The notes under the pieces are model-generated. The model was not told where the DNA came from and did no database searches. It saw only the letters and a program-made list of their open reading frames with translations. Both the position numbers and the translations under genes were made by a program. Shown piece after piece: positions 1 to 57,227 of a DNA stretch of 57,227 bases (position 1 is its first letter; each line of letters opens with the position of its first letter). This DNA comes from Microcaldota archaeon. Its GTDB lineage: Archaea; Micrarchaeota; Micrarchaeia; Micrarchaeales; Micrarchaeaceae. The DNA is taken from the NCBI GenBank assembly GCA_021845575.1, contig JAJZVQ010000003.1, forward strand, positions 1-57,227, in the 5' to 3' direction.

Positions 1-966
1 CAGACTTACTCCATACCCTTTGCGATTGCGTTGATATTCGTCCTTTCGCTCGTCAATATAAAAGGCATAAAAAAAGCGGCGAGAATGGACTTTTGGCTTG
101 TCGCGATAAAGCTCGGCATATTGACTATATTTATAATTGCTGCGGTGCTGTTCGCCATGCATTTCAATACATTCAACGCCTCAAACTTTACCGCAACTAC
201 ACAGCAAACAGGATTGGCTGCGATATTCGCCGCCAGCATTGCGGTGTTTTTCGCGTATTCCGGCTTTCAGACAATATCTACTTTTACATCGAAAATCAAG
301 GGAGAGGCAATCGGGGCGGCAAAGGCGATAATTTTTTCTGTAGTAATAAGCATGGTATTTTACGTGCTTGTGGTTGTGGCGCTCATGCTGATGATGCCGG
401 CAGGAAAGTTTACGATAAACGCGGATCCGCTGGCAGCCGCGCTGAATTACGTGCATGCGCCGTATTCGCTGCAGGTTTTGATAGACATAGGCGCACTGAT
501 AGCTACAACATCGGCCACATTGGCGATGATACTCGCTTCTTCCAGGACGGTATACCAGATAAGCGAGAACAAGCTGCTTCCTAAAATTCTGAGAAAATAC
601 AACAAAAAGAGTGACGTTGCCATAAATGGAGTAATATTGTCTGCGGTCATAGGGGTCGTAATGCTGTTTTCAGGAAACATATACATAATAGCGGCGATAA
701 GCAATTTTGGGATTCTGTTTTCATATCTAATCATAAGCTTCGCGGTAATACATTTCAGGAGAATAAAGACAAAAGCGCCGTTCAAAATGCCAGGGTTTCC
801 GTACCTTTCCGTGATTGCGATAGTCATGTTGTTTATATTCATAATGAGCCTTCCAGGCGAAGCCCTAGATATCGGAGTAGTCATGCTGATACTCTTGATT
901 GTGATTTATTACTTCTTCAGGGAGCTAAAAGGAAAGAAGGTAATAAGAATAGAACTTTTCAAGTGA
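1..966 (+). CDS. APC-superfamily amino acid permease, 5' end outside window
   Basis: The reading frame is open from the first base, so the gene starts upstream and only about 321 C-terminal residues are seen. The visible part is almost entirely hydrophobic, with about eight membrane segments. It includes a segment reading FFAYSGFQTIST followed by a charged loop (KIKGEAIGAAKAI), the arrangement typical of transmembrane segment 6 and its following loop in the APC family (substrate-binding unwound helix, then conserved Glu). The family catalyses proton- or sodium-coupled amino acid uptake across the cytoplasmic membrane; the substrate cannot be told from sequence. A TTG at 31 is in frame but is internal to the fold. 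It is followed by a possible hairpin and by the YchF gene on the same strand. Confidence 0.8.
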   Translation, partial: QTYSIPFAIALIFVLSLVNIKGIKKAARMDFWLVAIKLGILTIFIIAAVLFAMHFNTFNASNFTATTQQTGLAAIFAASIAVFFAYSGFQTISTFTSKIKGEAIGAAKAIIFSVVISMVFYVLVVVALMLMMPAGKFTINADPLAAALNYVHAPYSLQVLIDIGALIATTSATLAMILASSRTVYQISENKLLPKILRKYNKKSDVAINGVILSAVIGVVMLFSGNIYIIAAISNFGILFSYLIISFAVIHFRRIKTKAPFKMPGFPYLSVIAIVMLFIFIMSLPGEALDIGVVMLILLIVIYYFFRELKGKKVIRIELFK

Positions 967-983
967 CATCGGCTCTGAAGAGC

Positions 984-1000
984 GCGGATTTTGCATCCGC
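984..1000 (+). terminator. Small hairpin after the permease gene
   Basis: GCGGAT and ATCCGC form a 6-bp stem around the 5-nt loop TTTGC, 18 nt after the permease stop. The A/T-rich run that follows lacks a clean T tract, so this is only a possible transcript end. Confidence 0.3.
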
Positions 1001-1042
1001 ATAGATAAAAAACAATAAATAACCGCAACGTTATATAACCAT

Positions 1043-2218
1043 ATGCTAATTGGAATTATTGGCGCTCCGAACAAGGGAAAAAGCACACTGTTTTCCGCAC
1101 TTACGATGAACAAGGTGGATATTGCAGATTATCCTTTCACTACCATAAATCCAAACAAGGGAGTTGCATACGCCACCAAACCCTGCGTGGAAAGGGAGTT
1201 GAACACAAAATGCAATGCAAGGAATTCCTTGTGCGAAGGCGGAACAAGGATGATTCCGATAAATGTGATTGATGTTGCAGGACTCGTGGAAGGTGCGCAT
1301 GAAGGGAAGGGGATGGGAAACCAGTTCCTTAACGACTTGGCTGCGGCTGATGCTTTTATGATAGTTGTGGATGCAAGCGGTAAAACCGACCCTTCGGGAA
1401 ATCCTTGCGCCGATTGCGATCCGATCAACGATTTTGAAATGGTGTTGAATGAACTGCGGCATTGGGTCTTCGGAATAATAAAAAGGCATATGCCCGCACT
1501 TGCGAAGAGCAAGGATGGGATAGGGGCATTGCAAGGGCTCTTGACCGGATTAAAAATAACAAAAGACGAAATAGCGGAATGCGTCAAAAGCTGTTATCTT
1601 ACAGAAAACAGCATAAATTGGTCCGATGATGATATAATGGCTTTCTCGAAATCCATTTTAGGCATCGCAAAACCGATTGCGATAATCGCAAACAAGTCAG
1701 ACGTGCCTGGCGCTGAAGGGAAAATAAAGGAGTTGGGAAGCAGACTTAATGATGTAAGGGTATTTGGATGCTCTGCCGCCATGGAGCTTGCCCTTAAAAA
1801 GGCATCGGAACAGATGCTCATAGATTATATCCCCGGTGCAACAAGCTTTAACATAATAAACAATGCAATAAACAAAGAGCAAAAGGATGCACTCGAATAC
1901 ATGAATAGATTTTTAGAAAAGCATGGAGGCACGGGAGTCCAGAGTGCAATCAATTCCATGGTATTCGAAATACTGGACAACATAGTTGTGTATCCTGTGG
2001 AAGACGAAAATAAATTTACAGATCATTCGGGAAATGTGCTACCCGATGCCATACTGCTGGGAAAGGATAGGAAGGCAGTAGACCTTGCAGGGATAATTCA
2101 TACCGACATTGCAAAAGGCATGCTTTACGCGATAGACGCCAAAAAAAAGATTAAGATAGGAAAAGAGCATATTCTAAGGGATAACGACGTAATTAAGATC
2201 GTGAGCACAAAGAAGTGA
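1043..2218 (+). CDS. ychF: YchF/OLA1-type redox-regulated nucleotidase (Obg-related GTPase)
   Basis: 391 residues, the usual length for archaeal YchF. The P-loop GAPNKGKST lies at residues 7-15. The G3 region DVAGLVEGAHEGKGMGNQFL follows at about residue 76, and NKSD (G4) at 217-220. The C-terminal about 80 residues match a TGS domain. YchF proteins bind ribosomes and hydrolyse ATP or GTP; bacterial and human forms carry a changed G4 motif and prefer ATP, whereas this one keeps NKxD, so nucleotide preference is open. The ATG at 1043 is the first in frame, and TTATATAA lies just upstream. Possible cysteine clusters (CNARNSLCEGG, CADCD) resemble a metal- or redox-sensitive insert, which is inference. 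Confidence 0.88.
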   Translation: MLIGIIGAPNKGKSTLFSALTMNKVDIADYPFTTINPNKGVAYATKPCVERELNTKCNARNSLCEGGTRMIPINVIDVAGLVEGAHEGKGMGNQFLNDLAAADAFMIVVDASGKTDPSGNPCADCDPINDFEMVLNELRHWVFGIIKRHMPALAKSKDGIGALQGLLTGLKITKDEIAECVKSCYLTENSINWSDDDIMAFSKSILGIAKPIAIIANKSDVPGAEGKIKELGSRLNDVRVFGCSAAMELALKKASEQMLIDYIPGATSFNIINNAINKEQKDALEYMNRFLEKHGGTGVQSAINSMVFEILDNIVVYPVEDENKFTDHSGNVLPDAILLGKDRKAVDLAGIIHTDIAKGMLYAIDAKKKIKIGKEHILRDNDVIKIVSTKK

Positions 2219-2238
2219 CCCCTGCCTAAAGGTAATAA

Positions 2239-2769
2239 TTATTTTCTTCTTGCTGTAGAGATAATCGCGAATATCGGTGTTAGGACTAAAAGTATTATTA
2301 TCGGAATTACAACATTGTATGTCAAGTCATTTTTTATGAAATTTGTGATAAAGCCGCTAAAGGTCATTGCCGGATTGTTGAAAAATCCTATAATTATGAA
2401 TATTATAAATATGCCTATAGTGTATATTATCGAGGTATAAATGGCATTGATAAAACCCACGCCCAAAGTCTTCTCTATTTTATGTCTTAGCTTGCCCACT
2501 CTTTCCCCTATCCAAATTGAAACAAGCAATGGAAATATGATCGAACCTGGCAAGAATAATATATAGTTTGCAATTCTTCCGAGTGCGGAAGATGTTGTTG
2601 ATAATGATGCCGGCAAAAAGGTTACTGCCAATTCAATAATCACTCCCAGTATAAGAAACCCAAACCAAAATACAAGCGGAGCAGAGAGCTGTATTTCGCT
2701 GCCTTCCTCAAAAATTTCCTTTTCCTTTTCTTTCAAATTATCCTCTTTTTCTTTCAAGCTATTTTGCAT
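2239..2769 (-). CDS. Predicted four-helix membrane protein (Yip1-like), function unknown
   Basis: About 176 residues. A short highly charged N-terminus (KEKEDNLKEKEKEIFEEG) precedes roughly four hydrophobic segments with small loops, and the protein ends in a positive RRK tail. The layout (charged cytoplasmic head, then a bundle rich in Ile/Phe with a proline and an internal GERVGKLRHK loop) is reminiscent of Yip1/DUF1282-type archaeal membrane proteins, but I see no diagnostic motif. A TTG start 15 nt upstream is possible; I prefer the ATG at 2769, which follows the GGTTGATT ribosome-binding-like sequence. It converges with YchF and diverges from Sec61-beta. Confidence 0.6.
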   Translation of the reverse strand: MQNSLKEKEDNLKEKEKEIFEEGSEIQLSAPLVFWFGFLILGVIIELAVTFLPASLSTTSSALGRIANYILFLPGSIIFPLLVSIWIGERVGKLRHKIEKTLGVGFINAIYTSIIYTIGIFIIFIIIGFFNNPAMTFSGFITNFIKNDLTYNVVIPIIILLVLTPIFAIISTARRK

Positions 2770-2782
2770 CAGAATCAACCGC

Positions 2783-2808
2783 AATAAGAATTAAACATAA
2801 ATCTTATT
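2783..2808. promoter_or_regulatory. AT-rich inverted repeat in the divergent promoter region
   Basis: AATAAGA (2783-2789) and TCTTATT (2802-2808) are exact inverse complements 12 nt apart, between the divergent starts of the membrane protein and Sec61-beta. It may be an operator, but A/T-only palindromes arise easily in this base composition. Confidence 0.2.
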
Positions 2809-2827
2809 AATATTTACTTTAATAAGC

Positions 2828-2850
2828 TATATAAAGTTAAGCATAGGTGA
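2828..2850 (+). promoter_or_regulatory. TATA-like box and strong ribosome-binding site of Sec61-beta
   Basis: CTATATAAAG at 2828-2837 fits an archaeal TATA box. AGGTGA at 2845-2850 sits 4 nt before the ATG and matches the 16S 3' end complement. If both are used, transcription would have to start closer to the TATA box than usual, or from the A/T-rich stretch just upstream (2805-2825). Confidence 0.5.
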
Positions 2851-2854
2851 AAAA

Positions 2855-3010
2855 ATGGCATCATTGTATACCCCCCAATCGCAGGCAGGAGTCATGAGTT
2901 TTTACGATGCTCCGTCAAAAGGTCCAAAACTCAACCCGAAAATCGTGCTTATAGCTATTTTTGTTTTTGGAATAATAATAATTTTAATAGACCATTTTGC
3001 GGCATTATGA
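2855..3010 (+). CDS. secG: Preprotein translocase subunit Sec61-beta (51 aa)
   Basis: A 51-residue protein with the archaeal Sec61-beta pattern: a polar N-terminus, the conserved AGVMSFYDA stretch (residues 11-19; family form AGLMRFFD), then GPKLNPKIVL leading into one C-terminal membrane helix. It is the tail-anchored small subunit of the SecYE-beta channel in the cytoplasmic membrane. The ATG is fixed by AGGTGA 4 nt upstream. It is followed 12 nt later by a perfect 10-bp hairpin, so it is probably monocistronic. Confidence 0.93.
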   Translation: MASLYTPQSQAGVMSFYDAPSKGPKLNPKIVLIAIFVFGIIIILIDHFAAL

Positions 3011-3021
3011 TTTTAGGAACT

Positions 3022-3052
3022 TGGCATTTTTATGTTCAGACAAAAAATGCCA
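3022..3052 (+). terminator. Perfect 10-bp hairpin between Sec61-beta and the dehydrogenase operon
   Basis: TGGCATTTTT (3022-3031) pairs exactly with AAAAATGCCA (3043-3052) across an 11-nt loop. The position, just after the Sec61-beta stop and 36 nt before the E1alpha start, allows either a terminator or a leader element controlling the dehydrogenase operon. A GGTTTTT run lies 17 nt downstream. Confidence 0.55.
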
Positions 3053-3087
3053 TACAAGCACTGATGTAAGGTTTTTATGGTGAATTG

Positions 3088-4149
3088 ATGCAGAAACAGG
3101 TTTTTGAGGGTTATGTTGAATATCTCCAAATAATGGATGAGGATGGAAATATCGATGAGAAGTTGATGCCGGCGGAATTAAGCGACGAAAAAATCATTGA
3201 TATGTATAAGTACATGCTTTTTGCAAGAAACCTCGATGCAAAGACGCTAAGCCTGCAAAGACAGGGCAGGGTGTATACATTCGCTCCGCTTTTGGGGGAA
3301 GAGGCAACGCAGATAGGGGTCGCTTTTGCCATGAAAAAAGACGATATTCTCGTACCCTCGTTTAGGCAGCACGGAATATTCCTTGCAAGAGGACTGCCCC
3401 TTGCAAGCCATTTCATATACTGGAAAGGTTATGAAGAAGGGAACATCACATTAAAAGGGATAAATTCTACTCCGTTCGCAGTGCCCGTATCAACGCAGAT
3501 GCCACATGCTGCCGGAATCGCATTTGGCCAAAAATACCAGGGCAAAAATGCCTCGGTAGTGGCTTATATTGGAGACGGGGGAACTTCCGAAGGGGACTTT
3601 TACGAATCCATTAATTTTGCGGGGGTGTACAAGCTTTCTTTGGTGACAATAATAGAGAACAACCAATGGGCGATTTCGATGCCAAGAAGCGGCCAGACTG
3701 CGGCGCAGACGCTTGCACAGAAAGCAGTTGCAGCGGGAATAGACTGCATACAAGTGGACGGCAACGATGTCATCGCAGTTTATAAAGCCGCAAGCGACGC
3801 AATAAAATCACGAAACCCTGCACTGATAGAATGCGTGACGTACAGATTGGGAATGCACACAACATCGGACGACCCTACAAAATATAGAACAGATGAAGAA
3901 GTAAAAAAATGGGAGCAGAAAGACCCTATCAAAAGAGTAAAGGCATATCTTGAGAAGAAGAATTTGTGGAACGACAAACTCGAAAGCGATGAAATTCAAA
4001 GCCAAATGGACAGGATTAACAAGGCAGTAGAGGAAGCGGAATCCTTCAAACCCGATCCAGTAAGCATGTTCAAGAATGTTTACAGCTTCATGCCCGAAAT
4101 CATCAGTGAGGAAATGGAGAGTGCTGTTGGCGCAAATTTTTGGCTTTAG
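3088..4149 (+). CDS. pdhA: 2-oxoacid (pyruvate-type) dehydrogenase E1 component, alpha subunit
   Basis: 353 residues. The thiamine-diphosphate motif runs from GDGGTSEGDF (GDG at 162-164) to NNQWAIS (N191/N192), the classic GDG-x(26)-N spacing. Upstream are the E1alpha signatures LQRQGR and a phosphate-binding HG region (FRQHGIFLARG). E1alpha binds the cofactor with E1beta, decarboxylates the 2-oxoacid and passes the acyl group to lipoate on E2. Whether the substrate is pyruvate or a branched-chain 2-oxoacid cannot be decided from these motifs. The start is the ATG at 3088 behind GGTGA (3079-3083), not the TTG one codon earlier. First gene of the E1alpha-E1beta-E2 operon. Confidence 0.92.
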   Translation: MQKQVFEGYVEYLQIMDEDGNIDEKLMPAELSDEKIIDMYKYMLFARNLDAKTLSLQRQGRVYTFAPLLGEEATQIGVAFAMKKDDILVPSFRQHGIFLARGLPLASHFIYWKGYEEGNITLKGINSTPFAVPVSTQMPHAAGIAFGQKYQGKNASVVAYIGDGGTSEGDFYESINFAGVYKLSLVTIIENNQWAISMPRSGQTAAQTLAQKAVAAGIDCIQVDGNDVIAVYKAASDAIKSRNPALIECVTYRLGMHTTSDDPTKYRTDEEVKKWEQKDPIKRVKAYLEKKNLWNDKLESDEIQSQMDRINKAVEEAESFKPDPVSMFKNVYSFMPEIISEEMESAVGANFWL

Positions 4150-4157
4150 GCGATATA

Positions 4158-5123
4158 ATGAAAACTAATATGGTCGGCGCGATAAACAATGCATTGGAGC
4201 TCTGCATGAAAGAAGATGAAAAAATAATCCTGCTTGGAGAGGATATCGGAAAGGATGGCGGGGTTTTCAGGGTTACCGACGGCCTTATCGAAAAATTCGG
4301 AGAAAAAAGGGTAGTTGATACGCCTTTGGCCGAATCTGCGATAATAGGTGCTTCGATAGGAATGGCGCTTTCGGGCTTGCGACCTGTCCCTGAAGTGCAA
4401 TTCGCGGGTTTCATGCTGCTTTCGTTCAGCCAACTGCTGAACCACGCAGCCCGTTACAGATCCAGGACAAGATCCACCATGCCGCTGCCTATGGTTGTAA
4501 GAACTCCTGTTGGAGGAGGTGTTAAAGCATTGGAGCATCATTCTGACAATCCAGAAGCGCTTTATTCGCATATTGGAGGATTGATAGTAGTCGAGCCTTC
4601 CAACCCATATGACGCAAAGGGATTGCTGATAAAAGCCCTGCATATGAACGACCCGATAATATTTTTAGAGCCGACCAAACTTTACAGGCTTTTCAAACAG
4701 GAGATACCGGATGAGATGTATGAAGTTGATATAGGAAAAGCGAGCTACTTGAAAAAAGGCGAGCAGCTTACTGTTATAACGTACGGGAACACCGTTCCGA
4801 TTGTCAGCAGTGTTATAGAAAAGAAAAATATTTCTGCGGACGTAATCGATTTAAGGACGATAAATCCTTTTGACGAAAAAACCATACTCGAAAGTGCAAA
4901 AAAGACAGGGAAGGTGCTCATAGTGCACGAGGCGTCGCTGAATTTTGGCGTGGGCGCGGAAATATCCGCAAGAATCGCGGAAAAAGCGATGTTCGAACTT
5001 TCGGCACCGATAATGAGGGTCGCCGCTCCAAGCTTCCCTGTTCCTTATCCCGGGTACGAGAATTATTATATACCAAACGAAAAAAAGGTGTCGGATGCAA
5101 TAGATAAATTGCTTTCGGTGTGA
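4158..5123 (+). CDS. pdhB: 2-oxoacid (pyruvate-type) dehydrogenase E1 component, beta subunit
   Basis: 321 residues, the family's normal size. Diagnostic stretches are LLGEDIGKDGGVFRVTDGL near the N-terminus, DTPLAESAIIGASIGMA, the PVGGGVKALEHHSDNPEALYSHIGGL region (PVGGGxxxxxxHS variant), and a C-terminal transketolase-like domain starting near residue 200 with VIDLRTINPFDEKTI. It forms an alpha2beta2 E1 with the preceding gene. The ATG at 4158 lies 8 nt after the E1alpha stop with AGGCGAT upstream; an in-frame TTG at 4140 would overlap E1alpha and is less likely. Confidence 0.92.
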   Translation: MKTNMVGAINNALELCMKEDEKIILLGEDIGKDGGVFRVTDGLIEKFGEKRVVDTPLAESAIIGASIGMALSGLRPVPEVQFAGFMLLSFSQLLNHAARYRSRTRSTMPLPMVVRTPVGGGVKALEHHSDNPEALYSHIGGLIVVEPSNPYDAKGLLIKALHMNDPIIFLEPTKLYRLFKQEIPDEMYEVDIGKASYLKKGEQLTVITYGNTVPIVSSVIEKKNISADVIDLRTINPFDEKTILESAKKTGKVLIVHEASLNFGVGAEISARIAEKAMFELSAPIMRVAAPSFPVPYPGYENYYIPNEKKVSDAIDKLLSV

Positions 5124-5127
5124 TTGC

Positions 5128-6327
5128 ATGAAGGAACTCAGATTTGTAGATGTGGGTGAAGGGATTACAGAAGGGGAGATCCACAAATGGATGGTAAAAG
5201 ATTTTGATGAAGTAAAAGAGGACCAGCCTCTTGTGCAGGTGGAAACAGACAAAGCGATAGTAAATCTGCCAGCACCCATCTCGGGAAAAATAAAAATAAT
5301 CGTTGAAAAAGGCAGTGTTAAGGTTGGCGATATTCTCGCATTTCTGGGAGATGAGGAAGAATTGAAAAACGTTCCGGTTCAAAAAGCGGAAAAACCTGTC
5401 ATTTCGGAAGCTGCAAACGTAAGAACGGAAAAACCGCCAAACCCAAAAAGCATGCAGGATATTCTTGCGACTCCCGCTGTAAGAAAACTTGCAAGAGACC
5501 TTGGCGTAGACATTACGAAAATTGCAGGAACAGGACCGAACGGTCGCATAATGGAGAGTGACATAAGGAATTTTGCGGCTAAAGGGAGCAGCAAAAATAT
5601 TGAAACGCCTGAAGCAAAAACAGTCCAGGGAGGCGTGGAAAGAATCCCGATGACCCAGATAAGGAAGGCAATAGCAAGGAATATGGAGCTTTCGTGGACA
5701 ATACCAAGGGCAACGCACATGGATTTGATTGACGCGACGCATCTTGCCGAGATTGTGAGCAAAGAAAAACCAAAAATGGAGAAACTTGGAGTTAAGCTCA
5801 CTTATCTTCCGTTCATGATAAAAGCTGCAGTCGAAGCGCTAAAAGAAAATGAGCGATTCAATGCGAGTTACGACAAGGAAAAACAAGAGGTAATAATCAA
5901 AAGGTATTACAATATAGGAATTTCTGCGGAAGGAGACGACGGGCTGAGGGTAATTGTAATAAAGGATGCGGATAAAAAGAGCATAATTGAAATTGCGAAA
6001 GAGATTCAGGAGCTAAAAAAGAAGGTAATGGAAAAAACCATAAAGATAGAAGAAATGAGCAATACGTCATTTACGATAACAAGCGTCGGCAGCCTGGGAG
6101 GAGGATTCCTTTCAATCCCTATGATAAATTATCCTGATGTTGCAATATTGGCAATGCATTTCATAAGGGATACGCCCATTGCAAAGGATGGAAATGTAGT
6201 GATAAGAAAGATCCTTCCATTTTCGATAGTATTTGATCACAGAGTAGTGGATGGTGCGGAAGCGGTAAGGTTCGGCAATTCCATAAAAGGCTATTTGGAA
6301 GATCCGGAATTCTTGGAAATGATATAA
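5128..6327 (+). CDS. pdhC: Dihydrolipoamide acyltransferase (E2) of the 2-oxoacid dehydrogenase complex
   Basis: 399 residues in three parts. Residues 1-75 are a single lipoyl domain with the acceptor lysine K42 in VETDKAIVNLP. A linker leads to a peripheral-subunit-binding domain at about 115-150 (ATPAVRKLARDLGVDI, then GTGPNGRI). The catalytic domain runs from about 172 to the end and carries the active-site H371 in FDHRVVDG. E2 forms the complex core and transfers the acyl group to CoA. The E3-binding domain is intact, although no dihydrolipoamide dehydrogenase is encoded here. The E1beta TGA stop lies inside the GGTGTGATT ribosome-binding site of this ATG. Confidence 0.94.
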   Translation: MKELRFVDVGEGITEGEIHKWMVKDFDEVKEDQPLVQVETDKAIVNLPAPISGKIKIIVEKGSVKVGDILAFLGDEEELKNVPVQKAEKPVISEAANVRTEKPPNPKSMQDILATPAVRKLARDLGVDITKIAGTGPNGRIMESDIRNFAAKGSSKNIETPEAKTVQGGVERIPMTQIRKAIARNMELSWTIPRATHMDLIDATHLAEIVSKEKPKMEKLGVKLTYLPFMIKAAVEALKENERFNASYDKEKQEVIIKRYYNIGISAEGDDGLRVIVIKDADKKSIIEIAKEIQELKKKVMEKTIKIEEMSNTSFTITSVGSLGGGFLSIPMINYPDVAILAMHFIRDTPIAKDGNVVIRKILPFSIVFDHRVVDGAEAVRFGNSIKGYLEDPEFLEMI

Positions 6328-6335
6328 TAAATTGA

Positions 6336-7091
6336 TTACAGTTCCCTTTTAAATTCTATCAGGCCCTCTTTTTCCGAGAGCACGATATCCGCATTTTTCT
6401 TAACCTCTTCTACAGCATAAGGCGATGCGATTACAAGCCCGTTTTTCTTGGCTTCAAAAAGCAAAGGGATGTCGTTATAACCGTTTACTATCACTGTACA
6501 GTTTTTTATGCGTATCCCATGCTGCCACATTGCGATTGAAGTCGCTTCGGCTTTCTGTTCTCCATTTTTCATTATTATCGCGGCGGCGACCAGTTTTCCG
6601 TCCTTGTCGAATATCTCCTCATTTGATATAAAAGCCTGAAAATTGGCCAATTCCGTAGCGACTTTGGCGACAGTAGAGCCGCTCATTGTTGAAATCATTT
6701 TAAACTTATCAAAATTCCTGGCCAGCATTGCGGTGTTTTTTATAATATTTTTTTCCATATGGATTTTAGCGGCAAACCTCATTTCTTTTTCTGTTATTCC
6801 GGCTTTGATCAAGGCATCGTAAAAAATGCGCAAAGAGTCGTATAAAGCATTATCGTCCGTCTTTTCATTCCTTAATTTATTCTTTACAATAATGAAATTT
6901 TCGATTCCGCGCAAAAAATTCTTTAGATTGCCCTTAACAAGCTCTTTTTTCAAGCATACCTTTCCGATATTTTCCGAAGCATTGCCTTTTATCAGAGTAT
7001 CGTCAAGGTCAAATATGGCCGCTTTGGTTTTTGCCATATGCCTCATGCATTCGTTCATCTCTTTAGACTGCAAGGTTTTTTGATTGCCCAT
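6336..7091 (-). CDS. HAD-superfamily phosphatase (phosphoserine-phosphatase-like, IB type)
   Basis: 251 residues. Motif I is FDLDDTL with nucleophile D28 and acid/base D30. A serine-bearing motif II follows (STMSGST), and motif IV is NGYNDIPLL in place of the usual GDGxxD. An all-helical cap lies between motifs I and II, as in SerB-like C1-cap HAD enzymes. The substrate is not predictable. Start: a TATA-like ATATTTATAAATT on the minus strand is centred about 27 nt upstream of the ATG at 7091, fitting a leaderless transcript. The ATG at 7037, right before the HAD fold, is an alternative. It converges with E2. Confidence 0.75.
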   Translation of the reverse strand: MGNQKTLQSKEMNECMRHMAKTKAAIFDLDDTLIKGNASENIGKVCLKKELVKGNLKNFLRGIENFIIVKNKLRNEKTDDNALYDSLRIFYDALIKAGITEKEMRFAAKIHMEKNIIKNTAMLARNFDKFKMISTMSGSTVAKVATELANFQAFISNEEIFDKDGKLVAAAIIMKNGEQKAEATSIAMWQHGIRIKNCTVIVNGYNDIPLLFEAKKNGLVIASPYAVEEVKKNADIVLSEKEGLIEFKREL

Positions 7092-7182
7092 AAAAAGTTA
7101 TATTATTCCAAATATTTATAAATTACTTCAAATCCTAGATGAAGAAAACATATAAATATTTAAAGAGTTCTTTAAAATTAAA

Positions 7183-7218
7183 AAATTAAAAGATGAAACT
7201 AAATTAAAAGATGAAACT
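7183..7218 (+). repeat. Perfect 18-nt tandem duplication abutting a start codon
   Basis: The unit AAATTAAAAGATGAAACT occurs twice back to back (7183-7200, 7201-7218), ending one base before the ATG of the lipoprotein gene. Each unit carries an out-of-frame ATG. A TATA-like CATATAAATATTT lies at about 7149-7161, so the duplication falls in the leader. Confidence 0.9.
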
Positions 7219-7581
7219 ATGGAAACGAAAAAAATTATTCGCAATACACTGATTGGAGCCAGTGTTTTAATTGTTGCTGCAACAGCAAGCGGTTGTGGGC
7301 AAGGGCAAGAGACCGCTAAAAATATTGGCACGACAATACCTGAAATAAAAAAAGTGGAACGAAATCCGTATGTAGCATCATGCAACGCGTTAGCAAAAAG
7401 CGCGCTTTATGAAATGCGAAGAGGCGAAATAAACTCTATTAGTTATTTAGCAGAGATACATAATCTAAAGGATGAACTTGTCGCAAACAATTTACTGAAA
7501 ATATATTCATTGAGAAAGTGCAATACCACTTGGTATCGTTGGCATAATAAAGAATACCTCTTAAAACATAAAAGACAATAA
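7219..7581 (+). CDS. Small predicted lipoprotein, function unknown
   Basis: 120 residues. A positively charged N-terminus (METKKIIRN), a hydrophobic stretch and the lipobox-like TASGC (Cys26) indicate a lipid-anchored exported protein. The mature part is short, polar and has two further cysteines (Cys56, Cys98) that could form a disulfide. No family is recognised. The ATG at 7219 directly follows an 18-nt tandem repeat, and the usual GGTGA site is missing (only AAGATGA is near), so translation may be weak or regulated. It lies between two minus-strand genes with its own TATA-like sequence. Confidence 0.6.
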   Translation: METKKIIRNTLIGASVLIVAATASGCGQGQETAKNIGTTIPEIKKVERNPYVASCNALAKSALYEMRRGEINSISYLAEIHNLKDELVANNLLKIYSLRKCNTTWYRWHNKEYLLKHKRQ

Positions 7582-7588
7582 CGAGAAT

Positions 7589-8092
7589 TTACCAAGGAAC
7601 GTTCTTAAGGTTTAATTTGTACGCACCTTTGTTTGTAAGGAGGTGCGTTATTCCTGTTATTGCAATCAGAAAGATTATTCCGTATAAATCAGGAAGATAA
7701 CCAAACGGCAGGGCAAATATAAATGCAAAAATGAAAAATCCGTATTGGTCGAATATCGGGAAATGCTTTCCTGATTCCATTCTCAGCCTTCTTTTTATAA
7801 AACTTCCTATTAAGTCGCCGAAGTTTGCCCCGATGGTTAAAAATATTGCGATTACAAGCATGTATGGAAAAAATGGGAATTCCAATGCCCCGACGGCAAT
7901 GCCTGCAATAACACTGGAAAGCGTTCCTCTTATTGTTTTGTGGTCGCCGAAGATCCTTTTTCCGCGGAATTTCTTTTTTAAATCAAGCGGGGTTCCGCCG
8001 CCGAATATTACTGGAGCGCCGTTTGCGGCATATGCCGGAAATATATAGATTATTGGGTAAATAAAAGTCAGATAAAGAAAATCAAGAAGCAA
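7589..8092 (-). CDS. carS: CDP-archaeol synthase
   Basis: 167 residues, the family's usual length, with about five membrane helices. The signature YAANGAPVIFGGG followed by PLDLKKKFRGKRIFGDHKTI is diagnostic for CarS, as is the later IGSFIKRRL. The enzyme transfers CMP from CTP to digeranylgeranylglyceryl phosphate in archaeal membrane lipid synthesis. The start is a TTG at 8092; the TGA stop of eS1 lies inside its AAGTGATATT ribosome-binding site, so the two genes are translationally coupled. Confidence 0.93.
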   Translation of the reverse strand: MLLDFLYLTFIYPIIYIFPAYAANGAPVIFGGGTPLDLKKKFRGKRIFGDHKTIRGTLSSVIAGIAVGALEFPFFPYMLVIAIFLTIGANFGDLIGSFIKRRLRMESGKHFPIFDQYGFFIFAFIFALPFGYLPDLYGIIFLIAITGITHLLTNKGAYKLNLKNVPW

Positions 8093-8096
8093 AATA

Positions 8097-8663
8097 TCAC
8101 TTGATTTCGAGCTTTCTTATTTCTACTTTGCTCAATTTTGCAATATGGTTTATCTTGTTGTAGATTTGCGCTTGCAGCTTTCCGTCAATTACGGAACCGA
8201 TTATTTCGTCATAATTATTTTCCGAGATATAACTTTCAAGAAACTGATTCATTTCTTTTCTTATTCCCGAAATTCTCGAGTGCGTTTCCTTTTTTGCGGT
8301 TATCACTACCGGTTTTACGATTATATTGACGCTATCTTTTGATGATGCCTTTAAGACGGATGATGAAATGCTCCTGTACCTTCTTACCAATGACCTTAGA
8401 TAGCTAAACAGTATCTCGATTTTAACTATTCTTGTTTTAACCTTGCTACCATCTACGCCGGTAATCTTGAAGTATATGTTTGTATACGAATTTTGCGGAT
8501 TGTGTGTGAGGGAATCGAGGCTAACCTTAAGGTTTTTCCCGACCAGGCCTTTCTCGTCGTTTGCGGGGATCTCTGCGATGATAACTTCATTAAAAATTTT
8601 CGGTGCGTAGACAGAGAACCATTTCTTGAGTTTCCACTTTTCGGTAGTTTTTTGTATTGCCAT
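8097..8663 (-). CDS. rps3ae: Small ribosomal subunit protein eS1 (S3Ae)
   Basis: 188 residues. The N-terminal WKLKKWFSVYAPKIFNE, the central NIYFKITGVDGSKVKT and the RSLVRRYRS segment are characteristic of eS1/S3Ae, found in archaea and eukaryotes but not bacteria. It sits on the 30S platform near the mRNA exit. The start at 8663 follows TTGTGATTAA, in which the TGA is the uS15 stop. Confidence 0.94.
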   Translation of the reverse strand: MAIQKTTEKWKLKKWFSVYAPKIFNEVIIAEIPANDEKGLVGKNLKVSLDSLTHNPQNSYTNIYFKITGVDGSKVKTRIVKIEILFSYLRSLVRRYRSISSSVLKASSKDSVNIIVKPVVITAKKETHSRISGIRKEMNQFLESYISENNYDEIIGSVIDGKLQAQIYNKINHIAKLSKVEIRKLEIK

Positions 8664-8667
8664 TTAA

Positions 8668-9141
8668 TCACAATTTTCCTTTTATCAACAGCTCTGCTGT
8701 TTTTGGATTGTACTTCCAATTGCTCGGAAGAACCCCCTCCCTGGTATAATACCTGGTAAGCCTCCATATCTTCGCTTCGGTTCTGGATAACGCGGTCTTG
8801 TTATGGACATCTCCTTTATTATTTTCAATATGCTTCCTTATTTTAACCGCTTTCCTAATCAAATCCAGCAAGTCTTGCGGCACGCTTGATTTTATATTGT
8901 TTTCATTAAGAAACGCGACAAGCCTTTTACCCAATGCGTGCTGGATATATTTTACATTGTTGTTCGCTTTTAATTTTTCGCCGATAAGGGCAGGGCTTGT
9001 TCCTTCTTTAGCATAATTCAATATAATCTGCTCTATCTCTTCCTTGCTTGTCTCGCTGGTTCCTTTTCCGAATTCTGCCCTATCAATAACAGGTTTTCTT
9101 GATTTTGATTTACCTTTTCTTCTGGTATAAAGTTTCGCCAT
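8668..9141 (-). CDS. rps15: Small ribosomal subunit protein uS15
   Basis: 157 residues, the long archaeal/eukaryotic form. An N-terminal extension of about 65 residues with basic RRKGKSKSRKP precedes the helical S15 core, which ends in LSRTEAKIWRLTRYYTREG. It binds the central domain of 16S rRNA. It is first in the minus-strand set uS15-eS1-CarS. The gap to the upstream ValRS gene is 55 nt. Confidence 0.94.
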   Translation of the reverse strand: MAKLYTRRKGKSKSRKPVIDRAEFGKGTSETSKEEIEQIILNYAKEGTSPALIGEKLKANNNVKYIQHALGKRLVAFLNENNIKSSVPQDLLDLIRKAVKIRKHIENNKGDVHNKTALSRTEAKIWRLTRYYTREGVLPSNWKYNPKTAELLIKGKL

Positions 9142-9196
9142 TTATTCGACCTTATAAAATTTTGAATATGATTAAAGAATACAATTGTAAGAATAG

Positions 9197-11611
9197 CTAT
9201 AAGATTATATTGACAGAGTAATCTCCTTTTTCTATGTTTATCTTACTTGCCTTGCATATCCCAGACAATTCTGCCTTAGAATATTCAACCGCACTATAAT
9301 ATTCATCAGGAACATTTATATTAATAGCTGTTATCTGTTTGTTGAGGGCTATTCTTGAAGTTGATTTTGCCTTTCTGACATCGGATATTATATCGTTTAA
9401 AACAGACCCGGCGTTTTCGTAATCTATTTCTGGGACAACGCTGGAAAAAACAATTCCGTTTATAACATAGTCGTTCTTTGAAGGCTTTTCTGCGTATTTC
9501 GGCAATTTCTCGGTGAATACGCTTTTGTCGCTAAACATGTTATTTATTTCCTCACTTATGAATGGTATTACCGGCGCGAAAAGTTTAATCGAATTTGTCA
9601 GCACGTATCTCAAAACAAACGCTGCAGCCGTCTTGCTTTCATGCATTTGCTCTTCTTCCGAATTTATTCTGTATTTTACGTTTTCTATATAATAATCACA
9701 GAATTCATGCCAATAGAAATTTGTCATTTTATTCATGGCCGAATACAAATCGAACTTATCGTAGCTTTCCATTACTTCTTTTGCAACCTGATTGAACCTG
9801 TTCAATATCCAAACATCGAATATCCCCATATTCTTTGCTTCTGATTCGTCGATCTTGATTCCTGAAATGGAATTTTTGGTAAACAAAGCGGAATTGTAAA
9901 ATTTTATGGTAAAAGATTTTGCATAATTGAGCTCTTCATAAGAGAATGTCTTATTTTTTCCGGAACTCCCGCTTAATGCCGCCCAGAGCCTTAACGCATC
10001 AATACCATAATCTTTTAACACATCTTCAGGATTGACGCCGTTACCGTAGCTTTTGTGCATTTCCCTGCCATCCTTGCCTAATATCAACCCTGAGATTATT
10101 ATATTCTCAAAGGGCTTGCTCCCTGTAAGCGCCCATGTCCTAAGTATAGTATAAAATGCCCATGTCCTAATTATGTCAGAACCCTGTATCCTGAGTGAAG
10201 CCGGAAATCCTTTCTTAAACAATTTTGTATTATCTGGCCATCCGGCGATAACCATAGGAGTTATGGATGAGTCTACCCACACGTCGCATGTGTCCGTTTC
10301 TCCCTTGATGTCCTCGAACCCGCACTTGTCACATTTTGTTACGTTTGAGGATTCAAATGCCGGATTTACCGGAAGGGATTTGGCATCCGCAGGTATTATA
10401 TTCCCGCAGTTTTTGCAGTACCAGAAAGGCAAGGGGGTGCCGAATATCCTTTTTCTGGATATGTTCCAATCCCAGTCAATATGATCACTCCAATCATGAA
10501 TGCTTTGAACTGCGGATTCAGGAAACCATTTTATTTCCTTTGAAAGCTCCTTTATTTTGTCGGCGTACTCCTTTGTCTTTATAAACCATTGGACAGAAGA
10601 CAATAATTCGATTGTGGTGCCGCATCTGTCATGTACTTTTATATTTTGTTTTGTCTCCTCTTGCTTTAAAAGCAGGTTGTTTTCTTTTAAATCGGAGATT
10701 ATTGCTTCCCTTGCCTTTTCCGAATCTAAGCCAGTATACTTTCCGGCATTTATCAACAAGCCATTCTCGTTAATCGCTTGCACGTAATCAAGTTTGTGCT
10801 TGTAAAACAAGACAACGTCGTTCTTGTCTCCGTAAGTGCACACCATCTCTGCGCCTGTTCCGAATTCCTTATCTATACCGTCGTCGCTTATTACAGGTAC
10901 TTTTATACCAAAAATAGGAACTGTTGCCTTCTTTCCTATTATGTTCTTGTATTTTTCGTCGGTTGTGTTTACTGCGACTGCAACACACGCATGCATCATT
11001 TCAGGCCTTGTTGTCGCTATTTCGATTTTTTCCCCTTCTACATCAAAATAAATATAATTAAGAATTGATTTCCTTTCATATTCCTTGGTTTCTTCCTTTG
11101 CGATAGAGGTATTGCATTTCTTACACCACATTACTGGATGGTTTGCCCTATATATAAATTTTTTCTCGTACATCTGCAGCAATGAGAGTTGTACTTTCCT
11201 CCTGTATTCTGGCGACATTGTTATGTATTCATAATCTTCATCGAATGTTGCGCCGAGCTTATGCATCTGCCCTTTCATTGCATGGATATTTTTTTTGGCT
11301 AAATCGACGCATTTATTGTAAAATTCTTCTCTGCCGATTCCCTTCCCGAATTTTTTTTCGACAGCCATTTCTGTCGGGAACCCCTGCGAGTCCCATCCTA
11401 CTGGATAAAGCACGTTATATCCTTTCATTCTCAGGTATCTCGCAATGGAATCTATATAAGATACCCAAAAGGCCTGACCCATATGCAGCTCTCCGCTGGT
11501 GAACGGTGGCGGGGTGTCTATTACAAAAATTGGTTTGTCCTCATTTTCCTTGAACTTGAATATCCCGCTCTCTTCCCAATACGTGATCCATTTTTCTACA
11601 TTTACTTCCAT
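9197..11611 (-). CDS. valS: Valyl-tRNA synthetase
   Basis: About 804 residues, shorter than the roughly 870-890 of many ValRS. Class I signatures are present: HMGQ near residue 43 (HIGH) and EMHKSYGN (KMSKS variant). The editing domain carries the ValRS-type GTGAEMVCTYGD rather than the IleRS form, and NISRKRIFGTPLPFWYC with a zinc-type C-x2-C pair follows (later CDKCG). The C-terminal region after the anticodon-binding domain is short and lacks a long coiled coil. I prefer the ATG at 11611 behind AAGTGAATTAC over the GTG three codons upstream. Confidence 0.9.
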   Translation of the reverse strand: MEVNVEKWITYWEESGIFKFKENEDKPIFVIDTPPPFTSGELHMGQAFWVSYIDSIARYLRMKGYNVLYPVGWDSQGFPTEMAVEKKFGKGIGREEFYNKCVDLAKKNIHAMKGQMHKLGATFDEDYEYITMSPEYRRKVQLSLLQMYEKKFIYRANHPVMWCKKCNTSIAKEETKEYERKSILNYIYFDVEGEKIEIATTRPEMMHACVAVAVNTTDEKYKNIIGKKATVPIFGIKVPVISDDGIDKEFGTGAEMVCTYGDKNDVVLFYKHKLDYVQAINENGLLINAGKYTGLDSEKAREAIISDLKENNLLLKQEETKQNIKVHDRCGTTIELLSSVQWFIKTKEYADKIKELSKEIKWFPESAVQSIHDWSDHIDWDWNISRKRIFGTPLPFWYCKNCGNIIPADAKSLPVNPAFESSNVTKCDKCGFEDIKGETDTCDVWVDSSITPMVIAGWPDNTKLFKKGFPASLRIQGSDIIRTWAFYTILRTWALTGSKPFENIIISGLILGKDGREMHKSYGNGVNPEDVLKDYGIDALRLWAALSGSSGKNKTFSYEELNYAKSFTIKFYNSALFTKNSISGIKIDESEAKNMGIFDVWILNRFNQVAKEVMESYDKFDLYSAMNKMTNFYWHEFCDYYIENVKYRINSEEEQMHESKTAAAFVLRYVLTNSIKLFAPVIPFISEEINNMFSDKSVFTEKLPKYAEKPSKNDYVINGIVFSSVVPEIDYENAGSVLNDIISDVRKAKSTSRIALNKQITAININVPDEYYSAVEYSKAELSGICKASKINIEKGDYSVNIIL

Positions 11612-11654
11612 GTAATTCACTTGCGACCCGCATGTTTATATCTTTATATTTTTA

Positions 11655-12119
11655 TTATATCTTTATATTTTTACGAAGTATGGAAATTATTGCTTCCTTG
11701 TCCAAAAAAATTTCCAAGTAACTTTTATTTTTTATTATGTCATCAGCTTTTATCCATAAATAACTTGCGTTTTCAATATTCAATTTTATTTTTCTGCTTT
11801 TTGAAACAAATACAAAAAATTCATTATCCCATTTTTTATTCTTGTAGCAAAGAGTTACCTTACACGGTTCTGAAATGAGCAATAATTCCTTCTTTTTCAA
11901 TGAAGTTTCTTCTTCTATTTCCCTATATGCCGTATCCAGATATCTTTCTCCGGCTTTCCTTTTTCCAGTAACAAATGCCCATTTTCCGGGATTGGTTATG
12001 AACGGAATTTTCCTTCTCTTCAAAACCAAAAAATACCCATCATTGAATATGGAGGCGCATATCCCGTCCATTTTTTCATATTTATCCATGACAATCGCAA
12101 TGAATTCTTGTGGATACAT
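11655..12119 (-). CDS. Nudix hydrolase
   Basis: About 154 residues from the ATG at 12119. The Nudix box is GKRKAGERYLDTAYREIEEE followed by TSL, matching G-x5-E-x7-RE-U-x-EE except that the final glycine is serine. Nudix enzymes hydrolyse nucleoside diphosphates linked to another group; the substrate is unknown. The start is uncertain. The frame is open to 12197, but the extra 26 residues are a hydrophobic run from A/T-rich intergenic DNA. A TATA-like TTGTATTTATT about 27 nt upstream supports a leaderless start at 12119. The ATG at 12089, just before the fold, is also possible. Confidence 0.78.
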   Translation of the reverse strand: MYPQEFIAIVMDKYEKMDGICASIFNDGYFLVLKRRKIPFITNPGKWAFVTGKRKAGERYLDTAYREIEEETSLKKKELLLISEPCKVTLCYKNKKWDNEFFVFVSKSRKIKLNIENASYLWIKADDIIKNKSYLEIFLDKEAIISILRKNIKI

Positions 12120-12215
12120 TGACAAAGACTGTTCAGTAATGGCCAATAAATACAAAAATAACCAAAAACAAAAAAATGGTTTAAAAACAATAAACAAAAA
12201 AACAGCAATTCAGGA

Positions 12216-12497
12216 TTATGCTAATTCTCCTGTGGCAAATCTTGCTTTTACATCAGTGATTTTTACCTTTACTTCTTCACCTTCCTTTGCTCCTTTTACG
12301 AAAATCACAAAACCGTCTATTTTTGCAATTCCGTCTCCTTTAGATGCTACTGCTTCTATCTTCACGTCTACCACATCACCAACTTTCACTGGTTTTGGCA
12401 TGAAATAGTTTGATTTTACTTTCATTCCTTCGTTCCTTCCTTCAAATCTTCTTCCATTTCTATGTCCTCTTTCTTCGTTAGGTTCATCTTCTCTCAT
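12216..12497 (-). CDS. TRAM-domain RNA-binding protein
   Basis: 93 residues. A charged, Arg/Glu-rich N-terminus of about 28 residues precedes a single TRAM beta-barrel: PVKVGDVVDVKIEAVASKGDGIAKIDGFVIF, then GAKEGEEVKVKITDV. Stand-alone TRAM proteins in archaea bind RNA and some act as cold-response RNA chaperones. A TATA-like TTTAAATATATAATA near 12560-12574 suggests its own promoter and a leader of about 40 nt holding a small possible stem (12507-12511 with 12519-12523). Confidence 0.88.
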   Translation of the reverse strand: MREDEPNEERGHRNGRRFEGRNEGMKVKSNYFMPKPVKVGDVVDVKIEAVASKGDGIAKIDGFVIFVKGAKEGEEVKVKITDVKARFATGELA

Positions 12498-12587
12498 GAA
12501 ATCTCTCTAATACGTAGAATTAGCTTTTCGCATTACTCCGTACTTGGAAATATTTTATTATTATATATTTAAAATACTTTGCATTTT

Positions 12588-15500
12588 TTACGGGAATGTG
12601 TAATTATTGTTTACATAACTTGGTTTTGGGGTGTGAGGTACTGGTTTTCCAGTATAATTGTTGAGCTCCAATATCCTTATCGGATACGTTCCGTTTACAT
12701 AATTTATTCCTGTCGCATTTGCCGGATACACCTGCGTGAAACCTGGAAGCTTGCCGAAGAAGTAACCCCTGTAGAAGTTTGAGTTGTAGAATTCCGAAGG
12801 AGCATTCGTTACCGTATCATTTGGTCCGTTTGGAAGATATACCATCAAGAATTCCAGATACGGAGGGCCATTTTGAGAAAGACTTACTTCGCCTAAAGGC
12901 GGTTCGCTTGCGACCTGTATTACTGCGTTGAGCTTTGTGCCATTGGAGTTATATATCTGCATTGTCCCGCTCTTAGACTGGTTGAGATCTACACATACCG
13001 TTTTGTTGCTTAGGCTGTTTCCTACAACAAGATACGAATACGCAAACTGCGCAGTATTATTTGTTATCGAGCAATAATCGTTTATGCTGGGGCTTTGGCT
13101 TGGAATCAGTGTGGCAAGCGGAACAAGGACATATTGAGGGTCGTGAGAGAGCTCGCACTTAGACTGCCCTAAGAGGTATGGAGCGGAAATATTGGCTTGT
13201 TTTGCCTCATCAATCGCAAATGCCATGCTCGTCTCGTTTACATTGATGCATGCAAGGAAATCGAGAGCTCCCCACTTTTGTATCAATCCGTTGTCAAATA
13301 TTATATAACGGGTCTGGTTTCCGTTAAGGTAGTTTGCAAGGGCGCCTGGAGTATATCCGTCTTTCGGCCCTAGCACGTAATTGGCTGCAACTCCGAAATC
13401 CTCAATCGGCTGAGAATTATCGCCTCTTATTACTGTTGGGGTCTGTCCGAACCAGTTTATCCAATCTCCATAATCCCACCAAGAGACTACTCTCGGACCA
13501 TTAGGACCTATATTGGTTTTCATCCACTGCAAGGCTTGAAGCCAGTATCCCGGAACTACATTGCAGAAAAGATCCGCACCGATAGAGTTATTGCATGCGA
13601 TATTTTGATTTTGATAGTTAATTGCGGAATAGAATGCCTGGGTTATCGAACCACTTTCCCCTAAAATAGGAGAATGGTATGCAAAACTGACTATTTCAAT
13701 TAAAAGAAATACTACAAGCAAAACCCACATGCGGTTCTTTTTCTCCGCCTTGTTAAGTATTATTATTATGAGCAGAAACGCCGCGGCGATTATCGGTGAA
13801 AGGAAAAATATGGCAATTGCAAATATTGCGAACATCATATCCCTATGTTCCGAATACGCCTTCCTTACATACGCTCTCATATCATAATTTTCATTAAGCT
13901 TGAAGCTGAAGTTGTTACCTATATATATCGCCGCCTCTCCCATTATGATTCCTATCAGGATTATGTATGCAACGCCGAAATGCGGAAGGTACTTTACTTC
14001 AGAAAATGCAGCCACGGCAAGAGGGAATGTAATCCATATATACAGCATTGCGGTCTTGCTTTTCCTGTAAACTATGCTTATCAAAAGCAGCAGCATTGAA
14101 ACCGCCAAAACCGCATAAACGAAAAGAGGCGCACCGAAAAAGCTCTGAGCTATCATTCCAAGACCCGCTGCACCGAAATTATATGTAAGTCCTGTAGGTT
14201 CGAACTCCTGAACTGTCATAAACAGAGGGGTTGACGGAGTCGTAAACTTCGTGCTCAGGTTTATATAAGATAAAAATGTGTTCCTTATCGGCGTAAACAC
14301 TATCACAAGAATTGCAATGATTACAATCAACAAAATCCATTCCCATTTTATTTTGTTGTCGAATTTTTTAAGTATTTTCTTTTCATAGAGGAGTTTTGGC
14401 ACTAAATCTACAAGGGCAATCAACAAAAGGGCGAACAGAGGGAATCCCACAGTTATAGGTATTCCTGCCATTGTCGGGATTCTTCCGCTCAGTGTTGCGT
14501 GGTAAGGGTAATAAACTGCGAGGAATATTCCTATAACTGCAATCACTATCGCATTCATTTTATAGAAATCCATTTCCATGTCGTTCCTTATAACATTGAC
14601 GAATCCCTGTATCAGTATGTACGCCGCAAGCACCGCCGCGTCTACAGTGTAATAATGCGCACCTAGGAAAGTAGACGCATATGCAATGCCCGCAAGTATT
14701 GCAAGTCTTGCGTTCTTCGGCTCTTTGATCGCAATCATGTACGTGGCAAAGAAGAAGAAAAGCGAGAATATTCCCCATGGTTCGAGCAACTGCTCCCCAG
14801 ACACGAATGTAGTAAACAGTACAGGCATAGTAGCGGCAAACGCAGCGCCTATCAAACCTATATATTCATCATACTCTTTGTAAAGAAGCATGAACACTAC
14901 GAAAACGAGAAGCGCGGCAGTGATTGGCGGATATACTCCTGATACATTGCTCATAAGCGTTGTATTAAAGGAGGTATAGTTGTATGAAAACGAGTTCGCG
15001 ATGGAATACCAATAAGCTTCCAGATAAGGAATTAGTGGCTGTATCCTTATGACGGTTCCGTTGGCGACTATCGGCCACGCGGAATGTGAAAGCAGTGGTT
15101 GGTAACCAAAGTTAAGTATCGCCTGCGCACCCAACATGTCAAAGTAAGGATCGAATTCGAAAAACACAGGAGTTATAACGGCGCTAAACATCCTTGTGGC
15201 GAATGTCAGTATCATTATCGAAAGAAGGGCAATCCAGATCCATTTGTTGATTTCTTTGTCTGTTTTCTCTGGTTTTGCTTCAAGAGAATTCAGCAAAGCC
15301 CTTTCACTAACCATGTGAGAGTTGTGGAGATTTAGCAAATCCCTGTTATGAAGCTCGATAACTTTTTTCTTTTCTTCTTCGGTAAAATTTCCTACTAAAG
15401 CCATTTCATCCGATTGCTTTTTCTGAAGATCCTCCTCTTCCTTTATATGCTTGCTTATTGCAGGTTTTGCTTTCTCGAACATTCCCAGTTTTTTTCTGAT

Positions 15501-15872
15501 TGACGAAATCTCCTTTTGCAGTTCCGTCTTGTCGGTTATATCCTCCTTGGTTTCTTTAGGCTTGTTTATTGCATTTAATATGTCGCTGAACACACCTTCC
15601 TTGTAACATATCGCCGCGGCAACGATTGTTATAATCAATGCGTTTACCTCGAAAAGCTGCATTGAGAACGCGAATGCGTGAAAATAGGACATGAAATATG
15701 AATCAGCCCATGTGAGAGTTGCGGGTGCGATAAGCCCGAATATAAAACCTATTACAAGAACCTCGAATAAATGCAATCTGGTGCCTTTGAGCAAAGCCAA
15801 TGCTAGAAGTATACCTGGCACAAACATCGTGATTGATGCAATTAAAGCGGCTAATATAATGCTCATGATCAT
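12588..15872 (-). CDS. aglB: Oligosaccharyltransferase AglB (STT3 family) with unusual N-terminal extension
   Basis: About 1094 residues. The STT3 signature WWDYG is at about 798-802, and the first-loop acidic motif EFDPYFDM is at about 239-246. Around a dozen membrane helices lie between, and a soluble C-terminal domain follows. It transfers lipid-linked glycans to Asn in N-x-S/T on the outer membrane face. Unusually, about 210 residues precede the STT3 core: roughly three membrane helices (residues 8-90), then a charged, coiled-coil-prone segment (91-210) rich in Lys and Glu. It lies 35 nt downstream of uS3 on the same strand. The start could be the TTG at 15875 or ATGs at 15872 or 15866. 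Confidence 0.92.
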   Translation of the reverse strand: MIMSIILAALIASITMFVPGILLALALLKGTRLHLFEVLVIGFIFGLIAPATLTWADSYFMSYFHAFAFSMQLFEVNALIITIVAAAICYKEGVFSDILNAINKPKETKEDITDKTELQKEISSIRKKLGMFEKAKPAISKHIKEEEDLQKKQSDEMALVGNFTEEEKKKVIELHNRDLLNLHNSHMVSERALLNSLEAKPEKTDKEINKWIWIALLSIMILTFATRMFSAVITPVFFEFDPYFDMLGAQAILNFGYQPLLSHSAWPIVANGTVIRIQPLIPYLEAYWYSIANSFSYNYTSFNTTLMSNVSGVYPPITAALLVFVVFMLLYKEYDEYIGLIGAAFAATMPVLFTTFVSGEQLLEPWGIFSLFFFFATYMIAIKEPKNARLAILAGIAYASTFLGAHYYTVDAAVLAAYILIQGFVNVIRNDMEMDFYKMNAIVIAVIGIFLAVYYPYHATLSGRIPTMAGIPITVGFPLFALLLIALVDLVPKLLYEKKILKKFDNKIKWEWILLIVIIAILVIVFTPIRNTFLSYINLSTKFTTPSTPLFMTVQEFEPTGLTYNFGAAGLGMIAQSFFGAPLFVYAVLAVSMLLLLISIVYRKSKTAMLYIWITFPLAVAAFSEVKYLPHFGVAYIILIGIIMGEAAIYIGNNFSFKLNENYDMRAYVRKAYSEHRDMMFAIFAIAIFFLSPIIAAAFLLIIIILNKAEKKNRMWVLLVVFLLIEIVSFAYHSPILGESGSITQAFYSAINYQNQNIACNNSIGADLFCNVVPGYWLQALQWMKTNIGPNGPRVVSWWDYGDWINWFGQTPTVIRGDNSQPIEDFGVAANYVLGPKDGYTPGALANYLNGNQTRYIIFDNGLIQKWGALDFLACINVNETSMAFAIDEAKQANISAPYLLGQSKCELSHDPQYVLVPLATLIPSQSPSINDYCSITNNTAQFAYSYLVVGNSLSNKTVCVDLNQSKSGTMQIYNSNGTKLNAVIQVASEPPLGEVSLSQNGPPYLEFLMVYLPNGPNDTVTNAPSEFYNSNFYRGYFFGKLPGFTQVYPANATGINYVNGTYPIRILELNNYTGKPVPHTPKPSYVNNNYTFP

Positions 15873-15907
15873 CAATTTAAATTATCAGTTAGAATATCTT
15901 CTAAACG

Positions 15908-16531
15908 TTAAGCGACCTGTATTGATTTAGGCACTTCGATTTTCTTCACTTCCCTGTCAGGGAAGACTGTTCCGGGAGGAACTATTCTTACTTTTACACC
16001 TATGGCGCCATATTTTGGATATGCAACTGCAGCAGCCTCCCTTACTAAAGTTGTCACGTTTCCGCTGTTAGGTATGTATCCTATCCTTTTCCTTATGCTC
16101 TTCGCCCTTGCGTTCTTTGCCGCAAGCTTGCCGCTGATTATTATTTCCACTCCGATTGCTCCTCCATCTATGATATTTTTCAATGTCTGCTGCATTATCT
16201 TCCTGAAGTTCACTCCCTTTTCAAGCCTCTGCGTCATGTCTTTTGCCATCAGCAAAGGTTCAAGCATCTTGTTTTCCACTTCCACTATGCTTATCTGCGG
16301 ATTTTCCATCTTGAATTGGCTTCTCACTTTTTCGGTTATCATATCTATTGTCCTGCCGCCTTTTCCTATGACCCTTCCCGGATTAAGCACGTATATCGTT
16401 ATTCTTGTTATTACAGGGGTTTTTTGCACTTCGACTCTGGAAAATCCTGCCCTTGCAAGGGATTCCTCCAGAAACTTGGAAACATTATATTTCAATATTG
16501 CATCATTGATAAATTTGTATTCTATTGCCAT
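15908..16531 (-). CDS. rps3: Small ribosomal subunit protein uS3
   Basis: 207 residues. The N-terminal KH domain carries GRVIGKGGRTI, and the C-terminal half carries VEIIISGKLAAKNARAKS. It lines the mRNA entry tunnel. The start follows CGTGATTAA. In most archaea uS3 follows uL22 directly and is followed by uL29; here a MazG gene intervenes upstream and AglB follows. Confidence 0.95.
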   Translation of the reverse strand: MAIEYKFINDAILKYNVSKFLEESLARAGFSRVEVQKTPVITRITIYVLNPGRVIGKGGRTIDMITEKVRSQFKMENPQISIVEVENKMLEPLLMAKDMTQRLEKGVNFRKIMQQTLKNIIDGGAIGVEIIISGKLAAKNARAKSIRKRIGYIPNSGNVTTLVREAAAVAYPKYGAIGVKVRIVPPGTVFPDREVKKIEVPKSIQVA

Positions 16532-16544
16532 TTAATCACGATTA

Positions 16545-16886
16545 TTATCTATTGTCTCCGCTTCCTTTCAGTGCACCGCGGTTTTTCCTGTCCTTCAGTT
16601 TTTCTATATTTTTATTTGCTATATACTCTAAAGAGTCTTCATTTTTAGGCACTATATGACTCGACAGTTCGGAAAGATACCATAACACGTCACCCAATTC
16701 TCCGACAGCGTCCTCGATTCCCAATTCCGTGCCATCTCGTATTGTCTTCTTTATTTTATTTGCCAGTTCGCCTGCTTCGCCTACCAGCCCTAAAACAAGG
16801 TATTCGAGCGCTTTATCCTTTGGGTATATCGCAGTCTTATGCGCTTCTCTTTGATATTCGCCAAATCCTTTTATTTCTATTGCCAT
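16545..16886 (-). CDS. MazG-like nucleotide pyrophosphohydrolase inside the ribosomal operon
   Basis: 113 residues. The single MazG domain has the metal-binding pattern GLVGEAGELANKIKK and EDAVGELGDVLWYLSEL (E-x2-E ... E-x2-D). Such proteins hydrolyse (d)NTPs to monophosphates, often as house-cleaning enzymes. The ATG at 16886 is preferred because the uL22 TGA forms part of its AAGTGATTGG ribosome-binding site; a TTG lies two codons upstream. It is inserted in the same orientation between uL22 and uS3, so it should be co-translated with ribosomal proteins. The C-terminus after the domain is short and basic. Confidence 0.88.
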   Translation of the reverse strand: MAIEIKGFGEYQREAHKTAIYPKDKALEYLVLGLVGEAGELANKIKKTIRDGTELGIEDAVGELGDVLWYLSELSSHIVPKNEDSLEYIANKNIEKLKDRKNRGALKGSGDNR

Positions 16887-16892
16887 ATCCAA

Positions 16893-17615
16893 TCACTTAC
16901 TTCCTGTTTTTTGTTCTACTTGCTTTTCTTCTTTTACTGCTGTTTTTTCTTTTTTTATCTCTTTCGGGATTGTTTCTTCTTTTATCTCTTTTACTGCTGC
17001 GGGTTTTTCTTCCTTTACTTCTTTTACTTCTTTTATTGCTACTGTTTTTTCTGGTTTTACTGCAATTTTGGGTTTTTGAATTTTAACCTCTTTTAAATTC
17101 CTGCTAATCCTTTTTTTCATCTTTTCGCTCAGATCCTTGTCGCTTGCGCTTACGCCTATCTCGACTTTTGCAAATTCGAGGTTGCTCACTCTGGGTGTAA
17201 CAAAACCGTATCCGCCTGCGCCCTTTCCCACGAAAAGCTTTCCTTTTGACGGCGATCTTTCGGCTATCGTTGTTTTGTTCGCGCATGCATGCACAATGAA
17301 CATCGCATCGGGCTCGAATCCCTTATTCACCGCATTTGCAGATGCATTGACCAATACCTTTTTCACGATTCCTGCGCATTTTATAGGGTATCTCCCCTTT
17401 TTCCCGCCAAGCTCGTGCCTTGAACCCATTCCCTTGTTGTGCCTTCTGAAGATTATCGGCATTTCTTTTATAGAGTCAAGCACCTTGATTGCGTCGTTTA
17501 TTTTTTTGTACCTTATTGCATCGCACACGGCTCCGAGATCCTTGTAGCTGGCATTGATATCCTTTGCGTATGCAAATATTATTTCTTTGCGATTCCTGTT
17601 GAATGAGTATCCCAT
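16893..17615 (-). CDS. rpl22: Large ribosomal subunit protein uL22 with Lys/Glu-rich tail
   Basis: 240 residues. Residues 1-165 are uL22 (GMGSRHELGGKKGRYPIKCA and the tunnel-lining hairpin that follows). From about 175 the protein turns into a low-complexity tail of Lys, Glu, Val and Ile with repeated KEVKE/KEIKE units, about 65 residues long. uL22 lines the exit tunnel and its C-terminus reaches the ribosome surface, so the tail may be exposed near the tunnel exit (inference). Same operon as uS19 upstream and MazG downstream. Confidence 0.94.
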   Translation of the reverse strand: MGYSFNRNRKEIIFAYAKDINASYKDLGAVCDAIRYKKINDAIKVLDSIKEMPIIFRRHNKGMGSRHELGGKKGRYPIKCAGIVKKVLVNASANAVNKGFEPDAMFIVHACANKTTIAERSPSKGKLFVGKGAGGYGFVTPRVSNLEFAKVEIGVSASDKDLSEKMKKRISRNLKEVKIQKPKIAVKPEKTVAIKEVKEVKEEKPAAVKEIKEETIPKEIKKEKTAVKEEKQVEQKTGSK

Positions 17616-17637
17616 TTAATTACCTTTGAACATTTCA

Positions 17638-18030
17638 TTACTTGTTTGCAAGGAACTTGCTTCCTCTTGTAGCCCTTATTCCAGGAGCTGAATGCTGCAC
17701 CCTCTTTGTGGAATACGCGAATTCCCCAAGTCTATGGCCGACCATTGCCGGTTCTATAGTGAATATCTGAAACTCTTTGCCGTTATGTATGCCGAACTTC
17801 AAACCTATCCAATATGGAACGATTACGGCTTCCCGCAATTGCGTTTTTATTATTTTATCCTTGCCTTTTTCCTTATATTCCTTTACTTTCTCATTAAGCT
17901 TCCTGTAATCTGCAGAATTCCTTTTGAGGCTTCTCCTTGCTCTTGAATTTACCAATTCGGCGAATTCGCTTGCGCCGAGAACTTTGACCTGTTCTGTCGT
18001 CAATCCTTTAAATGCAATTTTTTCTACCAT
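17638..18030 (-). CDS. rps19: Small ribosomal subunit protein uS19
   Basis: 130 residues. The conserved core reads IGLKFGIHNGKEFQIFTIEPAMVGHRLGEFAYSTK, and the C-terminal tail has HSAPGIRATRGS. It lies in the head of the 30S subunit. The TAG stop of uL2 lies inside its AGGTAGATTGA ribosome-binding site. Confidence 0.95.
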   Translation of the reverse strand: MVEKIAFKGLTTEQVKVLGASEFAELVNSRARRSLKRNSADYRKLNEKVKEYKEKGKDKIIKTQLREAVIVPYWIGLKFGIHNGKEFQIFTIEPAMVGHRLGEFAYSTKRVQHSAPGIRATRGSKFLANK

Positions 18031-18035
18031 TCAAT

Positions 18036-18734
18036 CTACCTCTTCTTTCTTCCAATTCTTCTTGCTGCAATATGTCCTACTTTTCTTCCAGGCGGGGCAT
18101 TTCTAGAGGTCATGCTGCTCTTTCCTTTGTGGTGCTGTTTTCCTCCGAACGGATGATCGACAGGATTCATTTTTACTCCTCTGTTGACAGGCCACGTCCT
18201 ATTAAGCGAATGCTTTATATAATGGTTTTTTCCTGCCTTCAGGATGGGCTGCTCGAGGAATCCGCCTCCTGCCACAACTCCGAGTTGCGCCCTGCAGTTC
18301 ATATCGAACGAAACGCTTTTTTTGGATGGCATTTTTACCAGGGCCTTATTCCCAAGCCTTGCTGTTATAAATGCGAAATTGCCCGCAGCCCTCACGAGTT
18401 TCCCGCCATCGCCCCTGTTTCTTTCGATGTTGTATATGGGAATGCCTTCAGGTATTTCGGACAATCTTTTTACGCTGCCCAACGAGTAATCTTTCATTAT
18501 GTGGATTTTATCCCCAATCCTTATTCCTTCCGGAGCTAACAGTTCGCCTTTTGAAAAATCATCATAAGTTATAGACATGATAGGTGGCGTGTGACCTACT
18601 GTATTGAATAAACCAACTACCTCCCCGCTCTTTTCAGTATTTGGATAATTAACGCTGATATTGAACGTATTTGGTAATTTTTTATATACGTTAGATCCTT
18701 TTCCGCGCCTTTGTTGTCTCAGCTTTTTACCCAT
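18036..18734 (-). CDS. rpl2: Large ribosomal subunit protein uL2
   Basis: 232 residues. The N-terminus has the basic KKLRQQRRGKGS; the C-terminal part has NRTWPVNRGVKMNPVDHPFGGK, containing the functionally important histidine near the peptidyl-transferase centre (VDHPFGG). The start at 18734 follows the uL23 stop by two bases, with TGGTGTAATC acting as both the end of uL23 and the ribosome-binding site. Confidence 0.96.
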   Translation of the reverse strand: MGKKLRQQRRGKGSNVYKKLPNTFNISVNYPNTEKSGEVVGLFNTVGHTPPIMSITYDDFSKGELLAPEGIRIGDKIHIMKDYSLGSVKRLSEIPEGIPIYNIERNRGDGGKLVRAAGNFAFITARLGNKALVKMPSKKSVSFDMNCRAQLGVVAGGGFLEQPILKAGKNHYIKHSLNRTWPVNRGVKMNPVDHPFGGKQHHKGKSSMTSRNAPPGRKVGHIAARRIGRKKR

Positions 18735-18736
18735 GA

Positions 18737-18994
18737 TTACACCAATTTCAACTTCATTGCTATCTCGCTCGCCTTATACTGTGAAGTTAGCGTTATATAT
18801 GCTTTTCTCTGGTTTATAGGAGTGTTTATCACATTTATCTTTTTAACTTTGACCTTGAACGTTTCTTCGAATTCCTTCTTTATGTCTGTCTTTGTCGCCC
18901 TTGAATCCACTATATAAGCCAATCTATTGTTTTTTTCTATTGCAATTATTCCTGAAGATTTTTCAGTAGCCAATGGGTATTTTAGAGCTTTCAT
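18737..18994 (-). CDS. rpl23: Large ribosomal subunit protein uL23
   Basis: 85 residues from the ATG at 18994 (MKALKYPLATEKS, the canonical archaeal opening). A GTG at 19003 overlaps the uL4 stop, but the ATG is spaced correctly from AAGTGA, whose TGA is that stop. uL23 sits at the tunnel exit and is a docking site for targeting factors. Confidence 0.94.
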   Translation of the reverse strand: MKALKYPLATEKSSGIIAIEKNNRLAYIVDSRATKTDIKKEFEETFKVKVKKINVINTPINQRKAYITLTSQYKASEIAMKLKLV

Positions 18995-18999
18995 AATTT

Positions 19000-19776
19000 T
19001 CACTTTACATATTTTGCCTGTTTTGATAATACAAGCCTGCTTATTATTTTTTCTGCGTTATTTACTGCTCCCTCACTCCATAATGTTATTCTCCCTGGAA
19101 CCCCTCCTGGCGCAAGCGCGTTAACAGTTAGTCCATTCAACAAACAGACATCGATTCCCGGAACATTCCTTGCTGCTTTCAATGCACCTTTATCTTCGTT
19201 GAATACTAAGAGCAGTGTTTTCTTAAAGTGCCTCCTGTTGGATTTTCTCCTTAATCCTTTCCTTATGTGCATTTTTCTCCCTTCTTCAACAATGTTTCCA
19301 AGATTTAGATTATCAAGCACTTTGAGTATATCTTTAGTTTTGTTTATTTTCTCTATGTCATTGTTTACTATGATAAACTTTTTTGAAGCTGAAATAGAAC
19401 TTATCAGTGCATTCTGGTATTCTATATTATTCATCTTTTCTACAAGCTTTTTCTGGATCATGTTGGGGTGCGCCCTTTTTCCTTTCGTTGCGGAAGGTAT
19501 TTTCTTGACCTTTCCCTGTCTTCCGTCCCCAAGCTTTTCTCTTGGTCTTATGGCTATACCCATATGCCTTCCTGACCTATATGAATTCATTCTGCCGAAA
19601 TATTTTGCAGTTGTCTGCAGCCCTGCAAGCACGTAATGACCCTGCGGCTGCAAAATATAAGAGCGTTCTGCGATAACCGCTCTTTTTATAAGTGGTTCAT
19701 TTATCTTATAACTGAACATCTCAGGTAACTCTATGGTTTTTTCTTCCTTTCCTTCAATAGTGTAAATTGTTGCCAT
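19000..19776 (-). CDS. rpl4: Large ribosomal subunit protein uL4
   Basis: 258 residues in the long archaeal/eukaryotic form. The tunnel loop carries KYFGRMNSYRSGRHMGIAIR, and the later HIRKGLRRKSNRRHFKK and APGGVPGRITLW are conserved. The start is taken at 19776 (MATIYTIEG), 6 nt after the uL3 TGA stop; an ATG at 19785 overlapping that stop is possible. Confidence 0.94.
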   Translation of the reverse strand: MATIYTIEGKEEKTIELPEMFSYKINEPLIKRAVIAERSYILQPQGHYVLAGLQTTAKYFGRMNSYRSGRHMGIAIRPREKLGDGRQGKVKKIPSATKGKRAHPNMIQKKLVEKMNNIEYQNALISSISASKKFIIVNNDIEKINKTKDILKVLDNLNLGNIVEEGRKMHIRKGLRRKSNRRHFKKTLLLVFNEDKGALKAARNVPGIDVCLLNGLTVNALAPGGVPGRITLWSEGAVNNAEKIISRLVLSKQAKYVK

Positions 19777-19781
19777 AAAAA

Positions 19782-20744
19782 TCATTTTAATATAGTAATT
19801 ATCTTGGGTTCTCTTGGCTTGGAATTTATGGTTCTGCTAAGACTTTCCCTTAGTCTGACAAGTCTTTTTTGCGTTCCGGGAATCGAACCCTCTACAATCA
19901 CAAAAGAATTTTTGACATTGCCATAATTTATAAAGCCTGATTTCTTGTTTACTTCAGAGACTTGTTCAGGATTTCCTATTTTGAGTATTCTCTTGTTCCT
20001 TTCTGTCCTATAATTAAAGCCCATCTGCCCAGGCCTTGGTACAGTATAAAGAATCTTTCCGATTCCGTATGAACCCAATATGCTTCCGCTCCTGATTTTC
20101 TGTGTTGCTTTGTGCGAATGCCTGCTCACTCCGAATCTTTTTATTGCTCCCTGCCATCCCTTTCCTTTTGTTATGGCAGTCACATCTATGTATTCTCCTT
20201 GTTTGAATGTGCTATCAATTTTTATCTCTTTACCTAGGTTGTTTGACAAGAAAAGGAATTTTTCCTCAATGTTCTTTGCGTCGACAAACGATTCGAATCT
20301 TTCAATATGTTTCTGGTCGCTCCCTGTTGTTTCTGGATAGGCGACGATTAACGCTGTCGCATCCTGGAATTTTTTCAATTCCTCTTTAAACTTATTGAGC
20401 TTTGTATCATTGTTTTCTGTTTTTATCCCAAATTTTTTTATTGCATCCTTGCTGTAAATTTCGGTTGCAACTTCAAGATATCCTGAATACGGATTTTTTC
20501 GATAAAACCTAATCCCGTAAAGTTCCATCTGCGGCACTTCCAATACCGTGCAGGCTTTATTGACTTCCTGCTGTTTTGCAGGGGATTCTGAATCATCAAT
20601 CATCATCAGGTTTGACATTCCTACCTTATATGCTACAATATTGGCGAGCCTAGCTTCCCTTTTTAATGAGGGTTTTGCGCGGATTCTTGGTAAGATTTTT
20701 GATGCACGCCTTCTTTGCCAAAATTGGTGTGAACCTCTTGTCAT
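19782..20744 (-). CDS. rpl3: Large ribosomal subunit protein uL3
   Basis: 320 residues. The opening MTRGSHQFWQRRRASKILPR and the internal KGKGWQGAIKRFGV followed by HKATQKIRSGSIL and GQMGFNYRTERNKRIL are typical of archaeal uL3. It is the first gene of the operon uL3-uL4-uL23-uL2-uS19-uL22-MazG-uS3, preceded by a long leader. Confidence 0.95.
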   Translation of the reverse strand: MTRGSHQFWQRRRASKILPRIRAKPSLKREARLANIVAYKVGMSNLMMIDDSESPAKQQEVNKACTVLEVPQMELYGIRFYRKNPYSGYLEVATEIYSKDAIKKFGIKTENNDTKLNKFKEELKKFQDATALIVAYPETTGSDQKHIERFESFVDAKNIEEKFLFLSNNLGKEIKIDSTFKQGEYIDVTAITKGKGWQGAIKRFGVSRHSHKATQKIRSGSILGSYGIGKILYTVPRPGQMGFNYRTERNKRILKIGNPEQVSEVNKKSGFINYGNVKNSFVIVEGSIPGTQKRLVRLRESLSRTINSKPREPKIITILK

Positions 20745-20874
20745 ATTAACACATTAACATTGATTATATTTATAGAAATACAAAAAGCAAATTTAAAACT
20801 AAATTCAAACAAAACTAAATATTATCTAACTAACAATTAAGATAATATATTTTTATCACAAATATATTTATATA
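20745..20874 (-). promoter_or_regulatory. Promoter and structured leader of the uL3 ribosomal operon
   Basis: On the minus strand a TATA box TATATAAATA lies at 20874-20865. A start about 27 nt on (near 20843) would give a leader of about 100 nt before the uL3 ATG. Its first bases would hold an inverted repeat, ATTATCT (20821-20827) with AGATAAT (20840-20846), separated by 12 nt. This could be the pcc1/eL15 terminator or an autoregulatory leader element. Just before the ATG, GTTAAT is repeated twice and no GGTGA site is visible. Confidence 0.4.
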
Positions 20875-20891
20875 CGTTTACTTTTTCTTCT

Positions 20892-21131
20892 TTATTTTTT
20901 TGGAATGTCTACCATTGAAGTATTATCGATTGTCTGGATATCCCTCAATACGGCATTTATTGATGCCCTAAGAGCGGTTATATCATTTGCGTATACCTTA
21001 AATTTTATAATGGAGGGGGTTTCCTCGATATCGATGCTGCTTCTTTTATGATTGTTGAAATTAAGAATCTTTTTGTATTCCAAGCCATTAATTTTTTTTA
21101 TCGATATTATGGAAGAATTTTTGAATTTCAT
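20892..21131 (-). CDS. pcc1: KEOPS complex subunit Pcc1
   Basis: 79 residues, typical of archaeal Pcc1. The conserved C-terminal half reads YANDITALRASINAVLRDIQT, preceded by a beta segment SIDIEETPSIIKFKV. Pcc1 dimerises in the KEOPS complex that makes N6-threonylcarbamoyladenosine at tRNA position 37. The start follows GGTAAGTAGC. It lies 19 nt downstream of eL15. Confidence 0.85.
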   Translation of the reverse strand: MKFKNSSIISIKKINGLEYKKILNFNNHKRSSIDIEETPSIIKFKVYANDITALRASINAVLRDIQTIDNTSMVDIPKK

Positions 21132-21150
21132 GCTACTTACCCGAAAAAGA

Positions 21151-21663
21151 CTATGCCATCAGACCTCTGTGCTTTCTCCCGCTCTTTGTCAAGGCTCTGA
21201 ATGCTCTGCCTTTCTTTCCTATTACATTACTATATGTCAAATCATTTTGTATTGCGGCGTTGTCTCTTTCAAGCATTATTATTTCATAGAATGAATCGGA
21301 TCCTGCCTTTCCGACAAAATACGAATTTAAAACTTCGCAGTTAGAGAATTTTTTTGATGCTCTCTCCTCTGCAATGCTTTGAAGCGATTTTGCTCTTGTA
21401 AAATACCTGCCTGACTTTGAAGGTTTTCTGCCTCCCCCTACAGTGGCTCTTTTTTTGCCGCCCCCTTTGACCTTGACTCTTGCCATTATTATGCCTTCTT
21501 TTGCCTTATAACCGAGCTTTCTTGCTCTCGGTATATTTGTAGGTTTGTCAATTCTCTCTATTGGGGGTTCGCTTCTCCATTTAACAATCCTGTTTTTGTA
21601 TTCTACAGGTTTCTCTTTGTATTCTCTGATAAAAGTATCTCTTATTTCTTTATATGCTCCCAT
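21151..21663 (-). CDS. rpl15e: Large ribosomal subunit protein eL15
   Basis: 170 residues from the ATG at 21663 (MGAYKEIRDTF). Conserved stretches are IVKWRSEPPIERIDKPTN, ARKLGYKAKEGI, SLQSIAEERASKKF, CEVLNSYFVG and the C-terminal GRAFRALTKSGRKHRGL. A TTG-type start five codons upstream (21678) is less likely because GTGGTTATA precedes the ATG. It is transcribed with Pcc1, divergent from the next membrane protein. Confidence 0.94.
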   Translation of the reverse strand: MGAYKEIRDTFIREYKEKPVEYKNRIVKWRSEPPIERIDKPTNIPRARKLGYKAKEGIIMARVKVKGGGKKRATVGGGRKPSKSGRYFTRAKSLQSIAEERASKKFSNCEVLNSYFVGKAGSDSFYEIIMLERDNAAIQNDLTYSNVIGKKGRAFRALTKSGRKHRGLMA

Positions 21664-21824
21664 TATAACCACTGGCAATAATATAATTATTCTTTATTAG
21701 AAAAGTTAATTTATTTATCTATATCTGTTATGGACAAGAAATGTGTTGTAGTGTAATTCAAAGAAATAAAGAAGATACGATTATATAAAGTTTTCTAATA
21801 TATAATATTAGAATGTGTGATTTT

Positions 21825-22154
21825 ATGGTAGAAACAAAATCCTCGAAAAAACAGATTGAAATATTATATTTATTGACATACCTGCTGACTTGGCTGACAG
21901 GTATTATTATATATATTACTGAGGGGCAAAAGAACAAAAGGTTAAAATTTCATGCAATCCAAGCCATATTTTTGGGTATCGCAGCTTTTGTTGTGAGCAT
22001 TATTTTAGACTTCACACTTATTTTTTCATATATCGGAACCATAATAAGCATTTTGGCATGGGTATACGGCATGTATATAGGGTACATGGGATCTAAAGGA
22101 GAGGATATAGAAATTCCGATTATAGGGGAATACGCAAGAAAGTATTCAAAATAA
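21825..22154 (+). CDS. Small membrane protein, DUF4870/Tic20-like
   Basis: 109 residues with three or four membrane helices. The stretch KRLKFHAIQAIFLGI after the first helix pair is the hallmark of DUF4870/Tic20-like small membrane proteins; their function is unknown. The ATG at 21825 follows GTGTGATTTT. A TATA box TTATATAAAG (21781-21790) would place the transcript start at about 21811, giving a leader just long enough for that ribosome-binding site. An in-frame ATG at 21813 is the alternative. Confidence 0.7.
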   Translation: MVETKSSKKQIEILYLLTYLLTWLTGIIIYITEGQKNKRLKFHAIQAIFLGIAAFVVSIILDFTLIFSYIGTIISILAWVYGMYIGYMGSKGEDIEIPIIGEYARKYSK

Positions 22155-22248
22155 TATATCCTTTTCAAAATCAAATATTATTTTACTTATTTGAAATAAA
22201 TTTGATATCGACAATCTGTTCTGTGGTTGATAATAATTGGTAAGTATA

Positions 22249-23913
22249 ATGACAGACAAAATACATCCATCAAGTATCAAATTGCACAAAAAAATATTAA
22301 AACCCCAAAATAAAGAATTTGCATGGATTAAACACCATTATACCCAACTTATTATAATTGCTATAATAGTATATGCAATAATTTATTCTGTGCTTGTCAG
22401 TATAGGTCCAGCTAAAACAGGGGATGATATGGCTTATGCAGGATTAGCCATACAAACAATTCATGGTGCTTTCCATGAAACAAATTATATATATACAGTT
22501 AGATTTCTTCAGGTATTCCCAATCGCTTTCTTCTATGAGATATTAGGGGTTAATGGATTTTCTAGTGCGGCATGGGATATAACATCGTTTGTTTTAAGTG
22601 TCATAATTGCATATTTTCTTGGCAAAGAATTGTATAATAAAAAAGTTGGGTTGATTGCAGCGCTTCTTATGTGCTTTTTCCCGCTCGTTTTACAGTATAC
22701 CGGAACTATGAGCGACGATACTCCTGTAATGATGTTTGTTTCACTGACTATACTTGCATTGTTATATGCAAGGAAAAGAAATTCAAAAAAATGGTATTTT
22801 GCTTCTGGAGCGCTTGTTATTTCTGCGCCGCTTGTTACCCCACTTGGTTTTATAATAATACCTTTTCTTGCAGGATACCTTGCAATTGAACTTTTAAGAA
22901 GAAAACTTAGTATTAACAGGATAACATTGTATTTTGTTGTTGGGTTGCTTTTTTCAGGTATTTTGCTTATGATAATCAATTACATTCTTTCTGGAAATCC
23001 ACTAATAACTATAACTCTAAATGGATATTATTACAGCCAAGTAGGGACTCCGGGTTTTGCAACTGCAGGGGCATTGGCAGGTCCATTATATTATGTGCAT
23101 GTGATATTTCCGTATAACCTTTCTTCGCTTCTTTATAATGCTGCGATGGGAAAAAATGTTAGCATATCTAACTTGTGGGAAAATAATGTTGCAGGATTTT
23201 TTTTCTATGCTTTTATTATTTGTACAGCGTATCTCATTGCAAAAAGAGAGCGTAGGGCATATCTGCCTTTGTTATGGTTTACAATAATGTTTGTGTATTT
23301 GAGTGTAGGTCCTGAATATATAACACTAAAACCCTTCTATTATCTTTTGATGATAAGATTGAATAGATATTTGCTGCCAATCGCAATTCCTGTTGTAATT
23401 ATAATATCTATGGGGGTTGCAAGATTTATTGAAGACGAAAAAAGACAGAAAAGAAAAATCATTAGAATTATTTTTTCTTCTCTTGCGATAATTTTTATTA
23501 TAACTATGTCAATACCATTAAATCTTTTTTGGTATCATACAAAAATTGTCACAGAATATGATATGCAACAAATTGGATATTATATCTCTAACTTACCCAA
23601 TACAACTAAAATATTTTATCTTAACGGTTTATCTGAGGTTATAGTTTTTTCAGGTGCACAAAACCCAAATAGGTTTTATGCTTACGATCAAATTTCGAAT
23701 TGCAGCGCACTCCCAACCGGTGCTTACGTAGTAGTGCCTAAATATGTTGAATATTATAACCTTGCTTACACCCCAAACCCATCTAATTATTGTCCTGGTT
23801 GGAAATTAGTACTTTACCCAAGACTTGATGAAAATTTTTCAACCGCAGTAACTGGGCAAGGAATAGTATTTAGGGCAAAATTATATTATATTGAACAAAA
23901 TAATAGCAAATGA
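22249..23913 (+). CDS. GT-C glycosyltransferase (GT39/ArnT-like membrane mannosyltransferase)
   Basis: 554 residues with about twelve membrane helices. The first external loop has TGDDMAYAGLAIQ, the acidic catalytic-base position of PMT_2/GT39-like enzymes, and ERRAYLPLLWF follows between later helices. A soluble C-terminal part begins near residue 430. Such enzymes use polyprenyl-phosphate sugars to glycosylate lipids or proteins on the outer face. The start is the ATG at 22249; a TTG lies four codons upstream. It is a plausible partner of AglB in surface glycosylation. The segment after it contains a decayed ATPase fragment. Confidence 0.8.
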   Translation: MTDKIHPSSIKLHKKILKPQNKEFAWIKHHYTQLIIIAIIVYAIIYSVLVSIGPAKTGDDMAYAGLAIQTIHGAFHETNYIYTVRFLQVFPIAFFYEILGVNGFSSAAWDITSFVLSVIIAYFLGKELYNKKVGLIAALLMCFFPLVLQYTGTMSDDTPVMMFVSLTILALLYARKRNSKKWYFASGALVISAPLVTPLGFIIIPFLAGYLAIELLRRKLSINRITLYFVVGLLFSGILLMIINYILSGNPLITITLNGYYYSQVGTPGFATAGALAGPLYYVHVIFPYNLSSLLYNAAMGKNVSISNLWENNVAGFFFYAFIICTAYLIAKRERRAYLPLLWFTIMFVYLSVGPEYITLKPFYYLLMIRLNRYLLPIAIPVVIIISMGVARFIEDEKRQKRKIIRIIFSSLAIIFIITMSIPLNLFWYHTKIVTEYDMQQIGYYISNLPNTTKIFYLNGLSEVIVFSGAQNPNRFYAYDQISNCSALPTGAYVVVPKYVEYYNLAYTPNPSNYCPGWKLVLYPRLDENFSTAVTGQGIVFRAKLYYIEQNNSK

Positions 23914-23917
23914 AATA

Positions 23918-24070
23918 TCAAAATGGTATATTTGGGGTTGCAAATTTCTTGAATATCTTGCTTTTTAAGTTGAAAACGAGCATTAAGATTATGCTGACAA
24001 TTATCAACATAATTATTTCTAATGCGCTTATTCTGCTTATTACTTACCAATATCTCGAAAGAATTAATTT
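23918..24070 (-). pseudogene. Decayed copy of the 3' end of the neighbouring P-type ATPase gene
   Basis: 23941-24037 aligns with 24748-24847, the last codons of the intact ATPase, at high identity with one in-frame 3-nt gap. In translation the fragment reads VISRISALEI, then IMLIIVSIILMLVF, against LVSRISALEI and ITLVIASIILMLVF in the gene. Differences are mostly conservative, as in a formerly coding copy. Beyond about 24040 the homology continues weakly with frame-breaking insertions (TAA stop at about 24041) and fades near 24070. It lies on the same strand as the ATPase, about 0.7 kb downstream. Confidence 0.8.
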
Positions 24071-24205
24071 GTTAGAAAAAAGTATGTACTAAATTTTTGG
24101 AGGAAAGAAGCAGAAAAAAGGTAATAAAATATTTGGTGTTTTCGCAAGTTTTATAATTTTATAATAATTGGGTTACATTGGTTGTTGCAACACTTTTTAT
24201 GCGGG

Positions 24206-24672
24206 TTATATTGTAGATGTCGCACTGGTTGAAATTGTAGGAATTATTATAGTAGTTGAAGGGAATGATGCAGTAGACATCTGAATAGCTGCTGCTTGAT
24301 GAGAAATCCCTGCAATATATACGTAAAGAGTCGTATTACCAATATTAAAACTTGTTTCATTAGCCACCCCTATATCTATTTTTTTGCATAATTCCCATTA
24401 TAATAAACAAGTAAACTTACTTTATTAGAAGACGTTATATTTACAAACTTTGCTTCGAAAGGCCCGCATATTAAATTATTTCCTACATATACTATTACAG
24501 CAGGATGAATATTACATTGTAACGCAAGAATTGTTGACGTTTCAATAGCAGTAGTAGTATTATTAACACTTTTCTCAAAGTTGTGAGATAAATAATAAAA
24601 TAATATAAATATAAGCAATACTGCTAAAATAAATGTTGTATATTTGTAGACATTTTTATTCTTTTTAATCAT
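24206..24672 (-). CDS. Small exported/anchored protein interrupted at a -1 slippery heptamer
   Basis: The first frame (24376-24672) encodes 98 residues: a basic start, one membrane segment (residues 13-30) and an external part with three N-glycosylation sequons (NNTT, NITS). It ends at TAG directly after A AAA AAA (minus-strand bases 85-79 of 24379-24385). Sliding back one base at this heptamer opens a second frame of 57 residues (IDIGVANETSFNIGNTTLYV and on, Ser/Thr-rich, with more sequons) to a TAA at 24206. The joined product would be 155 residues. The split could be programmed frameshifting, a real mutation or a homopolymer read error. No family is recognised. Confidence 0.55.
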
Positions 24673-24730
24673 ATCTTTTTACCCTTGGATAATTTAAATT
24701 TCTTTTATAATATGTTATGTATTCTGTAAA

Positions 24731-27118
24731 TTATGTATTCAAAATCACAAATTTCTTGAATATTTTATCTTTTATTAAGTTGAAAACGAGCATTAAGATT
24801 ATGCTGGCAATTACCAATGTAATTATTTCTAATGCGCTTATTCTGCTCACCAGTATGCCAAAGTATGCTAAGGTTATCGCAAAAACAACGCTTCCTATTG
24901 ACGGCACAAGGAGCTTGTAGTTTGGGAATAAACCGAGAAATTTTGACCTGCTCCTTACCGAATACAACAGTATATTGTCGGTTATATTTAGCACGAGAAA
25001 AGAAAATGTTGCAAATTCAATTGCGGTATTGGAAAAAATTTCTGCAATCGGAATAAACAATATTGTTACTGCGAGCATTCCAATCCCTAATAAAATAGAT
25101 ATATTTATCATTGCTGGGGCATTTTGGATAGTTGGTTTTTGCGAATAACTGGTATTGTCGGTAGATATGCTTATGTTCACTATGTCATTGGTAAATATTA
25201 AAAGTATCAACTCAAAAGGCAGTATGGGCATAAATCCGAACGCCATAAACGTAATTAATATGAAAAAAAGTATCTGTATAACCCTTGTAATTTTTACTAT
25301 TGTGTATGTCGTCATTCTTTCAAATATTTTTCTGCTTTCTTTGATTGCATCTATTATTACATCAATTCCATCCTTTTCCAGGACTACCGCAGAAACATTT
25401 TTTGCAATGTCTGTAGCATTCTCTACGGCGATTCCCACTTCTGCTTGTTTTAACGCCGGGGCGTCGTTTATCCCGTCGCCAGTCATTCCGACCCTATGGC
25501 CGCTTGCTTGAAGGGCTTTGACAATCATATATTTGTCTTCAGGATAGATCTCGGCAAATATGCTTGTGTCATTTACAACATCCTTTATTTGTTCGATTGA
25601 CTTTCCTTTTAGATTCCTTGCATCTATCACATTTCCTTTTATTTCTACCTCCTCGGCTATCTCCTTAGCCACATTTACGTTATCGCCAGTAAGCATCTTT
25701 GCTTTTATTCCGAGAGATTCCAAATCCTTTACCAGTCTCTTTGCATCTTTCCTAGGTTTATCATATAACGCAATTATCCCCAACAACCTGTGTTTCTCGC
25801 CTTCAGATTTGCTTACAAGAAGCGTTCTTAAGTTCTTCTTGGAAAATTCCTCGATTTTCTTAAAGATGATTTCCTTTTGTTTGTTATTTATTTTACAATA
25901 TTTTATTATTTCATTAGTGGCGCCTTTTCTTGCTTCAAATCGCTTTTTGTTAAATGAGATAATTGCACTTGCCTCTTTTGTCGACGGTTCGAAAGGTGTA
26001 AACTTTTCAATTTTATATTTTTCGGTACTAAGTTTCATGCCGGCCGCATATTTTAATATTGCATTGTCTATTGAATCATTGTCTTCCTTTCTTGAACATA
26101 GCGCCGCTGTTTCGACTACCTCATTTTCACTAGAGCCGTTTAACGCGAATATTTCTTCTACTTCCAATTTATTTTCTGTTATGGTACCTGTTTTATCAAA
26201 ACAAATCACGTCTATTGCTGATGCTTCTTCAATTGCGTCAAGTTTAGTTATGAGAACAGACTTATCCGCCATTTTCTCCGTTCCTAATGCCATCGTTACA
26301 GTAAATGCAGTAGGAAGAGAAACAGGAACTGACGCGATTATTATAATAATGGCGAATGGCAGCAATGACAATAAACTATAATTGAATACCAAAATCGCAA
26401 AAATGGAGAGCAATATTACAAGTAATATATCAAGAAAGACCAGTCGTTTTGTTATGCTAATTATGAAATTTTGAAGATGCAGTTGCGGTTTTGCTTCTTC
26501 CACAAGTTTTGCAGTTTTACCATAATATGTATTGTATCCCGTACTTACAACCACGCATATGCCTTCTCCTGAAGTTATTTTGGAACCTGAAAACAATTTT
26601 TCAGATGTCGATTTCTTAACTGGAAGCGATTCCCCGGTCAGTATTGATTGATCCGCTTTGATTCCCTCTGATTTGATAACTACCATATCTGCAGGAACAA
26701 TGTCGCCTATTTTGATTTTTACTATGTCACCAGGAACTAATTTGGTGGCATCGATTACACACCACTCTTTTCTTAGTACCTTTGCTTTTACCTTTAACCT
26801 TTTTTTAAGCAATTCGATTGAATTGTCGGCTTTATATTCCTCGATAAAACCCACTATGCTATTAAATACAAGGAGTGCGAGTATAACATAAGCATTTATA
26901 AGCTCGTTCAACAAGAAAGTGACAATAAAGGCAATTTCAAGCATGAATGGAATAGGTCCATAAAATTTTTTTATGAATTTCAATGGAATATTTCCTTTCT
27001 TTTCGGTTATTTCATTGTACCCATATTTTTCGAGTCTGCGGTTCGCTTCATTTTCATCAATTCCGTTTATTGACGTGTCGAGTTTTTTGAATATTTCATT
27101 TACATTTTCTTTCTCCAT
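24731..27118 (-). CDS. P-type proton-pumping ATPase (type IIIA, PMA-like)
   Basis: 795 residues. Visible motifs are TGES (161-164), the ion-site PVSLP in helix 4 (about 265-269), the phosphorylation site DKTGT with Asp308, TGDN and GDGINDAPAL in the hinge. Length and the short N-terminus, with no metal-binding domain, match plasma-membrane H+-ATPases of fungi, plants and some acidophilic archaea. It would expel protons with ATP. The start is supported by AAGATGAAAAT before the ATG. A fragment of its 3' end is duplicated downstream. Confidence 0.88.
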   Translation of the reverse strand: MEKENVNEIFKKLDTSINGIDENEANRRLEKYGYNEITEKKGNIPLKFIKKFYGPIPFMLEIAFIVTFLLNELINAYVILALLVFNSIVGFIEEYKADNSIELLKKRLKVKAKVLRKEWCVIDATKLVPGDIVKIKIGDIVPADMVVIKSEGIKADQSILTGESLPVKKSTSEKLFSGSKITSGEGICVVVSTGYNTYYGKTAKLVEEAKPQLHLQNFIISITKRLVFLDILLVILLSIFAILVFNYSLLSLLPFAIIIIIASVPVSLPTAFTVTMALGTEKMADKSVLITKLDAIEEASAIDVICFDKTGTITENKLEVEEIFALNGSSENEVVETAALCSRKEDNDSIDNAILKYAAGMKLSTEKYKIEKFTPFEPSTKEASAIISFNKKRFEARKGATNEIIKYCKINNKQKEIIFKKIEEFSKKNLRTLLVSKSEGEKHRLLGIIALYDKPRKDAKRLVKDLESLGIKAKMLTGDNVNVAKEIAEEVEIKGNVIDARNLKGKSIEQIKDVVNDTSIFAEIYPEDKYMIVKALQASGHRVGMTGDGINDAPALKQAEVGIAVENATDIAKNVSAVVLEKDGIDVIIDAIKESRKIFERMTTYTIVKITRVIQILFFILITFMAFGFMPILPFELILLIFTNDIVNISISTDNTSYSQKPTIQNAPAMINISILLGIGMLAVTILFIPIAEIFSNTAIEFATFSFLVLNITDNILLYSVRSRSKFLGLFPNYKLLVPSIGSVVFAITLAYFGILVSRISALEIITLVIASIILMLVFNLIKDKIFKKFVILNT

Positions 27119-27163
27119 ATTTTCATCTTTTCCTTATTTTGATGAATCATTTTAGCTGTACTT

Positions 27164-28060
27164 CTAAAATTTGTTCGCTCTATCTGTAATTATTCTTGAA
27201 AATAAAGAGGTTCTCTTCATTATGTTTTTTACAGGAATAAACTCTTTCTTTCTGGTATCAATCTTATCTATTGCGGATATATCGGCATCGCTCAGCTTAA
27301 ACTCCGTGGCTGCAGCATTTTCGATTATGTGCGCATAATTCAGCGCTTTTGGGATTGGCAACGTTCCTTTTGATATAAGCCAATTAAGTGCGACCTGGAA
27401 TGCGGTTTTATTGTATTTCTTCCCTATCACCTCTAACTTATTGTATACCTTATTGAAATTGGCTTTTGATAAGTCGCCTCTCATAAATGGGCTATATGCT
27501 ATTACTTCTATGTTGTTCTTTTTACAATATTCTAGAGTTCCATCACTCTCTATCTCTCTCGATAGTACATTATACTCGACTTGATTTGATATTATTTCTG
27601 AATTTTTCAATGCGCTTTGTGCTTCTTTTATTTCTTCGACAGAAAAATTGCTTACGCCTATATGCATTATTTTTCCATCTTTCATGAGCTTTTCCATTGC
27701 GCGCATAGTTTCTTTTATAGGTATATTCTTAGCAGGCCAGTGAAGTTGATATAAATCGATATACTTCAAACCTAGCCTTTTTATGCTTTCGTCACACGCT
27801 TTTATTACTTCTTTATAATGAAAATGGTGTGGGGACACCTTTGTAGCTATAAAAAAATTGTCTCTTTTTATTGCCTTTAATGCCGCACCCACTATCTCTT
27901 CGGTGCCATACATTTCTGCCGTATCAATAAAATTTATCCCAAAATCAAGTGCAATCCTTATAGAGGTTATTGCGTTGTTTCTATTTTCCCCTATCTTCCA
28001 CGTTCCTAAACCGATACTACTTATTTTTTCGTCAGTCTTTCCAAACTTTTTAAATATCAT
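27164..28060 (-). CDS. Aldo-keto reductase
   Basis: 298 residues from the ATG at 28060. The catalytic tetrad is seen in order: Asp and Tyr in FIDTAEMYG, Lys in FIATKVSPHH, and His in DLYQLHWPAK. The NADP-binding end has IPKALNYAHIIENAAA, matching the IPK...IxENxxA pattern. It reduces aldehydes or ketones with NADPH; the substrate is unknown. AGGTGG precedes the ATG; a GTG three codons upstream (28069) overlaps this site and is less likely. It is divergent from the CTP synthase gene. Confidence 0.9.
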   Translation of the reverse strand: MIFKKFGKTDEKISSIGLGTWKIGENRNNAITSIRIALDFGINFIDTAEMYGTEEIVGAALKAIKRDNFFIATKVSPHHFHYKEVIKACDESIKRLGLKYIDLYQLHWPAKNIPIKETMRAMEKLMKDGKIMHIGVSNFSVEEIKEAQSALKNSEIISNQVEYNVLSREIESDGTLEYCKKNNIEVIAYSPFMRGDLSKANFNKVYNKLEVIGKKYNKTAFQVALNWLISKGTLPIPKALNYAHIIENAAATEFKLSDADISAIDKIDTRKKEFIPVKNIMKRTSLFSRIITDRANKF

Positions 28061-28187
28061 TTCAACCACCTAATACTCTTTTTTATATCTCTAAATAACA
28101 ATATACATCTTACGCTTATTTGATTCTGTTTACCTATTCAAAGACTGATACCGCTGCTTTCTAAGCGATGTTAAGCTTTTTATTTTT

Positions 28188-29807
28188 ATGTTTATAAAAA
28201 TAATAGTGCAGACAAAATTTGTTGTTGTTCTTGGGGCTTTAATGAGCGGTATGGGAAAGGGCGCAGTAGTTTCTTCTATCGTTCAGATTTTAGATATACG
28301 CGGATATAAGGCACTCCCATTAAAGTTTGACGGTTACTTGAATTATGATTGCGGAACAATGAATCCATACAGACACGGAGAGGTATTTGTCCTTGATGAC
28401 AAAAGCGAAGTTGATATGGATTTTGGAACATATGAAAGATTTATTAAAAAGGATATGACCGGAGATCTTTCTCTTACAGGTGGTAAACTTTTTAGCAAAT
28501 TGATAGAAAAAGAGAGAAAAGGAGGGTATTTAGGAAAGGATGTGCAGATTATACCCCATCTTACTGATGAAATAATAAATTATGTTAAAGGAATAGCTAA
28601 GGGCAAGAAACTTGATGTTTTGGTAATAGAGGTTGGGGGCACCGTTGGGGATATAGAAAACAGTTATTTTATAGAAGCGATGAGGCAGCTTTCTCTTCAG
28701 GAAAAAGTAATATTTGTAGCATTGACTTACGTGCCAACAATGGCTGCAGTAGGAGAACAGAAGACAAAACCGACACAGATAGCATTTAGATCGATAATGA
28801 ATACAGGGATAAACCCTGATTTTCTTTTTTGCAGAAGCGAAAATGAGATTCTTGATAATACTATCGAAAAGCTTTCGCTTTTCACTAACATAAAAAAAGA
28901 TTATATTATAGACGATTCAGATCAACAAAGTATATACTACCTTCCATTGCATTTTGAGAAGCAGAATTTTGGAAATAACCTAATAAATAAATTAAACTTA
29001 GAAGAAAAAAAGGTTTCAAAGAGTAAATTGGATTCGATAAAAAATGATGTGGGCAAAATACTTGGAGCAAAAGAAAATGTAAAAATTGCGGTGGTTGGAA
29101 AGTATGTAGAATTAAAGGATGCGTATGCGAGTATAGCCGAATCTGTTATACTTGGAGGAGCAGCATGCAACACAAAAACAGAAATAAAATGGATTGAATC
29201 TGAAAAATTAGAAAACATAAAAAATTTAGATCTTCTTAAAGATGTAAAAGGTGTAATTGTTCCTGGAGGATTTGGAAACAGGGGAATAGAAGGGATGATT
29301 AATGCAATAACTTATGCAAGAGAAAACAAAATTCCTTATCTGGGGATCTGTCTTGGAATGCAGTTGATGGCAGTGGAATTTGCAAGAAATGTTTGCAAAT
29401 TAAAAAACGCAAATTCCACAGAATTTAACCCTAACGCAAAATATAAGATAGTACATTTAATGACATCGCAGAAGAATCAGAGATACAAAGGCGCAACGAT
29501 GAGATTGGGGGCATGGGACTGCAAGATAACAGAAAATAATTCTATAGCATATGGCGCATATAGAAAAAACGTTATAAGCGAAAGGCATAGGCACAGGTAC
29601 GAATTCAACAACAATTACAGGAAATTGATGGAAAAAAATGGGTTGCTTATTTCAGGAACGACACCCGACAATATGCTTGTGGAAATGATAGAATGGAAGG
29701 AGAGTTTTGGGATAGGCACACAAGCTCATCCTGAATTGAAATCAAAACCTGGCATGCCGGCGCCATTGTTTAAAAGTTTTATTAATGCGTGCAAAAAAAC
29801 AAAATAA
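28188..29807 (+). CDS. pyrG: CTP synthase
   Basis: 539 residues. The N-terminal synthetase domain has a divergent P-loop (ALMSGMGKG where most have VVSSLGKG), FDGYLNYDCGTMNPYRHGEVFV, and VIEVGGTVGDIE. The C-terminal glutaminase domain has the nucleophile in GICLGMQLM, and the His-Glu pair in AHPELKS. It makes CTP from UTP using glutamine nitrogen, feeding among others CDP-archaeol synthesis. The start is uncertain: ATG 28188 or GTG 28206 (VQTKFVVVLG). The second matches the usual N-terminus, and CTTTTTATTTTTA about 25 nt upstream could be its TATA box. Confidence 0.92.
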   Translation: MFIKIIVQTKFVVVLGALMSGMGKGAVVSSIVQILDIRGYKALPLKFDGYLNYDCGTMNPYRHGEVFVLDDKSEVDMDFGTYERFIKKDMTGDLSLTGGKLFSKLIEKERKGGYLGKDVQIIPHLTDEIINYVKGIAKGKKLDVLVIEVGGTVGDIENSYFIEAMRQLSLQEKVIFVALTYVPTMAAVGEQKTKPTQIAFRSIMNTGINPDFLFCRSENEILDNTIEKLSLFTNIKKDYIIDDSDQQSIYYLPLHFEKQNFGNNLINKLNLEEKKVSKSKLDSIKNDVGKILGAKENVKIAVVGKYVELKDAYASIAESVILGGAACNTKTEIKWIESEKLENIKNLDLLKDVKGVIVPGGFGNRGIEGMINAITYARENKIPYLGICLGMQLMAVEFARNVCKLKNANSTEFNPNAKYKIVHLMTSQKNQRYKGATMRLGAWDCKITENNSIAYGAYRKNVISERHRHRYEFNNNYRKLMEKNGLLISGTTPDNMLVEMIEWKESFGIGTQAHPELKSKPGMPAPLFKSFINACKKTK

Positions 29808-29836
29808 GTGATTATTTTGCTAAATAACTGATCTGT

Positions 29837-29932
29837 TTACTTTTCCAGCAACCTCTTGATTTGCAGCTTGCTGTAAATGTTATAATTCCTTGCCGAATAT
29901 CTACCTGCAGAAATTCCGAACCATGTTTTGAT
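29837..29932 (-). pseudogene. Protein-coding remnant abutting the 3' end of tRNA-Leu
   Basis: A stop-to-stop frame of 31 codons on the minus strand begins 15 nt after the tRNA 3' end. It reads KTWFGISAGRYSARNYNIYS followed by KLQIKRLLEK and a TAA. It has no start codon, yet the composition looks like the C-terminus of a real protein (basic, aromatic, ends in a helix). It may be what is left of an element or gene once joined at the tRNA. I do not recognise the family. The rest of the interval 29808-30184, apart from this and the tRNA, shows only A/T-rich promoter-like DNA. Confidence 0.3.
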
Positions 29933-29947
29933 TTAGTGATTTCGAAA

Positions 29948-30032
29948 TGCAGGGAGTGAGATTTGAACTCACGCAGCCCTAAGACACAAGGTCCTAAGCC
30001 TTGCGCATTTGACCAAGCTCTGCCATCCCTGC
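29948..30032 (-). tRNA. tRNA-Leu, anticodon UAG
   Basis: 85 nt on the minus strand. The acceptor stem is GCAGGGA with TCCCTGC and discriminator A. The anticodon stem CAAGG/CCTTG holds loop CTTAGGA, giving anticodon TAG. A long variable arm (type II) and the T arm GTGAG-TTCAAAT-CTCAC follow. The 3' CCA is not encoded. No intron is seen. Confidence 0.95.
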
Positions 30033-30184
30033 ATAATTTAATTTTATCACTTATGATTATTAATGTTTCCGATAGGACAATAAATAAGAGTGGAATGATT
30101 AATTATTATCAATGGGAAGATATTTAATTTTAAAATGTTTAATTTAAATGCAACAATTAACAAATATTTGGTTATGGTGATTTT

Positions 30185-31486
30185 TTGCTAACAACAAAAT
30201 ATGTGAGGGATCATATTAATGAGATAAAAAAATCTCTGGAAAAAAGGAAAAGCGCTTATCCTATAGATGAATTGCTTAATCTTGATATGGACATCAGAAA
30301 GTTAAAGACAGAACTTCAGGAGCTTCAAGCAAAGAGGAATAAGGAGAGTATGGAAATTTCTGAAAAAAAGAAAAAAAATGAAGACATTGGAGAAAAGATA
30401 AATACACTTAAGGTTGTAAAAGAAAAAATAGAGGCAATCGAAAGTGAATTGCCAAGCTACCAAGACAGAGTAAATTTCCTTCTTTGGAATATGCCAAATA
30501 TATTGCATGAATCAGTGCCATATGGAAAAAATGATGAAGAAAATATAGAGATGAAAAAATGGGGGGAGCAAAAAAATAAAAAAAATGGGAAAAGCCATGA
30601 TGAAATACTTAAAGAATTAGACATGGTTGATATAGAACGGGCTGCAAAAGTGTCTGGAGCACGTTTTTATTACTTAAAGAACGACCTTGTTTTGCTTGAG
30701 CAGTCATTGCTTAGATTTGCATTGGATTTTTTCATCAAAAAAGGTTTTACTCCGATATCACCCCCATTCATGCTTAGAAAAGAATATTACAGGGGAGTTA
30801 CTGCCCTTGGGGATTTTGAGGATGCATTATACAAGATATCCGATCCAAAGGAAATTTCTGGAAATAATGAATATGAAAAATTAGAAGATGAATTATTCCT
30901 TATATCTACTTCAGAACATCCTATGGCGGCAATGCATTCTAATGAAGTATTCCCTGCAAGTAAACTTCCTTTAAAATATGTAGGTATAAGTCCGTGCTTC
31001 AGAAGAGAAGCAGGTTCACACGGCAAGGATACAAAGGGGATATTTAGAGTCCATCAGTTCAACAAAGTAGAACAATTTATATTTTCTAAACAGGAAGATT
31101 CATGGAGCTATTTTAATGAACTTTTGTCCAACTCTGAAGAGATAGTAAAAGATTTGGGCATACCCTATCGTATTGTTAACATATGCACAGGTGATATAGG
31201 AATTGTGGCGGCAAAGAAAATTGATATAGAAGCATATATGCCATTGCAAAAGAAATACAGGGAGATTACATCATGTTCAAACTGCACTGATTGGCAGAGC
31301 CTTAGACTTGACATAAAATATGATGAAAATAATGAAAGAAAATATGTACATACCCTTAATTCGACTGGGATTGCGGCGCAAAGGCTGATTGTCGCAATAG
31401 TGGAAAATTATGTCAACGATGATGGCACAATAACTGTTCCTAAATTACTTGTACCTTACTTAGGTAAGGAAATATTGGGAAAATGA
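30185..31486 (+). CDS. serS: Seryl-tRNA synthetase
   Basis: 433 residues. An N-terminal helical hairpin (about residues 30-100, long coiled coil) binds the tRNA-Ser variable arm. The class II core has motif 2 as CFRREAGSHGKDTKGIFRVHQF and motif 3 as NSTGIAAQRLIVAIVENY (usual form NGSGLAVGRTLVA). It is the common rather than the methanogen-type SerRS. The start is a TTG at 30185: GGTGA at 30176-30180 is 4 nt upstream and no nearer ATG fits. Confidence 0.94.
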   Translation: MLTTKYVRDHINEIKKSLEKRKSAYPIDELLNLDMDIRKLKTELQELQAKRNKESMEISEKKKKNEDIGEKINTLKVVKEKIEAIESELPSYQDRVNFLLWNMPNILHESVPYGKNDEENIEMKKWGEQKNKKNGKSHDEILKELDMVDIERAAKVSGARFYYLKNDLVLLEQSLLRFALDFFIKKGFTPISPPFMLRKEYYRGVTALGDFEDALYKISDPKEISGNNEYEKLEDELFLISTSEHPMAAMHSNEVFPASKLPLKYVGISPCFRREAGSHGKDTKGIFRVHQFNKVEQFIFSKQEDSWSYFNELLSNSEEIVKDLGIPYRIVNICTGDIGIVAAKKIDIEAYMPLQKKYREITSCSNCTDWQSLRLDIKYDENNERKYVHTLNSTGIAAQRLIVAIVENYVNDDGTITVPKLLVPYLGKEILGK

Positions 31487-31519
31487 ACCTTTATGCGCAT
31501 GTAGGGATAATGAGTGGTA

Positions 31520-32524
31520 TTATCTGTTATAATAATCTTTTACCCTGACTGTATCCTCAAGATGGGGTGTTGAATATTCCATCAATACTAAATTATTTGT
31601 TGCAACAATTGAATGGAGAGTATTTGGTTTTATTCTTATCACTTCGTCCTTTTTCATCATGTTTTTGCTGCCATCTTCTAACAATATATATCCTGAACCT
31701 GAGATAAGATGCATTGTCTCGTCTTTGTTCGGATGATAATGCATTGAAGTCTGATAACTTTTTTTAATATACAATTTTTTTGTCATATATTTTTCTGTAT
31801 TTATAACAACCTTTTCATACCCCCACGGCTTGTCTTCTTTATTCTCGTATTCTTTTCTCACATTTTCCAAATCTTTTATGCTATCGACTGACTGCCAAAA
31901 CACATTATTTTCAATATACGCGTTCATTTTCCTTGAAGCGACTAAATCTTGGAAAACAGTCATTTCCACGTCCCTTCCATCATATTCCCTATCAAAATAT
32001 TCATATGATGATTTTTTGAAATAGTAGATTCCGGCATTTATATATTTGTTTATAATAGGCTTTTCCACAAATTCAATTACTTTATCATCAATAAGATTAA
32101 TTATTCCGTATGGGCTACGCATTTTTGTAAGCACTATTGATGCATCATAGTTAGACTGCGCCGCGAAATTGACAAATTCATTAAAATTTATGTCAGTTAC
32201 TATGTCCCCGTTTCTTATCAGGCAATCAGTGTCAATATGCTTCAGAAAATTATTAATTGCATAAAGAGTGCCTTTTGGCTCTTTTTCCACAAGATAATGA
32301 AGTTTTATTCCGTTCCATGCATCCCCAAAAATCTCTTTTATCTTTTCATTTTTATACCCGACAAGCAGATAAACTTCTTTTATTCCGATATATTTAAAAT
32401 CAAATAGCTGTTTATGCATAATTGTCCAATCTTTTTTTATTTCTATTAAGGGTTTTGGGATCTCGCTTGTAATTGAACCTAATCTTTTTCCATAACCTCC
32501 AGCCAGTATTGCTCCGATTACCAT
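31520..32524 (-). CDS. Sugar-phosphate nucleotidyltransferase fused to a cupin (GMP/PMI-like)
   Basis: 334 residues from the ATG at 32524 behind AGGTGT. Residues 1-220 are a nucleotidyltransferase: AGGYGKRLGSITSEIPKPL (GxGxR...PKP), then RNGDIVTD and FVEKP. From about 232 a cupin begins with KPWGYEKVVI and has metal-binding HYHPNKDE and a late histidine (NTLHSI), as in the isomerase half of bifunctional mannose-1-phosphate guanylyltransferase/mannose-6-phosphate isomerases. It would make a nucleotide sugar, possibly GDP-mannose. It lies 10 nt downstream of a second nucleotidyltransferase. Confidence 0.82.
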   Translation of the reverse strand: MVIGAILAGGYGKRLGSITSEIPKPLIEIKKDWTIMHKQLFDFKYIGIKEVYLLVGYKNEKIKEIFGDAWNGIKLHYLVEKEPKGTLYAINNFLKHIDTDCLIRNGDIVTDINFNEFVNFAAQSNYDASIVLTKMRSPYGIINLIDDKVIEFVEKPIINKYINAGIYYFKKSSYEYFDREYDGRDVEMTVFQDLVASRKMNAYIENNVFWQSVDSIKDLENVRKEYENKEDKPWGYEKVVINTEKYMTKKLYIKKSYQTSMHYHPNKDETMHLISGSGYILLEDGSKNMMKKDEVIRIKPNTLHSIVATNNLVLMEYSTPHLEDTVRVKDYYNR

Positions 32525-32534
32525 GTTAATACAC

Positions 32535-33398
32535 CTAAACATTAATTTTATTATTTGATACCAATTCAGTCATTTTCTTTATATCAAAATTTGGATCTTT
32601 GTTGTTATCAAGAGAATGCCATATCCCAGAATGTATATAACCTGACAGTTTTCCGGTCTTTGCAAGCATCGGGAATAACCCATTTTCAAGCATTGATTTT
32701 TTTTCTGATTTTTTTATAAAATTTTTGACTTCAGGCTCGAATATATAAATTCCTGCATTGATCAAACCAGATTTTTCATTTTCCGTGTTTGGGGGTTTTT
32801 CTGCAAAATTAATTATTTTATACCCTTCAAGTTTTGTAACGCCAAATCTGGTTGGGGAATCGGAAGTTACAAGAGCCATGGTTGCCATCGAACCTGATTT
32901 TACATGCTGTTCGCACATGTTACCCATATCCATCCTGAATATATGGTCGCCGTTGAGCGCAAAAAAACGAATTCCACCAACTAAATCAATAATGTTTGCG
33001 AGTGCGCCCTCCGTACCAACATCCATTGGTTCTTTTATGTATTTTATACGAACTCCGAATTGGGAACCATCCCAGAAATATTTTATTATGCTGTCATTAT
33101 CCTCTCCTGTTGCTAATATTATATCAAATATGTTGTTTCTTTTGAGTTCCTCAATAATATACCTTAATATTGGTTTGCCCAGAATATTTACCATTGGTTT
33201 AGGTAATTTATGCCTGTTGATAGTTATAGTGGGTCCGCCAGCAAAAATCACCGCTTTTTTTGGATTTGACTGGGAAACGGCAGACCTTAAAATTTTTTCT
33301 ATTGCATGAGACCTGTTTCTTATTTCGGCCCCGTCTATAAAAACATCTACTTTATTAAGAAGCTCTGAGTCCAAAGTTATAGATATTTGTTTTTTCAT
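32535..33398 (-). CDS. Nucleotidyltransferase with N-terminal ribbon-helix-helix DNA-binding domain
   Basis: 287 residues. Residues 1-42 (MKKQISITLDSELLNKVDVF then IRNRSHAIEKILRSAV) form a textbook ribbon-helix-helix: one strand and two helices, as in CopG/NikR. From residue 48 a nucleotidyltransferase fold follows: IFAGGP (53-56), KLPKPM (64-69), VGTEGAL (127-133), LNGDHI (148-153) and FAEKPP. The GxGTR loop is replaced by GGPTITINRH and is about three residues shorter, so catalysis may be altered or lost. CGGTGT precedes the ATG. It may sense a nucleotide sugar and control its own operon (inference). Confidence 0.85.
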   Translation of the reverse strand: MKKQISITLDSELLNKVDVFIDGAEIRNRSHAIEKILRSAVSQSNPKKAVIFAGGPTITINRHKLPKPMVNILGKPILRYIIEELKRNNIFDIILATGEDNDSIIKYFWDGSQFGVRIKYIKEPMDVGTEGALANIIDLVGGIRFFALNGDHIFRMDMGNMCEQHVKSGSMATMALVTSDSPTRFGVTKLEGYKIINFAEKPPNTENEKSGLINAGIYIFEPEVKNFIKKSEKKSMLENGLFPMLAKTGKLSGYIHSGIWHSLDNNKDPNFDIKKMTELVSNNKINV

Positions 33399-33434
33399 TT
33401 TTACACCGATTAAAATATAAAATGTTATTTTATG

Positions 33435-33450
33435 ATATAATATATTATAT
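33435..33450. promoter_or_regulatory. 16-bp perfect palindrome upstream of the RHH-nucleotidyltransferase gene
   Basis: ATATAATATATTATAT is a perfect palindrome about 40 nt upstream of the RHH-protein start, in the 178-nt divergent region shared with the MetRS gene. RHH dimers bind short inverted repeats, so it is a candidate operator. It also resembles a TATA box, and A/T-only palindromes are common here. Confidence 0.3.
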
Positions 33451-33576
33451 TATGGTAATATTTAAATATGTTTGTAAATTTTTTATAATAATTGTTTTTA
33501 CCATTTTCAACAATAAAATAAAAGAATATTAAAAAATGTGTATGCAAATTATTATAATGTTTTTATTGATGGTTCA

Positions 33577-35208
33577 ATGACAAAAACAATAGTGACATCA
33601 GCTCTGCCGTATGTGTATGGTATACCACATCTTGGAAATTTTGTGGGTTCGGTCTTGCCTGCCGATGTTTACTATAAATATCTAAGAATGAAAAACGAAG
33701 ACGCAATATTCATTTGCGGTTCTGATCAGCATGGTACTCCTATAGAACTTAGGGCGATAAAGGAAAAAATAACGCCGAAAGAGCTTGCGGATAAAATGCA
33801 TGGTATAATAAAGGATATATTTAACAGATATGAATGCACATTTACCTACTATGGAAAGACAGATACGGAAGAAAACAGAGCAACCGTATATGCTATATTT
33901 GAAGCGCTTAACAAAAATGGATATATAATTGAAAGAGAGGAAATACAGGCTTATTGCGAGGAAGACAAAAGGTTTCTTGTTGATAGGTTAATAGAGGGGA
34001 TATGCCCATATTGCAATGGCCTTCATGCTAGGGGAGACCAATGTGACGATTGCGGAAAACTTTTATCCCCTACACAGATAATAAATCCTCATTGTATGAT
34101 ATGTGGCTCTGAAAAAATAGAATTTCTTAAAGTAAAAAATCTTGCCATAGCGTTGGATAAACTTCAGGATAAAATCAAAGAATTTATAACCCATTCGAGT
34201 ATAAATGGCTGGAGCAAGAATGCAATAAACAAATCATTAAGTCTTATAAACACCGAAGGATTAAAACCAAGGGATATAACAAGAAATATGAAATGGGGTT
34301 TTCAGGTGCCTTTAATAAATTATAGGGATTTTGTTTTTTATGTTTGGTTTGATGCGGTTATAGGGTATATTGGAATTACAAAGGAGTGGAATAAAACAAA
34401 ATGGAGTGAATACTGGGCGGATAATAAAACACGGCTTATCCAATTTATGGGAAAAGACAATATAGAATTTCATACCCTTATGTTTCCAGGAATCTTGTTG
34501 GGATCGGATATGGATTACACCTTACCGTACATAATAAAATCTAGTGAGAATCTTACTTCCAAAAACATAAAATTTTCTAAAAGCAGAGGCATAGGTTTAA
34601 ATCTTGAGTCTGCATTGGGGATTGCCGAGCCTGATTACTGGAGATTTGTTCTTATTTATCTTTATCCTGAAAATTCCGATTCGGAGTTCAGTGTCGAAAT
34701 GTTAAAAGAAATAATAAATAATATAATGAATGGCAAGATAGGGAATCTTGTGAATAGGGTTTTGACTTTAGCTAAAAAGAGCGGTATTGTATTCAATAAA
34801 ATTAGCGACAATGGTGATGAAGAAGTAGACAAGATTATTAAGGATTATAAAGAATCTTTTGAAAAAATTGAACTGAAGTCAGCGCTAAATGGAGTGATTG
34901 AAATGGCAAACTTAGGAAATACAATAATAAGTAACACTGAACCATGGAAACTTATGAATAAAGAGGATACGGATAAACTATCTAGCATATTAAACCGTGT
35001 TATTAAAATAATATATGATATAGGTATAATGTTATGGCCATTTGCACCGAAAGCAGCGATGGATATACTTTTTTATTTTGATATCGAAGAAGAGCCGAAG
35101 CTGTCTCTTTTAGAAAAATTTCCTATATTAAACATTGAAAAAGAGATAAAGGTTATATTCAATAAAATAAGCAAAGAAAAAATATATGAAATTGAAAAAT
35201 TTGGATAA
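33577..35208 (+). CDS. metG: Methionyl-tRNA synthetase, catalytic subunit (split form)
   Basis: 543 residues from the ATG at 33577. Class I motifs are PHLGN (HIGH) near residue 17 and KFSKSRG (KMSKS). Two zinc-knuckle pairs lie in the CP insertion (CPYC/CDDC and HCMICG). It ends right after the anticodon-binding helical domain and lacks the EMAP-like tRNA-binding domain, which is encoded separately at 35831-36154 on the other strand. The in-frame GTG at 33538 would add 13 residues unlike the family. The gene ends directly against the carbonic anhydrase stop. Confidence 0.93.
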   Translation: MTKTIVTSALPYVYGIPHLGNFVGSVLPADVYYKYLRMKNEDAIFICGSDQHGTPIELRAIKEKITPKELADKMHGIIKDIFNRYECTFTYYGKTDTEENRATVYAIFEALNKNGYIIEREEIQAYCEEDKRFLVDRLIEGICPYCNGLHARGDQCDDCGKLLSPTQIINPHCMICGSEKIEFLKVKNLAIALDKLQDKIKEFITHSSINGWSKNAINKSLSLINTEGLKPRDITRNMKWGFQVPLINYRDFVFYVWFDAVIGYIGITKEWNKTKWSEYWADNKTRLIQFMGKDNIEFHTLMFPGILLGSDMDYTLPYIIKSSENLTSKNIKFSKSRGIGLNLESALGIAEPDYWRFVLIYLYPENSDSEFSVEMLKEIINNIMNGKIGNLVNRVLTLAKKSGIVFNKISDNGDEEVDKIIKDYKESFEKIELKSALNGVIEMANLGNTIISNTEPWKLMNKEDTDKLSSILNRVIKIIYDIGIMLWPFAPKAAMDILFYFDIEEEPKLSLLEKFPILNIEKEIKVIFNKISKEKIYEIEKFG

Positions 35209-35805
35209 TTATAGATTTTTCAGCTTCTTTTTTCTTACGTTGAATTCGATATCTTTTTTTACTTGGCTTACTTTGCCCGTTTCTATATTATATAAATAAA
35301 GAAGAATTTCTGCATTTGAACGACTTATTACTGGATCTTCATTTATTTTATTGACTTGGGCTTTGAGATTATCAATTATAGCGTGATTCAAATCTGTCAA
35401 ATTTTGTTTATTTCCTTCGATATTTTTATATATTTCTGAAATAACATCATCTAAATGCGACTTCTCATGACTTGGAGGTTGGTGTTTGTGAATGAGCTCC
35501 TCCTGCGCATGTGTTACTGCACCACAATTTGTATGCCCTAACACTAACACTGTTTTGACATTTAAATATTCTATAGCATACTCTAAAGATGCCAAACCAG
35601 CATTGTCTATAATCCCTCCGGCAGTCCTTATGGTAAAAAGTTCACCGAGTTTTGCTTCAAATAACAGTTCGGGGGGAACTCTCGAATCCGAACATGAGAC
35701 TACCGCACATACTGGATTTTGACTTTTTGCCGATTTGGTTATTTGCTCCTTATTAGAATTAGCAAAATTCTCATTTCTTTTCAAAATATCATACATTCTT
35801 ATCAT
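35209..35805 (-). CDS. Beta-class carbonic anhydrase
   Basis: 198 residues. The zinc ligands are seen in VSCSDSRVPPE (Cys and the Asp-Arg dyad) and in LGHTNCGAV (His and Cys). FTIRTAGGIIDNAGLASLEYA is also typical. It interconverts CO2 and bicarbonate in the cytoplasm; bicarbonate supply for carboxylations or pH control are possible uses. The stop abuts the metG stop with no spacer. It is 25 nt downstream of the MetRS beta gene, probably co-transcribed. Confidence 0.93.
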   Translation of the reverse strand: MIRMYDILKRNENFANSNKEQITKSAKSQNPVCAVVSCSDSRVPPELLFEAKLGELFTIRTAGGIIDNAGLASLEYAIEYLNVKTVLVLGHTNCGAVTHAQEELIHKHQPPSHEKSHLDDVISEIYKNIEGNKQNLTDLNHAIIDNLKAQVNKINEDPVISRSNAEILLYLYNIETGKVSQVKKDIEFNVRKKKLKNL

Positions 35806-35830
35806 TTTATCATCTTGTATAATTTAAGTA

Positions 35831-36154
35831 TTAACCCACTTTACTTCCAGGTTTTGCAGCCCTGTCTGTTGTAATTAAGATTACATTTCCATCGTTTTCA
35901 GTAGCGAGTAGCATTCCCTCTGAAATAAAATCCATTATTTTTTTAGGATTCAAATTTGCTACAACTACTATATTTTTGTATATTAGTTCTTCTTTTGAAT
36001 AACTGTTTTTTATACCGGCCGCGATATTCTTTATTCCATATTCTCCGAGATCTACTTTAAGTTTATAAATCGGTTTTTTTGTTGGAATATCATCGACTTC
36101 CAATATCTTTCCGACTATTAATTCTATATTCTCAAATTCGTTTATGGATATCAT
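35831..36154 (-). CDS. metG2: Stand-alone tRNA-binding domain, MetRS beta subunit type
   Basis: 107 residues forming one OB-fold tRNA-binding domain: ELIVGKILEVDDIP, YKLKVDLGEYGIKNIAAGIK and VVVANLNPKKIMDFISEGMLL match the C-terminal domain of MetRS/EMAPII/Trbp111. It normally increases tRNA affinity of MetRS as a dimer. The truncated MetRS nearby makes that role likely. The start follows TTTAGGAATTTAA, a weak site. Confidence 0.88.
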   Translation of the reverse strand: MISINEFENIELIVGKILEVDDIPTKKPIYKLKVDLGEYGIKNIAAGIKNSYSKEELIYKNIVVVANLNPKKIMDFISEGMLLATENDGNVILITTDRAAKPGSKVG

Positions 36155-36214
36155 TTAAATTCCTAAAATAATATAAACATTACAACATATCTATTAAAAT
36201 ACTTTTCCTAAGTA

Positions 36215-36228
36215 ATATTTATATTTAT
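36215..36228 (+). promoter_or_regulatory. TATA-like promoter of the eS8 gene
   Basis: ATATTTATATTTAT at 36215-36228 would start transcription near 36248, giving a leader of about 38 nt. An imperfect 18-nt direct repeat (GTTTATTTAATTAG / GTTTATTTAGTTAA) spans 36232-36267. Confidence 0.4.
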
Positions 36229-36285
36229 ACTGTTTATTTAATTAGTTTTGTTTATTTAGTTAATTTAGTAAATATATGTGATAAT

Positions 36286-36681
36286 ATGAGCCAGTTTGGA
36301 GTTCAAATACATAGAAAATCTAGGACTAAAAATCTTGGAAATGGGAAAAGAAAAATAAAATCAAGGGATAAGAGGAGAAGTGAGATGGGAAATTATTTCT
36401 CTTCGACAAAATTTGGAGAAAATGATAAAATTAAAAAAATTAGAAGGAGGGGAGGTAAAAAGACTGCGATACTCAAAAAAGCACTTTCCGTAAATCTTCT
36501 TACAAAAGAGGGGTTTAAAAAAGTTAAAATAAAAACTATTTCCGAATCTCCAGACAATAAAAATTTTGCAAGACAAAATATAATAACAAAAGGCACAGTT
36601 ATAATTACAGAAATGGGAAAAGCAGTGGTAATAAATAGGCCAGGTAGGGACGGGAACGTAAATGCAAAACTTATTGAATGA
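36286..36681 (+). CDS. rps8e: Small ribosomal subunit protein eS8
   Basis: 131 residues, archaeal length. The N-terminal KSRTKNLGNGKRKIKSRDKR and YFSSTKFGE, the central RRRGGKKTAILKKALSVNL and the C-terminal ITKGTVIITEMGKAVVINRPG are characteristic. The start at 36286 follows ATGTGATAAT. It is followed 12 nt later by an uncharacterised gene on the same strand. Confidence 0.95.
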   Translation: MSQFGVQIHRKSRTKNLGNGKRKIKSRDKRRSEMGNYFSSTKFGENDKIKKIRRRGGKKTAILKKALSVNLLTKEGFKKVKIKTISESPDNKNFARQNIITKGTVIITEMGKAVVINRPGRDGNVNAKLIE

Positions 36682-36693
36682 ATCGGTAATCCT

Positions 36694-37155
36694 ATGCCAA
36701 TACATATCTATGAATGTGATAAAGAAAAAGTTGAGGAACTGAAAAAGTTTTTATCTTATGATCCTTATTTAGATCCTAAGTTGATACCTTATTCAAGAGA
36801 ATTAAAACCCGGCGAAAAACCAAGCCAAGAAGAGATTGAAGAGGGTAAACAAAGAGAAAAAAATGTTCAAGAAAATCTTAAAAAACTTAAAGAGGATGAA
36901 TATTCGGATGTTATATTTGCTAGGCAGGAATATGAATTATTTGATGGATTCTCTATAAATTTAGATGGGGAAAAATATTATTTATACTTAAAAGCTAATG
37001 ACGAATTTCTGGAAAAGGCAGATAAATTATTGGATAAGAAATTTGGTATTAAAAGAGCAAACAAAGATGTGGAAGCTAAGGTAATCAATTACATTGAAAA
37101 GGAACATGAAAGCGCAAATATAGGTTTTGGTTCAATATTTGGAACGGGTGATTGA
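36694..37155 (+). CDS. Conserved-looking hypothetical protein
   Basis: 153 residues, soluble and strongly charged. I do not recognise a family. Visible features: a short N-terminal strand-helix (MPIHIYECDKEKVEELKKFL), a Pro/Tyr-rich loop (YDPYLDPKLIPYSRELKPGEKP), a long Glu/Lys helix (about 50-75), and a C-terminal mixed region with YYLYLKANDEFLEK and a glycine-rich end. Its codon use matches its neighbours and it lies in a three-gene run with eS8 and a carbamoyltransferase-like gene, whose ribosome-binding site overlaps its stop. Confidence 0.6.
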   Translation: MPIHIYECDKEKVEELKKFLSYDPYLDPKLIPYSRELKPGEKPSQEEIEEGKQREKNVQENLKKLKEDEYSDVIFARQEYELFDGFSINLDGEKYYLYLKANDEFLEKADKLLDKKFGIKRANKDVEAKVINYIEKEHESANIGFGSIFGTGD

Positions 37156-38055
37156 TTGAATCTAATAAGTTCTGACGATTTTTCGAAAGAACAAATAAAT
37201 AGAATCTTTGAAATAGCTGATTCTTTGAATGCAAAAAAAGAGGTAATATCTCTCAAAGAGCATACATTGTTAACGTTATTATACCAAAACTCGTCAATAA
37301 GGATTAAATTTCCTTTAGAAATCGCAATATCCCAGCTTGGCGGGATACCAATAAACATTGACATGAAAGAATGGAAAATTGACTGCGAATTATGCCTTCA
37401 GGATCTTTCAAAATTTATAAGCAGTTGCTCTGATTTTATGGCAGTGAGCTTGGATAACCATTCTGATATGGTCAAACTTGCGAATAATTCTAATATTCCG
37501 GTAATCAACATGTCAACAAACTTGGAACAGCCCATCCAAGCACTTTCAGACATATATACAATAAAAGAGGCAAAAAGGGGGGTAAAGGGTATAAAAACCG
37601 CATTTGTAGGAGGTATAAACTCTGGAATTGTGAATTCATTTATGCTATTTGGAGCAAAACTCGGTATGGAAATAGCCTTGGTGGGAGCAAAAAACCAGAT
37701 TCCTAACAGTTTTTATTTTAATAAAGCAAGAGAATTTAGCAAAGTCGATAAATACGAGGATATCGAGGAGGGTTTTTCGGATTCTGATGTCTTATACGCA
37801 TTGCCTTTTGATTCGGCAGCCAATAACAATTCCAATTGGGATAAAATAATATCAGATTATCAACTTAATAATAATCACTTAAAATATGCAAATAAAAATG
37901 CATTGATTATGCGCTCGATATTGATACGAAGAAATGAAGAAATATCTGATGAGGTTATTGAAAGCTCGAACATTATAGAGCAACAAATCAAGAACAGTAT
38001 ACTCATAGGTAAGGCATTGCTTATATACTTATCAGGCACATCGGAGATTTTTTGA
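37156..38055 (+). CDS. Aspartate/ornithine carbamoyltransferase-like protein, degenerate active site
   Basis: 299 residues, the normal length for the family. Both halves are recognisable: NSSIRIKFPLEIAISQLGG aligns with the carbamoyl-phosphate loop (usual STRTRxSFExAxxxLGG), and VINMSTNLEQPIQALSDIYT with the HPTQALxDxYT motif. Key residues are changed: both threonines of STRT become Ile (48, 50), the catalytic His becomes Gln125, and the Arg expected before HP (ATCase R105) is Leu. It is thus probably not an ATCase or OTCase; binding or another transfer remains possible. The start is a TTG at 37156 behind GGTGAT, which overlaps the previous stop. Confidence 0.72.
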   Translation: MNLISSDDFSKEQINRIFEIADSLNAKKEVISLKEHTLLTLLYQNSSIRIKFPLEIAISQLGGIPINIDMKEWKIDCELCLQDLSKFISSCSDFMAVSLDNHSDMVKLANNSNIPVINMSTNLEQPIQALSDIYTIKEAKRGVKGIKTAFVGGINSGIVNSFMLFGAKLGMEIALVGAKNQIPNSFYFNKAREFSKVDKYEDIEEGFSDSDVLYALPFDSAANNNSNWDKIISDYQLNNNHLKYANKNALIMRSILIRRNEEISDEVIESSNIIEQQIKNSILIGKALLIYLSGTSEIF

Positions 38056-38105
38056 ATGCATAATATTTTAGATTTTGCTTTTGTATATACCAATCAGGAA
38101 TTTAT

Positions 38106-38762
38106 ATGGAATTGATTGTTAAAACCATAGTTGGCGTAGTAATTTTAGTAATCGCAATAATTGCAATATTTATGTCAGTAAATATCTCGCATATAAACAA
38201 AATAAATAATATTACGGTTCAACAAGCAGAATCCCTTATAATTTCAGATTTAAAACAACATTCTCCTAATGCTAATATAAGTATATTAAACGCTTCTAAA
38301 TCAAAAAGTCACCCTGGAAGCTGGGATATAATGATAAGAACAGTATATAATAATACAAGTGTATGCCCATCCGTAGTTACGCAGCAATTTGATTACCCTG
38401 CTACGGGATTTTTGAATACGACTACAATATATTCTAATTATTCAGAAAACCTTTGCCATGTTTATATAGGATTCTCAAGCCAGAGCGGTTTGGTTAACAA
38501 TATTATAGGTCTTCCAGCAATAGCAATAGCAACACCCTATAACAAATCATTTACCCCGCTGGTAAATTATGTAAATAAATATGGGTATCAGAACATTTCA
38601 GCAAAAGCCAAATATTTCGATGTTTTGAACATATCCAACAATTCCTTCCATAATGTTTGGTTTATTAATTATACTGCAAAAAATTCCAATTATTCGTATC
38701 TTTTAATAATTAACAGAGCGGGAGAGGTAAGCAATAATTATACCTCCAATAATATTACATGA
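38106..38762 (+). CDS. Membrane-anchored extracellular protein rich in N-glycosylation sequons
   Basis: 218 residues. One N-terminal membrane helix (about 5-25) anchors an external domain with no recognised family. Sixteen N-x-S/T sequons occur in about 190 residues, far above chance, which fits heavy glycosylation by an AglB-type enzyme. Two cysteines (Cys86 and Cys116 roughly) could pair. The N-terminus lacks the cleavage site expected of a class III pilin signal. It lies between a carbamoyltransferase-like gene and the convergent RCK genes. Confidence 0.65.
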   Translation: MELIVKTIVGVVILVIAIIAIFMSVNISHINKINNITVQQAESLIISDLKQHSPNANISILNASKSKSHPGSWDIMIRTVYNNTSVCPSVVTQQFDYPATGFLNTTTIYSNYSENLCHVYIGFSSQSGLVNNIIGLPAIAIATPYNKSFTPLVNYVNKYGYQNISAKAKYFDVLNISNNSFHNVWFINYTAKNSNYSYLLIINRAGEVSNNYTSNNIT

Positions 38763-38790
38763 TATTACATAACTTGTGCTAAATGCAAAT

Positions 38791-39537
38791 TTACACTGAA
38801 TATATTTTATCTTTTATAATATTGCCGAGTTCCAAACCAGCGGACAATTCAGGCAGTATGAAATTATTTACACCTGCGCGTGTAAGTTTTCCAAGATTAT
38901 CCTCATCATTTATTCTTGATATTATAGTTATTCTTTTGTTCAGTGCTCTTGTGGTAATTGAGACCAGTATGTTGTCTATTGGGTCTTTGTTGCAAAGAAT
39001 TATTGCTTTTGCAGAAGATATTCCTGCTATTTTCAGAAGTTCTATGGAATTTGTATCCCCTATCAACACTAATTTTGAAGATTTATACATGCGCCTAAAG
39101 TCTTTCTCATCTTCCACAAGTATTACTACCGGCGTGGACTTATCCTCGAGTTCCTGTATTATTGAATTTGCAAAATTGTCGTGAATTGTTTTGTTGTAAA
39201 CAATTATTACATGCCGTTTCATTTTTTTTATCTTTCTTATTGTTCTTTTATATTTGAAGTTTACATTTTGTATAAAATTAAAGAATCCCGCAGCGATAAA
39301 TGCAGTTAAAATTGCGAATGCGAGTGAACCCAGTACATTGCTGAAGAATATATACGGACTAGTAATGGCGGTATTATAAGGAATCAAGTGTGGATATTCC
39401 ACATTTAAAAGATTCATTATACTCCATACTATTGATATAGCAATGCCGACCCCGGAATATAAAACTAATATGAATGATGCCGCAAAAAAGGTTATTATTA
39501 AAAATATAAATATATACCATGTTCTCTTCAATTCCAT
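38791..39537 (-). CDS. K+-channel-like RCK protein with degenerate selectivity filter (VEYPH)
   Basis: 248 residues. Two membrane helices (about 6-27 and 62-85) flank a pore-like segment, IVWSIMNLLNVEYPHLIP, which aligns with the K+-channel WSIMTxTTVGYGDxxP. The filter TVGYGD is replaced by NVEYPH at 45-50. From about 108 a TrkA-N/RCK domain follows (KRHVIIVYNKTIHDNF in place of the usual GxGxxG, then VILVEDEKD and LVLIGDTNS). It may be a regulatory or non-conducting channel subunit. Its ATG follows ATGTGATATT, in which TGA is the stop of the preceding paralogue. Confidence 0.75.
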   Translation of the reverse strand: MELKRTWYIFIFLIITFFAASFILVLYSGVGIAISIVWSIMNLLNVEYPHLIPYNTAITSPYIFFSNVLGSLAFAILTAFIAAGFFNFIQNVNFKYKRTIRKIKKMKRHVIIVYNKTIHDNFANSIIQELEDKSTPVVILVEDEKDFRRMYKSSKLVLIGDTNSIELLKIAGISSAKAIILCNKDPIDNILVSITTRALNKRITIISRINDEDNLGKLTRAGVNNFILPELSAGLELGNIIKDKIYSV

Positions 39538-39541
39538 AATA

Positions 39542-40309
39542 TCACATATTTACGATATAATTCCCTATTTCTATGCCTGAAATGATTTCTGGGATGATGC
39601 ATAAGTCTGCTCCTCCTCTGAGAATTTTGGTTACCGATTCCTCATTGTTTGCCTTCACAATTACCTTTATTTTTTCATTTACAGTCTTGGCGGTTATAAC
39701 TCCAAGAAGATTTTCAAAATCGTTATATGAATCAAATATAATGCTTTTGGCTTTTTTTATTGATGCACTATTCAAAACCTCTTCGTTTTTAAAATCCCCT
39801 TCTATTACCTTATAACCAAGATCTTTTAACATGTCGGCTTTTGCCCTATCATTTTCTATTATTAAGAAATTCTGCTTTGCTTTATCCAAACTTTTTTCCA
39901 AATTTTCTGTAAATTTGGAATAACCGCATATTATAACATGTTTTTTGAGGTGTTTTGCTTCAATTACAGCAAATTTTGACTTAACATCTATGTTTGAAAC
40001 GAATTCAATGATTGTTGCTATTAAAAAACCTATCACTATTATTTTTGCTATTCCATCTAATACAAGTATCGTAAATAATGGATAAAAGCTAGGGCTGAAT
40101 AGTGGGATAGCACTTATTACAGGATGAAATCCAACGGCATCAAACAAAGAGGATATTGTAAAATAACCGCTTACATAAAAATTTCCTGTTGCATCCCACA
40201 TCGCAAATATTGATATAAGAACAAAAAATAAAGAAATCAATATTATGGTTATTATGCCGCCGCCGGCAAGGTTTTCCTCTCCGTTTTTTGGGATATTGGA
40301 ATGGGCCAT
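39542..40309 (-). CDS. K+-channel-like RCK protein with degenerate selectivity filter (AVGFHP)
   Basis: 255 residues. Helix 1 (about 18-38), a pore-like segment YFTISSLFDAVGFHPVIS, and helix 2 (about 76-103) match an MthK-type two-helix channel, but TVGYGD is changed to AVGFHP (58-63). The TrkA-N domain starts near 122 with KHVIICGYSKFTENLEKSL, followed by LIIENDRAKADML and VIEGDFKNEEVL. The nucleotide-binding glycines are only partly kept. It sits between a soluble RCK protein and a second filter-less channel in one operon. Confidence 0.75.
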   Translation of the reverse strand: MAHSNIPKNGEENLAGGGIITIILISLFFVLISIFAMWDATGNFYVSGYFTISSLFDAVGFHPVISAIPLFSPSFYPLFTILVLDGIAKIIVIGFLIATIIEFVSNIDVKSKFAVIEAKHLKKHVIICGYSKFTENLEKSLDKAKQNFLIIENDRAKADMLKDLGYKVIEGDFKNEEVLNSASIKKAKSIIFDSYNDFENLLGVITAKTVNEKIKVIVKANNEESVTKILRGGADLCIIPEIISGIEIGNYIVNM

Positions 40310-40329
40310 TAAATCTCACTAAATGTTAT

Positions 40330-40758
40330 TTAATTTATTCCTAACTCTTTTAACACTTCTTTACTGGCGCTTTTTTGCGGCATTATTACATAATTAGCTC
40401 CTGCATCGATAAGTTTTTCGCGCAAAAGATCCTCATTTGCCCTTGTAGCTATAAATATCTTTTTGTTTAAATCTCTTGCAGTAAGTAAGGTAAACAAATT
40501 CTTCGCGTCATTGTCCATTACTATGGCTATCACCTTTGCGGTGATTATAGAAACATCTTTTAGCACATTTGAACGTGTGGCGTCCCCTAATACCGCAGTG
40601 TAACCATTATTTATCGCTTCGTCTATTTTTTCTTTGTCGCTATCTATTATTATAAATTTTATACCATTTTCTGCAAGTACATCGGCTACCTTCTGACCAA
40701 CAATTCCATACCCGCAAATTATTACATGATCGCTCATTTCTTTTTCTTTTCTTTGCAT
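40330..40758 (-). CDS. Soluble TrkA-N (RCK) domain protein
   Basis: About 142 residues. A single Rossmann domain with a complete nucleotide motif, HVIICGYGIVGQKVADVL, then FIIIDSDKEKID and AVLGDATRSNVLKDV, as in TrkA/KtrA/RCK regulators that bind NAD(H) or ATP. It has no membrane segment. First gene of the RCK operon; it may be the ligand-sensing subunit for the two channel-like proteins that follow. The start is uncertain among ATG 40758, ATG 40737 (MSDHVIICGYG) and TTG 40779. Confidence 0.82.
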   Translation of the reverse strand: MQRKEKEMSDHVIICGYGIVGQKVADVLAENGIKFIIIDSDKEKIDEAINNGYTAVLGDATRSNVLKDVSIITAKVIAIVMDNDAKNLFTLLTARDLNKKIFIATRANEDLLREKLIDAGANYVIMPQKSASKEVLKELGIN

Positions 40759-40851
40759 TTTATCAGACAATAAATACAAACTAAAATATAAAAAGATGAC
40801 TTACCTGAAAATTCATGTGAAGCATAGAATAATTTATCTGTCTTTTGAAGA

Positions 40852-41847
40852 TTAGATAACATTTCCTATGGTTGGGAATAGTATTGGTATTATCAAGTTT
40901 CCGAACAAGAATACACCTAATGCTACAAGCACAAATAGTGGAAGTAGCCGTAATCCTTTTATCATTGAGCCGGATGATATCGTTGACATTATAAAGCTTG
41001 CAAACCCTGCTATTATTATGATGGATATTATGGAGAAATCATAGTATACGTTAGGGCTTATCTGAGGAGGGCTTGGTTTGAGCAGTGATATTCCCACATT
41101 TGGCAGCCCGTTAGGGTTTTGCTGCAATATTCCTTTCCATACCGTATCTGTGACAAGTATCATGCGGTTTGTTAAACTAAAAATTGCTGGAGTTGCAATC
41201 AACGAAGCAAATACTATAAATATGATATACATAAGCAACTGGCTTCCTACCTCTTTTTGGATAATTAATTGTTTTCTTAAATCTTTGGCAAGCTGCGATA
41301 AAAGGTCTGCCATCGCTCCGCCATACCTTATTGCCTCAATCATCATTCTTATAGACCTTTTAAGCTGGTTCGAATTATATTTATTTGCAAATTGTGTTAA
41401 TGCCCCTTCCATGGTTTCTCCTGTAAACAACAATCTGCTTATTTCTTTAACATCCTCACTGAAGAATTTGAATTCAGGTTTCGCGGACAACAGAAGCGAT
41501 TTATCTAGTGATATCCCACTTCTGAGGTTTGCGGCAACAAGCTGAAAGTAGTCTGGAAGGAAATTTTCAACTTCGCTTTTTCTTTTATCTATCGCGAATT
41601 CAACATACATGAAAATTATTACTATATAAAAAGCCCAAACTCCCACACCAGCCAATACTGCAAACAGCGGAAACAACTTTACTTTTTCAAACAGGAGAAC
41701 GGATATTAATGTGAATATCACGATTCCTGGAACTATCATTATACCCAAAATTTTGTTTACGGACATCTTGATTCCGGACAGGTCCAATTCCTTTGAAATC
41801 TTGACGGCTACTCCCCTTGAAACAAAATTTTCAAAATTTATCTTCAT
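40852..41847 (-). CDS. Type II secretion F/TadC-like pilus assembly membrane protein (second copy)
   Basis: 331 residues from the ATG at 41847. The T2SF domain is seen in FLPDYFQLVAANLRSGISLD, LFTGETMEGALTQFANKY and AIRYGGAMADLLSQLAKDLR, followed by several membrane helices to the C-terminus. It forms the membrane platform of archaeal type IV pili or archaella. The stop of the upstream paralogue (TGA) is part of its CGTGATGTC ribosome-binding site. Last gene of the secretion operon. Confidence 0.85.
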   Translation of the reverse strand: MKINFENFVSRGVAVKISKELDLSGIKMSVNKILGIMIVPGIVIFTLISVLLFEKVKLFPLFAVLAGVGVWAFYIVIIFMYVEFAIDKRKSEVENFLPDYFQLVAANLRSGISLDKSLLLSAKPEFKFFSEDVKEISRLLFTGETMEGALTQFANKYNSNQLKRSIRMMIEAIRYGGAMADLLSQLAKDLRKQLIIQKEVGSQLLMYIIFIVFASLIATPAIFSLTNRMILVTDTVWKGILQQNPNGLPNVGISLLKPSPPQISPNVYYDFSIISIIIIAGFASFIMSTISSGSMIKGLRLLPLFVLVALGVFLFGNLIIPILFPTIGNVI

Positions 41848-41851
41848 GACA

Positions 41852-42889
41852 TCACGTCGCAAATGCGGGCCTTGCATTCTTTATTAATTGTAAGAATATT
41901 AACTGTACGAATATGATTACCACTACAGCCGCTTCTAATACTGTAATATTTACTGTGAATATAGATACAAATGTCGTAATTATCGTAATCACTGCAATTC
42001 CCATACTTGGTAATATAATACCGAATATCATATAAAACATTGCCAAAACATTAAGCTTTTGCCCATATCTCCTTAATTCAATCTCCCTTTCGGTAATTAA
42101 ATCGTCTATGATTTCTGACAATGATACTGAAATGTCTGCGCCAGACTTGATACTCACGCTTGCCTGTAGCATAAGCCTCTTGAACGATTTGTTGCTTGAT
42201 TCATCTATGGTTTGATCGATTGCGTCAACTAGTGGAATGCCGAGCCTTACCCTATTTACAATTTTTGCAAATTCGTTGCTTGCTTCTCCATATCCTGTGC
42301 TGACAGATGTTATTGCATTATATAGAGGCACTCCTGATCTGAGTGAGATTACTAAATCGCTTGCAGCAAAAATTATGTCCTTGTCTATAAGTTTTGTATT
42401 TCTCTTTCCTTTATGCGTAGGAAAATTGAGGAATGACTCGAATCCGAGTTTAAATGTCATGAAACCTAATACAAACCCAAGTAGTATGCTTATAAATAAA
42501 GAATTGGGAGTAGTCAATACCTTCATAAATATAATAATAACTGATATTCCTATCAATATGCCCAATATTATTGACGATATGAACATGCGTTTTACGAATT
42601 CGTATAGGTTTTCTTTTACGCCTTGCTGCCTCAAAGCGGATTCTAATCCTTTATGCTTTACACCAATACCAGTTAAATACAGTTTGAATTTGGATGTTTT
42701 TAGGTTTTTTATCTGATTGTTTTGTATTTGTTTTTCCATTTTAGGATTTGTTTTGAAAGGTTGTGGGTTTGCCGCTGGTTTATTTGGCAATGTGTTTTGT
42801 TTCGAAGTAAACAGACCTAATTTTGGCTTTGGTTGCAATTCTATCTCCTTTCCTTCGATTATTATCTTCTTTTTTTTCCCGAACAACAT
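41852..42889 (-). CDS. Type II secretion F/TadC-like pilus assembly membrane protein (first copy)
   Basis: 345 residues. A cytoplasmic N-terminus of about 90 residues (basic, Pro/Gln/Asn-rich linker) precedes two membrane helices, a T2SF domain (FAASDLVISLRSGVPLYNAI, LGIPLVDAIDQTID, ASVSIKSGADISVSLSEI) and further helices. Together with the following gene it would make a two-protein platform like the split or paired TadB/TadC of Tad pili. Confidence 0.85.
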   Translation of the reverse strand: MLFGKKKKIIIEGKEIELQPKPKLGLFTSKQNTLPNKPAANPQPFKTNPKMEKQIQNNQIKNLKTSKFKLYLTGIGVKHKGLESALRQQGVKENLYEFVKRMFISSIILGILIGISVIIIFMKVLTTPNSLFISILLGFVLGFMTFKLGFESFLNFPTHKGKRNTKLIDKDIIFAASDLVISLRSGVPLYNAITSVSTGYGEASNEFAKIVNRVRLGIPLVDAIDQTIDESSNKSFKRLMLQASVSIKSGADISVSLSEIIDDLITEREIELRRYGQKLNVLAMFYMIFGIILPSMGIAVITIITTFVSIFTVNITVLEAAVVVIIFVQLIFLQLIKNARPAFAT

Positions 42890-42894
42890 AAAAC

Positions 42895-43707
42895 CTATTT
42901 ATAATATATACTAAACACTGAAAAAGCTTCCCTAAGCCTTTTATCCCTCAAAACCCAAAGCAATGTTTCTGATTTTTCGAGTATTGGCATGCTTTTTTTC
43001 AGTTCTTTCTTTTTCTGATTTAGAGTTTCGGTAAGTTCTACTAAATTAGCCCATATAATTGACAGATTTTCTTTGTTGAATGCGTTTTCTTTTATTCCCT
43101 CTATTATCTTTTCGAGCTCGGAAATCTGATCGGGGATTGATAAATCGGCTAATGAAATATTGCCCTTTTGCACTTTTTTATTATATTTCTTAATATTTGG
43201 AATTTTTATTTCTTCTGTTAATAAATTGTTGTAGGAGTTATTTGTTTTTATCTGATTTGTTTTTACTCGGCTTTTTTTTGCTTTTGGTACTTTTGCTGAA
43301 AAAATATCTTCCTTCATACCCATTATCTTTTTTTCGATGCTTGTTATTGGAAGGTTTTCAATTTCTTTTGGAATTATACTTATATCTTTAATCACCTCGG
43401 ACAATTCTGCCTTTGTCATCATTGCAAGTTCATTCATATGTGATTCTGATATCTGTTTTTTTACAGTCTGTTGCTGTACCTGTGGCATTTTAATTTCTCC
43501 GTGTCCTGCTTTCTTGGACTGCTGGCTTTCTATAAGGCTAATTACTTCTTTATAAGAGGGTTTTTTCTGTATTTCAGGATTTTTTGTGAAAAATTCCGAT
43601 ATGTCGACATTTTGGATTGTATTTTCCTCAACTCCAGATTCAAGTTTCATTATAAACGCTACAAGTTCTGTATATTTTGTGCCTTCAACCTTAATTGGTT
43701 GTTCCAT
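42895..43707 (-). CDS. Hypothetical cytoplasmic protein of the secretion operon
   Basis: 270 residues with no membrane segment and no recognised family. A structured N-terminal region (about 1-60) is followed by a Lys/Gln-rich linker (65-180) and a C-terminal helical region (about 190-270: LADLSIPDQISELEKIIEGI through SETLLWVLRDKRLREAFSVF). The position between the ATPase and the first platform protein suggests an accessory or regulatory part of the machine. GAGGATTATA precedes its ATG. Confidence 0.6.
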   Translation of the reverse strand: MEQPIKVEGTKYTELVAFIMKLESGVEENTIQNVDISEFFTKNPEIQKKPSYKEVISLIESQQSKKAGHGEIKMPQVQQQTVKKQISESHMNELAMMTKAELSEVIKDISIIPKEIENLPITSIEKKIMGMKEDIFSAKVPKAKKSRVKTNQIKTNNSYNNLLTEEIKIPNIKKYNKKVQKGNISLADLSIPDQISELEKIIEGIKENAFNKENLSIIWANLVELTETLNQKKKELKKSMPILEKSETLLWVLRDKRLREAFSVFSIYYK

Positions 43708-43716
43708 TATAATCCT

Positions 43717-45225
43717 CTAGAATATATCAATAGAATACTTTATATTATTATTTACTATATCAATAACTTTTTCTTTGTTCTTATAATAATTTGATATTAC
43801 CAAACCAGAATCATCTATCGACATAATATTATTGTCGCTCATCCATAAAAGTACCTTCGCTTTTGTTTTTATATCCTCTTCTATTTCTGTTTTTGTTAGC
43901 CCCGAATATAAAGATAAAGTTTCAGATAATCTTGTAAGATCTCCGATTTGCGCAAATGTATCATTTCTCATATTCCATCTTGTATAAACATTGACGTCGC
44001 CAGATCTTAATACCTCTGATATTTCCAAGGTTCTTCTTATACCTTTCATCCTGTGTCTGAACTGCACTACTACTCCACCTAATGCATTCATTAAAATTTT
44101 AGGTATTGAAATTGGGGGGTTTGTCATTCTTGTTATGGTATCCTGTGAATTGTCTGCATGAACAGATCCGTAAACCGCATGCCCGGTATGTATGGCTTCG
44201 AAGAGTGTTTCGGCATCCTTACCTACCCTTATTTCCCCCACGACAATTATATCGGGCCTCTGCCTCATTGCATTTATCATCAGATTATAAATTGTTACTT
44301 CTCCTTTTCCTTCAGGGTTTGGCGGTCTGCTAAGCATTGGCAGCCATTGATAAAAATTTGGGAAGGTGAGTTCCCGTGTTTCTTCGATGGAAATAATTCT
44401 CCTATTAGGGGGGAAAAATATGCTCATGGCATTTAGTAAACTTGTTTTCCCGCTTGCGGTTCCTCCAGAAACTAGTAAACTTATTTCATTTTCTATGCAT
44501 TCCCATATCAACCCTGCCATTTCCGGATTTAGAGTGTGATTTTTGATAAGCGCAGGCATAGTCCATGGATTCTTGGAAAACTTCCTTATTGTTATGGTAT
44601 TGCCACCCTGCGAGATAGGAAAAAGTGTTGCGTTTACTCTTGAACCATCTAATAGTTCTGCGTCCATTATCGGTGAAAGGTTGTTTATTTCTCTTCCTAC
44701 AATCCTTCCTATTTGTTCTGCCTTGTCATATATATCTTCTTCATTTTGAAGTTTTATGTTTGTTTTGCACCATTGATATTTTTTATGGAATATCCATATG
44801 TTATCTTTTGCACCGTTTACCGCTATCTCTTCTAAGTTTTCGTCTGCGAGCAATACCTCTAAATCGCCCATTCCTATCATCATGTTTATTACAAACGAGG
44901 TAATGACTTTTTTCAGCTTTTCGCCAGTGTTAGGAAGGTATTTATCTATCAAGATATTTACCGCTTCGATATACCTATTTTTCACTTCTTCCATATATTC
45001 CGATTCTCTAATCCTGCTTATATCTAGAGGCACCAACGATATAATCTGGGGTCTTAACGAAAAAAGCAATAGTTTGGTGGCAAGGCTTATCCCTTCATAG
45101 GTAACATCGTATATTGGAATAAACTCGTTTTTAGAGGTATAGATGCGTATGTTTGTCTGCGAACCATGTACATCAATTTCATAAGTGTCTAGTACATTAA
45201 TATCTTTATTTTCCGCATCTTGCAC
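43717..45225 (-). CDS. Type II/IV secretion (TadA/FlaI-family) ATPase
   Basis: 502 residues. The Walker A motif is LLVSGGTASGKTSLL (about residue 255), an Asp-box-like IISIEETRELTF follows, and Walker B is DIIVVGEIRVGKDAE with the downstream His box (HTGHAVYGSVHADNS). It powers pilus or archaellum assembly or secretion. The start is a GTG at 45225, with the TGA of the upstream gene in AAAGTGATTAA as the ribosome-binding site. Confidence 0.93.
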   Translation of the reverse strand: MQDAENKDINVLDTYEIDVHGSQTNIRIYTSKNEFIPIYDVTYEGISLATKLLLFSLRPQIISLVPLDISRIRESEYMEEVKNRYIEAVNILIDKYLPNTGEKLKKVITSFVINMMIGMGDLEVLLADENLEEIAVNGAKDNIWIFHKKYQWCKTNIKLQNEEDIYDKAEQIGRIVGREINNLSPIMDAELLDGSRVNATLFPISQGGNTITIRKFSKNPWTMPALIKNHTLNPEMAGLIWECIENEISLLVSGGTASGKTSLLNAMSIFFPPNRRIISIEETRELTFPNFYQWLPMLSRPPNPEGKGEVTIYNLMINAMRQRPDIIVVGEIRVGKDAETLFEAIHTGHAVYGSVHADNSQDTITRMTNPPISIPKILMNALGGVVVQFRHRMKGIRRTLEISEVLRSGDVNVYTRWNMRNDTFAQIGDLTRLSETLSLYSGLTKTEIEEDIKTKAKVLLWMSDNNIMSIDDSGLVISNYYKNKEKVIDIVNNNIKYSIDIF

Positions 45226-45229
45226 TTAA

Positions 45230-46576
45230 TCACTTTTTGTCTTTTTTATTTTTCTTCTTTTTGGTTATGTTTATGTTGGTTTTATTATCGGTTTCTGCAT
45301 CCTCCGTGTTTTTTTCAGGAATGCCCTTGCGCCTTGAAAGTATTTCCACATCGTCTTGTAAATTGTCTTTTATATTTAATATCGCTTTTTCCGTTTGATC
45401 CGCCTTTTTTGAAAGATCATTGATTATTTCGCTCTTTTCGGTTATAGATTTATCCTTGGCTGCTTTCAACAGATTAAAAGAGCGTTTCATCTCTTGAATC
45501 TCATTTTTGACTGATTCTGCGGAGGCCGAGATTTTTTCCAAGTCCTTGGTTATATATGACAATGAATCATATATTTTTGATGCTTCACCAAATCCATCCT
45601 TTATCTGCAATATATTTTTCATTATCTCATTAGCATGTGAATTTAATGTTTCTGATCCTTTGGAGATTATGGAATATTTTTTTGAATAATCATTAGAAAA
45701 ATCTTTTATTATATCATTTAAAATTTTCTTGTCTTTTTCTTTGGTTTTGTTAAATTCATTAACGGAATCAAATACTTCATGAGAGGTTTTTATTTGTTCG
45801 TTTAATTCCTTGGTATATCCTTTTATTTCATCTTCTCTTTTCTTAATATTCTCTATTATTTCTTTGCTTTTGTTATTTGTATCTTCTATGATGCTTTTCA
45901 TCTCTTTTTCTATATTTGATCGTATATCCGAAAGCTCTTTATCTTTTTCTTTTTGCATATTTTGGATTGTTTCTTCAGACTTTTTTGAATCTTCGATATT
46001 CCCTTTTAATTTTGTGAGTGTTTCTGCCAATTTATTTTCAAACTCTCCGGAATCAAAATATTTTACCTTTTCCATTAAGTCTAAAATTTTCTTCTCGATC
46101 CCGGAATAGGTCTTTTCTAAATTATCTTTTATGTCCAAAACAAGCTTATTTTCCTTATCAATCTGTAGATATATTTTATTTATTTCGTTTAGCTTGTTTT
46201 CAAGATCCGGAAGCTTTTCCGAATATATCCTATTTGCTTTCAAAGTTGTTGATTTAAGGTTTTCGAGAGTTGTGGCCAACCTTTGTATTTCAATAATTTC
46301 TGATTCGAGTTCGCTGCCTAATGCTTCCTGCTGAAAATTAAATTTTGACTTTAACATTGATGCTTCTGATTGGGAAACTTGAGGTATAGACAGGTACATC
46401 TTACCGAATTCATAGGAGATTTTTAAAAGGCCGTCCTCTTCAAGCATTTTTGCCCAATCCTCTATTACAGATGGATTTATTTTCAACGAGGTAGCAACAT
46501 CATTAAGCTCTTGTTTTCCGTTTACAGAAAGAAAATCTATCATTGAATCGATTGCCGTTTTTGTTCCTTCTGCCAT
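45230..46576 (-). CDS. Winged-helix plus long coiled-coil protein, first gene of the secretion operon
   Basis: 448 residues. Residues 1-65 look like a winged helix-turn-helix (AIDSMIDFLSVNGKQELNDV, then ATSLKINPSVIEDWAKMLEE and DGLLKI). From about 75 to 420 the protein is a nearly continuous Lys/Glu/Ser/Asn-rich coiled coil with no membrane segment, and the C-terminus is Lys-rich (KKKKNKKDKK). I do not recognise a family. It may be a scaffold or sensor that links the pilus machine to transcription or to the cytoplasm, but this is inference. Confidence 0.65.
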   Translation of the reverse strand: MAEGTKTAIDSMIDFLSVNGKQELNDVATSLKINPSVIEDWAKMLEEDGLLKISYEFGKMYLSIPQVSQSEASMLKSKFNFQQEALGSELESEIIEIQRLATTLENLKSTTLKANRIYSEKLPDLENKLNEINKIYLQIDKENKLVLDIKDNLEKTYSGIEKKILDLMEKVKYFDSGEFENKLAETLTKLKGNIEDSKKSEETIQNMQKEKDKELSDIRSNIEKEMKSIIEDTNNKSKEIIENIKKREDEIKGYTKELNEQIKTSHEVFDSVNEFNKTKEKDKKILNDIIKDFSNDYSKKYSIISKGSETLNSHANEIMKNILQIKDGFGEASKIYDSLSYITKDLEKISASAESVKNEIQEMKRSFNLLKAAKDKSITEKSEIINDLSKKADQTEKAILNIKDNLQDDVEILSRRKGIPEKNTEDAETDNKTNINITKKKKNKKDKK

Positions 46577-46674
46577 AAAAGCACCTATTAGTATTACATA
46601 TGACTATATAATTAATAAAAGTTTTGTTATTATTTCCGATTTTGACTTATAAGTTAATAACTTGGCTTGAAGGA

Positions 46675-47889
46675 TTAGGTATTATTGAGTTTTTTTAGCA
46701 CTTTTTTGTAACTTCTGACCATGCTCTTTCCATTAAATATTTTTGAAAGTTTTTCTGATTCCAATATAGCTCTTTTTTTGAACTTTGTATCTGTTGCTAT
46801 CCTCTCTATAACTTCTTTTAATTCGTTTTCGTTGAATGTACTAAAAGATATCAAATTTATACCCTTCTTTTTATAATCTTCCGTATACACGTTTTTGGAC
46901 ACTATTAACGGAATTTTGTGCGCTGCGGCTTCGAGAATGGTAAGTGCAAACCCTTCCCATACCGAAGGCAAAACCATTGCATTAGAGATGTTGTAAATAT
47001 AATTTACCATATCTCCATCAAATCTGCCTGTGAATATTACTCTATTGTCTCCAGATGCAAGTTCTTTGTAAATGTTGATTGATGGACCGTCGCCGACTAA
47101 AAGAAGTCTGAATTTGGGATTTTTTGTTTTTGCAAACGCTTTTACTAACGTGCTAACATTCTTCTGCCTGTCAAACATCCTTCCAATATACAAAAAAACA
47201 AAGTCTTTTTCGTCAATGTTATATTTTTTTCTTACGGATTTTTCAATTCTTTTATCTGATAATACTTTTACGTCAAGACTATTTGGTATGTATGTCACTT
47301 TTTTGGTGAAAGAATTTATTGCATTAAATTGCATCATATTCAGCGCAATATTCATATTGAAAAAATTGAAGAATTTTGATTTTGCGTTTTTGATAGATGT
47401 TGAATTTATTCCGGTTCCAACAGTTAGAGGTATGCCTTCTTTGCTAAAAAAGCCCATTGTATTACTTGTCGATATGCTCCCATGGTCTATATATACAGAT
47501 TTAAAATTGATTTTCTTGTCTTTTAGGTATTTTAGAAGTGCAAAATCGTGTATAGAATTTGATATGATTATATCTGGTTTAATCTGGCTTATTTTATTCA
47601 ACAATTCAGTCTTTGGCATCCCTAATCTATTTAGTTTCCTTACGAAAAAATAATAATACGCTGTCCTGAATAATAGCATCTCAGAAAGTGTACTGTTCCT
47701 TGCGTTCTTCAGATTGCCACTGCGAGGTATTATTATTGTATCTTTGGATTTTTTAATATAATCTGTTTTGTACCCTAAATAGAAGGTTTCGAAATACCTT
47801 TTCAACTTATCATACAACATTGCCGAAACTCTCTGCTCTCCGCCAAACCTGTTCATCCTCGAACCCATATCCAATATCAAAACTCTCAT
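46675..47889 (-). CDS. GT4-family glycosyltransferase
   Basis: 404 residues in the GT-B fold. The N-terminal acceptor domain has GGEQRVSAMLYDKL. The donor-binding half has YIGRMFDRQKNVSTLVKAF, LLLVGDGPS, and LPSVWEGFALTILEAAAHK, the classic E-x7-E motif of GT4. It transfers a sugar from a nucleotide donor, likely in lipid-linked oligosaccharide or surface glycan synthesis. The closest partners in the window are the two nucleotidyltransferases and AglB. The start is the ATG at 47889 behind CTGATTAA. Confidence 0.88.
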   Translation of the reverse strand: MRVLILDMGSRMNRFGGEQRVSAMLYDKLKRYFETFYLGYKTDYIKKSKDTIIIPRSGNLKNARNSTLSEMLLFRTAYYYFFVRKLNRLGMPKTELLNKISQIKPDIIISNSIHDFALLKYLKDKKINFKSVYIDHGSISTSNTMGFFSKEGIPLTVGTGINSTSIKNAKSKFFNFFNMNIALNMMQFNAINSFTKKVTYIPNSLDVKVLSDKRIEKSVRKKYNIDEKDFVFLYIGRMFDRQKNVSTLVKAFAKTKNPKFRLLLVGDGPSINIYKELASGDNRVIFTGRFDGDMVNYIYNISNAMVLPSVWEGFALTILEAAAHKIPLIVSKNVYTEDYKKKGINLISFSTFNENELKEVIERIATDTKFKKRAILESEKLSKIFNGKSMVRSYKKVLKKLNNT

Positions 47890-48002
47890 TTAATCAGAAT
47901 AATACTTTATTTATTAGTTGAGTGTTATAACTTCTGAAATTATATATTTATAAGTTATAAACTTAAATATTTTTATAGCGGGCTTGTGTATTAGAAATAA
48001 TT

Positions 48003-48074
48003 TGGGCCCGCGGAGAATCGAACTCCGGATCTCCTCCGTGTGAAGGAGGCGTCTTACCATTCGACTACGAGCCC
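48003..48074 (-). tRNA. tRNA-Val, anticodon CAC
   Basis: 72 nt on the minus strand. Acceptor GGGCTCG pairs with CGGGCCC (one T-G pair), discriminator A. The D arm has GTC/GAC. The anticodon stem CCTCC/GGAGG encloses loop TTCACAC, giving CAC. The T arm is CGGAG-TTCGATT-CTCCG. CCA is not encoded and no intron is present. Confidence 0.95.
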
Positions 48075-48138
48075 ATTTGGCAATTTAATATCCTTCAAAA
48101 ATCTTATTATGTGTTTTTATAAATAATATATCGATTGC

Positions 48139-48672
48139 ATGGCTTTTTATACTGGAAAAGGAGATAATGGCGAATCTTATATAGAAGGAAAAAAAATGAA
48201 AAAGTCGGAACCTGTATTTGATGCAATCGGAGACATCGACGAACTGAATGCGGTGCTTGGAATTTGTGCATCGAATATTGATGACGAACACATAGTACGA
48301 GTCTTGACTAATATCCAAAACAAGCTTTTTTCACTGGGTGCGGATATCATTTTTTCAAATACTAAAAAGAATGTCACTTTTGATGACACAAAAATGCTGG
48401 AAGATGAAATCAAAGAGTTTGAAGGAAGTGTGAAGCCGCAGAAAAGATTTGTTTTGCCTAGGGGGATTTCTGGTGCGGAGTATTTACATAATGCGCGCGC
48501 TGTTGCAAGAAGAGCAGAACGCTCTATATTAAAGACCATGTTCTCAAATGATGCGGAAAAAATCAATCCTTATATTGCCTCATACATAAACAGGTTGTCT
48601 TCTCTTCTTTTTGTAATGGCTTTATACCTGAACGAAAAAGAGGGATTTGAAGAGAAAAACCCGGAATATTGA
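48139..48672 (+). CDS. Cob(I)alamin adenosyltransferase, PduO type
   Basis: 177 residues. The ATP-binding YTGKGDNG near the N-terminus, GDIDELNAVLG, FVLPRGISGAEYLHNARAVA with RRAERS, and YINRLSSLLFVMALYLNE form the full PduO-type signature (usual FVLPGG here FVLPRG). It converts cob(I)alamin and ATP to adenosylcobalamin, so the cell likely uses a B12-dependent enzyme and may scavenge the vitamin. The stop abuts the convergent scpB stop. Confidence 0.92.
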   Translation: MAFYTGKGDNGESYIEGKKMKKSEPVFDAIGDIDELNAVLGICASNIDDEHIVRVLTNIQNKLFSLGADIIFSNTKKNVTFDDTKMLEDEIKEFEGSVKPQKRFVLPRGISGAEYLHNARAVARRAERSILKTMFSNDAEKINPYIASYINRLSSLLFVMALYLNEKEGFEEKNPEY

Positions 48673-49134
48673 TTATTCGAGCTTGAAGTATTCCTTGAAT
48701 TTTTGCGTCGTTTCGAGCTTTTTTGTCCTGCCCGCTTTTTTTGCGGTTAAAAAGTCTTTTTCCGTGAGTTCCTTTATGTGCATATATGAAGAGGGGCCGA
48801 ATGCCTTGATTATACTGCTTTGCATGATGGGTTCATTCTTGCTTATGTATGCAAGTATCTTGAGAGAAGTTTTTGTTATGTCGGGTGAACCTGCAAGGCT
48901 GCTGACCTTTGACGCATATGGCTCTTTTAGGGTCAGCTCGTATTTATCCCCAATCTTTACCATTATCAACGATCCGTTTTTATTTTTATATTCGTCTAAA
49001 AGCTTGTCTGCTGCATTCTTTAGATAGCCTACTGAAATTATTCCGAGTGCGCTTGCGATTTCATTAATATTCATGGGCTTTCCAGAAATGAATAATGCCG
49101 CCTCTATCAAATTTTTGTATTCGTTTTCGTCCAT
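48673..49134 (-). CDS. scpB: Segregation and condensation protein ScpB
   Basis: 153 residues with the tandem winged-helix layout: LIEAALFISGKPMNINEIA in the first unit and TKTSLKILAYISKNEPIMQS in the second. It pairs with ScpA (the next gene upstream) as the non-SMC part of the condensin complex that organises the chromosome. No SMC gene is in the window. It begins 6 nt after the ScpA stop. Confidence 0.9.
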   Translation of the reverse strand: MDENEYKNLIEAALFISGKPMNINEIASALGIISVGYLKNAADKLLDEYKNKNGSLIMVKIGDKYELTLKEPYASKVSSLAGSPDITKTSLKILAYISKNEPIMQSSIIKAFGPSSYMHIKELTEKDFLTAKKAGRTKKLETTQKFKEYFKLE

Positions 49135-49139
49135 TTATA

Positions 49140-49853
49140 TCAGGCTTTATTTACAATTATTACCAACTCCCCGAAAAATTCTTCTTGTATTAGATTTATT
49201 TTATTTTTCTGGAAAAGAAACAAAAGAGGGATGAAAAGGTTGAGCAGCCTTTCCTCGTTTGTATGAAATTCGTTTACGAGAAAATTGAATGTGGTCATTC
49301 CAAATTTGTCCGACTTTGAAATGAGCAACCTGTAAGTCTCTTCTATTCTTTCATCTATGTCATTTCCAATTATAATATTGATTGGGGCTTCCATAACGCT
49401 TCGGGAGATTTTCCTTTTTTCTTCAGACTTCATTGCCGAATCCAGCGCATCTAAAAGCTCTTGCAGAGTTATCTTTTTGTGTGGCTGTTGGCGGCTTTTC
49501 AGCAGTAATGCGGGTATATCTACATTTTGTCTGGCAGGTAATTCTGGTGGCACTTCATCGTTTTCATCAGGCATGGAAAAAATTTCAAGGCTTTCGCTTT
49601 TCATCCTGAGGAGTATCGAAGCTGCCAGTATGATATTGGCGGGCAGTCTCAGATCGAGCTTCTGCATCTTCATTATCAATTCTATATACCCCTCAACCAT
49701 TTCTGTTATATTTATATCCCAAGGGTCAAGCTTTTTTGTATCCACCATCTCGATAAGCAGCTCCCTCCATGTAGTATTCTGCACAAATTCTCCGATATCG
49801 AGCCCTTTTGACGCATTATCTTCAAGTATACTTATTGTATCCAATTTTACCAT
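49140..49853 (-). CDS. scpA: Segregation and condensation protein ScpA (kleisin)
   Basis: 237 residues. The N-terminal SMC-binding part has KKLDPWDINITEMVEGYIEL and LRLPANIILAASILLRMKSE, and the C-terminal winged helix has TTFNFLVNEF. The ATG at 49853 follows GAGGATATAC; a TTG at 49865 is the alternative. The acidic linker DENDEVPPEL is typical. Divergent from the RNA polymerase operon. Confidence 0.9.
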   Translation of the reverse strand: MVKLDTISILEDNASKGLDIGEFVQNTTWRELLIEMVDTKKLDPWDINITEMVEGYIELIMKMQKLDLRLPANIILAASILLRMKSESLEIFSMPDENDEVPPELPARQNVDIPALLLKSRQQPHKKITLQELLDALDSAMKSEEKRKISRSVMEAPINIIIGNDIDERIEETYRLLISKSDKFGMTTFNFLVNEFHTNEERLLNLFIPLLFLFQKNKINLIQEEFFGELVIIVNKA

Positions 49854-49931
49854 GTATATCCTCAATCTTTTATCTTTAATAATATAAAAATTTAAATATA
49901 TAAATTATTCTATTTGTTTTTGAAATTTGAG

Positions 49932-49954
49932 AGGGATTTGCGCGTTCCCTTTTT
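49932..49954 (+). terminator. Hairpin plus T run between divergent scpA and rpoH
   Basis: AGGGA (49932-49936) pairs with TCCCT (49946-49950) over a 9-nt loop, followed by TTTT. It looks like an intrinsic terminator reading rightwards, although no gene ends there. A TATA-like ATTTAAATATATAAATT lies near 49889-49905. See findings. Confidence 0.35.
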
Positions 49955-50003
49955 GTAATAGACTAAATACCCTAGTTACGTTATATTTTTATTACTTTCG
50001 TTG

Positions 50004-50050
50004 TATAAATAATATACAAGCATATGCGCCCTTGCTTTCTTCTATGGTGA
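50004..50050 (+). promoter_or_regulatory. Promoter and ribosome-binding site of the RNA polymerase operon
   Basis: TATAAATA at 50004-50011 predicts a transcript start near 50035. GGTGA at 50046-50050 is 4 nt before the TTG start of rpoH. The leader would be about 20 nt. Confidence 0.6.
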
Positions 50051-50054
50051 GCTG

Positions 50055-50279
50055 TTGGTTTCTGATTATGAGATAATCCCAAAACATGAACTACTTAGCG
50101 AAAGCGATGCGGAAAAGGTAATTAAAAAATTTAACACTTCTCTTGATAAGCTTCCAAGGATTTTGGAAAGCGACCAGCAGGCTTTAAAGCTTAATGCTAA
50201 AATAGGTCAAATAATAAAAATAAGCAGAAATGACGGCAATGTGAGCTATACTTACTACAGAGTCGTGGTAAAAGGATAG
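50055..50279 (+). CDS. rpoH: DNA-directed RNA polymerase subunit H (Rpb5-like)
   Basis: 74 residues, the archaeal length. Conserved features are EIIPKHELLSESDAEKVIKK, the KLPRI segment with SDQQALKLNAKIGQIIKI, and SYTYYRVVV at the end. It corresponds to the C-terminal jaw domain of Rpb5. The start is a TTG at 50055, fixed by GGTGA 4 nt upstream. First in the rpoH-B''-B'-A'-A'' operon, the standard archaeal order. Confidence 0.94.
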   Translation: MVSDYEIIPKHELLSESDAEKVIKKFNTSLDKLPRILESDQQALKLNAKIGQIIKISRNDGNVSYTYYRVVVKG

Positions 50280-50336
50280 TTTCAGAATAATCTATACGTG
50301 GAATATTTTCTATGTATAATAAACATGGTGTATCTA

Positions 50337-51815
50337 ATGGTAAAATCGCAACATGAAGTCTTGAAATCTTATTTGTCCTCTGTTTCTATGATGCAGCAAC
50401 AAATAGAAAGTTACAACAGATTCATCCACATGGGAATAAACAGGGTAGTAAAGCAGTATGATAAAATAGAGCCCGAAGTGGCGAATTTTGCGATAAAGCT
50501 TAATTATATAAGGCTCGAACAGCCGAAAATTATCGAGTCCGACAGTTCCACTAGAAGCATGATGCCGAACGAGGCGCTTATAAGAAACCTTAGTTATGCC
50601 GCACCGATGTATCTTTCCTTTACCCCTGTAATAAGCGGCGTGATAAAGGAGATAAGCACAAGCGAAGCGTATATAGGGGATATGCCTGTGATGGTTAAAA
50701 GCGACTTATGTTATACAAAGAACATGACTAAGGATCAGCTTCTTAAAGTGGGAGAAGATCCAGATGATTATGGAGGGTATTTTATAATTAAAGGAACAGA
50801 AAGGGCACTTGTAGGAGTGGAAGACCTTGCACCAAACAAAATGATATGCACCAAGGAGACCAAGGGAGTTGTATGCAAGGTATTTTCTACAACTCAGTTG
50901 AGTTTTAGAGGAAAATGCAGCATAACAAGAGACGAATACGGGATTTATTCGATGACTTTTCCAACATTTTCAAAAGGTGTAGACTTGATATTCATACTTA
51001 AGGCATTGGGATTCAATCAGGAAAAAATACTCAATGAAATAAACAACAAAGATGCGAGAAACGACATGCTGCTTAATATAAGCGTAAGCAAAGCGAACGA
51101 AATGAGCGTGGCAGACGCAATAACCGAATTGGGAAAGATGTCTGCGCCGAATCAGGCGAAGATATACCAGGACAAAAAGGCTGAATCGCAGCTTGATACA
51201 TATATACTGCCGCACATAGGCTCTACAAAGGAAGCAAGGATTGAAAAGGCATTATACTTGATAAAAATGGCAGAAAAGGCGTCCCTTGTCGCATACGGCT
51301 ACTCAAAAGCAGACGACAGAGACAGTTATAAAAATAAAAGAGTGCAGCTTGCAGGAGATCTGATGGAAGTGCTTTTCAACAATTCGTTCAGGTTTTTCAT
51401 AAGGGATATAAAATACCACATAGAAAGGACTACTGCAAGAGGCAGAAGACTTAATATAAGGACAAACATTAATCCCGATTCACTTACTGAAAAAATAACA
51501 TATTCGATGGGAACGGGATCGTGGCCGACAGGGCAGACAGGGGTCTCTCAGGTTCTTGACCGCGTGAACCTCTTCAGTTCGCTTTCGCATTTAAGAAGAA
51601 TCAAGTCTCCGCTCGCAAAGAAACATTCGCACATGAGGGCAAGAGAAGTGCACGGAACGCACATTGGAAAAATCTGCCCGTCAGAAACGCCTGAAGGGAC
51701 TGAAGTCGGGCTTACAAAATATCTCGCGCTTATGGCAAAGGTAACTGTGGGGGCAGATGAAAACATTACCAAGAAATCGCTTTTGGAATTGATAGATAAA
51801 GCGGAAAAATTGTGA
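50337..51815 (+). CDS. rpoB2: DNA-directed RNA polymerase subunit B'' (N-terminal half of split Rpb2)
   Basis: 492 residues from the ATG at 50337 (MVKSQHEVLKSYL) behind GGTGTATCTA. It contains the protrusion and lobe regions (GGYFIIKGTERALVGVEDLA) and the fork region, ending shortly after ARGRRLNIRTN, VSQVLDRVNLFSSLSHLRRI and the highly conserved CPSETPEGTEVGL. The split from B' lies between the CPSETPEG fork and the catalytic half, as in those archaea with split B subunits. In-frame ATGs at 50298 and 50325 are less likely. Confidence 0.94.
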   Translation: MVKSQHEVLKSYLSSVSMMQQQIESYNRFIHMGINRVVKQYDKIEPEVANFAIKLNYIRLEQPKIIESDSSTRSMMPNEALIRNLSYAAPMYLSFTPVISGVIKEISTSEAYIGDMPVMVKSDLCYTKNMTKDQLLKVGEDPDDYGGYFIIKGTERALVGVEDLAPNKMICTKETKGVVCKVFSTTQLSFRGKCSITRDEYGIYSMTFPTFSKGVDLIFILKALGFNQEKILNEINNKDARNDMLLNISVSKANEMSVADAITELGKMSAPNQAKIYQDKKAESQLDTYILPHIGSTKEARIEKALYLIKMAEKASLVAYGYSKADDRDSYKNKRVQLAGDLMEVLFNNSFRFFIRDIKYHIERTTARGRRLNIRTNINPDSLTEKITYSMGTGSWPTGQTGVSQVLDRVNLFSSLSHLRRIKSPLAKKHSHMRAREVHGTHIGKICPSETPEGTEVGLTKYLALMAKVTVGADENITKKSLLELIDKAEKL

Positions 51816-51819
51816 TTTT

Positions 51820-53634
51820 ATGGATTGCACAGTATATTTAAATGGAAGAATTATCGGCAATGTAAAAGATGGTAGAAAATTTGTTCATGAAGTCATAAAC
51901 AACAGGAGGCAGGGGGCACTTTCGGGAGAAATCAATGTCAATTATTCAAAGAGTATGAACGAGGTGCATATATTTGCAGATAGAGGAAGAGTCAGAAAGC
52001 CTTATATTGTAGTGGAAAATGGAGAAAGCAAACTCACGGAAGAATTAAAGCAAAAACTCGAAAGCAAAGAAATTGATTTTAATTTCCTTGTAAGAAGAGG
52101 AATAATCGAGTTTCTGGATTCTGAAGAAGAAGAAAATATACTGGCGGCACTGAGCGAGGACGAAATAAATGAGAATACAACGCATTTGGAGATAGACCCT
52201 ACATCCAATCTGAGCCTGATAATCAATGCGACTGTATTTCCGGAATACAACAGTATAGGAAAGCATTCCCTGATTTCAAACTTTCTAAAGCAAAGCCAAG
52301 GCCTTTACGCCACAAACTTTGCCAAGAGATATGACGCAAGAGGATTCTTGCTTTATTACCCTCAAATGCCTATGGCAAACAGCGTAGTTTATAGGGAATT
52401 GAATTTCCAGAAGCATGCTACAGGACAAAATTTTGTAGTTGCGCTGATGACTTACCAAGGATACAACATGCGTGATGCCATAGTCCTTAATAAGGCGGCA
52501 ATAGACAGGGGGCTGGGAAGAAGCTTGTTTTACAGGTCTTATACCGATGAAGAAAGAAGGTACCCTGGAGGACAGCAGGATCACTTCAGGCTGCCCCAAC
52601 CAAGCGTAGAAAGCTATAAAGGAGAGCATGCCTATTCAAAGCTTGGAGAAGACGGGATAGTGGAACCTGAAACGTATGTGGAAGAGAATGACGTGCTTAT
52701 AGGAAAAGTTTCTCCGCCAAGATTCCTTGAGGAGCAGACAAGCTTCGGGATTATAGAAGAAAAACTAAGAGACAATTCTATCTCTTTGAGGAGCGGTGAG
52801 AAAGGAATTGTGGACAATGTGGTTATAAGCGAAAGCACTGGTGCGACGAAAATAGTGAAAACCAGGATAAGAAGCGTAAAGATTCCTGAAAATGGAGACA
52901 AATTTGCGAGCAGGCAGGCGCAGAAAGGCGTTATTGGACTTATACTAAATCAGGAGGATATGCCATTTTCCGAATCCGGAATCGTGCCCGATTTGCTTTT
53001 GAATCCGCACAGCTTGCCCGGGAGAATGACGATGGGGCATATGCTCGAAATGCTTGTATGTAAGGCTGCTTCCTTGAATGGTGTTACAGTTGACGGGACT
53101 CCATTTTCTACAAATGGGACAGAACTTGTAGCACAGTATGGGAAAATACTCGAGGAAAACGGATTTGACAAATTCGGAGACGAAACAATGTATGACGGAA
53201 GGACTGGAACGAAATTTCAAGCAAAGATTTTTGCGGGAGTTGTTTATTATAATAAATTGACACAGATGGCGAGCCTTAAAATCCAAGTGAGGGGGAGAGG
53301 ACCTGTGCAAATCCTGACCCATCAGCCTACTGAAGGAAAACCTAGAAAAGGAGGGTTGAGATTTGGAGAAATGGAAAGGGATTCGCTTGTCGGGTATGGC
53401 GCAAGTTTGCTGCTTAAAGAGCGTATGCTTGACCAGAGCGACAAGACAGATATATGGGTCTGCAGTGAATGCGGGGATACCGGATATTTTGACAATATGA
53501 AAAACATTCCAGTATGCCTTTCATGCGGTGGAAGTTCGCTTAAACAGGTAGAGATAAGCTATGCCTTTAAGATACTGCTCGACGAAATAAAATCCTTGCA
53601 CATAATGCCTAGGATAAAATTTAAAAATGAGTGA
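51820..53634 (+). CDS. rpoB1: DNA-directed RNA polymerase subunit B' (C-terminal half of split Rpb2)
   Basis: 604 residues. It contains YQGYNMRDAIVLNKAAIDRG, GDKFASRQAQKGVIG, LLLNPHSLPGRMTMGHMLEM and the hybrid-binding GGLRFGEMERDSLVGYGAS, and near the C-terminus the clamp zinc site CSECGDTG plus CLSCGG. B'' stops 4 nt upstream; its TGA lies within TTGTGATTTT, the ribosome-binding site of this ATG. Confidence 0.95.
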   Translation: MDCTVYLNGRIIGNVKDGRKFVHEVINNRRQGALSGEINVNYSKSMNEVHIFADRGRVRKPYIVVENGESKLTEELKQKLESKEIDFNFLVRRGIIEFLDSEEEENILAALSEDEINENTTHLEIDPTSNLSLIINATVFPEYNSIGKHSLISNFLKQSQGLYATNFAKRYDARGFLLYYPQMPMANSVVYRELNFQKHATGQNFVVALMTYQGYNMRDAIVLNKAAIDRGLGRSLFYRSYTDEERRYPGGQQDHFRLPQPSVESYKGEHAYSKLGEDGIVEPETYVEENDVLIGKVSPPRFLEEQTSFGIIEEKLRDNSISLRSGEKGIVDNVVISESTGATKIVKTRIRSVKIPENGDKFASRQAQKGVIGLILNQEDMPFSESGIVPDLLLNPHSLPGRMTMGHMLEMLVCKAASLNGVTVDGTPFSTNGTELVAQYGKILEENGFDKFGDETMYDGRTGTKFQAKIFAGVVYYNKLTQMASLKIQVRGRGPVQILTHQPTEGKPRKGGLRFGEMERDSLVGYGASLLLKERMLDQSDKTDIWVCSECGDTGYFDNMKNIPVCLSCGGSSLKQVEISYAFKILLDEIKSLHIMPRIKFKNE

Positions 53635-53639
53635 TTATT

Positions 53640-56162
53640 ATGCAAGCTGAAATGATTTCCCATATAAAATTTACGGCCATATCCCCTGAATTGGTAAAAA
53701 AAATGAGCGTGGCAAAGATAATAGTTCCGGATACGTGCAATGATGAAGGATACCCTATAGATGGAGGTCTGCTTGACCAGAGGCTTGGAGTAATTGATCC
53801 TGGATTAAGATGCAAGACATGTGGTGGGAAGGTAAAAACGTGCCCAGGTCACTTCGGTCACATAGAGTTGGTAAGACCGACAATACACCCCGAATTCGCA
53901 AGAGTCATATACCTATTGCTTGACGCCACCTGCGAAAGCTGCCATAGAATCCTTTTAAATGAAAAGCAGGTAGAAGGATTGAGACCTGATGTTGAGAGTT
54001 TTATAAAGGAAGAGGACAAACAAGACGAAAGCCCGCTCGGAATAAAGGAAAAAATGACGATGATGAAAAAGCTCAAGAGCACGAAGAAATGCCCATACTG
54101 CGGAAGCGAACAGCATAAACTCAAATATGAAAGACCGACATTCTTTTACATGAACGGAAACAGATTAAAGGCAGACGAGATAAGGGACTGGCTCTCCAAG
54201 ATAAGCAATGATGATCTTTCCCTGCTTGGGATAGACGGGACTGTGACAAGGCCCGAATGGTTTATAATTACGGATCTTTTTGTACCGCCTGTGAACATAA
54301 GGCCTTCAATAACGCTTGAGACTGGAGAAAGAAGCGAAGATGATCTTACCCACAAGCTTCTTGATATAATAAGGACAAATCAGAGGCTTGAACAGGATAT
54401 TGATGGCGGCGCACCGCAGATAATCATAGATGATTTATGGGAATTGCTGCAATACCAGATAACGACATATTTCAACAATGAGACTGCAGGAGTTCCGGTA
54501 GCAAGGCATAGGAGCACAAGGCCTCTAAAGACATTGGCACAAAGACTCAAAGGTAAGGAGGGTAGGCTAAGGTACAATTTAAGTGGTAAAAGGGTAAATT
54601 TTGCGGCAAGAACAGTAGTAAGTGCGGACAGCAACATAAGTATAAATGAGGTGGGGATACCAAAAACCATAGCAGAGAATCTTACCATTCCTTTATATGT
54701 AACTGAATGGAATAAAAAAGAGGCGATGAAATTCTTGTCCAATACCTCGTACCCTACAGTCTTCAACTACATTTCAAAAGAGAAAGTCAGAAAACGTGTT
54801 ACTGATGTCAACAGGGAGGAATTGATGAATCTCCTAAAACCTGGAGACATATTGGAAAGGCAGCTTATAGATGGAGACATTGTTCTGTTCAACAGGCAGC
54901 CAACATTGCACAGGATATCCATAATGGCACATAAGGTAAAAGTGCTTCCTGGAAATACTTTCCGAATGCACCCTGCAGTTACAATACCATACAACGCAGA
55001 CTTCGACGGAGACGAAATGAATATACATGTGCCGCAAACCTTGGAGGCACAGGCGGAAGCAAAATACCTGATGAATGTCGATGATTCAATACTTTCACCA
55101 AGAGACGGTTCGCCGGTAATATTTGCAGAGGAAGATATCATTACTGGAATATACATGCTCACAAAAGATGATGCTTACTTTACAAAAAGTCAAGCGGCAA
55201 GGATGCTCGCGAGCGTAGGGATATATGAACTTCCAAAAGAGACCAAAAAAGGTTATAGCGGCAAGGCGATTTTTTCGAAGATATTGCCGAGTGACTTGAA
55301 TATAAGTTCGGGCTCGCAAAATAAGATTGTGATAAAGAACGGCGAACTTGTCGAAGGATACATAGACACCAGCATGGTGGAAAGAAACGGAAAAATTATA
55401 TTGGAGATATTTAAGAATCTTGGTTCGGACAAGGCAAGGGAATTCATAGACAACGTAACAAAATTATCCATGGCGGCGATATATATATCTGGAAATACCA
55501 TAAGCATAAGAGATTATTATTTGTCCGAAACGACTAGGAATGAAAGGGAAAAGATACTGAATGAAGCGGAGGAAAGGGCAAATGAACTTTTCAAGGTATA
55601 CAAAAATAAGACATTGGAGCTTCTTCCTGGATGTAACTTAAAGAAAACTTATAATATCGAAACATTCGCTACCTTGGATATCGCAAGAAGCATAGCGGAG
55701 AAATCGTTGCGTAAAAATACTGGAATGGATAACAACGCAATGCTTATGGTAATGATAAAATCCAGAGGAAGCATGCTTTCGTTTGTGCAAACCAGCATGT
55801 TCCTAGGTCAGCAGGCGGTAGGAGGAGGCGCACCGTCAAGAGGGTATTCAAATAGGGTATTGCCTTATTTCAGAAAGGGGGACAAAAACCCTAAATCGCA
55901 CGGATTTGTCAAATCAAGCTTCCTTGAAGGATTGGATTTTGTCGACTATTACATGCATGCTATGGGTTCCCGTTATTCTGCAATGGGTAAGCCATTAGTT
56001 ACCGCAATAAGCGGATACCTTCAGAGAAGGCTCATCAATGCCCTTCAGGATTTATATGTAGACGAAGATTATACTGTAAAAGACGCAAGCAACGCAATTA
56101 TAGAAATGATATACGGAGGGGACATGATAGATCCTACAAAAGAAAGGCTTGCGGAGGAGTGA
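53640..56162 (+). CDS. rpoA1: DNA-directed RNA polymerase subunit A' (N-terminal part of split Rpb1)
   Basis: 840 residues. N-terminal clamp zinc site [17 protein letters not shown], a second zinc pair set (CESC and CPYC), [18 protein letters not shown]-like sequence ([18 protein letters not shown]), and the catalytic loop [10 protein letters not shown] with its three Asp residues at 454, 456 and 458. The ATG at 53640 is preferred over the GTG at 53631, which overlaps the B' stop. Confidence 0.96.
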
Positions 56163-56166
56163 TTTG

Positions 56167-57227
56167 ATGGAAAATAAAAAATTTAGAGTTGCACCAGGAG
56201 AAGCAGTCGGCACGATAGCCGCGCAGTCGATAGGAGAACCTGGAACTCAGATGGTATTGAGGGCGTTCCACCAGGCAGGAGTCATATCGAGCATAAGGAC
56301 AAAGGGATTGCCGAGACTGATAGAACTCGTCGATGCGAGAAAAGCCCCGAAAGTCCCTTTCATGGAAATAAATCTTGAGAAAGGATTGGCAAAGGATTTT
56401 GAGAAATGCGCTGACGTAAAAAGGAAAATTGAAGAGGTTAAGGTAGCGGATCTGATTGAAAGCTTTGAAGAAAACCTGAAAAATTCTGTAATGCATATCC
56501 AACTCAGCGGAGAAAAGATGAAAGCGCATGATATTACTGAAAAAATGTTGCTCAATGCCTTGAACAAAAGCGAGGGAGTATCGGCAACTTTGGACAATCA
56601 TATAATAACTATTAAGATAGAAAAGAAGAAAGAAACAGATAAAAGCATAAAGGGGACAAGGATAAAATTTGTCCATATCAGAAATATGACCATAGCCGGA
56701 GTTAAGGGAATCAGCAGGGTGGGGATAGAACAGAATGAGGATAAGTCTTTTTATATTATAGCTATGGGAAACAACATAGAAGGGCTTCTTGATATAGATG
56801 GAATAGACAAGTCAAGGATATACAGCAACGACCCTTTTGAAGTTGCAAGGGTATTCGGCATAGAGGCTGCAAGAAACCTCATAGTCAACGAACTAAGCGA
56901 AACGATGAAGCTCAACGGTGTCACTGTTAGCATGAGACATCTGGCGCTAGTAGCAGATATGATGACTTATTACGGCATAATTAAGAGCATCGGAAGACAT
57001 GGAATCGTCGGATTGAAGAACTCGGTGCTGGCAAGAGCGGCATACGAAGAGACCGTAAAGCATTTTGTCAATGCATGTGTCTTCAGCGAAAAGGATCAAT
57101 TGAATGGGGTCGCTGAAAACATCCTTATAGGAAAACAGATAAATGTGGGAACGGGATTGGTAAAGCTTTCAATAAAGAAGGAGGATCTTAAAAAGATAAA
57201 GCAAAAACCGAAAAAGAGCGAAAAGGA
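56167..57227 (+). CDS. rpoA2: DNA-directed RNA polymerase subunit A'' (C-terminal part of split Rpb1), cut by window end
   Basis: The ATG at 56167 follows GGAGTGATTTG, which holds the A' stop. The frame is open to the last base (353 codons), so the 3' end is outside. [20 protein letters not shown] followed by FHQAGV is the trigger-loop region; the usual archaeal form is TQMTxRTFHYAGV, so three positions are changed while Gln, Met, Arg and His are kept. [15 protein letters not shown], and the cleft/jaw regions with [21 protein letters not shown], follow. The visible tail is Lys-rich. Confidence 0.93.

What the first reader, a model, noticed from the sequence alone, without database searches (positions are those of the whole stretch)
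32535..33398. Ribbon-helix-helix DNA-binding domain fused to a sugar nucleotidyltransferase
Residues 1-42 form a clear RHH fold and the rest is a nucleotidyltransferase whose GxGTR catalytic loop is changed to GGPTITINRH while PKPM, GTEGAL and NGD remain. A metabolic fold tied to a DNA-binding head, and followed 10 nt later by a cupin-fused nucleotidyltransferase, suggests a sensor that reads a nucleotide sugar or sugar phosphate and regulates surface-glycan genes. I know of no well-described protein of this type. A 16-bp palindrome at 33435-33450 is a candidate operator.
Basis: partly seen in the sequence, partly recalled or inferred. Interest (0 to 1): 0.8.

Follow-up and report, generated by a model that had tools for sequence, protein, structure and literature searches.

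The report
Gene switch built from sugar enzyme
This gene encodes a DNA-binding head joined to a worn-out sugar-nucleotide enzyme; hundreds of related proteins occur in tiny archaea and bacteria, many next to one recurring DNA address, so it is very probably an undescribed kind of gene switch that senses sugar building blocks.

Summary
The fusion is real. The 287-aa minus-strand protein has an RHH head (best relative NikR) and a GMPP/RmlA-type nucleotidyltransferase (NTase) body whose GxGTR loop is lost. It is no gene-model artefact: the head is the most conserved part of a family with 458 scan hits; the 80 retrieved come from DPANN archaea and Patescibacteria. The GxGTR arginine is missing in 58 of 77 fused proteins but kept in essentially all unfused paralogues checked. 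Independently in four lineages, promoters of these genes are enriched for GTATGA, the E. coli NikR half-site, often as 10-bp-spaced repeats. Scanning genomes with the repeat alone found further RHH-NTase promoters, and promoters of phosphoglucose/phosphomannose isomerase, heptose kinases, fructose bisphosphatase and phosphoglycerate kinase. Best reading: an autoregulatory transcription factor using a degenerate sugar-NTase as ligand sensor, controlling sugar-phosphate and nucleotide-sugar supply. Autoregulation and regulon are computational inferences; ligand and direction of control are untested. I found no description in the open-access papers searched.

The parts
32535..33398 (-). RHH-nucleotidyltransferase fusion gene, 287 aa
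   Evidence: open frame; 77 aligned full-length relatives with the same two-domain layout
33273..33398 (-). ribbon-helix-helix head, residues 1-42
   Evidence: NikR model 3.8e-6; family profile finds NikR and CopG structures; helices 11-20 and 29-42 in the model; RNRSHAIE block conserved
32601..33260 (-). sugar-nucleotidyltransferase fold, residues 47-266
   Evidence: PF00483 3.3e-32; Foldseek: GDP-mannose pyrophosphorylases and RmlA
33192..33242 (-). degenerate nucleotide-binding loop, residues 53-69, AGGPTITINRHKLPKPM (GxGTR lost, two residues shorter than intact relatives)
   Evidence: alignment with intact AGGKGTRMRPLTYEIPKPM members
32946..32954 (-). retained NGD motif, residues 149-151; Asp151 invariant in 77 members
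33404..33407 (-). GGTG, possible ribosome-binding site before the ATG at 33398
   Evidence: read from the sequence
31520..32542 (-). downstream NTase-cupin gene, probable operon partner (alternative start 32524)
   Evidence: PF00483 1.2e-30 and PF01050 above cut-off; orthologue diverges from the RHH-NTase in L043 and L047
33399..33537 (.). 139-bp intergenic region shared with a divergent methionyl-tRNA synthetase gene (name by eye from its sequence)
33421..33445 (-). possible decayed operator ATATATTATATCATAAAATAACATT (10-bp phased, poor match); not significant alone
   Evidence: genome-like background, no excess over shuffles in the window
   Evidence: 70 of 1000 shuffles reach 16 bp

Best explanation
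It is a transcription factor. The RHH head dimerises and, in typical family members, binds tandem GTATGA boxes with 10-bp phase at its own promoter and at sugar-phosphate/nucleotide-sugar genes. The attached NTase fold no longer makes nucleotide sugars in this clade; it binds a sugar-1-phosphate or nucleotide sugar (GDP-mannose- or heptose-like most likely) and thereby changes DNA binding. In CPR members the boxes sit next to -35/-10-like elements, so repression is the likely default. Shown by sequence: fusion, conservation, loss of catalytic residues, operator motif, where it occurs in genomes. Inferred: DNA binding, repression, ligand, allostery. In the window copy the likely target is its own operon with the NTase-cupin, and its operator seems to have drifted together with residues 4 and 6.
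For: Fusion conserved in at least 24 other genomes of the order and 458 scan hits. RHH head more conserved than the NTase in Micrarchaeota (69 vs 49%) and CPR (62 vs 46%). Catalytic Arg lost in 58/77 fused members, at least 5 changes on the tree. GTATGA top enriched hexamer in three archaeal groups, second in CPR; boxes upstream of 15/20, 4/8, 7/14, 16/35 genes versus 13/187, 6/68, 9/124, 24/310 for other genes; 0/11 for unfused NTases; 10-bp phasing. GTATGA is the E. coli NikR half-site (PMC7055735) and NikR is the head's nearest solved relative. Scanning by DNA alone finds RHH-NTase promoters in genomes not used before, and sugar-phosphate genes.
Against: No binding or expression data. The window copy has Q4/S6 instead of R4/T6 and lacks a clean operator. 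About half the non-Micrarchaeal members have no exact box within 150 bp. Ligand binding is inferred only from retained motifs and neighbours. Some lineages keep an intact active site, so the sensor-only model need not hold for the whole family.
Confidence: 0.74

Rival explanations
1. Trigger enzyme: a working sugar-1-phosphate nucleotidyltransferase that also represses its own operon through the RHH head, as trifunctional PutA does.
For: Altiarchaeal, Diapherotrite and some Aenigmarchaeal members keep GxGTR, PKP, NGD and EKP; in Altiarchaeota the next gene is often phosphoglucomutase/phosphomannomutase, the enzyme that would feed it.
Against: The window and all 20 members of its clade have a scrambled loop; nearly all CPR members lost the Arg.
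Confidence: 0.13
2. Regulatory subunit: a GMPPA-like inactive partner that controls the neighbouring active NTase-cupin by protein contact, with the RHH used only for dimerisation.
For: Tandem NTase neighbours in 19 loci of the neighbour cluster, including the window and divergent orthologues in L043/L047; top fold match is the GMPP family including the GMPPA/GMPPB complex; GMPPA is a non-catalytic GDP-mannose-binding paralogue (abstract of PMC11228364).
Against: Most loci lack a paired NTase; the DNA-contact strand and the promoter motif are conserved, which a dimerisation-only role does not predict.
Confidence: 0.07
3. Chance or decaying fusion: an antitoxin-type RHH domain joined to a dying NTase gene.
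For: RHH domains are common in antitoxins; this member scores weakly against RHH_1.
Against: The head is nearly invariant across many phyla, no toxin gene recurs beside it, and frame and fold are kept.
Confidence: 0.03

Closest known systems
NikR (nickel-responsive RHH repressor)
   Same: RHH head, R-x-T-x-T strand in most members, NRSxAI block, GTATGA half-site, separate ligand-sensing C-terminal domain
   Different: C-terminal domain is a sugar NTase fold, not the nickel-binding domain; boxes are tandem at 10 bp rather than one inverted pair 16 bp apart; window copy has Q4/S6
GMPP/RmlA/HddC sugar-1-phosphate nucleotidyltransferases
   Same: fold and family of residues 47-266; NGD, GTEGAL and NAGIY kept
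   Different: GxGTR loop lost and shortened; RHH head added
PutA with RHH domain
   Same: N-terminal RHH on a metabolic-enzyme fold, autogenous repression (PMC5293562 abstract)
   Different: unrelated enzyme; PutA stays active, this one appears inactive
ROK repressors (NagC/Mlc type; own knowledge)
   Same: sugar-enzyme fold turned into sensor for a DNA-binding domain
   Different: HTH plus sugar kinase instead of RHH plus nucleotidyltransferase
GMPPA (inactive regulatory paralogue of GDP-mannose pyrophosphorylase)
   Same: non-catalytic NTase fold proposed to sense a nucleotide sugar
   Different: acts by contact with GMPPB, no DNA-binding domain

Membership tests
NTP_transferase fold family (PF00483) | profile match above curated cut-off | tested here: met
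   112.5 bits against 21.2; all 77 aligned members match
active sugar-1-phosphate nucleotidyltransferase | GxGTR nucleotide-binding/catalytic loop | tested here: not met
   GGPTITINRH in the window, scrambled in its whole clade
active sugar-1-phosphate nucleotidyltransferase | catalytic activity | not testable with these tools
   needs enzyme assay
RHH (MetJ/Arc) DNA-binding proteins | strand-helix-helix head with profile match | tested here: met
   NikR model 3.8e-6, family head profile to NikR 5.8e-6 and CopG 0.0012, helices placed in the model; RHH_1 itself below cut-off for this member but 47 of 77 members match at E 0.01 or better
RHH (MetJ/Arc) DNA-binding proteins | sequence-specific operator in own promoter | tested here: inconclusive
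   strong GTATGA enrichment for the family, no clean site for the window copy; binding not measured
NikR | C-terminal nickel-binding regulatory domain | tested here: not met
   residues 47-266 are an NTase fold
PutA | proline dehydrogenase domain | tested here: not met
   Pfam scan shows only NTP_transferase-type and RHH matches
ROK repressors | ROK kinase fold plus HTH | tested here: not met
   no ROK match in the protein

The most novel reading that the evidence does not exclude
A previously undescribed transcription-factor class shared by DPANN archaea and CPR bacteria: an inactivated sugar nucleotidyltransferase is the sensor, the operator (10-bp-phased GTATGA) has been kept across both domains of life, and it governs how much carbon these small-genome cells send from gluconeogenesis into mannose/heptose nucleotide sugars for their surface coat.
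Probability: 0.45. Interest if true: 0.88.

Novelty: new variant of a known kind. Interest (0 to 1): 0.76.

Why it matters
Transcription control in DPANN archaea and Patescibacteria is almost unknown, and most cannot be grown alone. Here is a family with a predicted protein-DNA code, predicted targets and a predicted ligand class, all testable in vitro or with reporters in laboratory E. coli. It would also be a case of an enzyme turned sensor more than once, and of one operator retained across bacteria and archaea.

Tried and rejected
Gene-model artefact (start after residue 42): rejected, the head is conserved in 77 aligned homologues and a GGTG site precedes the ATG. Palindrome 33435-33450 as operator: near chance. 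Tandem GTATGA in the window's genome: no exact hit, relaxed hits equal the control. First genome-contig scan with the single protein found nothing; the alignment query worked. PGI/PMI and FBPase_3 as targets in the window's own genome: neither gene was found there. Viral carriage: none found in IMG/VR. Ten literature searches, eight of them about the fusion or its neighbours of meaning, gave no paper on RHH-NTase fusions (open-access subset only). The divergent gene of the sister family as a cupin: single-sequence Pfam failed; profile and fold support it. NikR-DNA complex paper PMC1564233 is not held, so R3/T5/T7 as NikR's base contacts rests on my own knowledge.

Full report
OBSERVATION. The ORF at 32535-33398 is on the minus strand and encodes 287 aa. 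Residues 63-260 match NTP_transferase at 3.3e-32. The head matches RHH_1 only at 0.01 in this member, but the NikR model matches residues 4-47 at 3.8e-6, and a profile from 23 family heads finds E. coli NikR (5.8e-6) and CopG (0.0012) in the PDB. AlphaFold is confident (pLDDT 91.6). Its fold neighbours are GDP-mannose pyrophosphorylases and RmlA enzymes. The window is one contig (C46) of a 779-kb draft genome; its closest named homologues are Candidatus Micrarchaeota.

A WIDESPREAD FAMILY. The fusion is not a one-off. It occurs in at least 24 further genomes of the same order. A scan of 84,980 species genomes gave 458 hits; the best 80, the only ones retrieved, are mostly labelled Micrarchaeota, Altiarchaeota, Aenigmatarchaeota, Diapherotrites, Nanoarchaeota or Patescibacteria (CPR) groups, a few only 'archaeon' or 'bacterium'. 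In 77 aligned full-length members D18, R29, S30, A32 and E34 of the head are invariant. In Micrarchaeota and CPR the head is more conserved than the NTase (69 versus 49% and 62 versus 46% mean identity); in Altiarchaeota and Aenigmarchaeota the two are about equal.

DEAD ENZYME. Altiarchaeal, most Diapherotrite and some Aenigmarchaeal members carry an intact GGKGTRxRP...PKPM-type loop. CPR members nearly all replace the arginine (for example GGxGxKMRPFTYEMPKAM). The Micrarchaeal clade (20 rows, SH-aLRT 100) has a shortened, scrambled loop, as in the window (GGPTITINRHKLPKPM). The arginine is lost in 58 of 77 fused proteins, while unfused and tandem NTases keep it (11 of 12 by the automatic rule; the twelfth, L003, reads GFAKRL and keeps an Arg by eye). 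The tree needs at least 5 changes. That this Arg is catalytic is established knowledge of the RmlA family, not tested here. Asp151 of NGD is invariant, so a sugar/phosphate pocket may persist.

OPERATOR. Upstream regions were compared with shuffles: GTATGA/TCATAC is the most enriched hexamer in three archaeal groups separately and the second in CPR. Regions with a box: 15/20 Micrarchaeota, 4/8 Altiarchaeota, 7/14 other DPANN, 16/35 CPR, against 13/187, 6/68, 9/124 and 24/310 for other genes in the same loci, and 0/11 for unfused NTases. Loci within a group are related, so these are not independent counts; the agreement between groups is the stronger point. Boxes recur at 10 bp in direct orientation (17 adjacent pairs) or at 20/30/40 bp, and inverted at 11 or 21 bp, as expected for RHH dimers stacked on one DNA face. 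E. coli NikR binds GTATGA-N16-TCATAC (PMC7055735), and NikR is the closest solved relative of this head. The hexamer ranking did not use that fact. In several CPR promoters the boxes follow TTGAC-like elements, which suggests repression.

REGULON. Tandem GTATGAnnnnGTATGA is rare. In 29 genomes chosen because they carry the gene, 17 of 26 hits lie within 250 bp of it; that test is partly circular. Less circular: in 35 relatives of one CPR genome all 6 exact hits lie at RHH-NTase promoters, two of them in genomes not used before (reversed control 0). In 164 genomes of the window's order there were 8 hits (reversed control 0): 4 known RHH-NTase promoters, 2 upstream of bifunctional phosphoglucose/phosphomannose isomerase, 1 upstream of a gene resembling the bicupin neighbour by eye (no Pfam match), 1 inside a gene. 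In 59 Aenigmarchaeal relatives, the 12 hits in genomes not scanned before front 4 RHH-NTases (L165, L166, L167, L173), an HddA-type heptose kinase, 3 RfaE-type heptose kinases, phosphoglycerate kinase, an aldolase-like DUF2090 protein and a phosphoribosyltransferase, with one unclear. Genome G176 adds fructose-1,6-bisphosphatase. For GTATGAAAAAGTATGA the reversed control overlaps the pattern itself, so it is not an independent control there.

NEIGHBOURS. In the sister family of Micrarchaeota the gene often diverges from (7 of a 10-locus cluster) or precedes (3) a conserved bicupin protein whose second cupin resembles archaeal cupin phosphoglucose isomerase. In L043 and L047, the window protein's nearest relatives on the tree (support 87), it diverges from an orthologue of the window's NTase-cupin. 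In 7 mostly Altiarchaeal loci it is followed by phosphoglucomutase/phosphomannomutase. Mannose/glucose/heptose supply is the common theme.

THE WINDOW COPY. It is unusual. Residues 4 and 6 are Gln and Ser instead of the usual Arg and Thr. No exact GTATGA repeat exists in its genome, and relaxed hits do not exceed control. The intergenic region has only ATATATTATATCATAAAATAACATT, not above chance. PGI/PMI (TIGR02128) and FBPase_3 were not found in this draft genome. Its operator has probably drifted with its recognition residues, and its likely target is its own operon with the NTase-cupin. This is the weakest part of the case.

VERDICT. I rate the inactive-sensor regulator at about 0.74 and an active trigger enzyme at 0.13. 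Ligand and sign of control are open.

Noticed in passing
L048 8913-9959 and 8 other CPR loci: A weak DUF6206-like protein (about 350 aa, E 4.4e-6, below cut-off) usually follows the RHH-NTase directly in CPR bacteria; function unknown, possible partner or target.
   Followed up: partly
L145, site at 1501: In one Uhrbacterial genome a second perfect GTATGATATAGTATGA lies just upstream of a glutamate dehydrogenase-type gene, so the regulon may reach beyond sugars.
   Followed up: partly
L173 693-1469 and 1577-2332: A strongly degenerate RHH-NTase diverges from an intact NTase (GGLGTRLRPLT) with the tandem GTATGA site between them: a neat natural dead/active pair.
   Followed up: partly
L040 (JAKBPE010000007.1): Record titled 'bacterium' carries a Micrarchaeota-type RHH-NTase nearly identical to that of L036; the title is probably wrong.
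   Followed up: no
L064 and L076 (Doudnabacteria and a relative): An independent scrambling of the GxGTR loop (AGGKPVYFDSEKK.LPKAM) inside the CPR clade, with inverted GTATGA-N5-TCATAC boxes upstream.
   Followed up: partly
window genome G000: No TIGR02128 PGI/PMI and no FBPase_3 gene found in this 94%-complete genome, suggesting reduced gluconeogenesis or replacement enzymes.
   Followed up: partly
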